Origin: Rhodococcus sp. ARC_M6
Lineage (GTDB): Bacteria; Actinomycetota; Actinomycetes; Mycobacteriales; Mycobacteriaceae
DNA length: 64,000 bases
Assembly (NCBI RefSeq): GCF_022810305.1
Contig: NZ_JALGQH010000005.1
Span: forward strand, 186,001 to 250,000
Direction of reading: 5' to 3'
Each line of letters starts with the position of its first letter. The first letter of the stretch is position 1. Shown here piece by piece: positions 1-64,000 of this stretch. The notes under the pieces were generated by a model. The model worked only from the letters and a program-made list of their open reading frames with translations, searched no databases and was not told the DNA's origin. The position numbers were made by a program, and so were the translations under genes.

Positions 1-1018
1 TCTCCGATACCCCCGTGTCGGCTGTGTCGTCGTGCGCGGCGACCAGCAAGTCGGCATCTGCCAGCGCATCGATCCTGCGTATGGCCTCTCCGCGGCCCGC
101 TTCCATGGCAAAAACGAAGACACGAACGGGGTCGACCGGTAGTGCGCCGTCGAACTCCGGATCATGGAAGAACGGATCGTGGAACACCGAATCACGCGTG
201 CCACCGGCCGGGACGAACAGTGATCGGGCGGCGGCGATCACATCGGAGAGTTCCGCGCCGGCAGCAGAATGCCCGGATGCAAGAAGTGAAGCACTTGCAT
301 ATTCAGCGAGCGCAGTCGCGAGTGCGCCACTGCCGCACAGAACGACGCGATGGTCACGCATGCGAGTGGCCAACGATTTTGCCGGGTTGTGGAACACCTC
401 GTTTGTCGGCCCGTCGCTGATTGCTTCCGCATCGACGGCATCCGCGATCCGATCGAGAAACGACGGTCCCTCCGCATGGCGATCACGGTTGTCGATCGCG
501 GCGACAACGGCGGCGAAGACTGCGAGAAAACGAATCATCGTATGGCGTGGCGCAGTGAACACCCGCGGCGCCAGAGACATGGTTCTGCCGGCAGCGGCAG
601 CACGCATCGGACCTTCTTCGGGAACCGCGACAACAACTTCTGCACCACGGCGGACCCCGCCGTCGACGGATTCCACCAGCCTCGGATCGCCGGCGTCGTC
701 ACCCGCGACAACCACGACGTCGAGTGGACCTACCCATGACGGTGTCCGGTCCAACAGGAGCAACGGACAACTGACCGAGTTACCGAGCAGAGCGGTGGCG
801 ATCCGGGCAGCATGCCTGGCCCCCCCGGAACCTGCCACCAGCACGATGCTTCGTGGCCGTAGGCCAGCCAATCGATCCAGTGTGCCCTCGGCAATTGCCG
901 AAGCCGTAGAGCGAATCTGTGCGCCCCCCATGGCTACCGAACGCAGTAGCCCCTCGAAATCGGCAGCAGACAAACCGTCACTGTCGTCGAGGTCGAGAAG
1001 CGGCGTCGGCGCTGTCAT
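1..1018 (-). CDS. TobH-like/SIS-type protein (Rv3256c homologue), partial at window edge
   Basis: Open from an ATG at 1018 down to the window edge, so the C-terminus is missing (about 339 codons seen). The protein opens MTAPTPLLDLDDSDG and carries a glycine-rich segment (VAGSGGARHAARIATAL) about residue 60 and a second sugar-isomerase-like patch (VVLCGSGALATALAEYAS) about residue 225. This matches the mycobacterial protein that sits between manB and manA, often called TobH or a SIS-domain phosphosugar-binding protein. Its reaction is not established. It lies 114 bases downstream of manB on the same strand, and in relatives the next gene is manA, so a role in mannose phosphate metabolism is inferred from context only. 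Confidence 0.75.
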   Translation of the reverse strand, partial: MTAPTPLLDLDDSDGLSAADFEGLLRSVAMGGAQIRSTASAIAEGTLDRLAGLRPRSIVLVAGSGGARHAARIATALLGNSVSCPLLLLDRTPSWVGPLDVVVVAGDDAGDPRLVESVDGGVRRGAEVVVAVPEEGPMRAAAAGRTMSLAPRVFTAPRHTMIRFLAVFAAVVAAIDNRDRHAEGPSFLDRIADAVDAEAISDGPTNEVFHNPAKSLATRMRDHRVVLCGSGALATALAEYASASLLASGHSAAGAELSDVIAAARSLFVPAGGTRDSVFHDPFFHDPEFDGALPVDPVRVFVFAMEAGRGEAIRRIDALADADLLVAAHDDTADTGVSE

Positions 1019-1132
1019 CTCACCGCACCCCCTTCTCCATACCAAATTCTCTCGCAGTGTCCCGTGCGGGATAGTCCCCCAACTATCCCAGGTAAGTCGA
1101 TGCGCCGACAAACCAATCGAGCAGATACCTTC

Positions 1133-2515
1133 TCAGCCGCGCACGATCGCCAAGATCTCGTCGGCCAATGCGTCGACATCTGCCTGCGTCGGGGCTTCGA
1201 CGTTAAGTCGGAGCAACGGTTCAGTGTTGGATGCGCGCAGGTTGAACCATGCCTTGCCGGACAGGTTGACCGTGACGCCGTCCAAGTGATCAACGGATTC
1301 GGTGCGGTCTGCGAATGCTGCAACGACTGCAGCGGTGCGGTCGGCAGCATCCGCGACCGTGGAGTTGATTTCGCCGGAAGCGCTGTAGCGGGTGTACTCG
1401 GCCATGAGTTCCGACAGCGGCCGGTCCTGTTCACCGAGTGCAGCAAGGACGTGCAGTGCTGCCAGCATGCCGGAGTCTGCACCCCAGAATTCGCGGAAGT
1501 AGTAGTGAGCGGAATGCTCGCCGCCGAAGATCGCGCCGGTGTCGGCCATCTCCTGCTTGATGAACGAATGGCCCACTCGAGTACGAATCGGCACTCCACC
1601 CAACTCGGTGACCAGTTCGGGCACGGCCGCTGACGTGATGAGGTTGTGGATGATCGAGGCGCCGGGCTCCTTGGCCAACTCGCGCTTTGCGACAAGCGCG
1701 GTCACCGCGGACGGTGACACCGGGTCGCCTTTTTCGTCGACGACGAAGCATCGATCGGCGTCGCCGTCGAAAGCGAGACCGAGATCGGCTCCCGTCTCAC
1801 GGACGTAGGCCTGCAGGTCCACGAGGTTGGCCGGATCGAGCGGGTTCGCCTCGTGGTTCGGGAACGTGCCGTCGAGTTCGAAATACAGGGGTGCCACGTC
1901 GAGGGGCATCGGCCCGAATACAGCGGGGGCTGTGTGCCCACCCATACCGTTGCCCGCGTCGACGGCAACTTTCATCTCTCGCATTTCGGAGAGGTCCACC
2001 AGTCCTCGCAGGTAACTCGCGTACTCCTCGAGCACATCCTGGCTGCTGACCAACCCTGCCGGACCGTCGAATTCGGGTACGCCGGAAACAACCTCGGCCG
2101 AGATGACTGCCAGCCCGGTGTCCTGGCCGACAGGCTTGGCACCGGCGCGGCACAGCTTGATTCCGTTGTACTTGGCCGGGTTGTGGCTCGCGGTGAACAT
2201 CGCACCGGGGCAGTTCAACAATCCGGAGGCAAAATACAGCTCATCGGTGGACGCCAGTCCGATATGGACGACATCGAGTCCCTGCGCGACGACGCCGTCC
2301 GCGAAAGCGGCCGACAAGGACGGCGAGGATGCTCGCATGTCGTAACCGATCACGACGGTGGTCGCTGCGCCGGCTTCGTCCCGGACCAGACGTGCAAACG
2401 AAGCGCCGACATCGCGCACAAAATCTTCGTCGATCTGCTCACCGACTACGCCGCGGACGTCGTACGCCTTGATGATTGCAGCAACAGACTCGGCTGTTCG
2501 CACCACTGAATTCAT
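1133..2515 (-). CDS. manB: phosphomannomutase/phosphoglucomutase ManB
   Basis: Interconverts mannose 6-phosphate and mannose 1-phosphate, the precursor of GDP-mannose for mannolipids and lipoarabinomannan. The 460-residue protein has the full alpha-D-phosphohexomutase layout: the phosphoserine loop TASHNPAKYNG with Ser110, the metal loop DGDADRC about residue 242, the sugar-binding GEHSAHYYF about residue 325, and the C-terminal phosphate loop RASNTEPLLRLN. It is the homologue of Rv3257c. The ATG at 2515 has AAGGAG only one base upstream, which is too close for good initiation; GTG codon 4 (2506) may be the true start. It shares its strand with the TobH-like gene and with the DUF3499 gene upstream, suggesting one transcript. 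Confidence 0.95.
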   Translation of the reverse strand: MNSVVRTAESVAAIIKAYDVRGVVGEQIDEDFVRDVGASFARLVRDEAGAATTVVIGYDMRASSPSLSAAFADGVVAQGLDVVHIGLASTDELYFASGLLNCPGAMFTASHNPAKYNGIKLCRAGAKPVGQDTGLAVISAEVVSGVPEFDGPAGLVSSQDVLEEYASYLRGLVDLSEMREMKVAVDAGNGMGGHTAPAVFGPMPLDVAPLYFELDGTFPNHEANPLDPANLVDLQAYVRETGADLGLAFDGDADRCFVVDEKGDPVSPSAVTALVAKRELAKEPGASIIHNLITSAAVPELVTELGGVPIRTRVGHSFIKQEMADTGAIFGGEHSAHYYFREFWGADSGMLAALHVLAALGEQDRPLSELMAEYTRYSASGEINSTVADAADRTAAVVAAFADRTESVDHLDGVTVNLSGKAWFNLRASNTEPLLRLNVEAPTQADVDALADEILAIVRG

Positions 2516-2627
2516 TCTCCTTGTATGCGCATCCCGACGGATCTGTCCGTGGGACGCTGAAAGTTGTGAACAAGCCTAGTGCTTCACGCAGGACAATTTC
2601 TTGCCACGGAAGGCTGGTCGCCTCGAG

Positions 2628-3026
2628 TCAGGACGACGGATCCGGCAGGACACGGAGGTGCCCTCGGCGCCCGGTACGGGCCGCGGTGGGAGTGATAGAA
2701 CGGACGTCCTCGTTCAACGACGCGCCGGAATCCTCACGACCCTTGTTTCGGTCGCCGAAACCGGCCTCACGAACGGCTTCCGCCAGGGCGGTCAAGTCAT
2801 CCTCGTCCGGGGTACTCGAGGAGAATCCTCCCTCGTACCGGACCATTTCCCAGCCCTTGGGGACCGTGATACGCGACGCATGGTTGTCACACAGATCCCA
2901 CGAGTGCGGTTCCGCGACAGTAGCCAGCGGACCTACGACAGCGGTGGAATCCGAGTAGACATACGTCAACGTCGCGACGGCGGGGTTCTTACACCCGGGG
3001 CGGCAGCAGCGACGCAGAGATCTCAC
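2628..3026 (-). CDS. DUF3499 family protein
   Basis: A 132-residue protein starting at GTG (VRSLRRCCRPGCKNPA) that matches the actinobacterial DUF3499 family (Rv3258c position). The N-terminus has a cysteine cluster (CCRPGC) and a later WDLCDNHASR, a Cys/His set that could bind zinc; the family has no known function. The frame is open to a start at 3191, but the 55 extra residues are arginine-rich, do not fit the family and would overlap the divergent neighbour, so GTG at 3026 was chosen. The C-terminal third is polar and probably disordered. It precedes manB on the same strand by about 110 bases. Confidence 0.85.
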   Translation of the reverse strand: MRSLRRCCRPGCKNPAVATLTYVYSDSTAVVGPLATVAEPHSWDLCDNHASRITVPKGWEMVRYEGGFSSSTPDEDDLTALAEAVREAGFGDRNKGREDSGASLNEDVRSITPTAARTGRRGHLRVLPDPSS

Positions 3027-3093
3027 AGGTACGGAGCCTAGTCCTCCCCGCTGCCGGAACCTACTCGGACACACCGGGCGGGTTCGACTGTCG

Positions 3094-3099
3094 TAATCT
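3094..3099 (+). promoter_or_regulatory. -10 box TAATCT, leaderless start of the metallopeptidase-like gene
   Basis: TAATCT lies 7 bases before the ATG at 3107, the spacing expected when transcription starts at or beside the start codon. No clear -35 hexamer is seen. Confidence 0.5.
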
Positions 3100-3106
3100 C
3101 GACGGC

Positions 3107-3595
3107 ATGCCACGCTCCCCCCGCAGACGCCCGGTGACCACCCGTTCGATCGAGCGGCGCGGACGAGGACTACGCGGACCCTTGCTTCCACCCGAGGTTC
3201 CCGCTCGCCGAACCCGAGCGGAGAAGTTCGACTTATTGGTCATGGATGCTTTTGCCCCGGTCGACCGCGCGTGGCACGACCGACTGAAAAAACTCGACAT
3301 CGCAGTGGACGAGGTTCCGAAAATTTTCGCCCGCGATCCCGACTCGGTGACCTGGCCGCCGGAAGTTGTCGCAGACGGACCCGTACCGCTGTCACGGTTG
3401 ATTCCGGCCGGCATAGATCGCTACGGCAAAACGACGCGGGCGCGGATTGTATTGTTCCGTCGGCCATTGGAGCAGCGTGCCAAAAATCCGGATGAACTCA
3501 CAGACCTGGTTCACGACGTGCTGGTCCATCAGGTCAGTACGTTTCTCGGAGTAGACCCACAGGTGATCGACCCGACACTGCCTGACGAAGATTAG
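3107..3595 (+). CDS. metallopeptidase family protein with degenerate zinc motif (Rv3259 homologue)
   Basis: A 162-residue protein of the minimal zincin-like family that sits between DUF3499 and whiB2 in mycobacteria. The N-terminus is basic (PRSPRRRPVTTRS). The place where family members show HExxHH reads LVHDVLVHQVSTFLG near residue 140: the first His is kept, Glu is Asp, and the next His is one position late. It is therefore doubtful that this copy is a working zinc protease; a structural or regulatory role is possible. The ATG at 3107 is supported by a -10 box 7 bases upstream. It diverges from the DUF3499 gene. Confidence 0.75.
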   Translation: MPRSPRRRPVTTRSIERRGRGLRGPLLPPEVPARRTRAEKFDLLVMDAFAPVDRAWHDRLKKLDIAVDEVPKIFARDPDSVTWPPEVVADGPVPLSRLIPAGIDRYGKTTRARIVLFRRPLEQRAKNPDELTDLVHDVLVHQVSTFLGVDPQVIDPTLPDED

Positions 3596-3728
3596 TTGAA
3601 TACTGAACTTGATAAAAACCGAGCATGATGAATGAAGGTCTGTGTACGACCTGCAATTCCCCGTTGCAGGTCAGACTTCGCAGACCATCCGTCAGCCCCG
3701 ACGCTGACGGAACCGATTCAGCAGAAGA

Positions 3729-4121
3729 TCAGATGATCCCCCGCTTTAGGCGTCGACGCTCACGCTCCGACAAACCTCCCCAGATACCGAATCGTTCGTC
3801 GTTGGCGAGTGCATAATCGAGGCACTCGTCACGAACCTCACAGCCGAGGCAGATCCTCTTGGCTTCCCGAGTCGATCCACCCTTTTCCGGGAAGAACGCT
3901 TCGGGATCGGTTTGCGCACACAGTGCGCGCTCCTGCCACTGATCCTCGATTGTGTCGAACAGTTCCTCGAAACCAGTCACGAGACTCAGCACTGGCCGAG
4001 TACTCACTGCTCCGAAATCACTGTTGCAGGCACCTTCTGCTGCGCCTGCTCGGGAATCGGTCTGCGGTTCGTAGCTCACTGTCATTGCGAGAGAACTGAT
4101 CTCGACATTTTCATTGGGCAT
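3729..4121 (-). CDS. whiB2: WhiB family iron-sulfur transcriptional regulator (WhiB2/WhmD type)
   Basis: WhiB proteins bind a 4Fe-4S cluster and act with the primary sigma factor; the WhiB2/WhmD branch controls septation in mycobacteria. This 130-residue protein has the four cluster ligands Cys68, Cys91, Cys94 and Cys100 (C-x22-C-x2-C-x5-C), then the family turn GIWGGLSERERRRLKR. The location before fbiA is the same as in M. tuberculosis (Rv3260c). The ATG at 4121 is preceded by a strong GGAGG seven bases away, favouring it over the internal Met13. The upstream region holds a clear inverted repeat (4184-4213) that could be an operator. Confidence 0.93.
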   Translation of the reverse strand: MPNENVEISSLAMTVSYEPQTDSRAGAAEGACNSDFGAVSTRPVLSLVTGFEELFDTIEDQWQERALCAQTDPEAFFPEKGGSTREAKRICLGCEVRDECLDYALANDERFGIWGGLSERERRRLKRGII

Positions 4122-4140
4122 CGTTCCGCCTCCTCACCTG
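4122..4140 (-). promoter_or_regulatory. strong ribosome binding site of whiB2
   Basis: Read on the minus strand the leader contains GGTGAGGAGG ending 7 bases before the ATG at 4121. This is one of the few strong Shine-Dalgarno sites in the window and fixes the whiB2 start. Confidence 0.7.
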
Positions 4141-4183
4141 TAATAGCGCAGAATTTCACTCCATCTTTCAACCCCACCCCGTT

Positions 4184-4213
4184 GACCATTCGAAACTACG
4201 TTCGAATCTGGTC
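4184..4213. promoter_or_regulatory. inverted repeat between whiB2 and fbiA, possible operator
   Basis: Perfect arms ATTCGAA (4188-4194) and TTCGAAT (4201-4207) flank six bases. The dyad extends outward to GACCA (4184-4188) and TGGTC (4209-4213) with a two-base offset. It lies about 65 bases upstream of the whiB2 start and 175 upstream of fbiA. The binding protein is unknown. Confidence 0.45.
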
Positions 4214-4374
4214 TCGCTGCAAGCTTTCTCGCGAGCAACGGTGGAATGACACATTTGAGATTACACACGTCCTGCGTGTCGCGGTCAAGCTAATCGATAT
4301 CAATCCATTAGTATTCCGGCCCGATATTCGCAGCCGACCTACTGCCCAGCGGTCATGACAAATCGAGCACCGCC

Positions 4375-4380
4375 TAGTCT
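4375..4380 (+). promoter_or_regulatory. -10 box TAGTCT, leaderless start of fbiA
   Basis: TAGTCT ends 7 bases before the GTG at 4388. It lies downstream of the alternative ATG at 4355, so a transcript from here could only use the GTG. Confidence 0.5.
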
Positions 4381-4387
4381 TTGTCAA

Positions 4388-5380
4388 GTGAACGTGACTG
4401 TGTTGGTTGGCGGCGTCGGTGGAGCTCGTTTCCTCCAAGGAGTGCAACATGCGCTCGGCATCTCTGGTGGCGAAACGCTCGAGAAATATGAAGGCCCGCA
4501 TCGGATCACGGCGGTTGTCAACGTCGGCGACGACGTGTGGATGCACGGCTTGCGCATCTGTCCCGACCTCGATACCTGCATGTACACCCTCGGCGGCGGC
4601 ATCGACACCGAGCGTGGGTGGGGCCACGCCGGTGAGAGTTGGAACGCAAAAGAAGAGCTCGCAGCCTACGGCGCCAAGCCGGATTGGTTCGGCCTCGGCG
4701 ATCGAGATATCGCCACTCATTTGATTCGAAGCCAGATGCTGCGAACCGGATATCCACTCTCCGCAATCACGGAAGCACTGTGCAATCGCTGGAATCCGGG
4801 AGTCGATTTGATTCCCGTCAGCGACGACCGCAGTGAGACGCACGTCGTCATCACCGACCCCGAAGACGGCGAGCAAAAAGCAATTCACTTCCAGGAATGG
4901 TGGGTACGTCACCGCGCTCAGGTCCCCACACACAGTTTCGCGCACGTCGGTGCCGAGCAGGCCAAGCCGGCTCCCGGAGTGATCGAGGCGATCGAGAACG
5001 CGGACATAGTCTTGATCGCTCCGTCCAACCCCGTGGTCAGCGTCGGCGCGATACTCGCTGTCCCCGGCATCCGCGGCGCACTACGTACGACGTCGGCAAA
5101 GGTCATCGGACTCTCCCCCGTGATCGCCGGAAAACCGTTGCGCGGCATGGCCGACGAATGCCTCGAGGTCATCGGCGTCGAAACCACGTCCGAAGCGATC
5201 GGTCGCCATTACGGTGCGCGGTCGATCAACGGTATTCTCGACGGCTGGCTGATCGACGAAGGTGACACAGCCACTGTCGACGGAATGGAAGTGCGCAGCC
5301 TCCCGCTGATCATGACGTCGCCCGAAGCGACGGCCGAGATGGTCCGTACTGCATTCGACATCGCCGGGGTATCCCTGTGA
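4388..5380 (+). CDS. fbiA: 2-phospho-L-lactate/enolpyruvyl transferase FbiA (coenzyme F420 synthesis)
   Basis: FbiA joins the phosphoenolpyruvate-derived (or phospholactate-derived) moiety of its GDP-activated precursor to the deazaflavin Fo, giving (dehydro-)F420-0. The product of 330 residues opens [18 protein letters not shown], the glycine-rich nucleotide-site start of the CofD/FbiA family, and continues with [19 protein letters not shown], also diagnostic, and [14 protein letters not shown] about residue 220. GTG at 4388 aligns with the start of mycobacterial FbiA; an ATG at 4355 would add 11 unrelated residues and lies upstream of the likely -10 box. The stop overlaps the fbiB start (GTGA), so the two are translationally coupled. 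Confidence 0.95.
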
Positions 5381-6723
5381 CTGTCGGTGATCACTCCCCC
5401 GGCGCAGCTATCGAAGTGATTCCGGTACCGGGACTTCCGGAATTTCGGCCGGGAGACGACTTGGCTGCCGCGCTCATCGCGGCTACACCCTGGCTCGAAA
5501 ACGATGACGTGCTTGTCGTGACGAGCAAGGTGTTCTCGAAGGTCGAAGGTCGCATCGTCGCCTCTCCGACCGACCCCGAGGAGCGCGACGCCGCCCGACG
5601 CATTCTCGTCGACCAGGAGGCCGTACGCGTCGTTGCGCGCAAGGGCCGAACCCTCATCACCGAGAACAAGCTCGGGATCGTCCAAGCTGCGTCAGGCATC
5701 GACGGCTCCAACGTCGACGGCGCGGAATTGGCGCTACTGCCAGTGGATCCGGATGCCAGTGCCGCATCGCTGCGCATGCGAATACTCGCGAGCACCGGCA
5801 AGTCCGTGGCTGTCGTGGTCACCGACACGATGGGCCGCGCGTGGCGCAACGGGCAGACCGATGCTGCCATCGGCTCCGCGGGTATTCCCGTTCTACACGG
5901 GTACCTCGGCGCGCAGGACAGTCAAGGCAACGACCTTGTCGTCACCGAGATCGCCGTGGCCGACGAAATCGCGGCTGCCGGCGATCTGGTCAAGGGCAAA
6001 GTCGGTGGAGTTCCCGTTGCAGTCGTGCGTGGCTTGCGCTTCGAGGACGACGGTTCCACCGGTCAGGACCTCATCCGCCGCGGGCCCGAGGATCTGTTCT
6101 GGCTCGGCACTGCCGAAGCCACGGCGATGGGCCGCGGCCAAGCGCTGCTTCTCCGTCGTTCCGTTCGTCAGTTCACCGCGGAACCTGTCGACGCCGAACT
6201 CATTCGCGCGTCCATCTCCGAGGCCCTCACGGCTCCGGCCCCGCACCACACCCGTCCGGTTCGATTTGTGTGGTTGCGCACCAAGGAAATTCGTGCGCAG
6301 CTGCTCGATGCGTTGCGCGAACTGTGGGCTGCGGATCTGCGGGCCGACGGGCGGAGCGAGGAATCGATCCGGGCCCGCGTCGCGCGCGGCAACATACTTT
6401 TCGACGCCCCCGAAGTGGTCATCCCGTTCTGTGTCCCCGATGGTGCGCACAGTTATCCCGACGACCGTCGTACCGCTGCCGAGTCCACGATGTTCACGGT
6501 TGCTGCGGGAGCGGCAGTGCAGGGATTGCTGGTTGCACTCGCGACTCGCGAGGTCGGAAGTTGCTGGATCGGTTCGACGATTTTCGCGGCCGATGCGGTA
6601 CGAGAACTGTTGGGGCTTCCTGCGGATTGGCAGCCACTCGGCGCTGTTGCCATCGGCCATCCGCTCGAACCGCTCACTGTGCGTGAGGCTTCCGCGCCCG
6701 GCGATGCCCTGGTAGAGCTGTGA
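5377..6723 (+). CDS. fbiB: bifunctional F420 glutamate ligase/dehydro-F420-0 reductase FbiB
   Basis: Completes F420: the N-terminal CofE-like domain (about residues 1-245) adds gamma-linked glutamates to F420-0, and the C-terminal FMN-binding nitroreductase-fold domain (about 255-448) reduces dehydro-F420-0. The ligase half shows [38 protein letters not shown] and the GxxDxxG-type metal site region; the second half begins [13 protein letters not shown] and contains [21 protein letters not shown], typical of nitroreductases. Length (448) matches mycobacterial FbiB. It starts at a GTG overlapping the fbiA stop and itself overlaps the next Nudix gene by GTGA. Confidence 0.95.
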
Positions 6724-7280
6724 GCGCCGAAACCCTGCATGCGTCCGCCACAAGTGTTCTCGAGGGCTGGATCACGCCCTCCGAGCACGATGAGTCCTTG
6801 CGGCACACCATGTTGGCGTTTCTCGATTCGGCACCCGACGGTTGCCTCCGTCGTCACGCACCCGGGCATATCACTGCGTCGTCGCTGGTTCTCGACGAGA
6901 GCGGACGACATGTCTTACTGACTCTGCATCCACGGGTGGGTCGGTGGATCCAACTCGGCGGGCATTGTGAACCGGAAGACAACAGCGTGGTCGACTCGGC
7001 GCTGCGTGAGGCCCGCGAGGAATCCGGTATTCACGATCTCCGCATCGATCCCACGTTGCTCTCGGCGCACACCCATCCGATCACCTGTTCACTGGGCGTT
7101 CCGACGCGGCACCTCGACCTGAGGTTTCTTGTTGTGGCACCGGACAATTCGCCGATCGTGCGCAGTGAGGAGTCGACGGACCTGAGGTGGTGGCCCGTCG
7201 ACGCACTTCCGGAGTCAGCGGAACGCGAGACCATCGACCATTTGGTCGCACTGGCCCGCACTCGCCTCGATCAGGACTGA
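6720..7280 (+). CDS. Nudix hydrolase coupled to fbiB
   Basis: Nudix enzymes cleave nucleoside-diphosphate-linked compounds. The 186-residue protein has a complete Nudix box, [25 protein letters not shown] (split here as GGHCEPEDN, then [10 protein letters not shown]), around residues 79-103, including the metal-binding REAREE. The N-terminal part with [18 protein letters not shown] strands fits the common alpha/beta/alpha fold. The GTG at 6720 overlaps the fbiB stop by four bases, which makes it the third gene of the F420 operon. A role in clearing GDP-linked or oxidised nucleotide intermediates of F420 synthesis is possible but is inferred only from position; the substrate is unknown. Confidence 0.88.
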
Positions 7281-7287
7281 AAAGCCG

Positions 7288-8061
7288 TCAGGATTGAAAT
7301 GCCGGAGCAAGTTCCGGCCGCTTGGCGCTGACGCCGTCGCCGGAGGAAGTCCCCTTGACGCGTCGAGCTACCCACGGCACCAAGAACTCTCGGGTCCACG
7401 CACGGTCTTCGGCCCGGGTCTCCGCTTTGGACAGAACCGGTGCAGGACCGAGATCCGGCGGAGTGAGACCGTGGTCGACGCCGATCGCGTCCAAGACACG
7501 AGTGGCCATGTTCTGGTGCCCGGCCGGCGACATGTGCAGCCGGTCGAAGTCCCACATCCGCAAGTCCTGGTATTCGTCGAATCGCCAGAAGTCGACGATG
7601 GTCGCGCCGTGCCGGTCGGCTACTTCACGAACCAATTCGTTGTAAATCGCCATGCGGCCACGGAGCTTGCCGAAGAACGCCGACCATCCCGTGTCGTAGG
7701 CGGTGAAAATCAGTACGCGCGCACCGGATTCGGTGAGCTGCGCTATCGCGGTGTCGTAGTGATCCACCAATGCGTCAAGATCCAACTTCGGACGCATCAT
7801 GTCGTTTCCGCCGGCGTAGATCGACACCAGATCCGGCTTCAGGGCCAGTGCCGGCGCAAGCTGCTCTTCGATGATCGGACCGAGCAAGCGGCCACGGACA
7901 GCAAGGTTGGCGTAGCGAAACTGGGGATTGCCGCTCGCCAACTGCTCGGCGACGCGGTCAGCCCACCCTCGCAAGCCGTTGGGAAAGCGCTCGTCTGCAT
8001 CGCCGACGCCCTCGGTGAACGAATCACCGAGAGCGACGTACCGGCTCGGAAATGAAGTCAT
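7288..8061 (-). CDS. SGNH/GDSL-type esterase
   Basis: A 257-residue SGNH hydrolase. The catalytic blocks are visible: RYVALGDSFTEGVGD (block I, Ser11), the Gly block at NLAVRGRLLG, the Asn block YAGGNDMM about residue 83, and the C-terminal Asp-x-x-His block FDRLHMSPAGHQ about residue 175. No signal peptide is seen, so it is probably cytoplasmic; family members hydrolyse acyl or acetyl esters. The ATG at 8061 was chosen because the block-I strand normally begins within a few residues of the start; an upstream start at 8148 adds arginine-rich non-family sequence and overlaps manC. It takes the place of Rv3263 in the M. tuberculosis order. Its end faces the Nudix gene end 8 bases away. Confidence 0.85.
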   Translation of the reverse strand: MTSFPSRYVALGDSFTEGVGDADERFPNGLRGWADRVAEQLASGNPQFRYANLAVRGRLLGPIIEEQLAPALALKPDLVSIYAGGNDMMRPKLDLDALVDHYDTAIAQLTESGARVLIFTAYDTGWSAFFGKLRGRMAIYNELVREVADRHGATIVDFWRFDEYQDLRMWDFDRLHMSPAGHQNMATRVLDAIGVDHGLTPPDLGPAPVLSKAETRAEDRAWTREFLVPWVARRVKGTSSGDGVSAKRPELAPAFQS

Positions 8062-8093
8062 CCCACTAGTATTCCAGTTGCGAAGCTCAACAA

Positions 8094-9173
8094 TCACACA
8101 TCTGTGCTGAAACGCACGCCACCGTCCGGCAGTGTCACGCCCGGCCACACGCGAGCACCGCGAAGCAGCTCACAACGAGCACCGACGTCGGCGCCGTCAC
8201 CGATCACTGCGTCACGTACGAGCGCGCGGGGTCCGATCCGGGCACCGAAACCGATGATGGACCGTTCCACCGTCGCGCCGGCCTCGACCACGGCGCCGTC
8301 GAACAGAATGGCGCCGTCCAGGCGCGCACCAGCGCCTACTTCTGCGCCGCGGCCGACAACCGTGCCGCCGATCAGTACGGCACCGGGAGCAACGCCGGCG
8401 CCCGGGTGCACGAGGGACTCACCGCGCGGGCCGTCGAGAGCGGGCGAAGGCGCGATACCTCGCACCAGGTCTGCGGAACCACGAACGAAGTCTTCCGGGG
8501 TACCCATGTCACGCCAGTACGACGAGTCCACGTGGCCGAAAACGCGCTTGCCCTCGGACAACAGTGCGGGGAAAACCTCACGCTCGACGGAAACGGGACG
8601 TCCCGCGGGGATCTGCTCGATGATCTCGCGCTTGAAGACGTAGCAACCGGCATTGATCTGATCGGTGGGCGGATCCTGCGTCTTCTCCAGGAACGCGGAT
8701 ACCCGGCCGTTGTCGTCGGTGGGAACGCAACCGAATGCACGCGGATCGCCGACACGGACGAGGTGCAGAGTCACATCTGCATCGGTCTTGGCGTGGGTGT
8801 CGAGAATCGCGTTTAAGTCTGTGCCGCCGAGCACGTCGCCGTTGAACACCATGATGTTGTCGCCGCGCAGTTTCGGGAGAACGTTACGAATGCCGCCGCC
8901 GGTTCCGAGCGGTTCGGTTTCGAAGACGTAGTCGATCTCGAGCCCCATCTTGGAACCGTCACCGAAGTAGTCCTCGAACACCTCCGCTTTGAACGAAGTA
9001 CCGAGCACGACATGCTTGATTCCGGCGGCCTCGATCCGCGCCAGAAGGTGTGTCAGAAACGGCAAGCCTGCAGTCGGCAGCATCGGTTTGGGCGCCGACA
9101 AGGTCAACGGGCGCAGGCGAGTACCCTTGCCTCCTACCAGGATTACGGCGTCGGTCGGATTCGGCTCGGTCAT
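8094..9173 (-). CDS. manC: mannose-1-phosphate guanylyltransferase ManC (GDP-mannose pyrophosphorylase)
   Basis: Makes GDP-mannose from GTP and mannose 1-phosphate. The 359-residue protein has the nucleotidyltransferase signature VILVGGKGTRLRPLT at residues 10-24 with KPMLPTAG following, the metal site FNGDVL about residue 114, INAGCYVF about residue 175 and WRDMGTPEDF about residue 221. The C-terminal third (about 255-350) is a left-handed beta-helix of hexapeptide repeats. It is the homologue of Rv3264c. Its ATG overlaps the wbbL stop by four bases, placing it third after rmlD and wbbL, so rhamnose and mannose precursors are made from one transcript. Confidence 0.92.
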   Translation of the reverse strand: MTEPNPTDAVILVGGKGTRLRPLTLSAPKPMLPTAGLPFLTHLLARIEAAGIKHVVLGTSFKAEVFEDYFGDGSKMGLEIDYVFETEPLGTGGGIRNVLPKLRGDNIMVFNGDVLGGTDLNAILDTHAKTDADVTLHLVRVGDPRAFGCVPTDDNGRVSAFLEKTQDPPTDQINAGCYVFKREIIEQIPAGRPVSVEREVFPALLSEGKRVFGHVDSSYWRDMGTPEDFVRGSADLVRGIAPSPALDGPRGESLVHPGAGVAPGAVLIGGTVVGRGAEVGAGARLDGAILFDGAVVEAGATVERSIIGFGARIGPRALVRDAVIGDGADVGARCELLRGARVWPGVTLPDGGVRFSTDV

Positions 9174-10087
9174 CGTTGTCCCCCGTGATTCGAAACTGAA
9201 GTGTTGTCGGTCGAGTTTTCGGTGCGACTACGCGCACGTACTGCGGATGCCACGGCGATCTTGGACCGCACGGCCAGCCCGCCGCGTAGGGCAAGACGCA
9301 GCGGCGCCTGCCACCAGTGTGGATGGCGGTCGGCTTGGAAACGATAGGCACTGCGATGGTGTGCCGGCAACATCAACTCCGGATGGCGCCCGGCCGCATG
9401 CCCTTTCGCGTGAGTCACCTCAGCTGAGGGTACAAAAACGTTGAGCCACCCTGCTTTTCCGAGGCGGTCACCGAAATCGACATCTTCCATATACATGAAG
9501 TAGCGGGAGTCGAATCCGGAGATGGCGTCGAATGCGTCCCGACGAACCAACAGGCACGAGCCGGACAGCCAGCCGACGGCCCGCTCGGTCAGAGCCTCGT
9601 TTTCCTGGCGGTATCGAGTGGTCCACGGATTCTTCGGCCACACGGTTCCCAGAATTGCGTGCCCTGCGCCGGAGGCGATGTCGGGAACGGCTCGCGCCGA
9701 CGGATAGACACTGCCGTCGAGTTCGAGGACCTTGGGCCCGAGTGCACCGGCCCTTGGCCACCGATCTGCCGCAGCGACCAATTTGTCGAGTGAACCGGGT
9801 GCCCATTGGACGTCCGGATTGGAAATAACGAGGAATTCGATCGCCGGATCGATCTCCGCGACGGCCCGATTTATGGCACCGCCGTAACCGATATTTCCGC
9901 CCGTACGAAGCAGACGAACATGCTCGTACTTCGCGTCGGCTGCCTCGGGAGCACCGTCGGTCGACCCATTGTCGGCCATGATGACCTGGGGTTTTTCTGT
10001 CGTCGCCACAGCGAGTGTGCTCAAAAAGTTCTCGAGATGCTCGCCTGGCGAGTAGGTCACCGTTACCACGGCCAGCTTGGGACTCAC
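9170..10087 (-). CDS. wbbL: rhamnosyltransferase WbbL (glycosyltransferase family 2)
   Basis: Transfers rhamnose from dTDP-rhamnose to decaprenyl-diphospho-GlcNAc, making the linker that ties arabinogalactan to peptidoglycan. The GT2 features are clear: VVTVTYSPGEHLENF at the N-terminus, MADNGSTDG about residue 37, ISNPDVQW (the metal-binding DxD-equivalent) about residue 88, and GWLSGSCLLVRRDAFDAISGFD then FMYMEDVDF. GTG at 10087 gives a 305-residue protein matching the mycobacterial enzyme and avoids a 62-base overlap with rmlD that an upstream start would cause. It lies 10 bases after rmlD and overlaps manC by four. Confidence 0.92.
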   Translation of the reverse strand: MSPKLAVVTVTYSPGEHLENFLSTLAVATTEKPQVIMADNGSTDGAPEAADAKYEHVRLLRTGGNIGYGGAINRAVAEIDPAIEFLVISNPDVQWAPGSLDKLVAAADRWPRAGALGPKVLELDGSVYPSARAVPDIASGAGHAILGTVWPKNPWTTRYRQENEALTERAVGWLSGSCLLVRRDAFDAISGFDSRYFMYMEDVDFGDRLGKAGWLNVFVPSAEVTHAKGHAAGRHPELMLPAHHRSAYRFQADRHPHWWQAPLRLALRGGLAVRSKIAVASAVRARSRTENSTDNTSVSNHGGQR

Positions 10088-10097
10088 GCTGGTCAGC

Positions 10098-10985
10098 CTA
10101 GCCGCCCGCAGCGCTCCGCCCGAACTGTGAGCGCCCCAGAGCGTCGTGAAGCGCCTCACGCCACGGACGCAGCGGGCTCAGTCCGGCCGCCGCCCACGCG
10201 TGGCCGGACAGGACCGAATACGCCGGGCGCGGGGCGGGGCGAACGAACTGCGCGCTACTGCACGGCCGGACCCGGTTGGGATCGGCACCGATCTCCTCGA
10301 ACACCGCGCGAGCCAGGTCGAACCAACTGGCCTGCCCGGCATTGGTGGCATGCAGAGTCGTGCTGCCGGTGAAGGGTCGGGCTGCGAGTTCGAGCAGTCC
10401 GGCCGCAAGATCGAGGCTGTAGGTGGGTGAACCGATTTGGTCGTCGACGACGTCGACGAACTCACGCTCGGCTTCGAGCCTGCGCATTGTGCCGACAAAA
10501 TCGCCGGCCTCGCCGGAGTACACCCAGGCGGTTCGAACGATCGCGGAAGCGGCCCCGGACTCCCGCACGGCCTCCTCACCAGCCAGCTTGGTGCGACCGT
10601 AGACCGTCGACGGACCGGTGGGTGCGTCGCTCTCGTAGGGAGTGTGTGCGTCGCCGGGAAAGACGTAGTCGGTGGATACGTGGATGAGTCGAGCACCGAC
10701 ACGAGCACAGGCATCGGCCAGGTTGCCCGGTCCGACGGCGTTGACTCGGGTAGCTACCGCCTCGTCGGACTCAGCGGCATCCACTGCCGTGTAGGCGGCG
10801 CAGTTGATCACCACGCTGTTCGGCGTCACGTCGTTCGAGCTCATGATCCGCTCGACTGCGCCGAGGTCGGCGATATCCCACTGCGACGAATCGAACGCCG
10901 CAATGGCGAGACCCGCCGAACGGGCCAGCGTTTCGATGCGCGTTCCGAGTTGTCCACGGGCGCCGGTGAGCAGGATGTTCGTCAC
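10098..10985 (-). CDS. rmlD: dTDP-4-dehydrorhamnose reductase RmlD
   Basis: Last step of dTDP-L-rhamnose synthesis: NADPH-dependent reduction of dTDP-6-deoxy-L-lyxo-4-hexulose. The protein (295 residues) begins with the Rossmann motif TNILLTGARGQLG, has INCAAYTAVDAAE, the catalytic Thr/Ser-Tyr-Lys set VSTDYVFPG then VYGRTKLAGE about residues 128-137, and IVRTAWVY. It is the first gene of the rmlD-wbbL-manC run. It starts at GTG 10985 and diverges from the LCP gene with 66 bases between them; only a poor -10 match (CAAACT) is seen 7 bases upstream of its start. Confidence 0.95.
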   Translation of the reverse strand: MTNILLTGARGQLGTRIETLARSAGLAIAAFDSSQWDIADLGAVERIMSSNDVTPNSVVINCAAYTAVDAAESDEAVATRVNAVGPGNLADACARVGARLIHVSTDYVFPGDAHTPYESDAPTGPSTVYGRTKLAGEEAVRESGAASAIVRTAWVYSGEAGDFVGTMRRLEAEREFVDVVDDQIGSPTYSLDLAAGLLELAARPFTGSTTLHATNAGQASWFDLARAVFEEIGADPNRVRPCSSAQFVRPAPRPAYSVLSGHAWAAAGLSPLRPWREALHDALGRSQFGRSAAGG

Positions 10986-11039
10986 ACCGTTCAGTTTGGC
11001 ACGCCGCGTCGAGGTACCGGCGACGCGCAGAGAGACCAG

Positions 11040-11045
11040 TAACCT
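11040..11045 (+). promoter_or_regulatory. -10 box TAACCT, leaderless start of the LCP gene
   Basis: TAACCT ends 6 bases before the GTG at 11052. No obvious -35 box; consistent with a leaderless transcript. Confidence 0.45.
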
Positions 11046-11051
11046 GAGTGG

Positions 11052-12587
11052 GTGTCACACCAGCAACCACAACGCCGCGCACGTCCACGACCTGCGCCTG
11101 CTCGGCAGAAGACGAGCCCCGGACGGATAGCTGTCGCCGTGGTGTCCGTTCTGGTGTTGCTGGTTACCGGTTTCGCCTGGCGCGGAGTTGACTCCCTACG
11201 CAACAGTCTCGCCACCGCGAGCGGCCTCGGTTTGGGCGGCGGCAAGGACGGTGCCATCGACATCCTGATGGTGGGAACCGACAGTCGAACCGATGCGCAT
11301 GGAAACCCGCTCTCGCAGAAAGAATTGGACTCGTTGCGTGCCGGCGAGGAGGTCGCGTCCAACACCGACACGATCATCTTGATCCGCGTGCCCAACGACG
11401 GCAGTTCCGCCACCGCGATCTCCATTCCGCGCGACGCCTACGTCAACGTCCCGGGCATCGGCATGTCGAAGATCAACGGTGCCTTTGGTGCGACCAAGGA
11501 GACCGAGCGACTGCGTCTGGTCAACAACGGTGCCAGCGATTCGGAAGCCGATCGCAAATCTACCGAAGCGGGCCGGACCGCGTTGATCAAGTCCGTCTCG
11601 AACCTGACGGGCATCACTGTCGACCACTACGCCGAAATCGGTCTACTCGGATTTGTCCTCCTGACCGATGCCGTCGGCGGCGTCAATGTCTGCCTCAACG
11701 CTGCGGTCGACGAACCGATGTCGGGCGCCAACTTTCCCGCCGGTGAACAAACTCTCGACGGATCCGATGCCCTCAGCTTCGTGCGGCAACGTCACGATCT
11801 CCCCCGTGGCGACCTCGACCGCATCGTCCGTCAGCAGGTCTTCATGGCCTCCCTCGTCAGCAAGGTCCTCAGCGCAAAAACACTGAGCGATCCCGGCAAA
11901 CTCGGTTCGTTGACCAACGCCGTCGAACGCTCGGTTGTCATCGACGACGATTGGGACATCATCGAATTCGCCAAGCAACTACAGAATCTCGCAGGCGGCA
12001 AAGTTCAGTTCGAGACGATCCCGGTGCTCGACATCAACGGGATGACCGACTACGGCGAGTCCATCGTCAAGGTCGATCCGAAGGACGTGAAGAAGTACAT
12101 CGCGAGCCTGGTCGGGGCCGACGCCCCGGCCGAGGAAACCACGACGTCGTCGGCACCGACTGTCGATGCGTCCAAGTTCACTGTCGACGTTGCCAATGCG
12201 AGTGACACCGCCGGACTTGCGAGCGGTGTCTCCGAGGCGCTGAGCGCCCTCGGATACAAGGAGGGCAAGGTCGGTAACAACACCGGCGCAAGCGTTTCCG
12301 AATCCACTGTCTTCTCGAAGTCCGCGGACGACGACGCCGCACTCGCGGTCGCCGACGCCCTCGGAGGTCTGACGGTGAAAGCAGATTCATCGTTGCCTTC
12401 GAACACAGTTCGCGTCGTTCTCGCCGCGGGCTACTCCGGCCCGCAGTCTGCCGACTCCGTGTCACCGAGTGATTCCGGTTCCACCTCGACGTCGAACTCT
12501 GCGAGCACGACCGAGACCAGTCCGACGCCCGCTCCCCCGGGCCCTCCGATCGACGCGGCATCCAGCGGGCCTCGGTGTGTCAACTGA
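11052..12587 (+). CDS. LCP (LytR-CpsA-Psr) family cell-wall ligase with LytR_C domain
   Basis: LCP enzymes attach lipid-linked glycopolymers to peptidoglycan; the mycobacterial relatives Lcp1/CpsA join arabinogalactan. The 511-residue protein has a short basic cytoplasmic tail, one membrane segment (about residues 26-44), then the LCP domain from IDILMVGTDSR (about 72) with DTIILIRVPNDG, ISIPRDAYVNVPG and SFVRQRHDLPRGDLDRIVRQQ, which carries the conserved arginines. A LytR_C domain follows (about 375-460), and the tail is a Ser/Thr/Pro-rich stretch likely spanning the wall. It matches the Rv3267 position, divergent from rmlD, and works on the same rhamnose-linked polymer those genes build. 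Confidence 0.9.
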   Translation: MSHQQPQRRARPRPAPARQKTSPGRIAVAVVSVLVLLVTGFAWRGVDSLRNSLATASGLGLGGGKDGAIDILMVGTDSRTDAHGNPLSQKELDSLRAGEEVASNTDTIILIRVPNDGSSATAISIPRDAYVNVPGIGMSKINGAFGATKETERLRLVNNGASDSEADRKSTEAGRTALIKSVSNLTGITVDHYAEIGLLGFVLLTDAVGGVNVCLNAAVDEPMSGANFPAGEQTLDGSDALSFVRQRHDLPRGDLDRIVRQQVFMASLVSKVLSAKTLSDPGKLGSLTNAVERSVVIDDDWDIIEFAKQLQNLAGGKVQFETIPVLDINGMTDYGESIVKVDPKDVKKYIASLVGADAPAEETTTSSAPTVDASKFTVDVANASDTAGLASGVSEALSALGYKEGKVGNNTGASVSESTVFSKSADDDAALAVADALGGLTVKADSSLPSNTVRVVLAAGYSGPQSADSVSPSDSGSTSTSNSASTTETSPTPAPPGPPIDAASSGPRCVN

Positions 12588-12595
12588 CCACTGCG

Positions 12596-12601
12596 TAAAC
12601 T
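12596..12601 (+). promoter_or_regulatory. -10 box TAAACT, leaderless start of the TIGR03089 gene
   Basis: TAAACT ends 6 bases before the ATG at 12608, just past the LCP gene stop, giving this gene its own probable leaderless promoter. Confidence 0.45.
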
Positions 12602-12607
12602 GACCTG

Positions 12608-13321
12608 ATGCCTTCACCTGTCGACAACCTGACCGACGCGCTCCTCGGACCGATCCTGGCTGCCGACTCGGCGGGCCCGCGGGTCACGTACTACGACGAC
12701 GCGAGCGGCGAGCGCATCGAACTCTCGGCGAGCACCTTGATGAACTGGGCGGCCAAGACAGCGAACATGATGGTTGACGAGTTCGCTCTCGATCCGGGCG
12801 CGAAGGTCGCCGTACTGCTGCCCGCGCACTGGCAGAGTGTTGCCGTGCTGCTCGGTGTGTGGTGGGCCGGGTGCGAGGTTGTCCTCTCCCCTGATTCCGA
12901 TGCCGAACTCGCTTTTGTCACCGAGGACCGCCTCGGTGACGTCACTGACGTGCCCGAGGTTGCGGCTCTCTCGCTCGACGCTTTCGGAAAAGGCTTGAGT
13001 GGCCTGCCGATCGGAGTTGCGGACTACGCGACGTCCATTCGTGTGCATGGCGATCAGTTCCGCAGTGCCGGAGCCGGATCCGCACTGGAAGGTCGATCGG
13101 TCGCGGAAACTATCAGTGCTGCAAAGGAATCTTCGACTGCTCGCGAGCTCACCTCCGCGGACCGAGTGCTGTCGAGCCGCCCGTGGGATTCAGCGCAAGA
13201 ACTCATCGACGGTCTACTATCCGTCTTCGCCGCCGGTGCCTCGCTCGTGCAGGTGGCCCACCCGGACGCGGAAACTACCGCGCGCCGAGTGAGCACCGAA
13301 AAGATCACGAAGCAGTTCTGA
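12608..13321 (+). CDS. TIGR03089 family protein (Rv3268 homologue)
   Basis: A 237-residue protein of the actinobacterial TIGR03089 family, which resembles the N-terminal part of AMP-binding acyl-CoA synthetases (RVTYYDDASGERIELSASTLMNWAAKTANMM, shown here in part, then VAVLLPAHWQSVAVLLGVWWAGCEVVL). The later ATP-binding and adenylation motifs of full-length enzymes are absent, so it is unlikely to be a complete ligase. Function is unknown. The gene follows the LCP ligase by 20 bases on the same strand and ends convergently with the ABC permease 15 bases away; the gap holds a perfect 12-base palindrome. Confidence 0.85.
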   Translation: MPSPVDNLTDALLGPILAADSAGPRVTYYDDASGERIELSASTLMNWAAKTANMMVDEFALDPGAKVAVLLPAHWQSVAVLLGVWWAGCEVVLSPDSDAELAFVTEDRLGDVTDVPEVAALSLDAFGKGLSGLPIGVADYATSIRVHGDQFRSAGAGSALEGRSVAETISAAKESSTARELTSADRVLSSRPWDSAQELIDGLLSVFAAGASLVQVAHPDAETTARRVSTEKITKQF

Positions 13322-13336
13322 CTCAACTCGAGTTGT

Positions 13337-15784
13337 TCAACCGGCGAGCGCACTGACCGGCGAGACCATCCCAGCGCGGCGAGCGGGCAGCAGTGACGCG
13401 ATCACTCCGCAGATCCCACCGATCAACGTAATTGCCACCAACTGCACCCACGGAACCGCGCCCAGGGCAACTTCGTCGATCCCGAACACCGACGCCGTCC
13501 CCGCGACGCCGAACACCAGACCGAACACAACTCCGATCACCGACGCAACTCCCGCCACGAGTAGAGCTTCCCAGATCAGCATTGCCCGAATTCCCTTCTT
13601 GGTCATGCCGAGTGCTCGCAGCAACCCGGATTCGCGTCGTCGTTCGAGGACCGAGAGCGCCATCGTGTTTCCGACACCGATGAGCGCGATCAGGACCGCG
13701 ACCGACAGCAGGCCCGCAACCACCATGAGCATCGTGTCCAGGATCGAATCGAGAGTCGAACGCATCTCGGTCATGCCTTGAACATTGCTGCCCGGCGCTT
13801 CCTGGCGAGCCAGTTCGGTGATTCGGTCAGTAGTTACCAGAGCTTGGTCGTCGGTCTCGGTATCGAGTCTGACCCAGTACGCATCAGTGGTTGGCAGTGT
13901 CGCGGCCGCAGCGAGGTCCCCCCGATCCAGTAGGGCGGGTTGACCTTCCACGCCCTCGACGACCCTCAAATTGACGCTTCCACGATCTCCGCGCACCGTT
14001 GCAGTATCGCCGGTGCCGAGACCGTAGTCACTCAACACAGCCGGCGAAAGGATCAGCTGACCTGCGCTGGGAACCGAAATCTCGGTACGCAGAATATCTT
14101 TCACCAGCGCCCCGTCGACTCCGTAACCGGACAGAGCTCCACGTCCGTCGAGAACCAGGTCGGCGTTTTCCAGACCGGTCACGGCGCGCACACCGTCGAC
14201 CAGACCGATACCGGTACCGAGCGCGGCGGGCAGGGGCGCAGAACCCGAACCGCTCACTATCACGTCGACCGGAAACTGACTGTCCAAGGCTCCGGGCGCA
14301 GCAGCTTTGACGGTGGCGATCCCGACAACCAGGGTGCTCGTCAGTGCAACACCGATCAGCAATGCCACTGCGGTGGCGGATGTTCGACGCGGATTGCGGC
14401 CGGCGTTACCAGCGGCAAGGCCACCGACCGGACCGATCGCACGCGCCAGCAATCCGCCGGCCTTGTTGATCAGCGCGGGAACGATCCGCCCCGCTAAAGC
14501 TGCGATCCCCAGGAACGAGAGCAACCCACCGATCGTTGCCGGCAGCACCTGCTGCCCACTGACGCCCAGGACAGTCATCGCAATTCCGGCGAGGAGCGCC
14601 ACAATTCCGAGCACCCGGCGCACGACGGAATCTTGAATACGTTCCGGCTTCGACTCCATCGGCGCAAGAGCAGCCATCGGCGAAAGTCTGGTGGCGGCGC
14701 GTCCCGGTGCCGACGCTGCGACCATGGTCATCACGATTCCGACGGCGAGACCGACCAGTACCGTCACCGGCGTGACACTGAGTGTGGAGAGCGGCACAGG
14801 CACGTCAGCAGCGGTGGCAACGGCCCCGATCAACCACGCCAGTCCGATGCCGAGTCCCACCCCGATCACCGAGGCGATCCCACCGACGACAGCAGCTTCG
14901 GCGCGGATGCTTCGGCGAACTTGTTTGGCCGTTGCTCCGATGCACCGCAGCAATGCAAGCTCCTGAGTGCGAGCAGCAAGCAGAACAGCAAATGTATTGG
15001 CAATGACCAGTGCCGCAACAACTACCGCGATGGCACCGAATGCAAGCAACACCGTGCTGAGTATGTCCGTGCCGCCCAGATACTGGGCGGCTGCTGCTTC
15101 GGTAGCGGACTCCCCGGAGATCACCGTCGATCCGGCCGGCAGAGCACTCGCCACGCGATCAACTAGTTCCGACGAAGTCCCCGAACTGTCACCGGCGACA
15201 CGAAACTCACGGGTGGCAGATTCTCCGGCCCACAAACTCACCTGCTCGGGTGTCGCAAATACCTTCATTCCGCCGAGACGTTGCGCTGATCCCTCGAGGT
15301 CCACCAGTCCGACAACTCGTGCGGTCGACGTGGCTGCATCGGTCGAGTTAGCCGCTGTCACCGTGACATCGGCGCCCACGGGGATCCCCGAGTCAGCACT
15401 CACCAGCGCCTGTCCAGGCCCGGTGGGCACAACACCCTCGGCGAGTTTCTCCCACCGCAGTTCCGCGCTGGGCGCAACCGAGAGAGCCTCACCGTACGAG
15501 GCACCCGTGGCTGCGGAATCCACGCGGACCGAGCCCGACACGTCTTCGGCGACTGCGCGCACGCCCGGAACCGACTCCAGGAGGGCAACGCTCACTCCCG
15601 GCCCGGAAGCAACTGCATCCGTCGTTTCATACTGGGAGGCAAGGGATTTACTGATACTGGCATTTACCGTCGAACTCAGCGTCAGCGTCGCGACGATGTA
15701 CCCGACCGCAATCACCACCGCCAGGATCGATGCTACATAGCGGCCCGCGTGCGCCTTGGCCTGCGCAATGACCAATCCCCTCAT
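13337..15784 (-). CDS. FtsX-like ABC transporter permease
   Basis: An 815-residue membrane protein with the double FtsX layout: an N-terminal membrane segment (about 17-38), an extracellular domain, three segments of the first FtsX unit (about 240-370), a central pair, a second extracellular domain (about 480-680) and a last FtsX unit with NTMALSVLERRRESGLLRALG (about 705-810). Such permeases act with MacB/LolD-type ATPases in lipoprotein, lipid or peptide handling at the outer face of the membrane rather than classical uptake. Its ATG overlaps the ATPase stop by four bases, so the pair is coupled. The cargo is unknown; the adjacent sensor kinase suggests induction by an envelope signal. Confidence 0.9.
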   Translation of the reverse strand: MRGLVIAQAKAHAGRYVASILAVVIAVGYIVATLTLSSTVNASISKSLASQYETTDAVASGPGVSVALLESVPGVRAVAEDVSGSVRVDSAATGASYGEALSVAPSAELRWEKLAEGVVPTGPGQALVSADSGIPVGADVTVTAANSTDAATSTARVVGLVDLEGSAQRLGGMKVFATPEQVSLWAGESATREFRVAGDSSGTSSELVDRVASALPAGSTVISGESATEAAAAQYLGGTDILSTVLLAFGAIAVVVAALVIANTFAVLLAARTQELALLRCIGATAKQVRRSIRAEAAVVGGIASVIGVGLGIGLAWLIGAVATAADVPVPLSTLSVTPVTVLVGLAVGIVMTMVAASAPGRAATRLSPMAALAPMESKPERIQDSVVRRVLGIVALLAGIAMTVLGVSGQQVLPATIGGLLSFLGIAALAGRIVPALINKAGGLLARAIGPVGGLAAGNAGRNPRRTSATAVALLIGVALTSTLVVGIATVKAAAPGALDSQFPVDVIVSGSGSAPLPAALGTGIGLVDGVRAVTGLENADLVLDGRGALSGYGVDGALVKDILRTEISVPSAGQLILSPAVLSDYGLGTGDTATVRGDRGSVNLRVVEGVEGQPALLDRGDLAAAATLPTTDAYWVRLDTETDDQALVTTDRITELARQEAPGSNVQGMTEMRSTLDSILDTMLMVVAGLLSVAVLIALIGVGNTMALSVLERRRESGLLRALGMTKKGIRAMLIWEALLVAGVASVIGVVFGLVFGVAGTASVFGIDEVALGAVPWVQLVAITLIGGICGVIASLLPARRAGMVSPVSALAG

Positions 15785-16584
15785 CGCAGCACGCTCGCGG
15801 TTTCCGGCATGTCAGCGAGGTCGTCGGCGCCGAGCGCACGCATCGCACCGATCACGGAATCGACGGTGGGACGAAGGATTTCGCCGGCAATACGACCGTC
15901 TGCGATCAATACCACTCGATCTGCGTACGACGCAGCCAATGGATCATGAGTCACCATCACCACCGTCTGCCCGCTCTCACGCACTGCGGTACGCAACAAT
16001 CCGAGAACCTCTGTTCCCGAGCGTGAATCAAGATTTCCGGTCGGCTCGTCCGCGAAGATCACGTCCGGCGCCGGCAGCAGTGCCCGCGCCACTGCCACGC
16101 GTTGCTGCTGGCCGCCCGAGAGTTCGTGAGGTAGGTGATCGAGGCGATGGGTCAACCCGAGTCGAGTGACAACTTCGTCCATCCACTCCCCCGAGGGCTC
16201 ACTCCCGGCCAAACGCATAGGCAAGAGCATGTTTTCGCGCGCCGAGATCACCGGCAGAAGATTGAAGGCCTGAAATACGAAACCTATACGCTCACGCCGC
16301 AATTCGGTCAATTCGGTATCGCCAAGTTTTGTCACCTCGGTGTCGCCGAGGAACACACTGCCGCCGGAAACGGTGTCGAGACCGGCAAGGCAATGCATGA
16401 GCGTCGACTTCCCGGACCCGGACGGACCCATGATCGCTGTGAACATCCCCCGCCCGAAATCGACGTCGATGCCGCCCAGCGCATGCACAGCTGTTTCGCC
16501 GGTGCCGTAAATCTTGGTGACACCACGCGCCGTGATCGCCGGTGGCACTGCTATTTCAGGCGTACTGCCCCTGTGCTGATTCAT
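15781..16584 (-). CDS. ABC transporter ATP-binding protein (MacB/LolD type)
   Basis: A 267-residue ATPase that powers the adjacent FtsX-like permease. Walker A is GPSGSGKST (about residue 53), the Q-loop lies in FVFQAFNLLP, the signature is LSGGQQQRVAVARAL and Walker B is VIFADEPTGNLDSR, all in standard order; VMVTHDPLAA gives the switch histidine. It is 92 bases downstream of the response regulator on the same strand and overlaps the permease by four bases. Confidence 0.93.
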   Translation of the reverse strand: MNQHRGSTPEIAVPPAITARGVTKIYGTGETAVHALGGIDVDFGRGMFTAIMGPSGSGKSTLMHCLAGLDTVSGGSVFLGDTEVTKLGDTELTELRRERIGFVFQAFNLLPVISARENMLLPMRLAGSEPSGEWMDEVVTRLGLTHRLDHLPHELSGGQQQRVAVARALLPAPDVIFADEPTGNLDSRSGTEVLGLLRTAVRESGQTVVMVTHDPLAASYADRVVLIADGRIAGEILRPTVDSVIGAMRALGADDLADMPETASVLR

Positions 16585-16676
16585 GTTGTCGACGTTATGG
16601 GAGCGCGCCTGCTGTCCGCGTCGGAGCGCGGGGCCATCTTCAGTGGGAGTGTGTCATCCTCCGGGAGGACACCAGG

Positions 16677-17390
16677 TCAGTCTGCAGTACCCAAGAGGTC
16701 TGCCCGGCGAACCAAACCGACCTGGAAGGCGAAGACGACTGCCTGCACACGGTCGCGAGATTTGGTTTTCGAAAGAACTCTTCCCACATGGGTTTTCACG
16801 GTCGTTTCGGAGACGTGAAATTTGGCGGCAATCTCCGAGTTGGACAGTCCGTACGCCATAGCTTCAAGGACTTCCACTTCCCGCGGCGTCAACTCTTCCG
16901 GGAGCTTCGCTCCGGGCGCCGAACCTTCGAGCAGTGGTCCGACGTGTTGGAGCAACCGCCGCGTGGCCCGGGCTTCGATCACCGCATCACCGCGATGCAC
17001 CGTGCGAATGGCGTCGAGCAACTGTTCCGGTGGTACATCCTTGAGGAGGAATCCGCTGGCACCGGCTCGGATGGCCGACATCACGTACTCGTCGTTGTCG
17101 AAAGTGGTGAGCACCACCACTTTCGGAGCGTTCGGGTTGGCCAGCAACCGCCGCGTTGCTTCGATTCCATCCATACGCGGCATCTGTACGTCCATGAGCA
17201 CCACGTCGACCCGACGGGTAGTCAATTCCGTGAGAGCTTGCTGCCCATCCGACGCCTCGAGCACAACGTGGAGATCAGGTTGGGAATCGATCACCATTCG
17301 GAAGCCTGCTCGGACCAGTTGCTGATCATCGACCAGTGCCACTGCGATCGGATTCGCCTGTTCGTCCATGCCATTCACCCTAAGTGCCAC
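16677..17390 (-). CDS. NarL/FixJ-family response regulator
   Basis: A 237-residue two-domain regulator. The receiver domain (about 13-130) has the acidic pair VALVDDQQLVRAGF, the phospho-acceptor in VDVVLMDVQMPRMDG and the Lys in SGFLLKDVPPEQLL. The LuxR-type helix-turn-helix (about 165-225) reads LTPREVEVLEAMAYGLSNSEIA, then VSETTVKTHVGRVLSK. It starts directly after the kinase stop, so both come from one message. Likely target: the ABC transporter genes just downstream, by position. Confidence 0.93.
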   Translation of the reverse strand: MALRVNGMDEQANPIAVALVDDQQLVRAGFRMVIDSQPDLHVVLEASDGQQALTELTTRRVDVVLMDVQMPRMDGIEATRRLLANPNAPKVVVLTTFDNDEYVMSAIRAGASGFLLKDVPPEQLLDAIRTVHRGDAVIEARATRRLLQHVGPLLEGSAPGAKLPEELTPREVEVLEAMAYGLSNSEIAAKFHVSETTVKTHVGRVLSKTKSRDRVQAVVFAFQVGLVRRADLLGTAD

Positions 17391-18572
17391 CTAGTCGGTC
17401 CGGTACGGCAGGACGCCGCGCACGCTGTATCCACCGCCGGGCCGAGGGCCCGCCGTGACCGTGCCGCCGTGCAGGCGAGCACGCTCCGCCATCCCGATCA
17501 GGCCTTGTCCACCGGGTGAGGATTCGACCAAGGCAGCACTGCCGCCGCGTCCGTCGTCGGTGATTCCGAGTACCAGTTCGGTTTCCGTCCAGGTCATCTC
17601 GACGGCAGCGTGGGCGCCTGGTCCGGCGTGCTTGAGAACATTGGTCAGCGATTCCTGCATAATGCGATACGCAGTCAACCCGGCGCCGGCCGAGAGTTCG
17701 CGCGGTTCACCGGTGACAGTAACTTCGACGTCGAGGCCATTACGAGTCAATTCACCGAGCAGGGTATCGATGTCGCCGACGCCCGGAATCACTGCAAAGT
17801 CTCGTGGACTGTCTTCGCGGAGTACGGACAAGAGTGCCCGCATGTCGGTCAGGGCCTGCCGACCCGTAGCCGCGATGGTTTCGAGCGCCCGAACCGCGGC
17901 CTGTGGATCTTGCGCTGCGCTGTAGCGTCCACCGTCCGCCTGGGCGATGACGACGGTCAACGAGTGGGCGACGATGTCGTGCATCTCGCGGGCGATACGC
18001 GAACGCTCACTGATGGTGGCGATTTCAGCTTCCTGAGCGCGCTCGAGTTCGAGCAGATGCGCGCGTTCGGTGAGTCCCTCCAACTGCTTGGTGCGAACGC
18101 GTCGTAGGTCCCCGAACGCCCACACTGCAAGAACGAAGACCATCACCGCCGCACACTGAAACAGCAACGCCGAGAGCGCGATATCTTCGTAGTTGAAATA
18201 GCGGATAGCAGCCGCAATCGCCCCGAGCAGCCCCAACCCCAACCCGGTGAGACTGCTCCAGCGCGCGCCGTACGCGGCCAACGCGTACAGCGAGATCGGC
18301 ACCGCGATCGCACTGCCGAGCAGTGTGTTCCCGATCAAGATCACGTGGAGGACCGCAAAGGCCGCAACTGTCATGCCGGAAAGTTCGGGCTTGGATCGCC
18401 GCCAGGCGAGCGGCACCGTCATGCCCAGGGAGATCGGTACCGCGAGGGGGCCGGTTTCTACCGCCACCACCAGACTGGAGAGTGTCACCAGGACTGCGAT
18501 ACCGATATCGATACCGCGCGCATGATCCGCGCTCCAACGGACGAAGCGTTCACTAGTCGGAAAGCGAGCCAT
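17391..18572 (-). CDS. sensor histidine kinase (HisKA_3/NarX-like)
   Basis: A 393-residue kinase with five to six predicted membrane segments in the first 155 residues and almost no extracellular part, a layout typical of intramembrane-sensing kinases that watch cell-wall stress. A short coiled linker leads to the HisKA_3 dimerisation helix SERSRIAREMHDIVAHSL, with the phospho-accepting His near residue 200, and an HATPase_c domain (about 290-390) with NVLKHAGPGAHA and DDGRGG. It is followed without a gap by its response regulator and then by an ABC transporter. It lies 18 bases after the small zincin-like gene, so it may be read through from the purK-purE operon. Confidence 0.92.
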   Translation of the reverse strand: MARFPTSERFVRWSADHARGIDIGIAVLVTLSSLVVAVETGPLAVPISLGMTVPLAWRRSKPELSGMTVAAFAVLHVILIGNTLLGSAIAVPISLYALAAYGARWSSLTGLGLGLLGAIAAAIRYFNYEDIALSALLFQCAAVMVFVLAVWAFGDLRRVRTKQLEGLTERAHLLELERAQEAEIATISERSRIAREMHDIVAHSLTVVIAQADGGRYSAAQDPQAAVRALETIAATGRQALTDMRALLSVLREDSPRDFAVIPGVGDIDTLLGELTRNGLDVEVTVTGEPRELSAGAGLTAYRIMQESLTNVLKHAGPGAHAAVEMTWTETELVLGITDDGRGGSAALVESSPGGQGLIGMAERARLHGGTVTAGPRPGGGYSVRGVLPYRTD

Positions 18573-18590
18573 GCCGCCAACAGTAGCGAC

Positions 18591-18968
18591 TCAGTGCGTG
18601 TAGCCGCCGTCTGCGAGTCCCGCTTCGATTTCGAAGCGATTGCGCAGACCGGGGCGACGGATCTCCTCGTAGAGGTACATGACCCCGAATGCCAACCCAG
18701 CCCTTGCCCATTGGTCCGCGTGAATCGCTTCGTGCCTGAGCACCGTCCGGCTGACATTGCGGCGGGTGAGGTACACCCCACCGAGAGTTGTTCCGCCACG
18801 GGCAAATCCGCGGCGCATGCCCGAGGCGACAAATATGCCGAATTCCGGGTCGAATGTGACGTCGGCGCCCAGGAGTCGCGCGTAGCGCAGTGCCAGGCGC
18901 GTAACAAAAGCGGCCTGCGCGCTGCCCCGACTAGCTCGGATCAGCGGCAGGCCGCGATGTTCAGACAC
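18591..18968 (-). CDS. small zincin-like protein with HEAIH motif, function unknown
   Basis: A 125-residue protein without a recognised name. It has a clear HExxH sequence in VLRHEAIHADQWARAG (about residues 79-94) and, 30 residues on, FEIEAGLADGGY with a Glu that could be the third metal ligand; similar short proteins in actinobacteria resemble the DUF4157 zincins. A hydrophobic stretch AFGVMYLYEEI follows the motif. No signal peptide is seen. The gene starts 9 bases after purE and ends 18 bases before the sensor kinase gene, all on one strand, so it probably belongs to that transcript. Whether it is an active peptidase is unknown. Confidence 0.7.
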   Translation of the reverse strand: MSEHRGLPLIRASRGSAQAAFVTRLALRYARLLGADVTFDPEFGIFVASGMRRGFARGGTTLGGVYLTRRNVSRTVLRHEAIHADQWARAGLAFGVMYLYEEIRRPGLRNRFEIEAGLADGGYTH

Positions 18969-18977
18969 AAAAAATCT

Positions 18978-19475
18978 CTAGCCCAGCAGCTTGTCGCGCA
19001 GCGCCTTGTCTTTCTCCAGAACCATCGCTTCGAGGCTTTCCTGGAAAACCACCATGGCAGCCTGCAGCGCCGGATCCGAAGCTCCGAGAATGCGTGCCGC
19101 CAGCAGGCCGGCGTTGCGAGCGCCGCCGATGGATACCGTCGCCACCGGCACACCGGCCGGCATCTGGACGATGGACAGCAGGGAGTCCATACCGTCGAGG
19201 TACTTCAGCGGCACGGGTACACCGATGACGGGCAACGGTGTTGCGGAGGCAACCATTCCGGGAAGGTGCGCCGCCCCGCCGGCTCCGGCGATGATGACCT
19301 TGATACCGCGGCCCGCTGCATCCTTGGCGTAGTCGAGCATCCGCTGGGGCGTGCGGTGCGCGGAGACAACACCGACCTCGAAGCGGATTCCGAACTCGGC
19401 GAGCGCTTCGGCTGCGGCCTCCATGACCGGCCAATCCGAGTCACTGCCCATGATCAGGCCGACCTGTGCGCCCAT
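18978..19475 (-). CDS. purE: 5-(carboxyamino)imidazole ribonucleotide mutase PurE
   Basis: Converts N5-CAIR to CAIR in purine synthesis, using the product of PurK. The 165-residue protein shows the class I signature [14 protein letters not shown] at the N-terminus, then [11 protein letters not shown] with the catalytic His, and [19 protein letters not shown] at 19475 has GGTGAG seven bases upstream; GTG at 19487, which overlaps the purK stop, would add four residues and is the alternative. Coupled to purK. Confidence 0.93.
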
Positions 19476-19479
19476 ACTT

Positions 19480-20763
19480 TCACTCACCGTGTACATCCCA
19501 TCCGTCGGTCCAAACTGCGTACGAAAGCCAATGCGCTGCCCGCTCAGCTCGTTCCCGAACTGCGGCAACATAATTCGGATCGTCGATCGAACCGGCGCCG
19601 CCGACGATGTTGACGTGCCCGATCTTGCGGTCCTTGCGCTCATCCTTGCCGTACAGGTGAATCTTGGCATCCGGCATCCGTGCGAAGAGGTGGTGGACGC
19701 GCTCGTCCATCGTCATCTCCGGAGCTTCGGGGGCGCCCAACACATTTGCCATCACCGTGACCGGCGCGATGGGCGTCGTGTCTCCGAGGGGGTAGTCGAG
19801 TACCGCGCGCAGGTGCTGCTCGAACTGCGAGGTCCGGGCACCGTCCATGGTCCAGTGGCCGGAGTTGTGCGGGCGCATCGCCAGTTCGTTGACAATCAGG
19901 CGGCCGTCGGTGGTCTCGAACAGTTCCATTGCCATCGCGCCGACAACACCGAGTTCCGACGCGATCCGCAGCGCCAACTGTTCGGCGTCTGCAGCCACGG
20001 CGTCGGAAAGATCGGGAGCCGGTGCGATCACCACGGCGCACTGGCCGTTTCGCTGCACGGTCTCCACGACGGGCCACGACGCGCCCTGTCCGAACGGTGA
20101 CCGCGCGACCATTGCCGACAGCTCGCGGCGCATCGAGACCATTTCCTCGACGATCAACGGCACACCCTTGTCCAGCTGCTCCGTGACGATCGCCTCGGCT
20201 TCCTCGGAGTCGTCGGTGATCCACACTCCGCGGCCGTCGTAGCCGCCGCGTGTTGCCTTGATGACTACCGGCCAGCCGTGCTCGGCCCCGAAACGTACGA
20301 CGTCCTCGGCCCACGTCACCTCGGCGTACGCGGGAATCGGTGCACCCAACTCGGCCAGCTTGCGACGCATCAGCAATTTGTCCTGAGCGAAGATGAGTGC
20401 GTGCGGCGGCGGCTGCACGTTGACGCCCTCGGCGACCAGCACCTCGAGGTGCTCGGTCGGAACCTGCTCATGATCGAACGTGAGCGCATTGGATCCGACG
20501 GCTGCTGCTCGCAGTGCGTCGAGATCGTCGTGGCTACCCAGGACGACATCGGGGCTGACCTGCGCCGCCGGCTCGCCGGCCGTACCCGAGAGCACACGGA
20601 GCGTCTGGCCGAGAGCCACCGCCGCCTGATGCGTCATTCGGGCCAGCTGTCCGCCACCGATCATGGTGACGACAGGCATCGAAGCGTTTGCCGGTCGTGC
20701 ACTGGTCGGGCGGGCGGGAATCTGATCTGCGTTGTTGCCGGTCACGGCTCTCAATATTGTCAT
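19480..20763 (-). CDS. purK: 5-(carboxyamino)imidazole ribonucleotide synthase PurK
   Basis: ATP-dependent carboxylation of AIR to N5-CAIR. The protein is an ATP-grasp enzyme: [19 protein letters not shown] near the N-terminus, [22 protein letters not shown], the ATP-binding loop [11 protein letters not shown] about residue 175 and [18 protein letters not shown] in the active site. ATG 20763 gives 427 residues; a TTG at 20784 would add seven more and has a weak GGGG upstream, so the start is not certain. The N-terminal 25 residues before the Rossmann strand are longer than in E. coli, as in mycobacteria. First gene of the purK-purE run, divergent from gtrA. Confidence 0.92.
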
Positions 20764-20852
20764 GTGCCGCGGCGCTGCGTTCAATCAGTGACCCCTATCT
20801 GTGATTCTGCTGATATTCCACGCAAAATTGGTGGCGACGCGGTTTCGTTTCG

Positions 20853-20858
20853 TAAACT
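20853..20858 (+). promoter_or_regulatory. -10 box TAAACT, leaderless start of gtrA
   Basis: TAAACT lies 8 bases before the GTG at 20867; TTGGTG at 20828-20833 is a possible -35 box with a long 19-base spacer. It supports the GTG start over an upstream ATG. Confidence 0.5.
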
Positions 20859-20866
20859 CATCAGTT

Positions 20867-21415
20867 GTGCCATTTGTCGACGGGGTAATCGCCCGCATAC
20901 CCCAGCCGTTCCGAGATATCGCACTGCGTCACAGCGAGCTGATCAAGTTCGCGATTGTCGGCGGCACGACCTTCCTGATCGACTCGGGCATCTTCTACAC
21001 GCTCAAGTTGTCGATCCTCGAATCCAAGCCGATCACCGCAAAGATCATCGCCGGCGTGATCGCCGTGATCGCGTCGTACATCCTCAACCGGGAGTGGTCG
21101 TTCAAGAATCGCGGCGGCCGTGAACCCGCGCATGAGGCGGCGTTGTTCTTCATGATCAGCGCTATCGGCGTGGTGATCAGCTTCATCCCGCTGTACATCT
21201 CGAGTTACGTGTTCAATCTCCGCGTGCCGGAAGTCAGTTTGGCCACGGAGAACATCGCCGACTTCGTCAGTGCCTACATCATCGGCAACCTTCTGCAGAT
21301 GATTTTCCGGTTCTGGACCTTCCGCAAGTTCGTGTTCCCGGAAGAGAACGGCCCGATCATTACCGAGGAACACGTACGGACTGCCGAAGAGGAAGAGGAA
21401 CTCGGCCACTCCTGA
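20867..21415 (+). CDS. GtrA family membrane protein (Rv3277 homologue)
   Basis: GtrA-type proteins are four-helix membrane proteins thought to help move polyprenyl-linked sugars across the membrane. The 182-residue product has RHSELIKFAIVGGTTFLIDSG leading the first helix, ITAKIIAGVIAVIASYILNREWSFKN (seen as helix two with the family NREWSF), a third helix about residue 95 and a fourth ending in FRFWTFRKFVFPEE. GTG at 20867 was chosen because of the -10 box 8 bases upstream. The acidic tail is unremarkable. It ends 6 bases from the convergent kinase gene. Confidence 0.85.
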   Translation: MPFVDGVIARIPQPFRDIALRHSELIKFAIVGGTTFLIDSGIFYTLKLSILESKPITAKIIAGVIAVIASYILNREWSFKNRGGREPAHEAALFFMISAIGVVISFIPLYISSYVFNLRVPEVSLATENIADFVSAYIIGNLLQMIFRFWTFRKFVFPEENGPIITEEHVRTAEEEEELGHS

Positions 21416-21430
21416 CCGCGCTCAGCGCGG
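21416..21430. terminator. short GC-rich hairpin between gtrA and the kinase gene
   Basis: CCGCGC-TCA-GCGCGG-type arms (seven paired bases around one central base) sit exactly in the convergent junction and include the kinase stop codon. There is no T-tract on either strand, so termination is only likely, not certain. Confidence 0.35.
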
Positions 21431-22741
21431 CTCCCGGAGCACACTCACGTCGGGTGGTCGTTCCTGTCCCCGCCCGGTTGCCACCGGCAAGAACACCGCG
21501 AACAGTGCCGGCTTGCGCCGTTGCAGTTCGAGTCGTCCGCCGTCCATTTCGATCAATGCCCGGGCAAGCGCCAATCCGACACCGGTCGAGCCGGCTCCGG
21601 AGAATCCGCGATCGAAAATGTGCGGGGCAAGATTGTTGTCGACGCCTTCGCCCTCGTCAGTCACCTCGACGCACACCATCGGTTCCCGTTGACCCGCTCC
21701 CGCGATCAACCGCACCGAGACTGCGGCGTTGCCGCCGCCGTGCTCATACGCGTTGTCGACCAAAACCGAGACGGCTTCCCGCAAACGAGAACCGGTGGTC
21801 GACGCGAGCACACCCCGGTCACCGTTGAGACGGAGCTTCCGGCCATCGTCCTCGAACTGTGGTCGCCAATCGCGCGTCACGCTCTCGAGTTCCCCGACCA
21901 CGGACACACTCTTGGTCGCAGAACTGCTGCTTCGCGAAGACCGGACCAGCTCGTCGATCCCGTCCGTCAACCGGTCGACCTGAGCCATCGCTTCTTCGGC
22001 CTCGTTGACTACGTCGGGATCCTCGTGCACGGACAACTCGTCCAAACGCAACCGCACTGCGGTCAGTCGGCTGCGCAATTGGTGCGAGACGTCCCCGACC
22101 AAGGCGCGCTCCCGCTGCAATTGTCCCGCGATTTCGACGGTCGCGGCATCGAGAACATCGGAAACTCGGTCGAGTTCCGGGATGGCGTGGCGCCGGGGAT
22201 CGGGCCGGAAGTCGCCTTCTGCCAATCGCGCCGCCCGGTCGGCGACGTCTTGCAGTGGATCGGCGAGTCGGCGCGCGGTCACAACGGCGACAACAGCGCC
22301 GGTCGTCATTGCGAGGAGGACAAGAATCCCGACCGCAGCAACAGCTTGTTTCTGCTGAGTACGCACTTTCTCCGAAGGAACCTCGAGGCGCAGCGATCCC
22401 GACGATCCCATCGCCAGCGATTCGACGAGTGGGTTCTTCACCGCCGACTCACCGAGGTCGACACGTGAGGCCCCGTCCGAGACCGTCGGATACACGATCA
22501 CCAGGCGGCCGCCTCGCGGGGTCAGTAGGCGTAGTGCGTCGGTGTCGAGGGTCCCGTCGACCACCCCACTCGCACCTTCTTGAGCGATCACCTCGGTTGC
22601 CATCCGATCCAAGCGGACACGCAGGTCGCTCCGGCTCACATCCTCGACCCACAACCACGCGGTGTAGATCAGCGGAGCACCGAGGAGCAGAGCCGTGAGG
22701 ATCACGACACCGAGAATCGATTGAAGAATGCGACGACGCAT
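21422..22741 (-). CDS. sensor histidine kinase (HisKA/HAMP type)
   Basis: A 439-residue kinase: membrane segment about 8-30, extracytoplasmic domain about 31-135, second segment about 136-157, HAMP domain (TARRLADPLQDVADRAARLAEGD), then HisKA with the phospho-accepting His in LVGDVSHQLRSRLTAVRLR about residue 218. The HATPase domain has VDNAYEHGGG (N box), DEGEGVD (G1) and GSTGVGLALAR (G2). It is 15 bases downstream of its OmpR-type regulator. The signal is unknown; extracytoplasmic domain and context suggest envelope sensing. Confidence 0.93.
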   Translation of the reverse strand: MRRRILQSILGVVILTALLLGAPLIYTAWLWVEDVSRSDLRVRLDRMATEVIAQEGASGVVDGTLDTDALRLLTPRGGRLVIVYPTVSDGASRVDLGESAVKNPLVESLAMGSSGSLRLEVPSEKVRTQQKQAVAAVGILVLLAMTTGAVVAVVTARRLADPLQDVADRAARLAEGDFRPDPRRHAIPELDRVSDVLDAATVEIAGQLQRERALVGDVSHQLRSRLTAVRLRLDELSVHEDPDVVNEAEEAMAQVDRLTDGIDELVRSSRSSSSATKSVSVVGELESVTRDWRPQFEDDGRKLRLNGDRGVLASTTGSRLREAVSVLVDNAYEHGGGNAAVSVRLIAGAGQREPMVCVEVTDEGEGVDNNLAPHIFDRGFSGAGSTGVGLALARALIEMDGGRLELQRRKPALFAVFLPVATGRGQERPPDVSVLREPR

Positions 22742-22756
22742 CGACCGGGGTTCGTT

Positions 22757-23437
22757 CTAGTCGGTGTTGATGCGGAAACCGACGCCGCGCACCGTGGCGA
22801 TCCGACGTTCGACAGCCGGTCCCTCGTCGCCGATCTTCCGTCGCAGCCAGGACATGTGCATGTCCAATGTTTTTGATCCACGAAGTTCGACGTCGCCCCA
22901 GACCTCACGCAGGATCGTATCTCGCGAGACAACTTCACCGGCATGCTCGAGGAGCACCCGCAGGAGTTCGTATTCCTTGTTGGCCAAGGCGATCTCGGAT
23001 CCGTTGACCAGGACGCGACGAGCCGCCGGTTCGAGACGGATGCCACCGACCTCGACGATGCTGTCTTCACGGCTGCCATGCCTACGCAGCAGTGCTCGAA
23101 CACGAGCCATGAGTTCGGCGAGGCGAAACGGCTTTCCGACGTAGTCGTCGGCCCCCGCATCGAGACCGACGACAAAATCGACCTCGTCGGTTCGAGCGGT
23201 CAGCATCAATACCGCCAATCCCGTTCGATGTGCGCGAATCTGGCGGCACACCTCGAGACCATCCATTCCGGGCAGGCCGAGATCGAGAATCAACAGATCG
23301 AAGTCACCCTCGAGCGCTTGTTGAAGTGCAGCGGGCCCGGTCTGTTCGACGGTAACCGTGTACCCCTCGCGCCCCAATGCTCGGGCAAGCGGTGCAGCGA
23401 TGGCCTCGTCGTCTTCGGCTAGCAATACGGCAGTCAC
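22757..23437 (-). CDS. OmpR/PhoB-family response regulator
   Basis: A 226-residue regulator. The receiver begins TAVLLAEDDEAIAAPLARAL, with the acceptor Asp in LLILDLGLPGMDG and the Lys in DDYVGKPFRLAEL; the winged-helix domain (about 130-224) contains ANKEYELLRVLLEHAGEVVS and TVRGVGFRI. GTG at 23437 was chosen over an upstream start at 23470 because it matches the usual receiver start and has TACGCT 7 bases upstream. It pairs with the kinase just downstream. Confidence 0.93.
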   Translation of the reverse strand: MTAVLLAEDDEAIAAPLARALGREGYTVTVEQTGPAALQQALEGDFDLLILDLGLPGMDGLEVCRQIRAHRTGLAVLMLTARTDEVDFVVGLDAGADDYVGKPFRLAELMARVRALLRRHGSREDSIVEVGGIRLEPAARRVLVNGSEIALANKEYELLRVLLEHAGEVVSRDTILREVWGDVELRGSKTLDMHMSWLRRKIGDEGPAVERRIATVRGVGFRINTD

Positions 23438-23444
23438 AGGGGAC

Positions 23445-23450
23445 AGCGTA
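23445..23450 (-). promoter_or_regulatory. -10 box TACGCT, leaderless start of the OmpR-type regulator
   Basis: On the minus strand TACGCT ends 7 bases before the GTG at 23437. It would give the regulator-kinase pair its own promoter, separate from the birA run upstream. Confidence 0.4.
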
Positions 23451-23475
23451 CGTACTGCGGTCCTTTGCACGTTGA

Positions 23476-24045
23476 TTACCAGCCGTTTTCGTCGTCCGCA
23501 TCATGATCAGCCGGGTAGTGATCGTCGGTGCGATTGCGTTCCCGAGGTTGCAAGGTGGAGTCGAAAACCTGGTGATAAAGCATCGCGTGAACCTGCTCGA
23601 CGTCCGGAATGTCATCGAATTCGAGCGGATCGTCACTGGCCGACGCGATCACGAGAGTGCCGGTCTTGAGCATTCGATCGATCAGGCCGTGCCGAAACTG
23701 GACGTTGCTGATCCGCCCCATCGGAATATCGATACCGGTGTGTGTCAGGACGCCGTGCCGAATGAGGACTCGTCGATCAGTGACGATGAAATGCGTGAAC
23801 TTCCAGACCGTGAACGGTGCCACCGAGCGCCAGAGAACAACCCCCAGCCAGATGACACCGATCGCGATCGACAGAACTGTTCGCGTCGTACCGTCCGCCC
23901 GATCCTGTGTCAGCCCGAGCAGAAACCCCGCCACCGCCGTCGCCAGGACAAAGGTGAGTGCCGGAAGCACCAACATCTTCCAATGCGGATGCCGATGCAG
24001 GATCAGTTCCTCGTCTTGCGCGAGAGCATCTTCCGGATATCCCAT
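23476..24045 (-). CDS. PH domain-containing membrane protein (Rv3278c homologue)
   Basis: A 189-residue protein with two membrane segments (about 25-47 and 57-77) followed by a bacterial PH2 (DUF304-type) domain: FIVTDRRVLIRHGVLTHTGIDIPMGRISNVQF (here split: FIVTDRRVLIRHG and IPMGRISNVQ) to about residue 155. The tail is very acidic and histidine-rich (DDHYPADHDADDENGW). Function unknown; such proteins are membrane-bound and may scaffold envelope complexes. It sits between the HdeD-like gene and the regulator gene on one strand. Confidence 0.88.
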   Translation of the reverse strand: MGYPEDALAQDEELILHRHPHWKMLVLPALTFVLATAVAGFLLGLTQDRADGTTRTVLSIAIGVIWLGVVLWRSVAPFTVWKFTHFIVTDRRVLIRHGVLTHTGIDIPMGRISNVQFRHGLIDRMLKTGTLVIASASDDPLEFDDIPDVEQVHAMLYHQVFDSTLQPRERNRTDDHYPADHDADDENGW

Positions 24046-24080
24046 GAGTGGCAGTCTGCCACCTCAGCCGGACAGTGCTG

Positions 24081-24656
24081 TCAGGGCTTGCTGAGCTTGC
24101 GCAGCACCAACGGTGTGATGACGATGATGATGCCGTAGAGAACCATCCAGACACCGACGACGATGCGGAACACCTCAAGGGACAGTTCCGGCTGCAGCAG
24201 GACGATTGCACCGGCCACGATGCTGATCACGCCCAGCACGATCGACAGTCCGCGATCCACTGTTCCGCCCTTGGCCGCGTCGACGATGTCGAGCACGCCG
24301 CGGAATACCCACCACGCGCCGATCACGAGGGCGATCAGCACCACGGTCTGTAGCGGGCTGCGCAGAACGAGGAAGCCGAGGAGCACTGCGAGTGCACCCG
24401 AAATCGCGACCAGAGTCCGAGTGCCGCCCGTTGCTGTGACGTCGGCGAAGGACCGGATGATCTGAACAATGCCGAAGCCGAAGAGCTGGATGGCGATCAC
24501 TACCGCGACGACGAACAGTGTGGCGTTCGGCCACACCAGCACCGCGATACCTAGGCCGAGCGTCAGCAGGCCCAGCAGCACTGTCATCCCGGTCAGAACT
24601 CGGCGGGCACTCTCCGCCATCTCGGAATCGGTCGGAAGCACGATCGGTGTGGTCAT
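24081..24656 (-). CDS. HdeD family (DUF308) membrane protein
   Basis: A 191-residue protein with six membrane segments arranged as three hairpins, typical of HdeD/DUF308 proteins, which are linked to acid resistance in E. coli. Segments start about residues 24, 48, 81, 104, 139 and 163; the loop IIRSFADVTATGG and AWWVFRGVLDIVDAAKGG are family-like. ATG 24656 is supported by a -10 box 6 bases upstream. Role here unknown. Confidence 0.85.
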   Translation of the reverse strand: MTTPIVLPTDSEMAESARRVLTGMTVLLGLLTLGLGIAVLVWPNATLFVVAVVIAIQLFGFGIVQIIRSFADVTATGGTRTLVAISGALAVLLGFLVLRSPLQTVVLIALVIGAWWVFRGVLDIVDAAKGGTVDRGLSIVLGVISIVAGAIVLLQPELSLEVFRIVVGVWMVLYGIIIVITPLVLRKLSKP

Positions 24657-24662
24657 GACCGA

Positions 24663-24668
24663 AAAATA
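24663..24668 (-). promoter_or_regulatory. -10 box TATTTT, leaderless start of the HdeD-like gene
   Basis: TATTTT on the minus strand ends 6 bases before the ATG at 24656, in the 52-base gap after birA. Confidence 0.4.
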
Positions 24669-24708
24669 TCACTCGAACAGACGAAAACCGACAAGGCTCG
24701 CTGTTCTC

Positions 24709-25563
24709 CTAGTCTGCGATCGGCGCAGCCCGCAAATGCGTGATGTCTCCGGCCGCAACCGCGAAAGTTTCACCGCCGCCGTCTTCGATCTCGATGACAA
24801 CACGACCCGAGGTGTCGATGTCGATTGCGATTCCGAAAACCTCTTTGTCTCCGGGCAGTACTGCGCGAACGCGTTTGCCCAGCGTCCCGCAGCGCTGACG
24901 GTATTCGGCCGCCAGCACAGCCGTGTCCCATCCTGATTTCTCCCAGCCGCGGAACTGCGTCGCCAATTCGCGGGCGATCGCTCGAACCAACGTGTCGCGA
25001 TCGATCGTCTCGGCGTTCTCGAGGAGCAACGACGTTGCCGTCGGCACCGGAAGTTCATCTTCCCCGAGACTGACGTTCAAACCGACGCCCACCACGACGG
25101 CGGGGTCGGGGGTGGTCCGTGCCACCTCCGCGAGAATGCCGGCCACCTTCTTGTCCCCGATCAGAACGTCATTGGGCCACTTCAGTTCTGCCGGCACCTC
25201 GGCTACCGACCGCAACGCGTCGACGACGGCGATACCGGCCAGAAGCGGCAGCCATCCCATGTCCGCAAGGTTCAGTCCGGGCATGACCAACAGAACCGAC
25301 ATCGAGATCTGGGCCTGCGCCGGGCTGACCCAACTGCGTGAGTGTCGACCGCGCGCACTTTCCTGATACTCGGCAATCAGCACATGACGATCGGCGCCGA
25401 GATCCGAAGCGCGGACCAAGAGATCAGCATTGGTGGATCCGGTGCGCTCGACTACGTCGAGTCGGTTCCAGAAAGCACGGGCGTCGGTGTTGTCGTCACT
25501 ACGCACGAGGACGCGTTGCAATGCGGCGTGATCAAGGGGCGGTCGGTTCAGGTCGGTCCACAT
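24709..25563 (-). CDS. birA: biotin--[acetyl-CoA-carboxylase] ligase BirA
   Basis: Attaches biotin to the carboxylase carrier; here the target is the biotin site of AccA3, encoded 12 kb away. The 284-residue enzyme has the catalytic block with ARGRHSRSWVSP (GRGRxxxxW-type biotinyl-AMP loop, about residue 70), ELKWPNDVLIGDKKVAGILAE (split: LKWPNDVLIG, KKVAGILAE) and VVVGVGLNVS. There is no N-terminal DNA-binding domain, so it is a class I enzyme, not a repressor. It diverges from accD5. Confidence 0.95.
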   Translation of the reverse strand: MWTDLNRPPLDHAALQRVLVRSDDNTDARAFWNRLDVVERTGSTNADLLVRASDLGADRHVLIAEYQESARGRHSRSWVSPAQAQISMSVLLVMPGLNLADMGWLPLLAGIAVVDALRSVAEVPAELKWPNDVLIGDKKVAGILAEVARTTPDPAVVVGVGLNVSLGEDELPVPTATSLLLENAETIDRDTLVRAIARELATQFRGWEKSGWDTAVLAAEYRQRCGTLGKRVRAVLPGDKEVFGIAIDIDTSGRVVIEIEDGGGETFAVAAGDITHLRAAPIAD

Positions 25564-25569
25564 AGTCCC

Positions 25570-25575
25570 AGCCTA
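25570..25575 (-). promoter_or_regulatory. -10 box TAGGCT, leaderless start of birA
   Basis: TAGGCT on the minus strand ends 6 bases before the ATG at 25563. Confidence 0.45.
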
Positions 25576-25665
25576 GGACGACAAGCAAAATGTACTGGTC
25601 AGTAGCTTCGGTTGGTCAAACCTCCACAACCGGACCTGCCTTCGAGGCGGCCCAACTGCTCTCGT

Positions 25666-25671
25666 TAAGCT
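25666..25671 (+). promoter_or_regulatory. -10 box TAAGCT, leaderless start of accD5
   Basis: TAAGCT ends 8 bases before the ATG at 25680. An upstream in-frame ATG at 25590 would be outside this transcript. Confidence 0.5.
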
Positions 25672-25679
25672 CACGACTC

Positions 25680-27320
25680 ATGACCACTGTCCAAGAGCCG
25701 AACGCGCCGGAGGCGGCGACCGCACCCGATATCCACACGACCGCGGGAAAGCTCGCGGATCTGCGGATTCGGCAAGCGCAGGCGCAGGCACCGAGCGGCG
25801 AAGCCGCCATCGACAAAGTCCACGCCAAAGGCAAGCTGACCGCCCGTGAGCGCATCACCGCACTCCTCGACGAAGGTTCGTTCGTCGAACTCGACCAATT
25901 GGCCCGTCACCGCTCGGTGAACTTCGGCCTCGCCGACAACCGTCCCGTCGGCGACGGCGTTGTCACCGGTTACGGCACCATCGACGGCCGCGACGTCTGC
26001 GTCTTCTCGCAGGACGCCACCGTCTTCGGTGGATCCCTCGGCGAAATCTACGGTGAGAAGATCGTCAAGGTCATGGACCTCGCGATCCGCACCGGCCGTC
26101 CGCTGGTCGGCATCAACGAAGGCGCCGGCGCCCGTATCCAGGAAGGCGTCGTCTCGCTCGGCCTGTACGGCGAGATCTTCCACCGCAACGTCCAGGCATC
26201 CGGCGTCATCCCGCAGATCTCCCTGATCATGGGCCCCGCTGCCGGCGGCCACGTCTACTCCCCCGCTCTCACCGACTTCGTCGTGATGGTCGACGAGACC
26301 TCGCAGATGTTCGTCACCGGTCCCGACGTCATCAAGACCGTCACCGGCGAAGACGTCACCATGGAAGACCTGGGCGGCGCACGCACCCACATGGTCAAGT
26401 CCGGTGTCGCTCACTACGTCGCTTCCGGCGAGCAGGATGCCCTCGACTACGTCAAGGACCTCCTGAGCTACCTGCCCAGCAACAACCAGGCCGCAGCACC
26501 GCGCGGCGAGATCACCGATCCGATCGTCGGATCCATCGAGGAAAGCCTCACCGCCGAGGACATCGAACTCGACACCCTGATCCCCGATTCGGCCAACCAG
26601 CCCTACGACATGCACGAGGTCATCCGTCGCATCCTCGATGACGACGAATTCCTCGAGGTCCAGGCCGAGCGCGCGATGAACATCATCGTCGGCTTCGGTC
26701 GCGTCGACGGCCGCAGCGTCGGCATCGTCGCGAACCAGCCCATGCAGTTCGCCGGTTGCCTCGATATCGATGCTTCCGAGAAGGCTGCGCGCTTCGTCCG
26801 TACCTGCGACGCGTTCAACGTCCCGATCATCACTCTCGTCGACGTCCCGGGCTTCCTGCCCGGTACCGAGCAGGAGTACAACGGCATCATCCGCCGCGGC
26901 GCGAAGTTGCTATACGCGTACGGCGAGGCCACGGTCGGCAAGATCACCGTCATCACTCGCAAGGCTTACGGCGGAGCGTACGACGTCATGGGCTCCAAGC
27001 ACATGGGCGCCGATCTCAACCTGGCGTGGCCGACCGCACAGATCGCCGTCATGGGCGCTTCGGGCGCTGTCGGATTCGTTTACCGCAAGCAGCTTCTCGA
27101 AGCCGCGAAGAACGGTGACGACGTCGACGCATTGCGTTTGAAGCTGCAGAACGAGTACGAGGACACCCTCGTCAACCCGTATGTCGCTGCCGAGCGCGGA
27201 TACGTCGACGCGGTCATCCCGCCGTCGCACACCCGTGGCCAGATCGTCGCCGCACTACGACTGCTCGAGCGTAAGTCTGTTTCCCTTCCGCCCAAGAAGC
27301 ATGGGAACATTCCCCTATGA
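25680..27320 (+). CDS. accD5: acyl-CoA carboxylase beta subunit AccD5 (propionyl-CoA type)
   Basis: Carboxyltransferase subunit that moves CO2 from biotin on AccA3 to propionyl- or acetyl-CoA, giving methylmalonyl- or malonyl-CoA for lipid synthesis. The 546-residue protein has both crotonase-like halves: N-terminal [20 protein letters not shown] and [12 protein letters not shown] with the oxyanion glycines, and C-terminal [22 protein letters not shown] and [22 protein letters not shown] (the second oxyanion hole, quoted in part). It is nearly identical in layout to M. tuberculosis AccD5. ATG 25680 matches the family start. Its stop overlaps accE5 (ATGA). Codon use is strongly biased, typical of high expression. 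Confidence 0.97.
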
Positions 27321-27658
27321 CCGCAGTTACCGAGGACATCGCGCGCGAAGATGTCGCAGTTGTAGAGGCTCAGTCCGCCAACGGTGTCGTCGTCGACGAA
27401 TCTGCGGCTGACGGCGTCCTCGCTGAACTGACGGAAACCCCGGTTTCCGACGCGTCCGTGATCAAGATCGTCAAGGGCTCGCCCACCGACGTCGAGATCG
27501 CGGCGCTGGTCAGTGTCCTTGCTGCTGCAGCCGGCGGCGGCTCCGCTCCGGCCGAGACCGTTCCCACGGAAACATGGGGCGATCCGACGCAGTTCCATCG
27601 CACGCGTGCGCCGTACTCTCCGTACGCATACCTGAACCCGTCGATGCGGCGCGGCTGA
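27317..27658 (+). CDS. accE5: acyl-CoA carboxylase epsilon subunit AccE5
   Basis: Small subunit that joins and stimulates the AccA3-AccD5 complex in actinobacteria. The 113-residue protein has a long acidic, variable N-terminus (about 1-45), then the conserved epsilon core [24 protein letters not shown] and a C-terminal tail [19 protein letters not shown]. It overlaps the accD5 stop by four bases. Confidence 0.93.
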
Positions 27659-27660
27659 TC

Positions 27661-27666
27661 TAGCCT
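27661..27666 (+). promoter_or_regulatory. -10 box TAGCCT, leaderless start of maf
   Basis: TAGCCT ends 6 bases before the GTG at 27673, directly after the accE5 stop codon. Confidence 0.4.
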
Positions 27667-27672
27667 GCTCCT

Positions 27673-28314
27673 GTGACTCAACTAGTTCTGGCTTCGGCAT
27701 CCCCGGCTCGCCTCGCAGTATTGCGGGCGGCCGGGGTTTTGCCTGTTGTACGTGTGTCCGGTGTCGACGAGGACAAGATCGCGGGTGAACTCGGTCCGGG
27801 TGCAGCCCCCGAAAAGGTGGTCACGGTCCTGGCCGAGGCCAAGGCAGCTGAGATCGTTCCCGGTTTGGCTGTCGACGGTTTGACCGATGTTGTTGTCGTC
27901 GGCTGTGATTCGATGCTTCTGATCGACGGCGAATTGCAGGGCAAGCCCGGCAGTGTCGATATCGCGCGTCACCGCTGGGCCGCTATGGCCGGCCGTAGTG
28001 CCACATTGCTCACCGGCCATTGTGTAATGCGGGTGATCGACGGAAACATCGTCCGCGTGGCATCCGATCACAGCGCCACCGTGGTGCATTTCGCCAATCC
28101 GTCGACAGCAGACCTCGAGGCTTATCTGGCCACCGGAGAACCACTGCAGGTTGCGGGCGCATTCACCCTGGACAGCCTGGGCGGATGGTTCATCGAGAAA
28201 ATCGAGGGCGACCCGTCGAGTGTCATTGGCATCGGATTACCCTTGGTACGAACACTTTTGGAGCGTGTCGGCGTTTCCGTTTCCGAACTGTGGCGGACTC
28301 AGAGCATCCTCTAG
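27673..28314 (+). CDS. maf: Maf family nucleoside triphosphate pyrophosphatase
   Basis: House-cleaning enzyme that hydrolyses non-canonical or methylated nucleotides (dTTP/UTP/m7GTP type) to the monophosphate. The 213-residue protein starts TQLVLASASPARLAVLRAAG, the Maf N-terminal signature, and has VVGCDSMLLIDGELQGKPG and the C-terminal DPSSVIGIGLPLVRTLL. The GTG start is supported by the -10 box 6 bases upstream. It ends with a four-base overlap against the convergent MFS gene. Confidence 0.93.
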   Translation: MTQLVLASASPARLAVLRAAGVLPVVRVSGVDEDKIAGELGPGAAPEKVVTVLAEAKAAEIVPGLAVDGLTDVVVVGCDSMLLIDGELQGKPGSVDIARHRWAAMAGRSATLLTGHCVMRVIDGNIVRVASDHSATVVHFANPSTADLEAYLATGEPLQVAGAFTLDSLGGWFIEKIEGDPSSVIGIGLPLVRTLLERVGVSVSELWRTQSIL

Positions 28315-30005
28315 GTTACGGAATTCTTCCTGGGCAGACCCAGCGATGCGAGCGCGATTGCCAGTGCAATTGCGGCAATGATCGTCAGCACGCTTCGCTG
28401 GGCCTGCAGGAAGGCTTCTCCCGCTGCCGATCTCGTCGAGGTGTAGGCAGTTTTGACTGCGATCTGGGCCGGGCCGCTCGCGGCAAGTGCGGAACCCTGG
28501 GAACGACAGTGCGGCGCCACGCTCATCGGCGATCCTGATTCGAGTTGGCTTGTCGCACAATCGACAAAGGTTTTCTCGGCAATATCCCGGATCCCCTGAT
28601 CGAGCCCCGCTGCCTCGAGTTCTGCGACATAGTTGCTTCGCTCGTCATGCACTGCCGCAGGCGCGTTGCCCGCAACCAGGGAAAAGAACACGACTCCGAT
28701 CAATGCCAGCCCGATCGAGCTACCGACCTGCTGCACCGTTGGCAGAAGTCCTGACACCGAACCGGCGTGTTCCGGCTGAACGCTCGCGAGGATGGCCGTC
28801 TGCAAGGGCGCGACAAAGAGTCCCAGCCCGGCGCCACCGATCAGCAGGGGTCCAGCGAGCGAGAGCCACGAAGGATCCGTTCCCACCCGCCCCAGAATTT
28901 CCCCCAGCGTCAATAACGAGCCCGCGAAAACGATCATCCCGAGAATCAGCACACGGTTGCCGAGAAGTTTGTACACAGCAGACGAAAAGACCGCAGCGAC
29001 GCCCATTCCCACGGCCCAGGGCAACGTCATGACACCGGCTCGAAGCGGCGAGAATCCGAACCCGAACTGCAATGTCAGACTGATGGTGAAGATCAACGAG
29101 GTCAGCGTTCCGAAGAACACGAACGCCAACGCGGCGCCGACCGCGAACGCTCGATCTCGGAACAGTTCGAGCCGTAGAACGGGATCCCCGCCGCGTTTGC
29201 CCAACCGGTATTCGTAGACGACAAACGCAACCGCCACGGGTATCGACGCAGCGATCATCAGCACCAGCGAAATCGGCCAACCTCTCGCGCGCCCTTCGGC
29301 GAGTGGGAAAATCAACAAGAACAGCGCCAGGGACGACAACACTGCGCCCACCAGATCCAAGGACCGCACGTGCTCCGACCGAGCGTCGGCCAGGTGGAAG
29401 TAACCCAGCACCAATGCCGCGATGCCGATCGGAATGTTGACGAAGAAGATCAGGCGCCAACCCCAGTCGAAGAGATTCCACTCGATGAGCAATCCGCCGA
29501 TCAGCGGACCACTGACGGTCGCAAGTCCGATGGTGGCGCCGTAGATTCCGAATACCCTCGGGTGCCGGTCTTTGGGAAAGAGCCCCGAGATGATCGCGAA
29601 GGTCTGCGCCGACATCGAACCGGCCGCCAAACCCTGCAGGCCACGGCACACGATGAGCATCACGGCGCTCTGCGCGAGTCCACAGAGCAGCGACGCCAGA
29701 ACGAAGACCGCCAGCGCAGTCAGGAAGACGCTACGACGCCCCCAGAGATCGCCCAGGCGCGCTGCGGTGATCAGTGAGCACGCAAACGCCAACACGTACA
29801 CGCTGACCATCAGCAATTGCGCAGACACACCCGCACCCAAGTCGACGGCGATACTCGGCAACGCGACATTGACAATTGTCGCGTCGAGCAGTTGCATGAA
29901 AGCCGCAGCAAGGCTGGTCGCAAGACCGAGCCAGGGTTTCAAGGTCGATTGCGCGAGAGTAGTCCGCCCAGAGTCAGCGATGACCGGGCCCGAGTTGGGA
30001 AGCAC
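28311..30005 (-). CDS. DHA2-family MFS drug/lipid exporter
   Basis: A 564-residue transporter with fourteen predicted membrane segments, as in EmrB/QacA-type proton antiporters. Family motifs: LLDATIVNVALPSIAVDLG in helix one, RLGDLWGRRSVFL (motif A) after helix two and GPLIGGLLIEW (motif C) in helix five. The loop before the last helix is long (about 440-535) and polar, a common DHA2 feature. GTG 30005 is supported by TACTGT 6 bases upstream. The gene is absent from this place in M. tuberculosis; it diverges from three PapA-like acyltransferases and could export their product, but a drug-efflux role is equally possible. Confidence 0.88.
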   Translation of the reverse strand: MLPNSGPVIADSGRTTLAQSTLKPWLGLATSLAAAFMQLLDATIVNVALPSIAVDLGAGVSAQLLMVSVYVLAFACSLITAARLGDLWGRRSVFLTALAVFVLASLLCGLAQSAVMLIVCRGLQGLAAGSMSAQTFAIISGLFPKDRHPRVFGIYGATIGLATVSGPLIGGLLIEWNLFDWGWRLIFFVNIPIGIAALVLGYFHLADARSEHVRSLDLVGAVLSSLALFLLIFPLAEGRARGWPISLVLMIAASIPVAVAFVVYEYRLGKRGGDPVLRLELFRDRAFAVGAALAFVFFGTLTSLIFTISLTLQFGFGFSPLRAGVMTLPWAVGMGVAAVFSSAVYKLLGNRVLILGMIVFAGSLLTLGEILGRVGTDPSWLSLAGPLLIGGAGLGLFVAPLQTAILASVQPEHAGSVSGLLPTVQQVGSSIGLALIGVVFFSLVAGNAPAAVHDERSNYVAELEAAGLDQGIRDIAEKTFVDCATSQLESGSPMSVAPHCRSQGSALAASGPAQIAVKTAYTSTRSAAGEAFLQAQRSVLTIIAAIALAIALASLGLPRKNSVT

Positions 30006-30011
30006 CTGGTC

Positions 30012-30017
30012 ACAGTA
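30012..30017 (-). promoter_or_regulatory. -10 box TACTGT, leaderless start of the DHA2 exporter
   Basis: TACTGT on the minus strand ends 6 bases before the GTG at 30005. Confidence 0.4.
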
Positions 30018-30165
30018 GTCGAGGTCCTTCGGCTCTGGCAGCGCGGCGAGTTCTGTGGTGCGTCGGTGTCGTCTCGGGCACTGCCCCGATTCATGCCTGT
30101 GGATACGTGATCGGTTTAGAAAGCCAAAGATCAGACAACCCGGTCCTCTAAATGGGATAGTTCTT

Positions 30166-30190
30166 CGTCTGCCTACAAACAGGACAGACG
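30166..30190 (+). promoter_or_regulatory. inverted repeat in the leader of the PapA-like operon
   Basis: CGTCTGCCT and AGGACAGACG pair with one bulged base around the loop ACAAAC. It lies 17 bases upstream of the ribosome binding site of the first acyltransferase gene and could be an operator or an mRNA hairpin. The rest of the 216-base gap between the exporter and this gene holds no ORF; a weaker TTTAGA/TCTAAA dyad lies at 30115-30152. Confidence 0.35.
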
Positions 30191-30207
30191 GTTATCACGA
30201 CATGCGC

Positions 30208-30212
30208 AGGAG
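30208..30212 (+). promoter_or_regulatory. ribosome binding site AGGAG of the first PapA-like gene
   Basis: AGGAG lies 9 bases before the ATG at 30222 and fixes that start. Confidence 0.6.
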
Positions 30213-30221
30213 TTTTTCTCG

Positions 30222-31709
30222 ATGGATCTGAACCTGATCACCCACTGGTGCCCGCAACCGGGGAGGGTAGTCGAATGGGGCGTCACCGCAACCAGCGCTG
30301 AACGCGCCGTCTCAGCACCGATCGATCGAGATCTACCACCCACAACGATGCAGGACCGTCATGTCCGACGTGCACGTGCCGCTGCCGAGAACGGCGACCC
30401 GCAGTCGCCGTGGATCGGAATAGCATTCGACTTCGAAGGCAACCTGGACCGCGAAGCGATGACACGTAGTCTGGCGAAGTACGTTCGCCGCCACGACACC
30501 CTGCACAGCTGGTTCTCGTTCGACGAGGCCACATCGGATCCGACGGATGTCACTTTTCCCGTGCGACGGCATGTGGTGCCGTCGGAGTCGATCGACCTCA
30601 CGTGCCGGGAAGGCCCGGAATTGAGCGATCCGGAGGACGTCCGCGCACTGGTCGCGCAGCGGTTCGCTTCGGAGACCAGCGCACTCGCTTGGCCGGCATT
30701 CGTGTTCGGCGCCGTCGAGCATGCGGCGACCGCAGGCAATGCACCGAGTTTCACGATGTTCCACGCGGTCGATCACGCACATACCGACCTGTATTCCATG
30801 GTCTTGATGTACTCGGAACTGCGCGCGCTGTATGCGGCCGACGTTGCCGGTGTCGACGCGGCGTTGCCGCCGGCAGGCAGCTACGCCGAAGTGGGCCGAC
30901 GTGAATTCGCCCGGGCCTCCGTCCTGACGATGGAATCCCCCGAGGTTCACCAATGGCTCGGATATTTGATGCGCAGCGGTGGTTCGTTTCCGGGATTCGC
31001 GCTGCCCCTCGGTGCTGACGACGCCCCGAAACCAGCCATCGGTTCACGGTTCGACCTGGCCGACAGCGCCGAATGCGAGAAATTCGGCGAGGTCTGCAAA
31101 GCCAACGGTTCGAACTTCATCGGTGGAATCTTCACCGCACTCGCCATCACCGAATTCGAACTGGCGGGACGGAGCAATTACATTGCACTGTCCCCCGTCA
31201 ACACACGAACCGAGAACGACGAGTCCTCCCAAGGTTGGTTCATCAACTTGATTCCGGTGGGAATCGACATCGGCGAGAAACGATCGTTCACCGCGTTGGC
31301 CGAAACTGGACAGCAGGCGTATCACCAGGGCAAGACACTTCTGGACGTATCGGTGCAGCAGGTCATCGACGTCGTTCTCGCCAGTATGGGCGACGCCGGC
31401 GCGTCGAGCGGATTGTCGAAGACCTTGACGCCGCCGCCGCTCGTCTCGTACATCGACGGCAGACGGACGCCCGACTCCGATAGTTATGTTGCCACCAACG
31501 CAACAGGAATTGTCGGTGGAAAGGAAACGCAGATCGCGTCCGTCTGGATCAACCGTGTACACGAGGGCGCCTGGATGGCGATCTCGCATCCGGATACCCC
31601 CACCGCGCACGAATCGGTCACACGGTTCGCCACGCATCTCTCCGGAGTAATCAAAGCTGTTGCAACACAGGGTGATTACTCCTTCTCGGACACATTCGGC
31701 GTCGTCTGA
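30222..31709 (+). CDS. PapA-like acyltransferase 1 (condensation-domain fold), degenerate active site
   Basis: A 495-residue stand-alone condensation-fold protein resembling the mycobacterial polyketide-associated acyltransferases (PapA1/PapA2), which acylate trehalose and other glycolipids. Shared marks are the N-terminal PGRVVEWGV, the RRHDTLHSWF segment about residue 90, GSNFIGGIFTALAI, NTRTENDESSQGWFINLIPVGID and the late WINR. The catalytic HxxxDG motif reads HAHTDL: His185 and Asp189 are kept but Gly is Leu190. It may therefore be slow, altered in substrate, or inactive with a structural role. AGGAG 9 bases upstream supports the start. It overlaps the next acyltransferase gene by one base (TGATG), so they are coupled. 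The acyl donor and acceptor are unknown. Confidence 0.8.
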   Translation: MDLNLITHWCPQPGRVVEWGVTATSAERAVSAPIDRDLPPTTMQDRHVRRARAAAENGDPQSPWIGIAFDFEGNLDREAMTRSLAKYVRRHDTLHSWFSFDEATSDPTDVTFPVRRHVVPSESIDLTCREGPELSDPEDVRALVAQRFASETSALAWPAFVFGAVEHAATAGNAPSFTMFHAVDHAHTDLYSMVLMYSELRALYAADVAGVDAALPPAGSYAEVGRREFARASVLTMESPEVHQWLGYLMRSGGSFPGFALPLGADDAPKPAIGSRFDLADSAECEKFGEVCKANGSNFIGGIFTALAITEFELAGRSNYIALSPVNTRTENDESSQGWFINLIPVGIDIGEKRSFTALAETGQQAYHQGKTLLDVSVQQVIDVVLASMGDAGASSGLSKTLTPPPLVSYIDGRRTPDSDSYVATNATGIVGGKETQIASVWINRVHEGAWMAISHPDTPTAHESVTRFATHLSGVIKAVATQGDYSFSDTFGVV

Positions 31710-33172
31710 TGCACGTAACGTCGATCGATGGATACGGTCTCGAACCTGGCGTCGTCACCGAATGGGCGATGCAGCCCATCGAGGGTTCGCTCACCGAATC
31801 ACTGGTGCCACCGTCGTACAACCAGCATTTTCATCTGGAGACTGCCCGCACCCACGGCGTCGGCCGAAGCGTCTGGATGGCGGCCGCTTTCGACCTCCCC
31901 GGCCAATTGAACCGGCCGGCGTTGGAAATCGCACTACGCCTGTTCATCAGCCGGCACGATACGCTGCACACAGGTTTCGAGATCGACGAATTTTCCACTG
32001 TCCGTTTGGATCTCAATGCCGATACCGCGATAATCATCACGTCGGACCCGCTGACAACAGTGACCACCGACGAGCTACGGCGCCATCTCAAGCAGCGATT
32101 CACACTGGTCTGTGATCCCTTGACCTTCCCCGCGTACACCTTTGCCACCGTAGAACGCGACGAGCACTACACCGTTCTGAGCGCCTTCGACCACACCCTG
32201 GTCGACGGCTATTCACTGGTCATCGCCCTCGGTGAACTTCGGCAGATCTACGAGGGACTGAACGCACTCCCCCGCCTCGACGATGCACAGGCCGTTGCCG
32301 AGTTGATGGACAAATTGGGTAATCCTGGAAGTTTCGTACGGTACTGCGAATTGGAAGCGGACGGCCTGGTACCCGTCGACAATGATCCGCGCATCCGGGA
32401 GTGGGAGCGATTCTACGAAATCTGCGGCGGAACGTCGCCGAGCTTCCCACTGGACCTCGGCGTAGTGGCCGGACAACCAGCGCCGCAAGGTGCTGACGTG
32501 CGTGTCCTACTCGATGCGGAGCGGACTGCCGATTTCGATGCGATATGCCTCGCGGCGGGCGGCAGTGTGTTCACGGGAATTCTCACGGCAATGGGGCTGA
32601 CAACTCAGGCAAGTACCGGCAAATCGGCACTGCCACTGCAGTTTCCGCTACACATCCGCAAGGATCCCCGGTGGGCCGACGCCATCGGATGGCTCACCAC
32701 AAGCGCACCGATCACCGTGCAGGTCACCCCGGACGCCGATTTCGGCGCTTCGCTGGCGCACACACACGCGTCATTCCGTGTTGCGCTCACACTCGAGGGC
32801 CTGACCATGGCGCAGGTTCGAGATGCTTTGGGCGGGAAGATCCGTCGTACTCGTACGGATGTTTTCATGGTGTCGTACATCGACTACCGCAAACTTCCCG
32901 GTACCGACGATCATGAACTGCTCAATGCTCACCACATCAGCAACGTCACCGTCGCGGACGACGCCCAGTTCTGGATCTCGCGAACCAATCGCGGTTTGTC
33001 ACTCCGATCGCGATTCCCGGATACCGGCGTAGCGAACGTCACTATGGTGAAATTCCTCACTGAACTCGGCCGAATTTTGCAGGACATCTGCGAGCGCGGT
33101 GTAACGCCGATCGGAAGTCTCACCGAACAATTGAGAGATTCGGTAGTCGAAGCAGGTACACCGCAGATCTAG
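31709..33172 (+). CDS. PapA-like acyltransferase 2 (condensation-domain fold)
   Basis: A 487-residue paralogue of its neighbour with an intact active site: FDHTLVDGYSLV gives H162-xxx-D166-G167. Other shared marks are PGVVTEWAM near the N-terminus, the SRHDTLHTGF segment, IGWLTTSAPITVQV (the DFGWG-like region) and a final FWISRTNRGLSLRSRFPD strand. It is predicted cytoplasmic and without a carrier-protein domain, so the donor is probably an acyl-CoA or a free-standing carrier. It is the second gene of a two-gene unit that ends at the hairpin at 33206-33233. Confidence 0.82.
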   Translation: MHVTSIDGYGLEPGVVTEWAMQPIEGSLTESLVPPSYNQHFHLETARTHGVGRSVWMAAAFDLPGQLNRPALEIALRLFISRHDTLHTGFEIDEFSTVRLDLNADTAIIITSDPLTTVTTDELRRHLKQRFTLVCDPLTFPAYTFATVERDEHYTVLSAFDHTLVDGYSLVIALGELRQIYEGLNALPRLDDAQAVAELMDKLGNPGSFVRYCELEADGLVPVDNDPRIREWERFYEICGGTSPSFPLDLGVVAGQPAPQGADVRVLLDAERTADFDAICLAAGGSVFTGILTAMGLTTQASTGKSALPLQFPLHIRKDPRWADAIGWLTTSAPITVQVTPDADFGASLAHTHASFRVALTLEGLTMAQVRDALGGKIRRTRTDVFMVSYIDYRKLPGTDDHELLNAHHISNVTVADDAQFWISRTNRGLSLRSRFPDTGVANVTMVKFLTELGRILQDICERGVTPIGSLTEQLRDSVVEAGTPQI

Positions 33173-33205
33173 TTCTTCGGCACTGGGTACGGGTGGGCCG
33201 AACTT

Positions 33206-33233
33206 GCTTCCAGCGCGCCTTCGCGCAGGAAGC
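33206..33233 (+). terminator. hairpin after the PapA-like pair
   Basis: Arms GCTTCCAGCGCG and CGCGCAGGAAGC pair over 11 bases with one A-A mismatch around the loop CCTT. No T-tract follows. It separates the acyltransferase pair from sseA and lies just before the sseA -10 box, so it could instead mark an operator. Confidence 0.5.
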
Positions 33234-33235
33234 GC

Positions 33236-33241
33236 CTAGAA
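33236..33241 (+). promoter_or_regulatory. -10 box TAGAAT of the sseA-sufE-papA unit
   Basis: TAGAAT lies 51 bases before the GTG at 33293; a transcript from here has a leader of about 45 bases that includes the AGGAG ribosome binding site. No convincing -35 box. Confidence 0.4.
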
Positions 33242-33280
33242 TCGATGCAGTCCGTCTTCGAACTGATCGATTCGCCTTAC

Positions 33281-33285
33281 AGGAG
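33281..33285 (+). promoter_or_regulatory. ribosome binding site AGGAG of sseA
   Basis: AGGAG lies 7 bases before the GTG at 33293, which decides that start over an in-frame ATG at 33245. Confidence 0.65.
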
Positions 33286-33292
33286 CCAGCCC

Positions 33293-34195
33293 GTGCCCGT
33301 TGCCCCCGACCCTTCGCCCGCGTTTGCCGAGTACAGCCATCCCGACCGGTTGGTCTCGAGCGAATGGCTGTCGGCAAACCTCGGTACGCCGGGACTGAAA
33401 GTGGTCGAGTCCGACGAGGATGTCCTGCTCTACGACATCGGGCACATTCCCGGCTCCGTGAAGATCGACTGGCACCTCGATCTCAACGATCCGGTCACGC
33501 GCGATTACATCGACGGCGAGGCCTTTGCAGACCTGATGAACCGCAAGGGCATCAGTCGTGACGACACCGTCGTCATCTACGGCGACAAGAGCAACTGGTG
33601 GGCCGCGTACGCACTGTGGGTGTTCACCTTGTTCGGACATGAGGACGTCCGCCTGCTCGACGGCGGCCGCGACGCCTGGATCGCCGAAAACCGCGACACC
33701 TCGTTCGACGTCCCGTATGCCACGTCCACCGACTATCCCGTGGTGGAGCGCAACGACGCCTCGATCCGCGCGTTCAAGGACGACGTTCTCTCACACCTCG
33801 GTACCGGTCCGCTGATCGACGTGCGGTCACCGCAGGAGTACACCGGCGAACGCACCCACATGCCTGACTACCCGGAGGAAGGCGCGTTGCGCGGCGGACA
33901 CATTCCCAGCGCACGCAGCATTCCTTGGGCAAAGGCCGCAGCACCGGACAGCCGTTTCCGCACTCGCGCAGAACTCGACGAGATCTACGGCGATCTGTCC
34001 CGCGAGGACAAGATCGTGGCGTACTGCCGCATCGGTGAGCGTTCGAGCCACACATGGTTCGTCTTGACTCACTTGCTCGGTTACCCCGACGTCCGCAACT
34101 ACGACGGCTCGTGGACCGAATGGGGCAATGCCGTTCGTGTCCCCATCGCTATCGGCGAAGAGCCCGGCGACGCTCCCCTCGAGGTTTCGGCATGA
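33293..34195 (+). CDS. sseA: thiosulfate/3-mercaptopyruvate sulfurtransferase SseA
   Basis: A two-domain rhodanese of 300 residues that moves sulfane sulfur to acceptors. The N-terminal inactive domain (about 10-135) has [21 protein letters not shown]; the C-terminal domain (about 155-285) has [13 protein letters not shown] and the active-site loop [15 protein letters not shown] with Cys245. It is the homologue of Rv3283. The GTG at 33293 has AGGAG 7 bases upstream and matches the family start. It overlaps the SufE-like gene by ATGA, which suggests sulfur is passed from SseA to the SufE-like protein. Confidence 0.95.
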
Positions 34196-34608
34196 GTTCT
34201 CTACCACCAGCATTGGCCGAGATCGTCGAGGATTTCGCGGCCGTCGGCACGTCCGACAAACTGACACTGCTCCTCGAATTCAGCCGCGAACTTCCGCCGT
34301 TACCTCCCGAGCTCGAGCAGAGCGCGATGGAGCCGGTTCCGGAATGCCAGTCACCGCTGTTCCTTTCGGTCGACGATTCCGATCGTGCCAAGGTACGGCT
34401 CTATTTCAGCGCTCCGGCCGAGGCCCCGACCACTCGTGGTTTCGCGTCGATCCTGGCGCAGGGCCTCGACGGGCACAGTGCCGACGAGATCCTCGCTGTT
34501 CCCGACGACTTCTATTCGGAACTCGGCCTGGCTGCAGCAGTCAGCCCGCTGCGACTGCGCGGCATGTCCGCAATGCTCGCTCGCATCAAGCGTCGCTTGC
34601 GGGGCTGA
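34192..34608 (+). CDS. SufE-like sulfur-acceptor protein
   Basis: A 138-residue SufE-family protein (Rv3284 position). SufE accepts persulfide sulfur on a single cysteine; here that is Cys52 in [13 protein letters not shown], the expected context. The C-terminal half has [19 protein letters not shown] and [14 protein letters not shown], both usual. No SufS/SufBCD gene lies nearby, so it more likely works with the overlapping SseA. The ATG overlaps the sseA stop; the next gene, a PapA-like acyltransferase, starts 7 bases after its own stop. Confidence 0.92.
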
Positions 34609-34615
34609 GAGAGAC

Positions 34616-36028
34616 ATGGAATTCACCGAACTTGCCGACTACGCGATTCCGAGCGGATCGCTGATCGAATGGTTACCGTGCGCAACCGGTCCGTGGACGC
34701 CTGATCCGCGGCCCGCGTCGTACATTCACGAGGCCCACCTGCAACGCTCTTCCGCCGGCTCCGGCGACAAGTCGTGGCTGGGTACAGCTTTCGAAATTCC
34801 CGGCTCCCTGGACGTCGACGCATTTCGAATTGCGTTGCGGCAGTGGATCGATCGCCATGAGGTCTTGCGCTCACATACGGCACTCGACACCTCGACCGGC
34901 GAGATCACTCGGCACACCGTGCCGATCGGCGGCATCGACATCGGAGTTGTCAACCACGGTTACGACGCGCCGAGCCAGGTCAACTTCGAGCACCTTCACA
35001 GACTGTTCGACGATTTTGCCTCCCCCCACAGTTGGCCGTCGTACGTGTTCGCAACACTCACGCCTCGTGGCGGCGACGGCCCGTCCACGGTGTTCTTTGC
35101 TGCGGACCACTCGATCATCGACGGCTTCTCGATCGTCCTGATCGCGCACGAGATCACTTCGCTGTACCGCGAAGCACTGACGGGCAATCCGGCCAACCTG
35201 TTCCCGGTCGGTAGTTACGTCGATTTCGGGACCCTCGAACGCGAACACATGTCCGACCAGGAAACCGAAGACGCAGCTCTCGAGGTCTGGAGCAAGGCGC
35301 TCGCCGACGGCGGCCTACCGCAGTTTCCACTGCCGATCGGAGATCGTGGCACCGAGTCCCAGAACGGACTGTCGATGTGGCTGCTCGACTCCGATCACTC
35401 CAAGCGCTTCAGTGCGCGCGCCGCTGAGGCCGGAGTCGGCTACTTCGCCGGTTTACTGGGCGCGCTTGCCGCCGTCGGCCATGACGTTGCCGGCGCCGAC
35501 CGCTTCCAGATCGTGACTCCGGTCCACACTCGCTCCGCCCAGGAATGGGCCGGCGCTCTCGGCTGGTTCGTGGGCTTGTGTCCGATCGATTTCGAGGTCG
35601 GCGACGACACCTCGTTCGACACTCTCGCGCGGCGAGCCGCCGAGTCCCTCACCGCGATGAAGCCTGCTGCGGCCATCCCCTTCGATCGGATCGGTGAGAA
35701 ACTCGGAACTCCGATCCGGCCACGATTCGTGGTGTCCTACATGGATGTTCGCTTTGTACCCGAGGCCGCGCAGTGGCCGGAGTGGAATGCGCGCGCGCTG
35801 CGCAGCAAGGCATTCACCCACGACGTGTACATCTGGATCAATCGCACACCGACGGGCCTCAATCTCGCCGTGCGATACCCCAACAACGACACCGCCAACG
35901 CTTCGGTGCACACCTATGTAGCTGCGCTGCGTCGCGCGATCGAGGCAGCTGCGACCGAAACCGACGACAACCCGCCCACAACGGACAGTTCGAGCTACTC
36001 GCCAGTAGCTTTTCAGACCGTTTCATGA
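34616..36028 (+). CDS. PapA-like acyltransferase 3 (condensation-domain fold)
   Basis: A 470-residue third paralogue of the acyltransferases upstream. The active motif is intact: AADHSIIDGFS with His165, Asp169 and Gly170. Other marks: IPSGSLIEWLPC near the N-terminus, RHEVLRSHTALD, VGYFAGLLGALAAV, GALGWFVGLCPIDFEV and VYIWINRTPTGLNLAVRYPNND (quoted in part). ATG 34616 follows GAGAGA and lies 7 bases past the SufE-like gene, so it is probably transcribed with sseA-sufE, an odd partnership. It is followed by accA3, whose complex supplies malonyl- and methylmalonyl-CoA. Substrates are unknown; a trehalose- or glycolipid-acylating role is inferred from PapA likeness. Confidence 0.82.
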   Translation: MEFTELADYAIPSGSLIEWLPCATGPWTPDPRPASYIHEAHLQRSSAGSGDKSWLGTAFEIPGSLDVDAFRIALRQWIDRHEVLRSHTALDTSTGEITRHTVPIGGIDIGVVNHGYDAPSQVNFEHLHRLFDDFASPHSWPSYVFATLTPRGGDGPSTVFFAADHSIIDGFSIVLIAHEITSLYREALTGNPANLFPVGSYVDFGTLEREHMSDQETEDAALEVWSKALADGGLPQFPLPIGDRGTESQNGLSMWLLDSDHSKRFSARAAEAGVGYFAGLLGALAAVGHDVAGADRFQIVTPVHTRSAQEWAGALGWFVGLCPIDFEVGDDTSFDTLARRAAESLTAMKPAAAIPFDRIGEKLGTPIRPRFVVSYMDVRFVPEAAQWPEWNARALRSKAFTHDVYIWINRTPTGLNLAVRYPNNDTANASVHTYVAALRRAIEAAATETDDNPPTTDSSSYSPVAFQTVS

Positions 36029-36161
36029 GTCGTACCGGGCTATTCCGATCCGGTTACAACCTGCATCGCAGCCATGAATACACTCCGAAGCGATGCCAGT
36101 AATCCACCGATGGTGAAATCCCAGAGGAATACACCGCGGAGATAAAGACAATGCGAACCAC

Positions 36162-36167
36162 AGGAGG
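36162..36167 (+). promoter_or_regulatory. ribosome binding site AGGAGG of accA3
   Basis: AGGAGG ends 4 bases before the GTG at 36172. An ATG at 36151 lies before it and is not supported. Confidence 0.6.
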
Positions 36168-36171
36168 CTCA

Positions 36172-37968
36172 GTGCCCAGTCATGCCAGCGCGCACATTAC
36201 GAAGGTGCTTGTCGCGAACCGCGGTGAGATCGCGGTACGGGTCATTCGGGCAGCCAAGGACGCCGGCTACGGCAGCGTCGCTGTCTACGCCGAACCCGAC
36301 GCCGACGCTCAGTTCGTAAAGCTCGCAGACGAGGCATTCGCCCTCGGTGGACAGACGTCCGCCGAGTCCTACCTCGTATTCGACAAGATCCTCGACGCCG
36401 CCCGTAAGTCCGGCGCCGACGCAATCCACCCCGGCTACGGCTTCCTCTCGGAGAACGCCGACTTCGCCCAGGCCGTCATCGACGCGAACCTGATCTGGAT
36501 CGGCCCGTCGCCGCAGTCCATCCGCGACCTCGGTGACAAGGTCACGGCCCGCCACATCGCCGAGCGCGCAAAGGCTCCGATGGCAGCCGGCACCAAGGAC
36601 CCCGTCAAGAACGCCGACGAGATCATCGCGTTCGCCAAGGAGTTCGGCGTTCCGGTCGCCATCAAGGCAGCTTTCGGCGGCGGTGGACGCGGCATGAAGG
36701 TCGCCCAGACCATCGAAGAAATCCCCGAACTGTTCGAGTCGGCTACTCGTGAGGCCATCGCAGCGTTCGGTCGCGGCGAGTGCTTCGTCGAGCAGTACCT
36801 CGACAAGGCACGCCACGTCGAAGCTCAGGTCATCGCCGACCAGCACGGCAACGTCGTCGTCGCGGGTACCCGTGACTGCTCACTGCAGCGTCGTTTCCAG
36901 AAGCTCGTCGAAGAAGCTCCGGCACCGTTCCTGACGGACGACCAGCGCGCACGTATCCACGCCTCCGCGAAGGCTATCTGCAAGGAAGCCGGCTACTACG
37001 GCGCCGGCACGGTCGAGTACCTGGTCCAGGGCGACACCGTCTCCTTCCTCGAGGTCAACACGCGCCTGCAGGTCGAGCACCCCGTCACCGAAGAGACCGC
37101 CGGTATCGACCTGGTGCGTCAGCAGTTCCTCATCGCCAACGGCGAAGAGCTTTCCATCAAGGAAGATCCCACCCCGCGTGGACACTCCTTCGAGTTCCGT
37201 ATCAACGGTGAAGACGCCGGCCGCGGCTTCATGCCGGCTCCGGGCCCCGTCACCGTTTACCGTGAGCCCGCGGGCCCCGGCGTGCGCGTCGACTCCGGCG
37301 TTGTTGCCGGCGACGTCATCGGCGGCCAGTTCGACTCCATGCTCGCCAAGCTCATCGTCACCGGTGCAACGCGTGAAGAAGCTCTGCAGCGTGCGTCGCG
37401 TGCGTTGGCCGAGTTCGAGATCGACGGCCTCGCAACGGTTCTGCCGTTCCACCGCCACATTGTCGAGAACCCGGCATTCGTCGGCGACGGCACTTCGTTC
37501 GATATCTACACCAAGTGGATCGAAACGGACTGGGAAAACACCATCGAGCCGTGGGCCGGCGCCGGCACCCCGGCAGACGACGAGGACGAGGCTCTGCCGC
37601 GTCAGAACGTCGTCGTCGAGGTCGGTGGACGTCGCGTCGAGGTTTCCCTGCCCGGTCAGTTCTCACTCGGTAACGGCGGCGGCGCACCTTCCGGTGCCAT
37701 CCGCAAGAAGCCGAAGGCACGCAAGCGCGGCGGCGCCGGCGCAGGCGCAGCATCCGGTGACGCCGTCACCGCTCCGATGCAGGGCACCGTCGTCAAGGTC
37801 GCTGTCATCGAAGGCCAGGAAGTTGCCGAAGGCGACCTCATCGCAGTCCTCGAGGCCATGAAGATGGAAAACCCGGTCAACGCACACAAGGCCGGCATCG
37901 TCACCGGTCTGACTGTCGAAGCCGGTGCTGCCATCACTCAGGGCACGGTTCTCGCAGAACTGAAGTAA
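36172..37968 (+). CDS. accA3: acyl-CoA carboxylase alpha subunit AccA3 (biotin carboxylase and carrier)
   Basis: Carboxylates its own biotin with ATP and bicarbonate and serves the AccD-type transferases. The 598-residue protein has the biotin carboxylase domain (about 8-455) with [18 protein letters not shown], the ATP loop [24 protein letters not shown] and [15 protein letters not shown], a linker rich in Ala, Lys and Arg, and a C-terminal biotinyl domain whose EAMKMENP motif carries the biotinylated Lys564. It matches AccA3 (Rv3285) throughout. Codon use is highly biased, as in accD5. A strong hairpin terminator follows its stop. Confidence 0.97.
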
Positions 37969-37978
37969 AAGAATTCAC

Positions 37979-38026
37979 ACTGTGCGCCCTGTCGGTAGTC
38001 AATGAACTACCGGCGGGGCGCACAGT
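37979..38026 (+). terminator. strong hairpin terminator after accA3
   Basis: Two 21-base arms (37979-37999 and 38006-38026) pair completely, counting two G-U pairs, around a six-base loop CAATGA. The stem begins ACTGTGCGCCC. Only a short T-run (CGTTT) follows, as is usual in high-GC actinobacteria. It isolates accA3 from the next gene. Confidence 0.8.
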
Positions 38027-38039
38027 CGTTTCCGGCCAG

Positions 38040-38045
38040 TAGTCT
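38040..38045 (+). promoter_or_regulatory. -10 box TAGTCT, leaderless start of the DUF1707 gene
   Basis: TAGTCT ends 7 bases before the ATG at 38053 and directly follows the accA3 terminator. Confidence 0.5.
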
Positions 38046-38052
38046 GTAACTC

Positions 38053-38481
38053 ATGGCTGACGTTCCCGACATTCGTATCGGTACCACCGAACGCGAGCAA
38101 GCACTCTCGCTACTGAGCGAGCACTTTGCCGCCGGACGCCTCACCGTCTCGGAATTCGACGAGCGCAGCGGAATCGTCACGGCTGCAACAACTCGCAGCG
38201 AACTCGTACCGGTCTTCGCCGACCTACCGGGGAACTATCAGGCGCCGGGAACAGCTCCGATGTCGACGGTTCCACCCACCTCGCCGCCGGCACGAGAGTT
38301 CAGTCCCGACTGGTCGGGCCGCATAATGGCCGTCATCCCGATTCTGGCAGTCATCTTGTTCTTCGTGACCGGGACGTGGCTGTGGTTCCTGGCCATTCCG
38401 TTGGCCGGCGCGCTCCTGTTCGGAACTGACCGAGAACGCAAGAAGAACCGCCGCAGGTCTCGAGATGACGGGAACACGTAA
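38053..38481 (+). CDS. DUF1707 domain membrane protein
   Basis: A 142-residue protein with an N-terminal DUF1707 domain (IRIGTTEREQALSLLSEHFAAGRLT, quoted in part, with the usual FDERSG), a proline-rich linker (about 70-90) and two close membrane segments (about 92-130), ending in a basic tail (RERKKNRRRSRDD). DUF1707 proteins are common in actinobacteria; the domain may bind or recruit partners at the membrane. Function unknown. Confidence 0.85.
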   Translation: MADVPDIRIGTTEREQALSLLSEHFAAGRLTVSEFDERSGIVTAATTRSELVPVFADLPGNYQAPGTAPMSTVPPTSPPAREFSPDWSGRIMAVIPILAVILFFVTGTWLWFLAIPLAGALLFGTDRERKKNRRRSRDDGNT

Positions 38482-38484
38482 CCA

Positions 38485-38826
38485 ATGGATCCGATCGAGA
38501 TCAATGCCGGTGGTTGGTACCTCCGCGCCCTACGCGCCGACGAGCGTGTGGACGACCGGCCGGCCCTGGCCGACGGTGGGATCACCGACCCCGGTTACGT
38601 CGGCCTCCGGGCATCTCAGTGGGCTGAGAACAGCGTCTACTCGTGGGCAGTGTGCCAGCCGAATACCGGAGAACTCCTCGCGGAGGTACTTCTCGCACCT
38701 GAAGGCGGCACGGGCATTCTCAGCGGTTGGGCGAGAGCCGGCCACGACCAAGCCCTCGCCACCGCCTCCGCTGCCGTCACGCGCTTCGCCGAAGGCGCCC
38801 TCGAACTGACTGTGACTCACGCGTGA
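38485..38826 (+). CDS. hypothetical protein resembling part of a GNAT acetyltransferase
   Basis: A 113-residue protein starting 3 bases after the DUF1707 gene. The segments WYLRALRADERVDDRPAL and YSWAVCQPNTGELLAEVLL look like the N-terminal strands of GNAT acetyltransferases, but the acetyl-CoA loop (Q/RxxGxG/A) is not found and the length is short of the usual 150-180. It may be a reduced, non-catalytic relative. It overlaps the next gene by GTGA. Confidence 0.55.
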   Translation: MDPIEINAGGWYLRALRADERVDDRPALADGGITDPGYVGLRASQWAENSVYSWAVCQPNTGELLAEVLLAPEGGTGILSGWARAGHDQALATASAAVTRFAEGALELTVTHA

Positions 38827-39173
38827 AAAACAACCGATACTGGCCACTCGCCATCGCTGTGGTCATTGCCTTGATCATGCTGTTCTCCCCCGGTTCGACG
38901 GTGCCGTCGGGACCGGAAAACAGCGACAAGGTCACGCACACGTTGATGTTCGTCGTCCTGGCGATGACATCACTGCATGCCCGAATCCCGTGGTGGCTCA
39001 CGGCGCTCTGGCTGATCGCCTTTGCCGCGGTATCCGAAGTCCTGCAGGGTGTGCTGCCGATTTCACGGTCGGGTTCGGTCTGGGACGGCGCGGCCGATCT
39101 GGTCGGTATCGCGATCGGAATCGGGATAGTTTCCCTGCTCGCTCGGCGGCGCGCTCGCACCCCGGCGAGCTAA
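38823..39173 (+). CDS. VanZ-like membrane protein
   Basis: A 116-residue protein with four membrane segments and the VanZ-type features DKVTHTLMFVVLAM after the first helix and AAVSEVLQGVLPISRSGSVWDGAADLVG (quoted for position) before the last. GTG at 38823 overlaps the previous stop. VanZ-family proteins are linked to glycopeptide tolerance and envelope functions; the role here is unknown. It overlaps the convergent phosphatase gene by four bases. Confidence 0.75.
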   Translation: MKNNRYWPLAIAVVIALIMLFSPGSTVPSGPENSDKVTHTLMFVVLAMTSLHARIPWWLTALWLIAFAAVSEVLQGVLPISRSGSVWDGAADLVGIAIGIGIVSLLARRRARTPAS

Positions 39174-39970
39174 CCGATCAGGTTCTCCCGCAACCGAGTC
39201 TGTGTGTGCTCGTCGATCTTGAGTCCGTCCGTGAAATAGGCGTCGATGGAACCGTGCACCGATGCAAGTTCGTCGAGTGACGCCTCGAGGTACTCGCGGC
39301 GCACACCCAGAACCCCTTCGAGGAGTGACGGATCGCCGCCCTGAGCGGCAAACCGCTCGAAGAGTGGCGCGAACATCGGGAGCAGGATCGTGTTGGTCAG
39401 CAGGTAGTCCTCGAACACCGCGTCTTCCGAGACGCCGAGGAACAGCAGGAGGGCGGCGGCCGCCCACCCGGTTCGGTCTTTGCCGGTCGTGCAGTGGATC
39501 AGTGCCGGCGCGCTGGTCGGTTGCGCCAAATCCACGAACAGTTGCCGGTACGACGAGACAGCACTGGGTAGCGTCACGAAATCGCGGTAGCTGCCCTGAA
39601 AATACTCGAGTGCCTGACCGGTTCCCAGCAGTTCGGTAGCTGCTCGAGGGTTGGCGATCATCTCCTGCATCTGAGCCGGAATGGCCCGATATTCCTTGTC
39701 CGCCAATACGTCCAGGCCGAGGTCGCGAATTCCGGCAGGAATCCGGTCGGGCGCAGTTTCACGCTCGGACGCGGTGCGCAGGTCGTAAATCGTGGTGATG
39801 GCCAGCTCCGCCAACGTCTGCTCGCCCGCCCCTGTCAGCGAAGCAAGGTCCGTCGAGCGGAACACCGCACCGGTTCGTACCGAACCGCCGAACCGCGACT
39901 CCGGTCCCCCGATATCGCGCAGGTTCGCCAGGGACGGCACGACGGATGGCAATTTCGGAGTATCAGTCAT
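39170..39970 (-). CDS. PtpB-like tyrosine/lipid phosphatase
   Basis: A 266-residue phosphatase of the MptpB family, which in M. tuberculosis removes phosphate from phosphotyrosine and phosphoinositides. The P-loop is IHCTTGKDRTGWAAA with catalytic Cys160 followed by the KDR triad typical of this atypical group; VPSLANLRDIGG near the N-terminus and VFRSTDLASLTG are also family-like. No signal peptide. ATG 39970 was chosen over an upstream frame start at 40054 because of the -10 box 7 bases upstream and family length. It diverges from the urate operon. Confidence 0.88.
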   Translation of the reverse strand: MTDTPKLPSVVPSLANLRDIGGPESRFGGSVRTGAVFRSTDLASLTGAGEQTLAELAITTIYDLRTASERETAPDRIPAGIRDLGLDVLADKEYRAIPAQMQEMIANPRAATELLGTGQALEYFQGSYRDFVTLPSAVSSYRQLFVDLAQPTSAPALIHCTTGKDRTGWAAAALLLFLGVSEDAVFEDYLLTNTILLPMFAPLFERFAAQGGDPSLLEGVLGVRREYLEASLDELASVHGSIDAYFTDGLKIDEHTQTRLRENLIG

Positions 39971-39977
39971 GTCTACG

Positions 39978-39983
39978 AAGATA
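39978..39983 (-). promoter_or_regulatory. -10 box TATCTT, leaderless start of the PtpB-like gene
   Basis: TATCTT on the minus strand ends 7 bases before the ATG at 39970. Confidence 0.4.
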
Positions 39984-40000
39984 CCGACCGACAACGAACA

Positions 40001-40025
40001 AGAAGATCTAGATGGTTGATCTTCT
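40001..40025. promoter_or_regulatory. inverted repeat between phosphatase and urate operon, possible operator
   Basis: Perfect 8-base arms AGAAGATC and GATCTTCT flank nine bases, 50 bases upstream of uraD. No T-tract follows, so an operator for the purine genes is more likely than a terminator. Confidence 0.4.
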
Positions 40026-40074
40026 GTAATTGCTGCGCTACCGCACCGAAACATGTTCAGGTAATGCTGTGGTC

Positions 40075-40593
40075 ATGCCTGCCTGGAATTCCAGTGGTCT
40101 CGATGCATTCAACGCCCTCGCGGATCAGTCTGCGCTGAAGGCGCTGCTCGAATGCTGCCATTCCTCGGCTTGGGCGTCGGCCGTGGCAGCCGCCCGTCCC
40201 TACCCGAATATCGACGTCTTGTTCGATACTGCGGATTCCGTGCTGCGTGGTCTCCCCGAATCCGAGATCGACAAGGCACTGGCGGGGCATCCGCGTATCG
40301 GTGAGCGCACCGACAGCGCATCCTCGACCATGGAGCAGACGCTCGTGTCTACGGCATCCGAACAGGTGCTGGCCCAGTTGCGCATCAAGAATGCGGAGTA
40401 CGAGGAAAAGTTCTCGCACGTCTATCTGGTGTGCGCGAGTGGCCGGTCGGGGTCGGAGCTCCTGAACATACTTCTCGAGCGTCTCGAAAACGACCCCGCC
40501 ACCGAGCGTTCCGTGCTACGAACAGAGTTAGCTGCAATCAATCGCATCAGACTCACCCGTCTGATCGACGCGCTACCGGGAGAGACCCCATGA
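40075..40593 (+). CDS. uraD: 2-oxo-4-hydroxy-4-carboxy-5-ureidoimidazoline decarboxylase UraD
   Basis: Third step of urate breakdown: decarboxylates OHCU to S-allantoin. The 172-residue protein shows the family active site AGHPRIGER with the catalytic His (about residue 65) and FSHVYLVCASGRSGSELL near residue 120. ATG 40075 was chosen; a GTG two codons earlier is also possible. It heads a six-gene run on one strand whose members overlap or nearly touch. It overlaps uraH by ATGA. Confidence 0.93.
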   Translation: MPAWNSSGLDAFNALADQSALKALLECCHSSAWASAVAAARPYPNIDVLFDTADSVLRGLPESEIDKALAGHPRIGERTDSASSTMEQTLVSTASEQVLAQLRIKNAEYEEKFSHVYLVCASGRSGSELLNILLERLENDPATERSVLRTELAAINRIRLTRLIDALPGETP

Positions 40594-40919
40594 GCAAGGT
40601 ATTGAGCACGCACGTTCTCGATTCCACCACCGGCAAGCCGGCAGCGGGAGTCGGCGTCCAACTGTGTGTCGCAGACGGAGCGCCCATTTCACGTGGCTAC
40701 ACCGACTCCGACGGGCGGATAGCCGAACTTGCCCCCGACGGCCTGACACCGGGCAACTATCACCTGATCTTCGACACCGGAGCATATTTCGAGCAGACCG
40801 GACAAGAAAATTTCTACCCGGAAGTGAGTGTCACCTTCCGGATCAACGACACGGCACGCGGCTATCACGTCCCACTGCTGCTGTCGCCTTTTGCATATTC
40901 CACCTACCGCGGGAGCTGA
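40590..40919 (+). CDS. uraH: 5-hydroxyisourate hydrolase UraH
   Basis: Second step of urate breakdown, hydrolysing 5-hydroxyisourate to OHCU. The 109-residue transthyretin-fold protein has the diagnostic STHVLDSTTGKPA at the N-terminus, TDSDGRI and the C-terminal YRGS that distinguishes the enzyme from transthyretin. It lies between the third-step and first-step enzymes and overlaps uraD by four bases. Confidence 0.95.
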   Translation: MSKVLSTHVLDSTTGKPAAGVGVQLCVADGAPISRGYTDSDGRIAELAPDGLTPGNYHLIFDTGAYFEQTGQENFYPEVSVTFRINDTARGYHVPLLLSPFAYSTYRGS

Positions 40920-40927
40920 AAACTACT

Positions 40928-41860
40928 GTGAGCAAACAGAACCCGACCGCGGCGCCGCTCTCCGGATCGATCGAACTCACCGGACACCAGTACGGCAAGG
41001 CCGAGAATCGTGTCGTCCGAATTTACCGCGACAGACCCCGCCACGAAATTCATGATGTAAACGTCTCCACGTGCCTCCGAGGCGATTTCGCCGACGCGTA
41101 CCTCACCGGCAACCAATCCACGGTGCTCCCCACCGACTCCCAGAAGCAAACGGCGTACGCCTACGCCAAGGAGAAGGGCCTGATCTCGATCGAGTCGTAC
41201 GGGCTCGAACTTGCCGCCCATTTTGTCGACGACATCGAACCCGTCACCGGTGCCCGGATCGAGATCGAGGAATACGCGTGGGAGCGAGCGATTGTCGACG
41301 GTACCGAGCACGATCACACCTGGGTCCGTAAGGGCCAGGAAGTGCGGACCGCGTCGATCACCCAGGACGACACCGGAACGTGGGTGATCGGAGGCTTGAA
41401 AGACCTGGTGTTGCTCAAGTCGAGTGGCAGCGAGTTCACCGGGTTCCTTCAGGATCCGTACACGGTTCTCGAACCTACCGAGGACCGTGTCCTGGCCACC
41501 GCTTTGGTCGCGCAGTGGCGGTTCGTCGGGACCGACGTCGACTGGGAGTCGGTCTACGCGGGCATCAAGGCTACGATTGTGATGCAATTTGCGACAGTTC
41601 ACTCACTTGCGTTGCAGCAGACACTGTTCCAGATCGGCAGGGCAATCCTGGAGGAGTTCCCGATCATTGCCGAGGTCCGCCTCTCTGCACCCAACAAACA
41701 CCATTTCGACTACGCTCTGGAACGTTTCGGGGTCGAGAACAACAACGAGGTCTTTCAGGCCGCAGATCGCCCGTACGGGCTGATCCAGGCGGCGGTCAGT
41801 CGCTCGGACGCACCGGATGCCGGTCCTTCGTGGACACCATTTTCAGGCTGGCTGTCATGA
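40928..41860 (+). CDS. urate oxidase (uricase)
   Basis: Cofactor-free oxidation of urate to 5-hydroxyisourate. The 310-residue protein has both T-fold halves: YGKAENRVVRIYR with the catalytic Lys near the N-terminus, the Thr-Asp pair in LPTDSQKQTAYAYAKE, and PNKHHFDY with the active-site His near residue 260. The usual K-N-T after the Thr-Asp pair reads K-Q-T here, a small departure. GTG 40928 is 8 bases after uraH and fits the family start. Confidence 0.94.
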   Translation: MSKQNPTAAPLSGSIELTGHQYGKAENRVVRIYRDRPRHEIHDVNVSTCLRGDFADAYLTGNQSTVLPTDSQKQTAYAYAKEKGLISIESYGLELAAHFVDDIEPVTGARIEIEEYAWERAIVDGTEHDHTWVRKGQEVRTASITQDDTGTWVIGGLKDLVLLKSSGSEFTGFLQDPYTVLEPTEDRVLATALVAQWRFVGTDVDWESVYAGIKATIVMQFATVHSLALQQTLFQIGRAILEEFPIIAEVRLSAPNKHHFDYALERFGVENNNEVFQAADRPYGLIQAAVSRSDAPDAGPSWTPFSGWLS

Positions 41861-43212
41861 CCGACTACGTCGTCAAGGACGCCCACATCGCCACAATCGA
41901 CGGCGCGGGTACCGAGTTCACCAACGGATACGTGGCAGTGGCCGGTAACACGATCACCGCGCTCGGCGCTGGACCTGCACCGGCGTTTCCCGGAGCGACA
42001 GTCATCGATGCCCGCGGATGCCTGATCACACCGGGACTGGTCAACACCCACCACCATCTGTACCAGTGGATCACTCGCGGTTTGGCTGCCGATTCGACGC
42101 TCTTCGAGTGGCTGACCACTCTGTATCCCGTCTGGGCGGGCATAGACGCGGACGCCGTACACACTGCCGCGACGGGCGGTCTCGCATGGTTGGCAAAGAC
42201 GGGGTGCACCACCACCACGGATCACCACTACGTAGTTCCGCGCGACGCTGGAGACGTGTTCGAAGCGGAGATCACCGCCGCAGCACAAGTCGGCCTGCGG
42301 TTCCATCCGACGCGCGGATCGATGGACCTCGGACAGAGTTCAGGCGGATTGCCACCCGATCACGTCGTGGAAAAACTCGACGACGTCCTGACCGGAACCC
42401 AGGCCGTCATCGATCGCTGGCACGACCCTAGTCCCGGATCGATGCTCCAGATCGCTGTGGCGCCCTGCTCCCCGTTCTCGGTCACGGAGGCTCTACTGCG
42501 CGAGTCTGCGATAGTGGCCCGTACTGCCGGGGTCCGGATGCACACTCACCTCGCGGAAACAGTTGACGAGTTGGAGTTCTGCCGCGAACAGTTCGGCTGC
42601 ACACCGATGGAGTACGTGGAACGCGTCGGATGGCTGGGGCCGGACGTGTGGTTTGCGCACGCCGTCCATCTCGACGACGCCGCAATCGAGATGATGTCGC
42701 GCACGGGAACCGCTGCGGCACATTGTCCGACGTCCAATGCTCGACTCGGCGCCGGCATTGCCCGCACGCAGGAACTTCTCAGTGCCGGTGTCACTATCGG
42801 ACTGGGGGTCGACGGCGCAGCCAGTAACGAGGCGTGCAGTCTCGTCGAGGAATCACGCCATGCCCTCCTGTTCGCCCGGTCACGCGGCGGCCCGCAGGCG
42901 ATGACGGTCCGGAAAGCACTGGAGCTCGGGACCATCAGCGGCGCACGGGTTCTCGGCCGCGACAATGAGATCGGATCACTCGAGGTGGGCAAGTTGGCGG
43001 ATCTCGCAGTGTGGAATCTGACTACGATCGCTCACGCCGGAATCACCGACCCGGTGGCGGCATTGGTACTGGGCTCCACACCGCCACTGAAACTGTTGAT
43101 GGTGAACGGCGAGGTTGTGGTGGCCGATGATCGGGTTACCACGGTCGACGAGGACGTCGTCGCATCGGACGTCGCTCGCGCTCACCTCGCGCTGGTGCGA
43201 AAGGCCGGGTGA
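41857..43212 (+). CDS. 8-oxoguanine deaminase
   Basis: A 451-residue amidohydrolase of the 8-oxoguanine deaminase/AtzF-like group that would turn 8-oxoguanine into urate, the substrate of the preceding enzyme. Metal ligands are visible in NTHHHLYQW (about residue 64), MHTHLAETVDE (about 228) and GLGVDGAASNE (about 315); AAHCPTSNARLGAG is typical of the deaminase branch. ATG overlaps the uricase stop. Guanine or another aminopurine cannot be excluded as substrate; the urate context favours 8-oxoguanine. Confidence 0.85.
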   Translation: MTDYVVKDAHIATIDGAGTEFTNGYVAVAGNTITALGAGPAPAFPGATVIDARGCLITPGLVNTHHHLYQWITRGLAADSTLFEWLTTLYPVWAGIDADAVHTAATGGLAWLAKTGCTTTTDHHYVVPRDAGDVFEAEITAAAQVGLRFHPTRGSMDLGQSSGGLPPDHVVEKLDDVLTGTQAVIDRWHDPSPGSMLQIAVAPCSPFSVTEALLRESAIVARTAGVRMHTHLAETVDELEFCREQFGCTPMEYVERVGWLGPDVWFAHAVHLDDAAIEMMSRTGTAAAHCPTSNARLGAGIARTQELLSAGVTIGLGVDGAASNEACSLVEESRHALLFARSRGGPQAMTVRKALELGTISGARVLGRDNEIGSLEVGKLADLAVWNLTTIAHAGITDPVAALVLGSTPPLKLLMVNGEVVVADDRVTTVDEDVVASDVARAHLALVRKAG

Positions 43213-43219
43213 CCTCGCG

Positions 43220-44029
43220 GTGGACCTGCACACAATCGATCATGTTCTGGTTCCCCGGACCCGGGTGGACCTTCCGGCGCCCTCGGCGGGGATCGGATTC
43301 ATCGGCGGCGGTACGTGGTTGTACTCCGAGCCACAACCCCAGCTGAGCGCACTCGTCGACCTTGCCGGGCTCGGCTGGGAGTCGATCACCGTCACCGATC
43401 GTGGACTCGAGATTGCGGCCACGTGCACGATCGAGGAGTTGTGCCGCGCCCACCTACCGGCCCAATTCCGAGCGGCATCACTGTTCCAGAACTGCGCCGA
43501 CGCGTTGCTCGCATCCTGGAAAGTGTTGCGGTACGCCACAGTCGGCGGAAATCTCGCGCTCGCCTTTCCCGCCGGCGCCATGACGACGATGGCCGCGACA
43601 CTCGAAGGCGATCTGACGATCTGGAGAACTGACGGGAGCGAGTATCGAATACCGATTACAGATTTTGTGATCGACAACGGCATCAACGCGCTCGGCGTCG
43701 GCGAGATCATTCGCAGTATCGCCCTTCCCGCACACGCATTGTCAGCCCGCACTGCTATTCGCAAGGTCGCACCCACAGTGCTCGGGCGGTCGTCTGTTCT
43801 GATTGCCGGACGAAGGGGCACAGACGGTTTCACCCTCGCTGTCACGGCATCTACCCGGAGGCCGTACGTGCTGCGGTTTACCGAACACCCGAACGCGACG
43901 GACGTGGCTGACGCACTTCGTCGTCAGATTCCGGCCGACACTTACTTCACGGACATCCACGGCAGTGCATCCTGGCGTTGCGCGATGACGGCACTACTCG
44001 CTGAAGAGGTCCGGGAGGAACTGACATGA
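43220..44029 (+). CDS. xanthine dehydrogenase-type FAD-binding subunit
   Basis: A 269-residue FAD-binding domain-5 protein: GFIGGGTWLYSEPQPQLSALVDLAGL in the N-terminal FAD fold and LRYATVGGNLALAFPAGAMT at the flavin site. It provides the flavin through which the molybdenum subunit passes electrons to NAD+. GTG 43220 was chosen, 7 bases past the deaminase stop, in phase with the family start. Overlaps the next gene by ATGA. No CO-dehydrogenase-type C-terminal extension is seen. Confidence 0.88.
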   Translation: MDLHTIDHVLVPRTRVDLPAPSAGIGFIGGGTWLYSEPQPQLSALVDLAGLGWESITVTDRGLEIAATCTIEELCRAHLPAQFRAASLFQNCADALLASWKVLRYATVGGNLALAFPAGAMTTMAATLEGDLTIWRTDGSEYRIPITDFVIDNGINALGVGEIIRSIALPAHALSARTAIRKVAPTVLGRSSVLIAGRRGTDGFTLAVTASTRRPYVLRFTEHPNATDVADALRRQIPADTYFTDIHGSASWRCAMTALLAEEVREELT

Positions 44030-46716
44030 AGTACTCCGTGGACGGGGTAGCCCACGACGACGAACCCCGCCCGGGCCAGTGCCTGCGAACGTTTCTGCGT
44101 GAACACGGCACCACTTCCGTCAAGAAGGGTTGCGACGCCGGAGACTGCGGCGCCTGTTCGGTGCTGGTGGACGGCCGGCCCACCCATTCCTGCATCTTCC
44201 CCGCACATCGGATCGGTGGACATTCGATAGTCACTGCGGCCGGTCTCGGGACCCCGGAAAATTTACATCCGACGCAACAAGCGTTTGTCGACGCCGGAGG
44301 ATTCCAATGCGGTTTCTGCACGGCCGGAATGGTGGTGACCGCATCTGCGTTCACCTCCGAGCACCTGGAGAACTTACCGCAGTCGATGAAGGGTAACCTC
44401 TGCCGCTGCACGGGGTATCGCTCGATTCGCGACGCACTTGCGGGCACGAACAACATCGAGAGCGCTGATAACCAGGCAGCACCGGGACGTTCCATCGCAG
44501 CGCCGGCCTCAGCCCGGATCGTCACGGGAAATGAACCCTTCACCTTGGATTTGCGTGACATCCCCGCCGGCCTCCTACATGCCGCGGTACTCGGCAGCCC
44601 GCATTCCCATGCCTACATCTGCGGGATCAACACGGCTGCAGCATGTTCCGCACCGGGCGTCGTAGCAGTATTGACCTACCTCGACAGCCCCGACGTTCTC
44701 TTCTCGACAGCCCGGCACGAGGATCGGACCGACGATCCGGACGACACCCGCGTCTTCGACCGCACCGTGCGATTCATCGGTCAGCGAGTTGCTGCAGTGA
44801 TCGCCGAGTCAGCCCGAGACGCCGAGCGCGCGCTGGCACTGATCGAGGTCGACTTCGAGATACGCGCGGCAGTTTTCGACCCGACAGACGCACGCTCCCC
44901 CACGGCGCCGCTCCTGCACGCCGACAAAGACGCCGTCTCCCGGATTGCCGATGTGCAACGCAATGTTGTTGCGGCACTACACGAGGGTGTCGGCGATATC
45001 GAGGAAGCCCTGGCCGGATCTGCCGCCGTCGTCGAAGGCACCTGGAAGACGGCGCGGGTCCAGCACGTAGCGATGGAAACCCACGGATCAGTAGGCTGGC
45101 TCGATTCGGACGGCCGACTGGTCATCCGCAGCAGCACGCAGGTGCCGTTCCTCGTGCGCGACGAGCTGGCCCATATCTTCGATCTCGATCGGTTGAAGGT
45201 CCGGGTGTTCGCTATGCGGGTCGGCGGCGGATTCGGCGGCAAACAGGAAATGTTGACGGAGGACCTTGTTGCCCTGGCTGTACTCCGAACCGGGCGGCCC
45301 GTTCAATACGAGTTCAGCCGAAGCGACCAGTTCACGATCGCGCCGTCGAGGCACCCGATGCAGGTATCGGTTCGTGTCGGGGCCGACGCATCCGGGCAGC
45401 TGAAGGCTCTCGCAATCGACGTCCTCTCCGACGCCGGAGCATACGGAAATCACTCGGTGGGTGTGATGTTCCACAGCTGCACCGAATCGATTGCTGTGTA
45501 TCGGTGTCAGAACAAGCGTGTCGACGCCGAAGCCGTGTACACGAACAACGTGCCGTCGGGTGCGTTTCGCGGCTACGGCCTGGGGCAAGTCATCTTTGCC
45601 GTTGAATCGGCGATGGATCAACTCGCCCGCGAACTCGGTATCGATCCCTTCGAGTTTCGTCGTCGCAACGTCGTGGTTCCGGGAGACGATTTTGTGGACT
45701 GGCACGTCGAGGACGGTGATCTCGAGTTCGGCAGCTACGGCCTCGATCAATGTCTGGACTTGGTCGAGACTGCACTTTCGAGCGGGCGTGGGACAGCGCC
45801 AGAGCCAGGATCACCGTGGAAAACCGGTCGGGGCATGGCAATTGCCATGATCGCCACGATCCCGCCGCGCGGCCACGTCGCCGACACCACCGTGACACTC
45901 GAATCCGATGGCCGGTACGTGGTGCGAATCGGCACGGCCGAATTCGGGAACGGAACAACCACAGTTCATCAGCAGATTGCCGCCACCGAACTTCGGACGA
46001 GTGTCGATCGCATCGTGATCGTTCAATCCGATACCGATACCGGAGGACACGACACCGGCGCATTCGGATCGACCGGTACCGTCGTAGCGGGCAAAGCACT
46101 GTTGATCGCGTGTGAACGCCTCCGCGACCGGATACTCGCACGCGCACAAGCTATCTGCCCCGGCCTGGCAGCACTCGCCGCAGACGGAGTCGACGTCGGA
46201 GACCGCCGCATCGATTTCTCGACGATACTCGAGAGTGGTCCGCTCTCGGCCGACGGCCGTCACGACGGAACCCCCCGCTCGGTCTCGTTCAATGTCCACG
46301 GTTTTCATGTCGCGGTCGATACCGCGACGGGCCGGGTGGTCATTCTGCAATCGGTCCAGGCCGCTGATGCCGGAACCGTGCTGAACCCCGCTCAATTGCG
46401 CGGGCAGGTGGAAGGTGGTGTGGGACAGGCTCTCGGCGCCGCACTGTTCGAGGAGGTCGTCATCGAACAGGGTCTCGTGGTCAATCCCACGCTGCGGAAT
46501 TACCATATTCCACAGTTGGCGGATCTCCCGAACACCGAAGTCCTCTTTGCCGATACCTACGACAAGTTGGGGCCCTTCGGCGCCAAATCGATGAGCGAGG
46601 CTCCGTTCAATCCGGTAGCACCAGCGCTGGCCAATGCGATCGCGGATGCCTGCGGCGCAAGGATGTACGCCGTACCGATGACACCGGACCGGGTCTGGCG
46701 GAAACTCAGCGATTGA
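44026..46716 (+). CDS. molybdopterin-dependent hydroxylase, fused 2Fe-2S and molybdenum subunits
   Basis: An 896-residue fusion. Residues 1-145 are a 2Fe-2S subunit: CDAGDCGACSVLVDG gives the plant-type cluster and CGFCTAGM with NLCRCTGYRSIRDAL the second. Residues about 165-896 are the molybdenum subunit: GGGFGGKQ (about 404), AFRGYGLGQ and the active-site Glu in KSMSEAPFNP near the C-terminus. With the separate FAD protein upstream it forms a complete xanthine dehydrogenase-like enzyme, likely hydroxylating hypoxanthine/xanthine to urate given the operon, though a related purine or heteroaromatic substrate is possible. No XdhC or molybdopterin-cytosine maturation gene is in the window. It overlaps lat convergently by 11 bases. 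Confidence 0.9.
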   Translation: MKYSVDGVAHDDEPRPGQCLRTFLREHGTTSVKKGCDAGDCGACSVLVDGRPTHSCIFPAHRIGGHSIVTAAGLGTPENLHPTQQAFVDAGGFQCGFCTAGMVVTASAFTSEHLENLPQSMKGNLCRCTGYRSIRDALAGTNNIESADNQAAPGRSIAAPASARIVTGNEPFTLDLRDIPAGLLHAAVLGSPHSHAYICGINTAAACSAPGVVAVLTYLDSPDVLFSTARHEDRTDDPDDTRVFDRTVRFIGQRVAAVIAESARDAERALALIEVDFEIRAAVFDPTDARSPTAPLLHADKDAVSRIADVQRNVVAALHEGVGDIEEALAGSAAVVEGTWKTARVQHVAMETHGSVGWLDSDGRLVIRSSTQVPFLVRDELAHIFDLDRLKVRVFAMRVGGGFGGKQEMLTEDLVALAVLRTGRPVQYEFSRSDQFTIAPSRHPMQVSVRVGADASGQLKALAIDVLSDAGAYGNHSVGVMFHSCTESIAVYRCQNKRVDAEAVYTNNVPSGAFRGYGLGQVIFAVESAMDQLARELGIDPFEFRRRNVVVPGDDFVDWHVEDGDLEFGSYGLDQCLDLVETALSSGRGTAPEPGSPWKTGRGMAIAMIATIPPRGHVADTTVTLESDGRYVVRIGTAEFGNGTTTVHQQIAATELRTSVDRIVIVQSDTDTGGHDTGAFGSTGTVVAGKALLIACERLRDRILARAQAICPGLAALAADGVDVGDRRIDFSTILESGPLSADGRHDGTPRSVSFNVHGFHVAVDTATGRVVILQSVQAADAGTVLNPAQLRGQVEGGVGQALGAALFEEVVIEQGLVVNPTLRNYHIPQLADLPNTEVLFADTYDKLGPFGAKSMSEAPFNPVAPALANAIADACGARMYAVPMTPDRVWRKLSD

Positions 46717-48037
46717 CTCGGATCAGAACTCTTTCCAGGGCGTCGACCGCCGCGTCCAGCTCACCGATCGTCACGGTCAACGGTGGACGGAATCTGATGC
46801 CTCGAACTCCGGTCGGGAGGATGATCACACGTTCGCCTTCCCACAATCGGGAAACAACGCGGTCACGTAATTCCTTGCTGTTCAGGGTGATCGCGCACAT
46901 CAGACCGCGTCCACGAGGTTCGGCGACGTAGTCGAACCTTCCACACAATTCCCTGAGCCGATCGAGCAGGTGCGCGCCGGTAAACCGGGCACGATCGATC
47001 AAACGATCCCGTTCGATGATTTCGAGGATTCGACGGGCTCTCACCATGTCCGTCAGGTTGCCACCCCAGGTCGAGTTGATTCGCGAACTGACGTGAAACA
47101 CGTTGTCCGGCACCTCGTCTACCCGGCCGCCGGCCATTATTCCACACACTTGAGTCTTCTTACCGAAGGCCACGACGTCCGGCTCCAACCCCAATTGCTG
47201 GTAAGCCCAGGCAGTTCCGGTAAGCCCACACCCGGTCTGGACCTCGTCGAGAACGAACAGCGCGTCGTTCTCCCGGCACAGTTTTTGCATCGCCTGCAGA
47301 AACTCCGGCCGAAGGTGATGGTCGCCGCCTTCACCTTGGATCGGTTCGGCGATGAAACAAGCTATGTCACCGACATTTTCGGAGAATGCACGCCGCGCCT
47401 GCTCGAGGCTCGAACGCTCCGCAGATGCCACATCTTGCCCCTCGGCGAGATACGGCGAAGTGATCCGCGGCCAGTCGAACTTGGGGAACCTCGCCACCTT
47501 GCCCGGTTCGGTGTTGGTCAGCGACATCGTGTATCCGCTGCGCCCATGGAACGCTTCGGTCAGGTGCAGGACCTTGGCCCCCAAATCCGTTGACAGCCCA
47601 GCAGTTTCGTTGACTCTACTCTTCCAGTCGAACGCCACCTTGAGCGCATTTTCGACGGCGAGAGCTCCGCCGTCCACAAAAAACAGATGCGGGAGAGCCG
47701 GATCCCCCAAAACTCGAACGAACGTGTCGACGAACCGAGCCATCGGCACACTGTAGACATCGGAATTGCTCGGCTTGTTGGATGCGGCCACCGCCAACTC
47801 ACGTTGAAACTTCTCGTCGGCAGCAATGCCCGGATGATTCATTCCGAGGGCCGACGAACCGAAGAAACCGAACATGTCCAAGTATTCGGTTCCGGTGCGC
47901 AGATCCACCAGATACACACCGTGCGAACGTTCGAGGTCGAGAACAAGATCGAACCCGTCCGTGAGAATACTGGCGTTCAACACGTCGAACACCGGAAACT
48001 CGGTACTGCCGCCCACGCCCTGCATCGCGGTACTCAT
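46706..48037 (-). CDS. lat: L-lysine 6-transaminase (LAT)
   Basis: Transfers the epsilon-amino group of lysine to 2-oxoglutarate, giving 2-aminoadipate 6-semialdehyde (cyclising to piperideine-6-carboxylate). The 443-residue class III aminotransferase has FVDGGALAVENALKVAFDWK, AFHGRSGYTMSLT, IAEPIQGEGGDHHLRPEF, LDEVQTGCGLTG and the PLP-lysine in VVAFGKKTQVCGIM. It is the homologue of Rv3290c. ATG 48037 has TATCGT 6 bases upstream. It lies convergent to the molybdenum hydroxylase and downstream of lrp. Confidence 0.95.
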   Translation of the reverse strand: MSTAMQGVGGSTEFPVFDVLNASILTDGFDLVLDLERSHGVYLVDLRTGTEYLDMFGFFGSSALGMNHPGIAADEKFQRELAVAASNKPSNSDVYSVPMARFVDTFVRVLGDPALPHLFFVDGGALAVENALKVAFDWKSRVNETAGLSTDLGAKVLHLTEAFHGRSGYTMSLTNTEPGKVARFPKFDWPRITSPYLAEGQDVASAERSSLEQARRAFSENVGDIACFIAEPIQGEGGDHHLRPEFLQAMQKLCRENDALFVLDEVQTGCGLTGTAWAYQQLGLEPDVVAFGKKTQVCGIMAGGRVDEVPDNVFHVSSRINSTWGGNLTDMVRARRILEIIERDRLIDRARFTGAHLLDRLRELCGRFDYVAEPRGRGLMCAITLNSKELRDRVVSRLWEGERVIILPTGVRGIRFRPPLTVTIGELDAAVDALERVLIRVNR

Positions 48038-48043
48038 ACGCTC

Positions 48044-48049
48044 ACGATA
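48044..48049 (-). promoter_or_regulatory. -10 box TATCGT, leaderless start of lat
   Basis: TATCGT on the minus strand ends 6 bases before the ATG at 48037. TTGACG lies further upstream but only 11 bases from the box. Confidence 0.4.
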
Positions 48050-48103
48050 TGTCCATGTTCCGTCAAAGTCGATGATGGGCAGGAAAATTTACTACGACTG
48101 CGG

Positions 48104-48568
48104 CTATTCGTCGTAAAAAGTTTGTAGAATGATCGTACTTCGGGTTCCGACGTTTGCGACTGTCCGAATCTCCTGCAACAGCGATTCAAGCGCCCGCGGT
48201 GATGCGACTCGGACGAGAAGCACGTAACTGTCGTCGCCGGCCACCGAGTGGCACGCCACCACCGCCGGCAGACGCCGCAGGCGCGCCGGCGCATCGTCGG
48301 GCTGAGAAGGATCGAGAGGGGTGATGGCCACAAATGCCGCCAAGTTCTGACCGACAGACTCGGGATCTACCTTCGCTGAGTAGCCGCGGATCACCTTGCG
48401 AGACTCGAGCCGACGCACTCTCGACTGCACCGCTGAGATCGAAAGACCAGCCTTCTCGGCAAGAGCCGACAAAGTGGCACGTCCGTCCGAAGCCAGTTCT
48501 CGGATCAGCACCCTGTCCGTGTCGTCGATCGGAACAGCAGAATTCTCACTTTGCTCTATTTCACCCAC
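48104..48568 (-). CDS. Lrp/AsnC family transcriptional regulator
   Basis: A 154-residue regulator with an N-terminal winged helix (IDDTDRVLIRELASDGRATLSALAEKAGLSISAVQSRVRRLE, quoted as IDDTDRVLIRELASDG and LSISAVQSRVRRLE) and a C-terminal RAM ligand-binding domain (about 75-150). It matches LrpA (Rv3291c), which in mycobacteria responds to amino acids and controls lat. Start GTG 48568 has TAATGT 6 bases upstream. Only 30 bases separate it from the divergent dioxygenase gene, so one bound Lrp dimer could control both. Confidence 0.93.
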   Translation of the reverse strand: MGEIEQSENSAVPIDDTDRVLIRELASDGRATLSALAEKAGLSISAVQSRVRRLESRKVIRGYSAKVDPESVGQNLAAFVAITPLDPSQPDDAPARLRRLPAVVACHSVAGDDSYVLLVRVASPRALESLLQEIRTVANVGTRSTIILQTFYDE

Positions 48569-48574
48569 CCGCGC

Positions 48575-48580
48575 ACATTA
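48575..48580 (-). promoter_or_regulatory. -10 box TAATGT, leaderless start of lrp
   Basis: TAATGT on the minus strand ends 6 bases before the GTG at 48568; it shares the 30-base gap with the ribosome binding site of the divergent gene. Confidence 0.4.
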
Positions 48581-48588
48581 ACGTAACA

Positions 48589-48593
48589 AGGGG
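48589..48593 (+). promoter_or_regulatory. ribosome binding site AGGGG of the HglS-type gene
   Basis: AGGGG lies 5 bases before the ATG at 48599, favouring it over the GTG at 48593 with which it overlaps. Confidence 0.45.
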
Positions 48594-48598
48594 TGCAC

Positions 48599-49861
48599 AT
48601 GACTGATTCATGGCAGTTGCGTTCCCGTTTTGCGGCCCAACTCGGACACATGTACGGAAGTGAAGTTCCCGCATACAACACTCTCGTCGATGTAACAAGG
48701 CAGGTCAATCGCGACTTCGTTGCCTCCCACCCCGACCGGGAGAACGTGGGCAGCCTCAGCCGAGTGAGCGCAGAACGACACGGAGCGATCCGGTTGGGGA
48801 CTCTCGACGAACTGCGGGACGCGGCAGTTCTCTTCGGCGGATTCGGAATGTCGCCGGTCGGGTACTACGACTTGCGGATCGCAGATCCTCCGGTCCCCGT
48901 GGTATCGACAGCTTTCCGTCCCATCGATCCGACTGAACTCGCGCACAACCCATTTCGGGTTTTCACATCCGTACTGGCAATCGAAGACCAACGCTTCTTC
49001 GACACCGATCTCCAGCGCCGAATCGCTGCCTACCTTCGCAGACGCACCCTGTTCTCCCCTGAACTTCTTCGCGTGGCCCGGGCCGCACACAGCGACGGAG
49101 GTTTGCCGGAGCCGCACGCGACACAGTTCGTCGACGCCGCGACACGTGCCTTCCGTCTCGGAACCGAACCGATCGACGCGTCGTGGTTCCGCGAACTCGC
49201 CCGCATCTCACCCGTGGCCGCCGATATTGCCGGGCAAGAAACAACACACATCAACCACCTCACCCCGCGAGTACTCGATATCGACGAGTTGTACCGACGC
49301 ATGACCGCCCGCGGCATCACCATGATCGACCGAATCCAAGGACCACCGCGGTGGAAAGGACCGCCACTTCTGCTGCGGCAAACGTCGTTTCGGGCACTGG
49401 ACGAGATCCGCCGCTTCCGGGAGGCCGACGGATCGATCACCGACGGGCCCGTCCGAGTGCGTTTCGGTGAGGTAGAAGCACGCGGCATCGCGCTGACGCA
49501 CAAAGGGCGAGATATCTACGACTCCCTGATCGGTTGCACCGAAACTGCGTTGTGGGAGAACACATTTCCCACTACCGAGGACGGCCTTGCCGACGCCGAT
49601 CTGGCGTACTTCACGTACCGTCGCGAGGGTTCGACGCTGGTACGTGAGCCCATTGTGTACGAGGACTTCCTACCGGCTTCCGCGGCTGGGATCTTTGCGT
49701 CCAACCTTGACTCGGCGTCCGAATTCGTTTCCGATGCGCTCAGCGCCGATTACGGGCAGGATCAACTCGAGGGCGCAATCGAACGATCGATACTCGATCC
49801 GTTCGAGTTGTACCGAGAGCAACAGGACGCCTCCCGTGCCGATCAAAGGAGTGACCCGTGA
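48599..49861 (+). CDS. hglS: 2-oxoadipate dioxygenase/decarboxylase (HglS/YdcJ, DUF1338 family)
   Basis: HglS converts 2-oxoadipate, O2 and water-derived oxygen to D-2-hydroxyglutarate and CO2 at an Fe(II) site of a VOC-like fold, the late step of the 2-aminoadipate route of lysine catabolism. The 420-residue protein keeps the residues that define the family: His61 and Arg65 in AERHGAIR, His217 in TTHINHLTPR and Glu291 in FGEVEARGIALTHKG. Its position beside lat and the semialdehyde dehydrogenase (Rv3292 slot, long annotated only as conserved hypothetical) fits the pathway. It overlaps the next gene by GTGA. Confidence 0.88.
   Translation: MTDSWQLRSRFAAQLGHMYGSEVPAYNTLVDVTRQVNRDFVASHPDRENVGSLSRVSAERHGAIRLGTLDELRDAAVLFGGFGMSPVGYYDLRIADPPVPVVSTAFRPIDPTELAHNPFRVFTSVLAIEDQRFFDTDLQRRIAAYLRRRTLFSPELLRVARAAHSDGGLPEPHATQFVDAATRAFRLGTEPIDASWFRELARISPVAADIAGQETTHINHLTPRVLDIDELYRRMTARGITMIDRIQGPPRWKGPPLLLRQTSFRALDEIRRFREADGSITDGPVRVRFGEVEARGIALTHKGRDIYDSLIGCTETALWENTFPTTEDGLADADLAYFTYRREGSTLVREPIVYEDFLPASAAGIFASNLDSASEFVSDALSADYGQDQLEGAIERSILDPFELYREQQDASRADQRSDP
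49846..49851 (+). promoter_or_regulatory. ribosome binding site AAGGAG of the semialdehyde dehydrogenase gene
   Basis: AAGGAG lies 6 bases before the GTG at 49858 inside the end of the previous gene. Confidence 0.55.
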
Positions 49862-51363
49862 TCCTTCCCGATCCGTCCGCCCTCGCCGAGCGCGCACAAT
49901 CAGCGCTCTCCCGATGCGGAGCCGACTGGCCGACCGGCAATCTCAGCGCGCGCACTCCCGTGACGGGAACCGAACTTCGTACCGTCGCCCAGCAATCCGT
50001 CAGTGACGTCGACGACGCGGTTTCTGCTGCGCATCAGGCATTTCTGGCCTGGCGCACGGTTCCGGCCCCGACTCGGGGGGCGGTGGTACGGCAACTCGGC
50101 CAACTCTTGAGTGAACACAAGGCCGACCTTGCCGAGATCGTCACACTCGAGGCCGGCAAGGTCACGTCGGAAGCGCTCGGCGAAGTGCAGGAAATGATCG
50201 ATATCTGCGAATTCGCCGTTGGTCTTTCGCGCCAACTGTACGGACGGACAATGCCTTCGGAGCGGCCTGGCCACCGACTGATGGAGACCTGGCACCCCCT
50301 TGGCGTTGTCGGTGTCATCTCCGCCTTCAACTTCCCGGTGGCGGTGTGGTCCTGGAACACGGCTATCGCTCTGGTGTGCGGCGACGCGATTGTCTGGAAG
50401 CCTTCCGAAACCACACCGCTCACGGCGCTGGCATGCCACGCTCTCTTACGACGTGCCCTTGCAGAATGCGGTGCTCCGGCAGAGATCCACCAACTGGTCA
50501 TCGGCGGACGAGAGATCGGCCAACGCCTGGTTGACAACGTGCAGGTCGCTCTCGTGAGCGCCACCGGCTCAGTCCGGATGGGACGCGAGGTCGCGCCGCG
50601 GATTGCGGCGAGGTTCGGGCGCAGTCTACTCGAACTGGGCGGAAACAACGGGGCGATCGTCACCCCGTCGGCGGATCTCGACCTCGCTGTCCGCGGGATC
50701 GTTTTCTCAGCCGCCGGAACTGCGGGCCAACGGTGTACGTCGTTGCGCCGGTTGATCGTTCACGAGTCGATAGCGGACGGTCTGATCGATCGAATTTCTG
50801 CTGCCTACGCGCAACTGCGGGTGGGCAGCCCGTTCGACGATGGCGTCCTGGTCGGCCCGCTGATCAACGAGGCTGCTTTCGACTCCATGGACAAGGCTCT
50901 GAAGTCGGTGCGCGCCGAAGGTGGAACGGTCGTGTGTGGCGGTGAGCGCGTCGGAGATACGGGTTACTACGTGACTCCTGCGCTGGTGCGAATGCCGGCA
51001 CAGAGCGCGGTGGTTCGAGCCGAGACCTTCGCCCCGATCCTGTACGTACTGACCTATCGCGAATTCGACGACGCCATCAGACTCCACAACGAAGTACCAC
51101 AAGGACTTTCATCATCGATCTTTACGCTTGATCAGCGTGAAGCCGAACGGTTTCTGGCGGTCGACGGTTCCGATTGCGGAATCGCCAACGTCAACATCGG
51201 GACTTCGGGAGCCGAAATCGGCGGTGCCTTCGGCGGTGAGAAAGAAACCGGCGGTGGGCGTGAGTCCGGATCCGATTCATGGAAGGCTTACATGCGCCGC
51301 GCCACCAATACCGTCAACTACTCGAATCAGCTACCACTGGCTCAGGGAGTCGAGTTCGGATAA
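49858..51363 (+). CDS. pcd: L-2-aminoadipate 6-semialdehyde dehydrogenase (Pcd/AmaB type)
   Basis: Oxidises 2-aminoadipate 6-semialdehyde, the LAT product, to 2-aminoadipate with NAD+. The 501-residue aldehyde dehydrogenase has VVGVISAFNFPVAVWSWNTA, the catalytic Glu in LLELGGNNGAI, the catalytic Cys in AGTAGQRCTSLRR (about residue 288) and EIGGAFGGEKETGGGRESGSD, which marks the ALDH7/antiquitin-like branch. It is the homologue of Rv3293. GTG overlaps the hglS stop and has a good ribosome binding site. Confidence 0.94.
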   Translation: MILPDPSALAERAQSALSRCGADWPTGNLSARTPVTGTELRTVAQQSVSDVDDAVSAAHQAFLAWRTVPAPTRGAVVRQLGQLLSEHKADLAEIVTLEAGKVTSEALGEVQEMIDICEFAVGLSRQLYGRTMPSERPGHRLMETWHPLGVVGVISAFNFPVAVWSWNTAIALVCGDAIVWKPSETTPLTALACHALLRRALAECGAPAEIHQLVIGGREIGQRLVDNVQVALVSATGSVRMGREVAPRIAARFGRSLLELGGNNGAIVTPSADLDLAVRGIVFSAAGTAGQRCTSLRRLIVHESIADGLIDRISAAYAQLRVGSPFDDGVLVGPLINEAAFDSMDKALKSVRAEGGTVVCGGERVGDTGYYVTPALVRMPAQSAVVRAETFAPILYVLTYREFDDAIRLHNEVPQGLSSSIFTLDQREAERFLAVDGSDCGIANVNIGTSGAEIGGAFGGEKETGGGRESGSDSWKAYMRRATNTVNYSNQLPLAQGVEFG

Positions 51364-51414
51364 CTCGCCAGGTTCGTGATCGTGAGTTCGCCAGCGCCGT
51401 TCCGATCGACCGCC

Positions 51415-51420
51415 TACGCT
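51415..51420 (+). promoter_or_regulatory. -10 box TACGCT, leaderless start of the acyl-CoA dehydrogenase-like gene
   Basis: TACGCT ends 7 bases before the GTG at 51428. Confidence 0.45.
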
Positions 51421-51427
51421 TTTCACC

Positions 51428-52432
51428 GTGACCATGTGGCCCGAACTTGCGCGCGAGATCGCCGATAGCGTCCTATTCCCCGTTGCCGACAGCGTTGACG
51501 CGGACGGTGAAATCCCGAGTAGCCATTTCGACGCCCTGGCAGCGGAGGGTTTTTACGGACTCGCAGCCCTCGGTGCCGACGGTCCGTCCGCTGCAGAGTT
51601 GGTGGAGGTCGTCGAAACACTGTGCGGTGGTTGCCTCGCTACGGCATTCACGTGGATGCAGCATCATGGCGTCGTGGGGGCGTTGGCCTCGACGTCCAAC
51701 GATGCACTGCGCAAGCAGTACTGGGACTCACTCATCACCGGATCCCTCCAGGGTGGAGTTGCTTACGCCGGCGCGATTCCCAACCCGCCGCTCCTCTGGG
51801 CTCGTCGCGTCGACAACGGATACGTCCTCGACGGCACGGCGCCCTTCGTGACCGGCTGGGGAATCGTCGACATCCTGCTTGTATCGGCCAGAGACGAGTT
51901 CGACAATTCCATAGTCCACGCGGTCGTCCCGGCGACCCTCGCACCGGGCCTTACGGTCGAGGTGCTTCCACTGATCGCTGCCCGCGGAAGCAACACCGCG
52001 CGTATAGTTTTCGACGGTTTCGAGATTCCGGACACCGACATCGCGGCGGTAGTCGACGATGAACAGTTCCAGAGCACGCAGTTGACCGGTCTGTGGTTCA
52101 ACGGAGCCATGGCGATGGGGGTTGCCCGTCGCGCGATCACCGAACTCCACGACCTCGGCGTCGATGTCGACACTTTCACCGAGCAGGCTGCCGCCACCCG
52201 CCGCCACCTCGATCTGGCGCTGGCGGACCGCGCCGACATGTCTGCTGCCCGCGCCGCCGCGTCGGAACTCGCAGTTCGCGTGGCGGCCGCCCTGGTCACC
52301 GCCACCGGCAGCCGGTCCCTGGTGGGTAGCAACACGGCCGAACGGTTGATGCGTGAAGCGACATTTACGCTGGTGGCCGCAACCCGCCCCACGATCAAGA
52401 CATCTCTGGTCGAGCGTCTTGTCGGTGGGTAG
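51428..52432 (+). CDS. acyl-CoA dehydrogenase family protein (short)
   Basis: A 334-residue acyl-CoA dehydrogenase-like flavoprotein, about 40-50 residues short of typical members. The N-terminal helical domain (with FYGLAALGADGPSAAELVEVVE), the central beta domain (VAYAGAIPNPPLLWARRVDNGYVLDGTAPFVTGWG, quoted only by position 112-146) and the C-terminal helices are all recognisable, but I could not place the catalytic Glu. Substrate unknown. It follows the lysine genes but has its own probable leaderless promoter. GTG 51428 chosen; ATG 51434 is possible. Confidence 0.8.
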   Translation: MTMWPELAREIADSVLFPVADSVDADGEIPSSHFDALAAEGFYGLAALGADGPSAAELVEVVETLCGGCLATAFTWMQHHGVVGALASTSNDALRKQYWDSLITGSLQGGVAYAGAIPNPPLLWARRVDNGYVLDGTAPFVTGWGIVDILLVSARDEFDNSIVHAVVPATLAPGLTVEVLPLIAARGSNTARIVFDGFEIPDTDIAAVVDDEQFQSTQLTGLWFNGAMAMGVARRAITELHDLGVDVDTFTEQAAATRRHLDLALADRADMSAARAAASELAVRVAAALVTATGSRSLVGSNTAERLMREATFTLVAATRPTIKTSLVERLVGG

Positions 52433-55400
52433 GTGCACTATGGACAGGTGACTGAAGTCCTCGAAAGGTTCTCGCCCGCGACACGAGAATGGTTCGACGG
52501 TGCCTTCACCGCCCCCACCGACGCGCAACTGGGCGCCTGGGAATCCATTGCCAGTGGCGCGCACACACTTGTTGTCGCCCCCACCGGTTCCGGCAAGACA
52601 CTGTCCGCATTTCTGTGGGCACTCGATCAGCTGGCCGGTCACGACGGCAGTGACCGCACCACCAAAGTCCTCTACATTTCGCCGCTCAAGGCCCTCGGTG
52701 TCGACGTCGAACGTAACCTCCGGGCTCCGTTGGTCGGCATCACTCAAACAGCCAAACGGCTCGGTCTCACGCCGCCGGAAATCACTGTCGGTGTTCGCTC
52801 GGGCGATACTTCTCCCGCTGATCGACGCTCACTGATCAAGCGGCCACCGGACATCCTGATCACGACCCCGGAATCCCTGTTCCTGATGTTGACGTCGGCT
52901 GCGCGAGAAACCTTGGTCGGCGTCGACACCGTCATCGTCGACGAGGTCCATGCCGTCGCCGGTACCAAACGCGGTTCACACCTCGCTCTCTCCCTCGAAC
53001 GCCTCGACGCCCTACTCGAGCGGCCGGCGCAGCGAATCGGCTTGTCCGCCACCGTGCGTCCCCACGAGGAAGTCGGACGGTTCCTCTCCGGCTCCGCCCC
53101 CATCCGCATCGTGGCGCCTCCGGCCGCCAAGACTTTTGATCTCACGGTCCGAGTACCCGTCGAGGATATGACCGAACTGGGTATCGCCGCTCCGTCCGAC
53201 GGTTCCGAATCCCCCACTCCCCAAGCAGGTTCCATCTGGCCGCATGTCGAGGAGCAGATCGTCGACCTCGTGCTGGAGCACCGTTCGTGCATCGTGTTCG
53301 CCAATTCACGAAGGCTCGCCGAGCGGTTGACGGCGCGTCTCAACGAGATTCATGCCGAACGCACCGGCGTATCCGTCGACAAGATGCCGCGTCCACCATC
53401 ACAGATCGGCACTCCTACCGAGGTTAACTTCGGCGCCGAGCCGTTGCTTGCTCGTGCCCATCACGGTTCCGTCAGCAAAGATCAGCGCGCCCTCATCGAA
53501 GACGACCTCAAGTCCGGCCGATTGCGCTGCGTCGTCGCGACCAGCAGCCTCGAACTCGGAATCGACATGGGTGCTGTTGATCTCGTCATTCAAGTGGAAG
53601 CTCCGCCGTCGGTTGCCAGCGGACTGCAACGCGTCGGTCGCGCCGGTCACCAGGTCGGCGAGATCTCACGCGGCGTGGTGTTCCCGAAACATCGCACCGA
53701 TCTCATCCACTGCGCCGTCACCGTCGAGCGCATGGTCGAAGGCAAGATCGAAGCCCTTGCGGTCCCGGCCAATCCGCTCGACATACTCGCCCAGCAGACA
53801 GTTGCCGCGACGGCGCTCGAACCCATCGACGTCGACGACTGGTTCGACATGGTCCGCCGAAGCGGTTCGTTTGCAACACTTCCCCGCTCCGCCTACGAGT
53901 CAACGCTCGATCTGCTGGCCGGCCGCTATCCGTCGGACGAGTTCGCCGAACTACGCCCACGCCTGGTCTGGGATCGCGAAGCCAACACCCTCACGGGGCG
54001 GCCCGGCGCCCAGCGTCTAGCCGTCACCTCGGGCGGCGCCATCCCCGACCGCGGTCTCTTCACCGTCTACATGTTGGGAGGCAGAGACTCTGGGCATTCC
54101 GCAGGCTCCACGCCGTCCTCCCGTGTCGGCGAACTCGACGAAGAAATGGTCTACGAATCCCGCGTCGGAGACGTCTTCGCGTTGGGCGCTACCAGTTGGC
54201 GGATCGAAGAAATCACCTTCGATCGTGTCCTCGTCAGTCCCGCCTACGGCATGCCGGGACGTCTCCCGTTCTGGCACGGTGACGGTTTGGGGCGCCCGGC
54301 AGAACTCGGCCAGGCCTTGGGACAGTTCATCCGCGAAACCGCACTGGGCAACGAGGCCGATGTCCTCGAACGCTGCCGCGTCGGCGGTCTGGACCACAAC
54401 GCCACCACCAACCTGATCCAACTGGTCAACGAACAGAAAAACGCGACCGGCCAGGTGCCGTCGGATCGCACCCTGGTGGTCGAGCGGTTCCGCGACGAAC
54501 TCGGCGACTGGCGCCTGGTTCTCCACTCTCCCTACGGCCAACGGGTCCACGCCCCTTGGGCACTGGCTATCGGTGCGAGGTTGCAGGAGCGGTACGGCGT
54601 CGACTCCAGTCCCACGGCGTCCGACGACGGCATCATCATCCGACTACCTGATACCGAGAACGAACCTCCCGGCGCAGAACTGTTTGCATTCGATGTCGAC
54701 GACATCGAGGATCTGGTGACGCAGGAAGTAGGCGGCTCCGCACTTTTTGCCTCCAGATTTCGTGAATGTGCCGCTCGCGCACTACTTCTCCCCCGCCGAA
54801 ATCCCGGTAAACGCGCACCCCTGTGGCAGCAGCGCCAACGCAGCGCACAACTCCTCGACGTGGCCCGCAAATTCCCCACGTTCCCGATCCTGCTCGAGAC
54901 GGTGCGTGAATGCCTCCAGGACGTGTACGACCTTCCGGCCCTCAAAGAACTCTTCGGCAAGATCGCGAAGCGGCAGATCCGGATCGTCGACGTCGAGACG
55001 GCGTCACCGTCACCTTTCGCCAGCGCATTGTTGTTCAACTACGTCGGCGCGTTCATGTACGAGGGCGACAGCCCCCTCGCCGAAAGGCGTGCTGCCGCAC
55101 TTTCTCTCGACTCGACCTTGCTGGCCGAACTCCTCGGCCGCGTCGAACTCCGTGAACTACTCGACGGCGCCGTCATCGAGGTGGCCGAACGTGAGCTCCA
55201 AAGGCTCGTTCCGGAGCGGCAGGCAAAAGATCTCGAAGGAGTTGCCGATCTCCTGCGGATGCTCGGTCCACTGACCACCGAAGAAGTTGCTGCCCGCAGC
55301 CTCGAAGATCCCGTAGCCTGGCTCGAGAAGTTGGTCGCAGACAAACGCGCCCTTCAGGTTTCATTTTCCGGGCAGCATTGGTGGACTGCGATCGAGGATG

Positions 55401-56998
55401 CCGCTCGCCTGCGCGACGGACTCGGCGTGCCACTTCCCATCGGAGTACCCGCCGCGTTCATCGAACCTGCAGATCAACCGCTCGAAGACCTCCTGAGCCG
55501 ATATGCCCGCACCCACGGTCCTTTCACACTCGCCGACGCGTCCGCAAGATTCGGCGTCGGCGTGTCCGTGGCACGCGATGTCCTCGGGCGATTGGCCCTG
55601 GAGAAGCGAGTGTTGGAAGGCGAGTTCCGACCTGGCTCCGTCGGCAGCGAATGGTGTGACGCCGAAGTTCTGCGGCGGTTGCGTCGTCGCTCCCTCGCAG
55701 CCGCCCGCCAAGAGGTCGAGCCGGTCAGTACCGCAACGTTGGGCCGCTTCCTGCCCAGCTGGCAGCATGTCGGTGGAACCCTCCGCGGCATCGACGGCGT
55801 CGCAACCGTGATCGATCAGCTTGCCGGCGTTCCCATTCCGGCGTCGGCACTCGAATCCTTGATCTTGCCCAGCCGTATCACCGACTACTCGCCGGCCATG
55901 CTCGACGAACTGACTTCGACGGGCGAGGTGTTGTGGTCAGGGTCGGGAGCCATCTCGAGCAAGGACGGATGGATAGTTCTGCACCCGGCGGATCTTGCTC
56001 CCGTCACCCTCAATCCGCCGGCTGATACCGATGTCTCGGACTTGCAGCAACAGGTCCTCGACCTCCTCGCCGGCGGTGGCGCGTACTTCTTCCGACATAT
56101 TGCCGACGCCCTCGAAGCGACCGACGACGGCGCCCTCACCACGGCACTCTGGGAGTTGGTGTGGCTCGGACACATCGGCAACGACACGGTCGCCCCGCTC
56201 CGCGCATTGCTGTCCGACACCACCCGAACCACCACCAGCCACCGGATCCCCCGACGCGTTCCCCGCGCTCGCCCGTATCGCGGAATGATGCGTCCTGCCG
56301 TGCCCGCTCGTACCGGACCCGCCATCGCTGCGGGGCGCTGGTTCGTGTTGCCACCCGCAGAACCCGACCCCACCGTCCGCGCCCACGCCACTGCAGATCT
56401 CCTTCTCGAACGCTACGGCGTGGTGACTCGCGGCAGCGTGGTCAGCGAGAACGTCCCCGGGGGGTTCGCGCTGATCTACAAGGTGCTCAGCACTTTCGAG
56501 GACAACGGCCGAGCCCGACGCGGATATTTTGTCGACACTTTGGGCGGGGCCCAGTTCTCGACGCCCGCCGTCGTTGATCGGTTGCGGACGTTCGGAGATT
56601 CCATCGAAGGGCGCCACACTTCCTCTGCGACGGTCACTCTCGCTGCCTGCGATCCCGCCAACCCGTACGGCGCAGCACTGCCCTGGCCTGGGTCCAACGG
56701 TGAAGAATCACCGGGTCACCGGCCAGGCCGCAAAGCCGGCGCTCTGGTCGTGCTCGTAGAAGGCGAATTGACGCTCTTTATCGAGCGCGGTGGCCGAACC
56801 ATCCTTACCTTCACCGATGACAGCGGCGTACTCCGCACGGCAGCAACATCTCTGGCACAGATGGTCAAACATCGTGCGGTCGAGAAACTGGTGGTCGAAA
56901 AGGTAGACGGAGCAACGATTCACGGCAACGATTTTGCGCCGATTCTGGTGGAAGCGGGTTTTGCCGCAACGCCTCGCGGATACCGGCTGAGGTCTTGA
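52433..56998 (+). CDS. lhr: ATP-dependent DNA helicase Lhr, long form
   Basis: A 1521-residue superfamily 2 helicase that tracks 3'-5' along the loading strand and acts in DNA repair in mycobacteria. The Lhr core (about 1-860) has Walker A APTGSGKT (about 49-56), VDEVHAV (motif II), LSATVRP (motif III), SSLELGIDMGAVD and QRVGRAGHQ (motif VI), then a winged helix and beta-barrel. The long C-terminal domain (about 870-1521) holds tandem winged-helix units as in M. smegmatis Lhr. GTG 52433 starts right after the previous stop; GTG 52448 is an alternative. Followed by nei. Confidence 0.93.
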   Translation: MHYGQVTEVLERFSPATREWFDGAFTAPTDAQLGAWESIASGAHTLVVAPTGSGKTLSAFLWALDQLAGHDGSDRTTKVLYISPLKALGVDVERNLRAPLVGITQTAKRLGLTPPEITVGVRSGDTSPADRRSLIKRPPDILITTPESLFLMLTSAARETLVGVDTVIVDEVHAVAGTKRGSHLALSLERLDALLERPAQRIGLSATVRPHEEVGRFLSGSAPIRIVAPPAAKTFDLTVRVPVEDMTELGIAAPSDGSESPTPQAGSIWPHVEEQIVDLVLEHRSCIVFANSRRLAERLTARLNEIHAERTGVSVDKMPRPPSQIGTPTEVNFGAEPLLARAHHGSVSKDQRALIEDDLKSGRLRCVVATSSLELGIDMGAVDLVIQVEAPPSVASGLQRVGRAGHQVGEISRGVVFPKHRTDLIHCAVTVERMVEGKIEALAVPANPLDILAQQTVAATALEPIDVDDWFDMVRRSGSFATLPRSAYESTLDLLAGRYPSDEFAELRPRLVWDREANTLTGRPGAQRLAVTSGGAIPDRGLFTVYMLGGRDSGHSAGSTPSSRVGELDEEMVYESRVGDVFALGATSWRIEEITFDRVLVSPAYGMPGRLPFWHGDGLGRPAELGQALGQFIRETALGNEADVLERCRVGGLDHNATTNLIQLVNEQKNATGQVPSDRTLVVERFRDELGDWRLVLHSPYGQRVHAPWALAIGARLQERYGVDSSPTASDDGIIIRLPDTENEPPGAELFAFDVDDIEDLVTQEVGGSALFASRFRECAARALLLPRRNPGKRAPLWQQRQRSAQLLDVARKFPTFPILLETVRECLQDVYDLPALKELFGKIAKRQIRIVDVETASPSPFASALLFNYVGAFMYEGDSPLAERRAAALSLDSTLLAELLGRVELRELLDGAVIEVAERELQRLVPERQAKDLEGVADLLRMLGPLTTEEVAARSLEDPVAWLEKLVADKRALQVSFSGQHWWTAIEDAARLRDGLGVPLPIGVPAAFIEPADQPLEDLLSRYARTHGPFTLADASARFGVGVSVARDVLGRLALEKRVLEGEFRPGSVGSEWCDAEVLRRLRRRSLAAARQEVEPVSTATLGRFLPSWQHVGGTLRGIDGVATVIDQLAGVPIPASALESLILPSRITDYSPAMLDELTSTGEVLWSGSGAISSKDGWIVLHPADLAPVTLNPPADTDVSDLQQQVLDLLAGGGAYFFRHIADALEATDDGALTTALWELVWLGHIGNDTVAPLRALLSDTTRTTTSHRIPRRVPRARPYRGMMRPAVPARTGPAIAAGRWFVLPPAEPDPTVRAHATADLLLERYGVVTRGSVVSENVPGGFALIYKVLSTFEDNGRARRGYFVDTLGGAQFSTPAVVDRLRTFGDSIEGRHTSSATVTLAACDPANPYGAALPWPGSNGEESPGHRPGRKAGALVVLVEGELTLFIERGGRTILTFTDDSGVLRTAATSLAQMVKHRAVEKLVVEKVDGATIHGNDFAPILVEAGFAATPRGYRLRS

Positions 56999-57034
56999 AG
57001 ATGCTGGGGTCCTGAAGATGGTGAGATCCTGATG
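56993..57034 (+). repeat. 17-base imperfect tandem repeat between lhr and nei
   Basis: Three copies of a unit beginning TCYTGAAGATG (56993, 57010 and a truncated one at 57027) span the lhr stop, the spacer and the nei start codon. The period of 17 moves the unit through all frames; each copy carries TGA and a following ATG. Confidence 0.55.
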
Positions 57035-57832
57035 CCCGAAGGCGATACCGTCTGGCAGACGGCACAGGCACTGCGCGCGGCACTCGAAGGAAAGATCCTG
57101 ACAGCCTGCGACGTTCGAGTCCCTCGATACGCCACAGTCGACCTGACGGGCACACACGTCGACTCCGTCGTCAGCCGAGGCAAGCACCTGATGATTCGGG
57201 TCGACGACGCGTCCATCCACACACATCTCAAGATGGAAGGTGCGTGGCAGATCTACCGCCCCGGCGAGCGGTGGCGTCGCCCCGCACATCAAGCAAGGAT
57301 CATCCTTGCCACTGAAGATGCCGTCGCAGTGGGTTTTTCGCTTGGAATCACCGAGATTATCGACCGGAGCCAGGAAGATTCCGTGATCGGGCACCTCGGA
57401 CCGGATCTGCTGGGACCGAACTGGAACCCCACCCAGGCACGGGCCAATCTAGACGCCGTCGGCATACAACCGATCGGAACAGCACTACTCGATCAACGTG
57501 TCCTCGCCGGTCTCGGCAATATCTATCGGAACGAAATCTGTTTCCTCCGTGGACTTCATCCTCGGACACCGACGACGGATGTTCCGGACCTCGACGCTGT
57601 GGTCGATCTTTCGTTCCGCATCATCAATGCCAACAAGGACCGTCGAATTCGGGTTACCACGGGCGATACCCGCCGCGGACGAGAAACGTGGGTGTACGGC
57701 CGCGCCGGAAAACCCTGCCGGCGGTGCGGAACTCGCATCCTCGACGACCTACTCGGACCCGATCAACTCACCGAGCGACAGATCTTCTTCTGCCCGTCGT
57801 GCCAACCGACTACGCGTGATTGGCCCTCGTGA
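57032..57832 (+). CDS. nei: endonuclease VIII-type DNA glycosylase Nei2
   Basis: Removes oxidised pyrimidines and nicks the abasic site. The 266-residue Fpg/Nei protein starts PEGDTVWQTAQALR with the catalytic Pro2 and Glu3, has SRGKHLMIRVD with the conserved Lys, LLDQRVLAGLGNIYRNE in the helix-two-turn-helix, and a C-terminal zinc finger with Cys229, Cys232, Cys254 and Cys257. It is the homologue of Rv3297, next to lhr as in mycobacteria. Its end overlaps the convergent TetR gene by 23 bases. Confidence 0.94.
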   Translation: MPEGDTVWQTAQALRAALEGKILTACDVRVPRYATVDLTGTHVDSVVSRGKHLMIRVDDASIHTHLKMEGAWQIYRPGERWRRPAHQARIILATEDAVAVGFSLGITEIIDRSQEDSVIGHLGPDLLGPNWNPTQARANLDAVGIQPIGTALLDQRVLAGLGNIYRNEICFLRGLHPRTPTTDVPDLDAVVDLSFRIINANKDRRIRVTTGDTRRGRETWVYGRAGKPCRRCGTRILDDLLGPDQLTERQIFFCPSCQPTTRDWPS

Positions 57833-58379
57833 GCAAGCGGACGCAGTGCGCGACAAAGCGTTCGCGGTCGATGTCGATACTGCCGTCGAGGTAACCGATG
57901 AACAGTGTGAACAGCGCACCCACCAATCCGACGGCAACCAGTTGCTTGTCCACCGGATCACTGATTTCGGAAAGTTGGGCGTACACCAGATCCACGAAGG
58001 CCGGCATCGACTGGATTCCGCGTCCATTGAGAACCGGCTCGGAAAGCGGTGCGATCAACAGCACTCGGCCCATCGCCGGATCGTCGACCATCAACTTCAC
58101 AAACGCGTCCACCGCCGCCGTTGCCACTGCTTCGGTACCGGACTCTGTGGCCACGGCTGTCGCCAGCGCCGACTGCGCGCGCTCCGCGACAAAGGAGTGA
58201 ACCGACACAACATACTCATCCCGGTCGGTGAAACTCTCGTAGAAGTACCGCTCCGTGAGCCCGGCTGCTTTGCACACCGCTCGCACGTTGACGGCTGATC
58301 CGTCGACCGCTCCGAGAAGCGTCACGCCCACGTCGAACAGCGTTGCCTTTCGTATTGCACGCCGTTCTTCGATACCCAC
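57810..58379 (-). CDS. TetR family transcriptional regulator
   Basis: A 189-residue repressor-type regulator: an N-terminal helix-turn-helix (GIEERRAIRKATLFDVGVTLLGAVDGSAVNVRAVCKAAGLTERYFYESF, with the recognition helix LTERYFYESF at about 40-50) and a C-terminal ligand domain. GTG 58379 matches the usual TetR start; the long upstream frame is arginine-rich and overlaps the neighbour. It diverges from an MpaB-type oxygenase gene with 50 bases between, filled by an extended dyad that covers the oxygenase promoter, so it most likely represses that gene. Confidence 0.88.
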   Translation of the reverse strand: MGIEERRAIRKATLFDVGVTLLGAVDGSAVNVRAVCKAAGLTERYFYESFTDRDEYVVSVHSFVAERAQSALATAVATESGTEAVATAAVDAFVKLMVDDPAMGRVLLIAPLSEPVLNGRGIQSMPAFVDLVYAQLSEISDPVDKQLVAVGLVGALFTLFIGYLDGSIDIDRERFVAHCVRLLTRANHA

Positions 58380-58394
58380 GCTTGCCCCGATTCC

Positions 58395-58423
58395 TTGACT
58401 ACTGGTGTTGCTGATCCTAATCT
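58395..58423 (+). promoter_or_regulatory. promoter of the MpaB-type oxygenase gene (TTGACT-17-TAATCT)
   Basis: A near-consensus primary-sigma promoter: TTGACT at 58395-58400, a 17-base spacer and TAATCT at 58418-58423, only 6 bases before the ATG at 58430, so the mRNA should be leaderless. This is the clearest promoter in the window. Confidence 0.75.
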
Positions 58424-58441
58424 GACAACATGCGTAGTCAA
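58395..58441. promoter_or_regulatory. extended nested dyad over the oxygenase promoter, probable TetR operator
   Basis: Outer arms TTGACTAC (58395-58402) and GTAGTCAA (58434-58441) and inner arms TGTTG (58406-58410) and CAACA (58426-58430) are perfectly symmetric about one centre, with three-base spacers on each side. The dyad overlays the -35 box, the -10 box and the start codon of the oxygenase gene. Confidence 0.6.
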
Positions 58442-59371
58442 ACAGGTGACGGTGCCGCGCCCACACCGCTGGGTCCCGATTCCCTGACGTGGAAGTACTT
58501 CGGCGACTGGCGGGGAATGCTGCAGGGCCCGTGGGCAGGCTCGATGCAGAACATGCATCCGGGCCTCGGCGCCGGCGTCGAAGAACATTCGAAATTCTTC
58601 GACGAGCGCTGGGAGCGACTGTACCGCTCGCTCTACCCCATCGCCGGAGTTGTGTTCGACGGTGATCGCGCCGAGGAAACCGCACTTCAGGTACGGGGTT
58701 ACCACACCAACATCAAAGGCGTCGACAAGTTCGGGCGCCGGTACCACGCACTCGATCCCGACACCTTCTACTGGGCGCACGCCACGTTCTTCATGGGCAC
58801 CATCGTCACGGCCGAGAACTTTTCGGGCGGTCTTACCGACGCCCAGAAGCAACAACTCTTCACCGAGCATATCCAGTGGTATCGCCTCTACGGCATGAGC
58901 ATGCGACCAGTCCCCGAAACCTGGGAAGCCTTCCAGGAGTATTGGGATCACATGTGCCGCAACATACTCGAAGACAACAAGGCCACCCGCGACGTCCTCG
59001 ACCTGTCTGCCCTGGGCAAGCCGCCGTTCATGACGTGGCTACCCGACCCGATCTGGCGCGTCGTCCGTATCCCCATCGCCCGAGGATTCATCTGGCTGAC
59101 CGTCGGGATGTACGACCAATCCGTACGTGATCTTCTCGGCTACTCCTGGAGCGCCCGCGACGCGAAGATCCACAGGATCGTCGGGAAAGCCGTCAATGCG
59201 GCTTTCCGTCTTGTCCCCTGGCGTTACCACTATCAACCCCGCGCCCGCGCCGGCTGGGATCGTGCACACGGTAAGACACCCGCCGACGCTCCCCTGGTTC
59301 ACACTCCCGCCCGCAATCTGCCGCCTCTCGATCAACGTGATAACCCGATGCACTACAGCCCGCGCGTCTGA
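58430..59371 (+). CDS. oxygenase MpaB family protein (DUF2236, Lcp-like)
   Basis: A 313-residue DUF2236 protein, the family of MpaB oxygenases and the latex-clearing protein Lcp, which bind a b-type haem. The family core is WAHATFFMGTIVTAENF (about residues 117-133) and the downstream GMSMRPVPETWEAFQEYWDHM (by position about 160-180); YWAHATFF contains the likely haem-ligand His. A hydrophobic helix lies about residues 210-230. Substrate unknown; divergence from a TetR regulator with a shared operator-like site suggests substrate-induced expression. Confidence 0.85.
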   Translation: MRSQTGDGAAPTPLGPDSLTWKYFGDWRGMLQGPWAGSMQNMHPGLGAGVEEHSKFFDERWERLYRSLYPIAGVVFDGDRAEETALQVRGYHTNIKGVDKFGRRYHALDPDTFYWAHATFFMGTIVTAENFSGGLTDAQKQQLFTEHIQWYRLYGMSMRPVPETWEAFQEYWDHMCRNILEDNKATRDVLDLSALGKPPFMTWLPDPIWRVVRIPIARGFIWLTVGMYDQSVRDLLGYSWSARDAKIHRIVGKAVNAAFRLVPWRYHYQPRARAGWDRAHGKTPADAPLVHTPARNLPPLDQRDNPMHYSPRV

Positions 59372-59388
59372 TCTGCCATGCTCGACGG

Positions 59389-59925
59389 ATGGATTGGGAT
59401 TTCCGGACTCTACTGAATCGTCCGATCACCTCGCGAGGTGAACCGCTCGGGCAAGAACGCGTCGCTGCCCGGACCACCGCATACATCTACGGAAACATCC
59501 TGGCGCTTGCTGCCCTGATTCCGGTGATGCGATCCGAAGAATCGCTCGGAGTTGCCATTGTCATCGGCACAGCGCTCTCGACGTACATTGCCCACACCTT
59601 TGCCGAGGGGGTGGGCGAAAGTATTCGCAATGATCGACAACTATCCGGTCGCGAGAGGCTAGACGCCCTCCGCGATTCCGTACCGATTCTCACGTCAGCC
59701 GTCGTTCCGGTCGTAATCCTGGGCACAGCCTGGATCAATCTCTTCGAGCCCCGGACGGCTCAATTGATCGCCGAACTCGTACTTGTCCTGCGCATCGGAT
59801 CGACCAGCTACGTGATCAGTCGTCTCCACGGCGAAAAGGTGAGCACCGAAACCCATATCGCGGCCTTCGGACTCGCCGCAGTCGCCACAATTATCGTGGC
59901 CCTCAAACTTGTCCTGACCCACTAG
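59389..59925 (+). CDS. membrane protein of unknown function
   Basis: A 178-residue protein with four predicted membrane segments (about 28-48, 52-72, 97-117 and 155-176). No family recognised. It contains THTFAEGVGESIRNDRQLSGRERLDALRDS between segments two and three (quoted for position about 67-95). It follows the oxygenase by 17 bases on the same strand and may share its transcript. A 10-base palindrome CCACTAGTGG lies over its stop codon. Confidence 0.6.
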   Translation: MDWDFRTLLNRPITSRGEPLGQERVAARTTAYIYGNILALAALIPVMRSEESLGVAIVIGTALSTYIAHTFAEGVGESIRNDRQLSGRERLDALRDSVPILTSAVVPVVILGTAWINLFEPRTAQLIAELVLVLRIGSTSYVISRLHGEKVSTETHIAAFGLAAVATIIVALKLVLTH

Positions 59926-60004
59926 TGGAAAACAATCCTGTCGCCCCGATCCGATATACATAACGCAGACAAACGCCGCATTATCGGGTCAGGAGTTCCA
60001 CGAG

Positions 60005-60607
60005 ATGAATACCCCCCAACCGCCATATCCGTGGAATTCCGACCCCGTGCACCCCCAACCCGTTCCGCCATCGCCTGGCAACGGCCCACCGCCTGGTTAC
60101 CCACCACCGGGCTATCCGCCACAGGGCGGCTACCCACCTGTACCGCCACCACGAACACCGCTCTGGTTGTGGATACTCCTCGCTGCCGGTGTTCTCGCAG
60201 TCGTGGTCGTAGTTGCGCTCGTCTGGATCCGCCCGCTGATATTCGACAGAACTTCAGATACGTCCGCAGCCGCGACGTCCTCGGCCAGAGTTACCTCGCA
60301 GTCTCAGGCACCTCGCACCACCACCGCCGCTCCGGGTGCCGGCGAGACCCTCCCGCGCAACGCATCCCCGTGCAGTTCGGTCTTCCCCAACAGTGAATAC
60401 CCGAATTCCGCCGTCGGCAGCACAGTAACGTCGTGTGAATTCGCCGAAGCGGTGCGCTCCCAATACGTGAATCAGAGCCAGCGCGGTACGACGGTCACGA
60501 TCAGTGCCGTCAGCCCCGTCACCAATACCCGCTATTCCATGAGTTGCAGCGGCACCAAGGTAGTCACCTGCACCGGCGGCAACAACGCGGTCGTGTATGT
60601 CTACTGA
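60005..60607 (+). CDS. proline-rich membrane-anchored protein, hypothetical
   Basis: A 200-residue protein: proline/glycine/tyrosine-rich cytoplasmic N-terminus with PPGYPP-type repeats (about 1-52), one membrane segment (about 53-76), a Thr/Ser/Ala linker and an extracytoplasmic domain (about 115-200) with four cysteines (ASPCSS, VTSCEF, MSCSG, VTCTGG) that could form two disulfides. This layout resembles actinobacterial membrane-anchored secreted-domain proteins such as MmpS- or DUF4333-like ones, but no family is assigned. GGAG lies 9 bases before the ATG. It overlaps the lipoprotein gene by 11 bases. Confidence 0.7.
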   Translation: MNTPQPPYPWNSDPVHPQPVPPSPGNGPPPGYPPPGYPPQGGYPPVPPPRTPLWLWILLAAGVLAVVVVVALVWIRPLIFDRTSDTSAAATSSARVTSQSQAPRTTTAAPGAGETLPRNASPCSSVFPNSEYPNSAVGSTVTSCEFAEAVRSQYVNQSQRGTTVTISAVSPVTNTRYSMSCSGTKVVTCTGGNNAVVYVY

Positions 60608-61502
60608 TTCCAGGCTGGTCCTCGGCCTTGTAGTGGTGGCAGCGGCAGCACTATCGGCCTGCACTATTCCCACCGATGCCGACGTTCCGAAGAACGAGAC
60701 CGTCACCGACAGCGTTGCTGTTCCTGCGGAAGTAACACCGGCAGTGCCAGTTCCACTCGACGGTGCCGGGCCGCTCGCAGGCTTTGCTGCCCTGAGCAAG
60801 ACACTCGACGGCACGGTGGGAATCACCCTCGTTCCGGTGGGCGGCGGTCAGTCCCTCACCGCCGGAGACTGGCGCAGTGGTGTTGCGTGGTCGACCATCA
60901 AAGTCCCCTTGTCTATCGCAGCTCTCGGAGAAGCCGGCAAGACCGGTACCGTCGACGGAAAGCAACTCACCGCGATCAGTCGAGCAATCACCATGTCGGA
61001 CAACGAATCAGCCGAAGTCCTGTGGTCCGAACTCGGAGACCCCGCCAGCGCAGCAGCGAAGGTCGAATCGGTCCTCGCCACGTCGGGCGATGTCTCGACG
61101 ACTGTCGAATCACAAGTTCTCCGAACCGAATTCAGCGCTTTCGGGCAAACGCAGTGGTCGCTCAACGATCAAGCGCAATTCGCAGCGACCTTGCCCTGTC
61201 GCACCGACGCCGCCGAGGTGCTGGACTTCATGGGTGACGTCAGCCCCGATCAACTCTGGGGCCTGGGAGTGATCCCGAAAGCCCGCTTCAAGGGCGGTTG
61301 GGGTCCGGACCAGGACGGCGGGTACCTGGTCCGTCAATTCGGGATCATCACCAGCGGCACAGGCCAACTCGCTGTGGCGATCGCTGCAAAGCCCAACTCC
61401 GGAACCTTTTCCGACGGTACGGCGATGCTCGACGACATCGGCACCTGGATCGGCACTCGGGCACAAGAATTACCGATCGGTGGCACGTGCGCACCCAGCT
61501 AG
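60597..61502 (+). CDS. lipoprotein with beta-lactamase/penicillin-binding fold
   Basis: A 301-residue exported lipoprotein: signal peptide with lipobox LSAC (Cys22), then a serine-hydrolase domain with the three class A motifs in order: S99-T-I-K102 (SxxK), S134-D-N followed by ESAEVL, and K-G-G in ARFKGGWG near residue 236. The usual Glu of the beta-lactamase omega loop was not found, so penicillin binding or peptidoglycan peptidase activity may be more likely than beta-lactam hydrolysis. Co-encoded and overlapping with the proline-rich membrane protein. Confidence 0.8.
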   Translation: MSTDSRLVLGLVVVAAAALSACTIPTDADVPKNETVTDSVAVPAEVTPAVPVPLDGAGPLAGFAALSKTLDGTVGITLVPVGGGQSLTAGDWRSGVAWSTIKVPLSIAALGEAGKTGTVDGKQLTAISRAITMSDNESAEVLWSELGDPASAAAKVESVLATSGDVSTTVESQVLRTEFSAFGQTQWSLNDQAQFAATLPCRTDAAEVLDFMGDVSPDQLWGLGVIPKARFKGGWGPDQDGGYLVRQFGIITSGTGQLAVAIAAKPNSGTFSDGTAMLDDIGTWIGTRAQELPIGGTCAPS

Positions 61503-61507
61503 GGTTG

Positions 61508-62251
61508 TCATCGTGCGCTCCACCCGCCGTCCATGGTGTACGACGCACCGGTCACCATGGCTGCATCGACCGAAGCCAGCCAACCGACCAGTGAGGCCAC
61601 CTCCGACGGCTCCACCATCCGCTTGATCGCACTCTCCGTCAGCATCACCTTCTCGACCACATCGGATTCGCTGATGCCGTGAACCTTTGCCTGGTCAGCG
61701 ATTTGACTCTGCACGAGTGGCGTCAACACATATCCCGGGTTGACGCAGTTACTGGTAACACCGTGCGAAGCACCTTCGAGAGCAACGACTTTCGACAAAC
61801 CTTCGAGCCCGTGTTTTGCGGCGACATAGGCACTCTTGAATGGGGACGCCCGCAGGCCGTGCACGGAGGAAATGTTGAGGATGCGCCCGAAACCGTTGCG
61901 GTACATGTATGGCAGGGCCGCACGGATAAGAAGGAACGGCGCTTCGACCATGAGTCGCTGAATCCTCCGGAAGTCTTCGACATCGAAGTCTTCGACCGGA
62001 CTGACCCGTTGAATACCGGCACTGTTGACCAGGATGTCGGCCTCCAACGCAAGAGTCGTGAGTTGATCCGTATCGAGGAGATCGACTGCCCAAGCATTGC
62101 CGTCGATTTCGTCGGCCAGCGATTTCGCCGCGACATCATCGACATCTGCAACTGTGACGTGGACACCTCGGGCGGCAAGCATTCGGGCGCACGCCTCACC
62201 GATCCCGCTTGCACCACCGGTAACCAATGCCGACTTCCCCGCGAGCGTCAT
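61508..62251 (-). CDS. 3-hydroxybutyrate dehydrogenase-like short-chain dehydrogenase
   Basis: A 247-residue SDR enzyme: LVTGGASGIGEACARML (NAD binding), VNSAGIQRVSPVEDF, NISSVHGLRASPFKSAYVAAKHG with Ser, Tyr and Lys of the catalytic triad, and NPGYVLTPLVQSQI. The set HGLRASPFKSAY and the long loop QIADQAKVHGISESDVVEKVML are typical of D-3-hydroxybutyrate dehydrogenases, which make acetoacetate. ATG overlaps the stop of the MHS transporter by four bases, so a transported hydroxyacid is the probable substrate. Confidence 0.88.
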   Translation of the reverse strand: MTLAGKSALVTGGASGIGEACARMLAARGVHVTVADVDDVAAKSLADEIDGNAWAVDLLDTDQLTTLALEADILVNSAGIQRVSPVEDFDVEDFRRIQRLMVEAPFLLIRAALPYMYRNGFGRILNISSVHGLRASPFKSAYVAAKHGLEGLSKVVALEGASHGVTSNCVNPGYVLTPLVQSQIADQAKVHGISESDVVEKVMLTESAIKRMVEPSEVASLVGWLASVDAAMVTGASYTMDGGWSAR

Positions 62252-63624
62252 GCGGGAACACCGGCTCGCTCGTTCGCCAGCACCAGCGCATCTGCCTCGT
62301 CGACGGATTCAAGCGAAATGCCTTTGGTCTCACGGGCAAAGAAGACCGCGACGATGGTGATCAGTGAGGCAAACAGCAAGTACACGGCAATGGGAACCGA
62401 GGAATCGAACTTGCGGAGAAGCGCCGTGGCGATAATCGGCGCCAGCGATCCTGCCACGATCGACGTCACCTGATATCCCAAAGACACTCCGGAGTAACGC
62501 ATCCGGGTCGGGAACATCTCGGCCATGATCGCAGGTTGGCCGGCATACATGAACGCGTGAAACACAAGGCCGATGATGATCGCCGAGAGAATGACCGCGT
62601 TGTGTCCGCTGTTCATCATCGGGAAGGCGAAGAAGCCCCAGGTTCCGGCGGTGACGGCACCGATCATGTAGACCGGGCGGCGACCGATGGTGTCGGACAG
62701 CTTGCCTACCAAAGGAATTACCGCGAAGTGCACGGCGTGAGCAATGAGCATCCACCACAGAATATGCGAGGTGTCGGCATGCACTACCAGCTTGAGGTAG
62801 GTGATCGAAAACGTCACGACGAGGTAGTACATGACATTCTCGGCAAAGCGAAGACCCATCGCGGTCAGAACGCCGCGGGGGTAACGCCTCACTACCTCGA
62901 AGACACTGTACGACGTCGCCTTGACCAGCTCTGCTTCCTTTTGCGCGGCAAGGAAAATGGGAGCATCTGTCACTTTGGTGCGAATGTAATATCCGACCAG
63001 AACGATCACTGCCGAAAGCCAGAAAGCAACGCGCCAACCCCAACTCATGAACGACTCGTCCGACAGGGTCGACGTCAGAATCAGCAGAACCACGGTCGCG
63101 ACGAGATTGCCCATCGGAACGCCCGCTTGCGGCCAGGACGACCAGAATCCTCGCGACCGGTTCGGACTGTGCTCTGCAACAAGGAGTACCGCTCCGCCCC
63201 ACTCACCACCCACTGCAAATCCCTGGATAAATCGGAGCGTCACGAGGAGCGCCGGCGCCCAATACCCGATCTGTCCATAGGTGGGCAGGCAACCCATCAG
63301 GAAAGTTGCCGCGCCGACGAGCAGGAGACTGAACTGTAACAGCTGCTTTCGGCCGAACCTGTCCCCGAAGTACCCGAAGACGATGCCGCCCAACGGACGA
63401 GCCGCGAATCCGACAGCGTACGTGATGAAAGCCGCGATGACCGCGTCGAACTCATTGCCGCCGCCCGGGAAGAACACCTTGCTGAACACCAAGGTCGCAG
63501 CGGTGCCGTACAGAAAGAACTCGTACCACTCGACGACGGTCCCCGCCATCGATGCGCCGACAACCTTCTTCAACCCCGATGGTGGGGCTTCGGCTTCGGG
63601 CTTCGGCCTGTTGTCGACGCTCAT
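62248..63624 (-). CDS. MHS-family MFS metabolite:proton symporter
   Basis: A 458-residue transporter with twelve membrane segments of the metabolite:H+ symporter group (ShiA, ProP, KgtP relatives). Marks: VVEWYEFFLYGTAATLVF in helix one, YFGDRFGRKQLLQ (motif A) after helix two and RFIQGFAVGGEWGGAVLLVAEHSP (by position about 128-151) in helix four. ATG 63624 has AGGGAG 6 bases upstream; an earlier in-frame ATG at 63642 lacks one. It leads a two-gene unit with the hydroxybutyrate dehydrogenase and diverges from a LysR gene. Likely imports 3-hydroxybutyrate or a similar organic acid. Confidence 0.88.
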   Translation of the reverse strand: MSVDNRPKPEAEAPPSGLKKVVGASMAGTVVEWYEFFLYGTAATLVFSKVFFPGGGNEFDAVIAAFITYAVGFAARPLGGIVFGYFGDRFGRKQLLQFSLLLVGAATFLMGCLPTYGQIGYWAPALLVTLRFIQGFAVGGEWGGAVLLVAEHSPNRSRGFWSSWPQAGVPMGNLVATVVLLILTSTLSDESFMSWGWRVAFWLSAVIVLVGYYIRTKVTDAPIFLAAQKEAELVKATSYSVFEVVRRYPRGVLTAMGLRFAENVMYYLVVTFSITYLKLVVHADTSHILWWMLIAHAVHFAVIPLVGKLSDTIGRRPVYMIGAVTAGTWGFFAFPMMNSGHNAVILSAIIIGLVFHAFMYAGQPAIMAEMFPTRMRYSGVSLGYQVTSIVAGSLAPIIATALLRKFDSSVPIAVYLLFASLITIVAVFFARETKGISLESVDEADALVLANERAGVPA

Positions 63625-63628
63625 CGTG

Positions 63629-63636
63629 GACTCCCT
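63629..63636 (-). promoter_or_regulatory. ribosome binding site of the MHS transporter gene
   Basis: On the minus strand GAGGGAG lies 6 bases before the ATG at 63624 and decides that start. Confidence 0.5.
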
Positions 63637-63763
63637 CGTCATAGTTCGCAGCGATTCTCAAATGTGACCGCTCGCACACTTTCCTCTGGCTTGATGAGTA
63701 TTGATGCAGATCGGTTTCACAACAATGACAAAAACCGCAGCCTTCAACTGCAAAGATGCAGAT

Positions 63764-64000
63764 ATGAATCCCGGACCGAATCCCGACGACCTTTTGGTTC
63801 TCCTCGCCGTAGGCCGCACGGGGCGTTTCAACACTGCGGCCGACGACCTCGGGCTCAACCACACCACCATCTCGAGGCGCATCGCCGGCCTCGAGAAAAG
63901 CCTGGGTGGACGAGTGCTCGTCCGTGCGTCCGGCGGATGGGAACTGACCGACCTGGGCAGACAGGCACTGATGGCGGCGGAGCGGATCGAGGCAGCCGTC
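63764..64000 (+). CDS. LysR family transcriptional regulator, partial at window edge
   Basis: Open to the window end (79 codons seen). The visible part is the LysR DNA-binding domain: PDDLLVLLAVGRTGRFNTAADDL, then LNHTTISRRIAGLEKSLGG in the helix-turn-helix and LVRASGGWELTDLGRQAL in the wing. ATG 63764 is the usual LysR start; an in-frame ATG at 63725 would add 13 residues. The effector domain is outside the window. It diverges from the transporter-dehydrogenase pair and probably controls it. The 139-base gap holds two exact copies of GATGCAGAT. Confidence 0.88.
   Translation, partial: MNPGPNPDDLLVLLAVGRTGRFNTAADDLGLNHTTISRRIAGLEKSLGGRVLVRASGGWELTDLGRQALMAAERIEAAV

Follow-up and report, generated by a model that had tools for sequence, protein, structure and literature searches.

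Here we report that the soil bacterium Rhodococcus sp. ARC_M6 carries, in a stretch of 64,000 nucleotides (the window), three PapA-type acyltransferase genes, designated papAa, papAb and papAc, together with the gene of a DHA2-type MFS exporter. Phylogenetic analysis placed the three acyltransferases in three separate clades, A, B and C, and the exporter was found to be inherited together with the A and B genes. Judging from the sequences, we consider it probable that these proteins constitute a system for the acyl-CoA-dependent, stepwise esterification of trehalose, or of a trehalose glycoside, with the product leaving the cell via the MFS protein; the acceptor, the donors, the order of the steps and the export are the elements of this scheme that we infer.

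Rhodococcus trehalose lipids are sought-after biosurfactants. Their genetic basis is still described as poorly understood in the available text of PMC8396431, which implicates one acyltransferase, TlsA.

Organization of the locus

As originally predicted, the four genes are set among maf, sseA, sufE and accA3. The context genes accD5 (25590-27320, + strand; Pfam Carboxyl_trans), accE5 (27317-27658, +; Pfam ACC_epsilon) and maf (27673-28314, +; Pfam Maf) are followed by the exporter gene, P0001 (28311-30005, - strand; 564 aa; Pfam MFS_1, E=1.5e-44), the tail of which overlaps that of maf by 4 nt and which is divergent from papAa. The A-type gene papAa (30222-31709, +; 495 aa; motif DHAHTDL) and the B-type gene papAb (31709-33172, +; 487 aa; motif DHTLVDG) share a 1-nt overlap of stop and start (TGATG). 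Downstream lie sseA, encoding a rhodanese-type sulfurtransferase (33245-34195, +; Pfam Rhodanese, E=4.9e-34), the true start of which may be further in than 33245, and a sufE-like gene (34192-34608, +; Pfam SufE, E=6.7e-31). The C-type gene papAc (34616-36028, +; 470 aa; motif DHSIIDG) begins 7 nt 3' of sufE and is followed by accA3, encoding a biotin carboxylase and biotin carrier subunit (36151-37968, +; Pfam biotin carboxylase and Biotin_lipoyl domains). Genes were called by a scripted heuristic, by which some ORFs were missed or merged. For papAc, the GTG at 34385 that opens a long ORF was rejected in favor of the ATG at 34616 (MEFTELADY), a start that was also found in relatives. The sole window gene longer than 900 aa encodes an Lhr helicase, in agreement with the prediction that no polyketide synthase (PKS) is near.

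Relationship of the acyltransferases to PapA2

In a Pfam scan, all three proteins scored above the Condensation cut-off and Condensation was the sole domain in each, which bears out the prediction of PapA-type proteins devoid of carrier domains; adenylation domains were likewise missing. The best solved relative of each was PapA2 (PDB 6aef), with E values of 2.4e-51 for papAa, 2.7e-32 for papAb and 2.1e-39 for papAc. When profiles of the clades were used, PapA2 was again the top match, at 3.9e-88 for A, 8.3e-56 for B and 1.3e-62 for C, with the next solved relatives at 2.7e-18, 1.6e-21 and 3.7e-29, respectively; these PapA2 matches were whole-length and far above those to NRPS condensation domains. 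A PapA5 type was rejected, papAc reaching 21.1 bits against an NCBIfam PapA5 cut-off of 396 bits, and papAa and papAb were absent from the PapA5 matches at E values up to 0.01.

The catalytic His and Asp of HxxxD are both present in papAa, papAb and papAc. With near-copies counted, the His of DHxxxD is kept in 106 of 106 A rows, 78 of 78 B rows and 104 of 105 C rows, and the Asp in all 289. Also, residues S409, S389 and S374 align with PapA2 S384, which is located near the docked acceptor in the portion of PMC6996325 consulted, and are invariant in A3 (18 rows), A1 (17 rows) and A2 (25 rows).

The genome contains 66 Condensation matches, consisting of the three papA genes, 61 matches in frames of at least 1808 aa and two others, both in one 1129-aa frame on C22 that also has an AMP-binding domain. 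A papAa query returned papAa, papAb, papAc and one weak match, in a 4524-aa frame. Neither search revealed a further stand-alone PapA-like gene in this genome; if the proposed function is correct, the candidate set would be small, three acyltransferases and one exporter. Strains of the R. qingshengii/erythropolis type carry a second triad, whereas ARC_M6 showed no second set.

Three subfamilies and their distribution

The first tree was built from 280 papA rows, obtained after a length filter and the removal of six loci by hand, which were reduced to 113 at 80% identity; 12 further rows were dropped by hand and four NRPS domains were added as a long-branch outgroup. A second, careful tree comprised 44 rows without an outgroup. 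Both leave out PapA1, PapA3, PapA4, TlsA and the wax ester synthases, and stretches L144-L152, used in the neighbor clustering and the MFS search, are outside the papA table and the trees. In these trees, papAa falls in clade A with M. tuberculosis PapA2, papAb in clade B and papAc in clade C, and in the first of the two the clades are separate from the four NRPS condensation domains, which are from the same genome. Judging from this topology, A, B and C are old, anciently distinct subfamilies, with one window gene in each; a member of known function, PapA2, was found in A, and none was found in B or C.

The original prediction of a lineage-specific arrangement is not borne out, since C comes after sufE in a number of genera and the C-A-B triad is found again in other genera and in another family. 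The 66 named loci were collected with papAc as query, so C is present at all of them by construction; at 18 of these, A and B are missing from the locus, and the whole genomes G003 and G004 have C and lack A and B, from which it follows that the three enzymes do not form an obligate unit. Two triads were scanned, one from Williamsia and one from Nocardia; each lies with a glycosyltransferase resembling EryCIII/GT28 and with an exporter of the ABC-2 type. The compact order described for mycobacteria was checked indirectly, in the mycobacteria-like genus g18, whose papA rows cluster with M. tuberculosis PapA2. In eight of nine g18 genomes accA3 comes after sufE and no papA separates the two; the ninth showed no accA3 and no papA within roughly 1 kb after sufE. 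Longer g18 stretches have MmpL and PKS genes near the A gene.

The genus sample consisted of 28 genomes. Scoring at first look was limited to five candidates per genome, and the g18 rows come from an A-type query; later searches covered 53 of the 63 genomes that had matched at first look (23 of 32 for g18).

We tentatively propose, at somewhat less than even confidence, that C-A-B represents an old three-enzyme sugar-polyester line of Mycobacteriales, of which the PapA2 type is the A limb alone, and in which the exporter was exchanged (DHA2 MFS, ABC-2 or MmpL) while the acyltransferase lineage was kept. If so, the PapA2 lineage would be placed in a wider, three-limb family, with the exporter swap as a testable idea.

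The exporter and its tie to the A and B genes

A link between exporter and acyltransferases had been predicted and is supported by co-inheritance and adjacency. The MFS ortholog and papAb occur in an identical set of 24 of the 28 genus genomes, and a papAa search found papAa in 22 of 25. In G009, a genome that is 75% complete, a B paralogue (54%) is present and the MFS ortholog is missing. Outside g18, a related MFS gene adjoins nine of the ten single A genes fetched, across two families; no related MFS was found at L142, a lone gene that carries the A label and sits on a long branch.

In two complete sister genomes, one deletion removed exporter, A and B. According to blastn, the block at 28320-33047 (no strand) is missing from IEGM 1379, with breakpoints at 28320/33047, and from G003, with breakpoints at 28322/33033. 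Both sisters keep a 3' remnant of papAb at the junction, and because of this scar a recent gain of the block in the window strain was rejected. If the proposed function is correct, these close relatives would provide a natural comparison. The predicted functional tie to AccA3-AccD5-AccE5 is putative: the acc genes were kept in the sisters, and seven fetched triads lie away from them.

Proposed function and alternative explanations

In the scheme that we favor, the three acyltransferases would act in the cytosol, paired with their own exporter. Acyl-CoA would donate the chain, which each enzyme would attach through the His and Asp of DHxxxD to a single sugar hydroxyl, most likely on trehalose, with the C, A and B subfamilies each serving a different position or step. 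The conserved core would be papAc, probably acting first or alone, with papAa and papAb as an accessory pair adding further chains, and the DHA2 MFS would carry the product out. Trehalose lipids, already named in the original prediction, appear on sequence grounds to be the best candidate for acceptor and product. The trehalose acceptor is suggested by analogy with PapA2 and with Rhodococcus sp. I2R, in which genes and products are connected by annotation alone.

The same enzymes might instead act on another glycoside, an oligosaccharide or a lipid alcohol, trehalose being the mycobacterial case alone. This is rather unlikely, although the nearest solved relative of B and C is PapA2, an A-type enzyme, and the triads L050 and L048 lie beside glycosyltransferases, so that an acceptor may be built there; against it, the triad glycosyltransferase had no homolog match in the ARC_M6 genome, in a search that lacked a positive control, and the I2R products are read as trehalose-based in the available part of PMC8396431. 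A sulfolipid-like variant, in which the A enzyme acylates trehalose-2-sulfate as its closest solved relative PapA2 does, is very improbable: the sulfotransferase family PF09037 was not found in this genome and was found in 16 of the 28 genus genomes, and among the 24 with exporter and papAb it is absent in 9 and present in 15. The SL-1 pathway was rejected, as no trehalose 2-sulfotransferase was found in the genome.

It is also unlikely, slightly more so than another acceptor, that the MFS protein is an unrelated drug efflux pump at the locus by chance, leaving the acyltransferases alone as the system. Its NCBIfam name, DHA2 efflux permease, would fit such a role (efflux_EmrB, 235.4 bits against a cut-off of 230.2), but its shared distribution with papAb, their joint loss in the sisters and the MFS genes beside single A genes in two families argue for a connection. 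Least probable of all are NRPS remnants or wax-ester/DGAT-type enzymes. All three proteins match the Condensation family, and NCBIfam gives papAa and papAb nothing beyond weak NRPS matches; however, the whole-length PapA2 match far exceeds that to NRPS domains, the motif is retained in nearly all rows, and the clades stand apart from the NRPS domains in a tree without wax ester synthases. An NRPS-remnant origin, the outcome that phylogeny was to expose, was rejected on these grounds.

Comparison with known systems

The window proteins resemble PapA2 (PMC6996325, as far as available) in whole-length sequence, the catalytic His-Asp pair and the S384 equivalent, and papAa has a similar N-terminal start, WxPxPGx4W. 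They differ in that PapA2 has Ala before the catalytic His, where all 289 A, B and C rows have Asp, and in that here no sulfotransferase was found in the genome, the neighbor is an MFS gene, and B and C form separate clades. The mycobacterial PapA-PKS-MmpL loci, such as those of g18, have PKS and MmpL genes, neither of which was found among the scanned window neighbors. At the DAT/PAT locus, that of PapA3, trehalose is esterified stepwise in the cytosol with a transporter in the pathway, as proposed here, in the available text of PMC4183827; that locus has Pks3/4 and MmpL10, whereas the window has a DHA2 MFS, three enzymes and no PKS that we could find.

A search for SucT-like succinyltransferases gave four PF01757 places in the ARC_M6 genome; treXYZ neighbors were not identified at the one place looked at, without a family scan. 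Within the accessible part of PMC8396431, the products of strain I2R are interpreted as succinoyl trehalose and trehalose-glucose esters, and four papA genes are given with printed coordinates. These genes are the closest homologs there, at ~30% similarity, of TlsA, the trehalose lipid synthase of Rhodococcus sp. SD-74. Their coordinates, from which the arrangement was deduced, are consistent with a triad followed by a 1.5-kb gap and then a fourth papA gene (layout III), whereas the window has A-B and C alone, with a divergent MFS gene.

Gene organization and family membership

In the 6.34-Mb genome that contains the window, gene calls, sequence and family matches confirmed the gene list of the original prediction for this locus. 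The DHA2-type MFS exporter gene (28311-30005, minus strand) and maf overlap tail to tail by 4 bases, and the stop of papAa (30222-31709) overlaps the start of papAb (31709-33172) by 1 base, as judged from coordinates and sequence. For papAc (34616-36028), the start was set at the ATG at 34616 and a longer GTG ORF was rejected; the initial MEFTELADY recurs in relatives. The nearest named locus, in Rhodococcus sp. IEGM 1379 (contig matching that of genome G004), matches at 97% over papAc. The three proteins are the only stand-alone ones among the 66 Condensation matches of their genome, with 61 of the others in frames of at least 1808 aa and two in one 1129-aa frame that also contains an AMP-binding domain. 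The genome is NRPS-rich, with Condensation matches in frames up to 10,885 aa (G000:C127, C19, C8, C134, C41, C14).

All three proteins belong to the PapA family and keep a conserved motif. Their top solved-structure match was PapA2 (6aef; 2.4e-51 for papAa, 2.7e-32 for papAb and 2.1e-39 for papAc), and profiles of their subfamilies, A, B and C respectively, matched PapA2 more strongly than the single proteins did, well above NRPS condensation domains. The NCBIfam PapA5 cut-off was not reached by papAa, papAb or papAc. In the subfamily alignments, near-copies included, the motif histidine is kept in 106/106 A, 78/78 B and 104/105 C rows, and every row has both the aspartate of H-x3-D and an aspartate directly before the histidine. 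The spacing H-x3-D-x14-Y, a known PapA signature, is visible in the alignments as well. The position of PapA2 S384 is serine in all rows of alignments A1 (n=17), A2 (n=25) and A3 (n=18); PMC6996325 names H166 and D170 in PapA2 and locates S384 close to where the acceptor was docked.

Three subfamilies

The acyltransferases fall into three clades. In a 105-row tree, with four NRPS domains from the same genome as outgroup, the window proteins lay one per clade (SH-aLRT 99 for B, 99 for C and 95 for A), and PapA2 was inside clade A together with all 11 rows of genus g18, which had been obtained with an A-type query. From this grouping we infer that g18 is Mycobacterium. A careful 44-row tree without outgroup gave ultrafast bootstrap/SH-aLRT values of 100/99 for A, 100/100 for B and 100/99 for C. 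Matches to papAa were found in 63 of 298 genomes of the order, and papAc and papAb served as queries against 53 of these, 23 of them g18. In the 23 g18 genomes scores did not exceed 148.2 bits for papAc and 135.4 for papAb, and the matches fell mostly on the A genes; g18 thus showed no clear member of B or C.

Co-inheritance of the exporter with A and B

The exporter is co-inherited with its neighbouring acyltransferase genes. Its ortholog was found in 24 of 28 genomes of the genus at 67% identity or more, and papAb in the same 24 at no less than 63% (fragmented in G014); G003 and G004 (complete) and G009 and G041 (74-75% complete) had neither, with a B paralogue at 54% in G009. The papAa gene was found in 22 of 25 genus genomes. 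In G003 and IEGM 1379 a single block is absent, from window position 28320/28322 to 33033/33047, and the last part of papAb remains as a scar; the absence is therefore a deletion of exporter, A and B that spared papAc.

Some copies are interrupted: papAa spans two frames in G020, the exporter gene is split in two in G012, and several genes at L061 are fragmented, through either sequencing error or genuine loss. G002, G009, G013 and G021 carry an additional B-type paralogue that is 53-56% identical to papAb.

Locus layouts and distribution

Among 66 named loci found by papAc, 25 carry a triad C'-A'-B' before sseA plus C after sufE (layout III; Rhodococcoides, Williamsia and others), 18 have C alone at the locus, 13 show the window order exporter-A-B-sseA-sufE-C, in seven a triad lies at another place (R. 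qingshengii and relatives, Nocardia) and three are cut or unclear. The suggestion of a lineage-specific system is not supported: family f14 (G155, G301) and genus g21 (G107) share the C-A-B order, and the position of C after sufE is common to several genera, since papAc follows sseA-sufE in 10/10 genomes of g20, g21, g22 and g24. In the same survey of the sseA-sufE neighbourhood, which yielded a match in 29 of the 30 genomes searched, no papA was seen after sseA-sufE or sseA in g18 (9 genomes), g19 (7), g23 (2) or g25 (1); in the seven g19 genomes sufE was not detected and sseA is followed by accA3.

R. qingshengii-type genomes have a second C-A-B triad (L046:9001-13296, L063:9001-13275), followed in L063 by MarR, OsmC and zinc-dehydrogenase genes. 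L059, titled Kitasatospora arboriphila, is probably mislabelled or contaminated, because across 14.77 kb it shares 95-96% identity with the Williamsia muralis loci L060 and L056.

Single A genes provide independent evidence for the exporter link. Ten A-labelled genes of this kind were retrieved outside g18, and nine of them, from genera g2, g19 and g20 of families f1 and f2, adjoin a related MFS (40-49% identity); the tenth, on a very long branch (L142, g22), has none next door. No related MFS was found at 18 fetched g18 places, most with only 1.5-kb flanks. In the longer g18 stretches an MmpL-like ORF adjoins papA in four of five (L133-L136; Pfam-checked in L133), and the large ORF beside papA contains PKS domains in the four stretches scanned for them (L133, L134, L135 and L137).

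Functional interpretation

Glycosyltransferase genes lie beside some triads. EryCIII/GT28-like and GT2 glycosyltransferases and an ABC-2 exporter pair adjoin the Williamsia triad L050, an EryCIII/GT28-like glycosyltransferase and an ABC-2 pair adjoin the Nocardia triad L048, and an EryCIII-like glycosyltransferase adjoins L023; by neighbour clustering, the ATPase family recurs in 7 of 24 compared loci. According to PMC8396431, the products of Rhodococcus sp. I2R are succinoyl esters of two sugars, a presumed trehalose disaccharide and a trisaccharide interpreted as trehalose with an added glucose, and the strain has four papA genes on one contig (137187, 138665, 140099, 143010), listed as putative acyltransferases. 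Judged by these coordinates, their spacing appears to fit layout III, in which the 1.5-kb gap would hold sseA-sufE. Two other reports mention papA2 and papA3 among surfactant genes of R. opacus S8 (PMC9229178) and, for a serpentinite isolate, an NRPS cluster in which papA3 lies close to a glycosyltransferase gene (PMC13206832); in PMC9009618 and PMC8401914, papA occurs only within the names of authors. Within the mostly non-subscription literature consulted on these genes, products and exporter, no account of three such subfamilies or of their pairing with an exporter was found.

A family of 441-454-aa proteins with the motif SHMVADG also lies beside triads (L048:229-1551, L050:235-1596, L023:1234-2589, L139:2084-3406 and L139:4877-6229, all on the minus strand). 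The four members scanned (L048, L023, the first of L139, and L144:14372-15763) lacked a Pfam match, and one weak PDB profile match, to phthiocerol dimycocerosyl transferase (8s6l, E=0.005), suggests that this is perhaps a further acyltransferase family of the same superfamily.

The evidence stands against reading the locus as a sulfolipid system: PF09037, the trehalose 2-sulfotransferase family, was not found in the window genome, whereas 16 of the 28 genomes of the genus contain it, and 9 of the 24 that hold both the exporter and papAb lack it. Its distribution in the genus is scattered, comprising the other 15 of those 24 plus G041. A special tie of the acyltransferases to accD5, accE5 and accA3 is likewise disfavoured, because triads occur away from the acc genes, the exporter-A-B deletion left those genes in place, and no large PKS lies near, as originally predicted, since the only listed gene of the window to exceed 900 aa encodes an Lhr helicase. 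Shared expression of the acyltransferase and acc genes is possible.

The analysis establishes the enzyme family, its conserved motif, the three clades and the co-inheritance with the exporter; beyond this we propose an acylation and export pathway. Acyl-CoA would be the donor, given that the enzymes are stand-alone and given the PapA2 precedent, and trehalose is the candidate acceptor. The C enzyme may catalyse the first or only acylation step, because C stands alone at 18/66 loci, of which whole-genome search covered only L001 (as G004), and in the whole genome G003. A and B would then act at later acylation steps, and the MFS would export the product.
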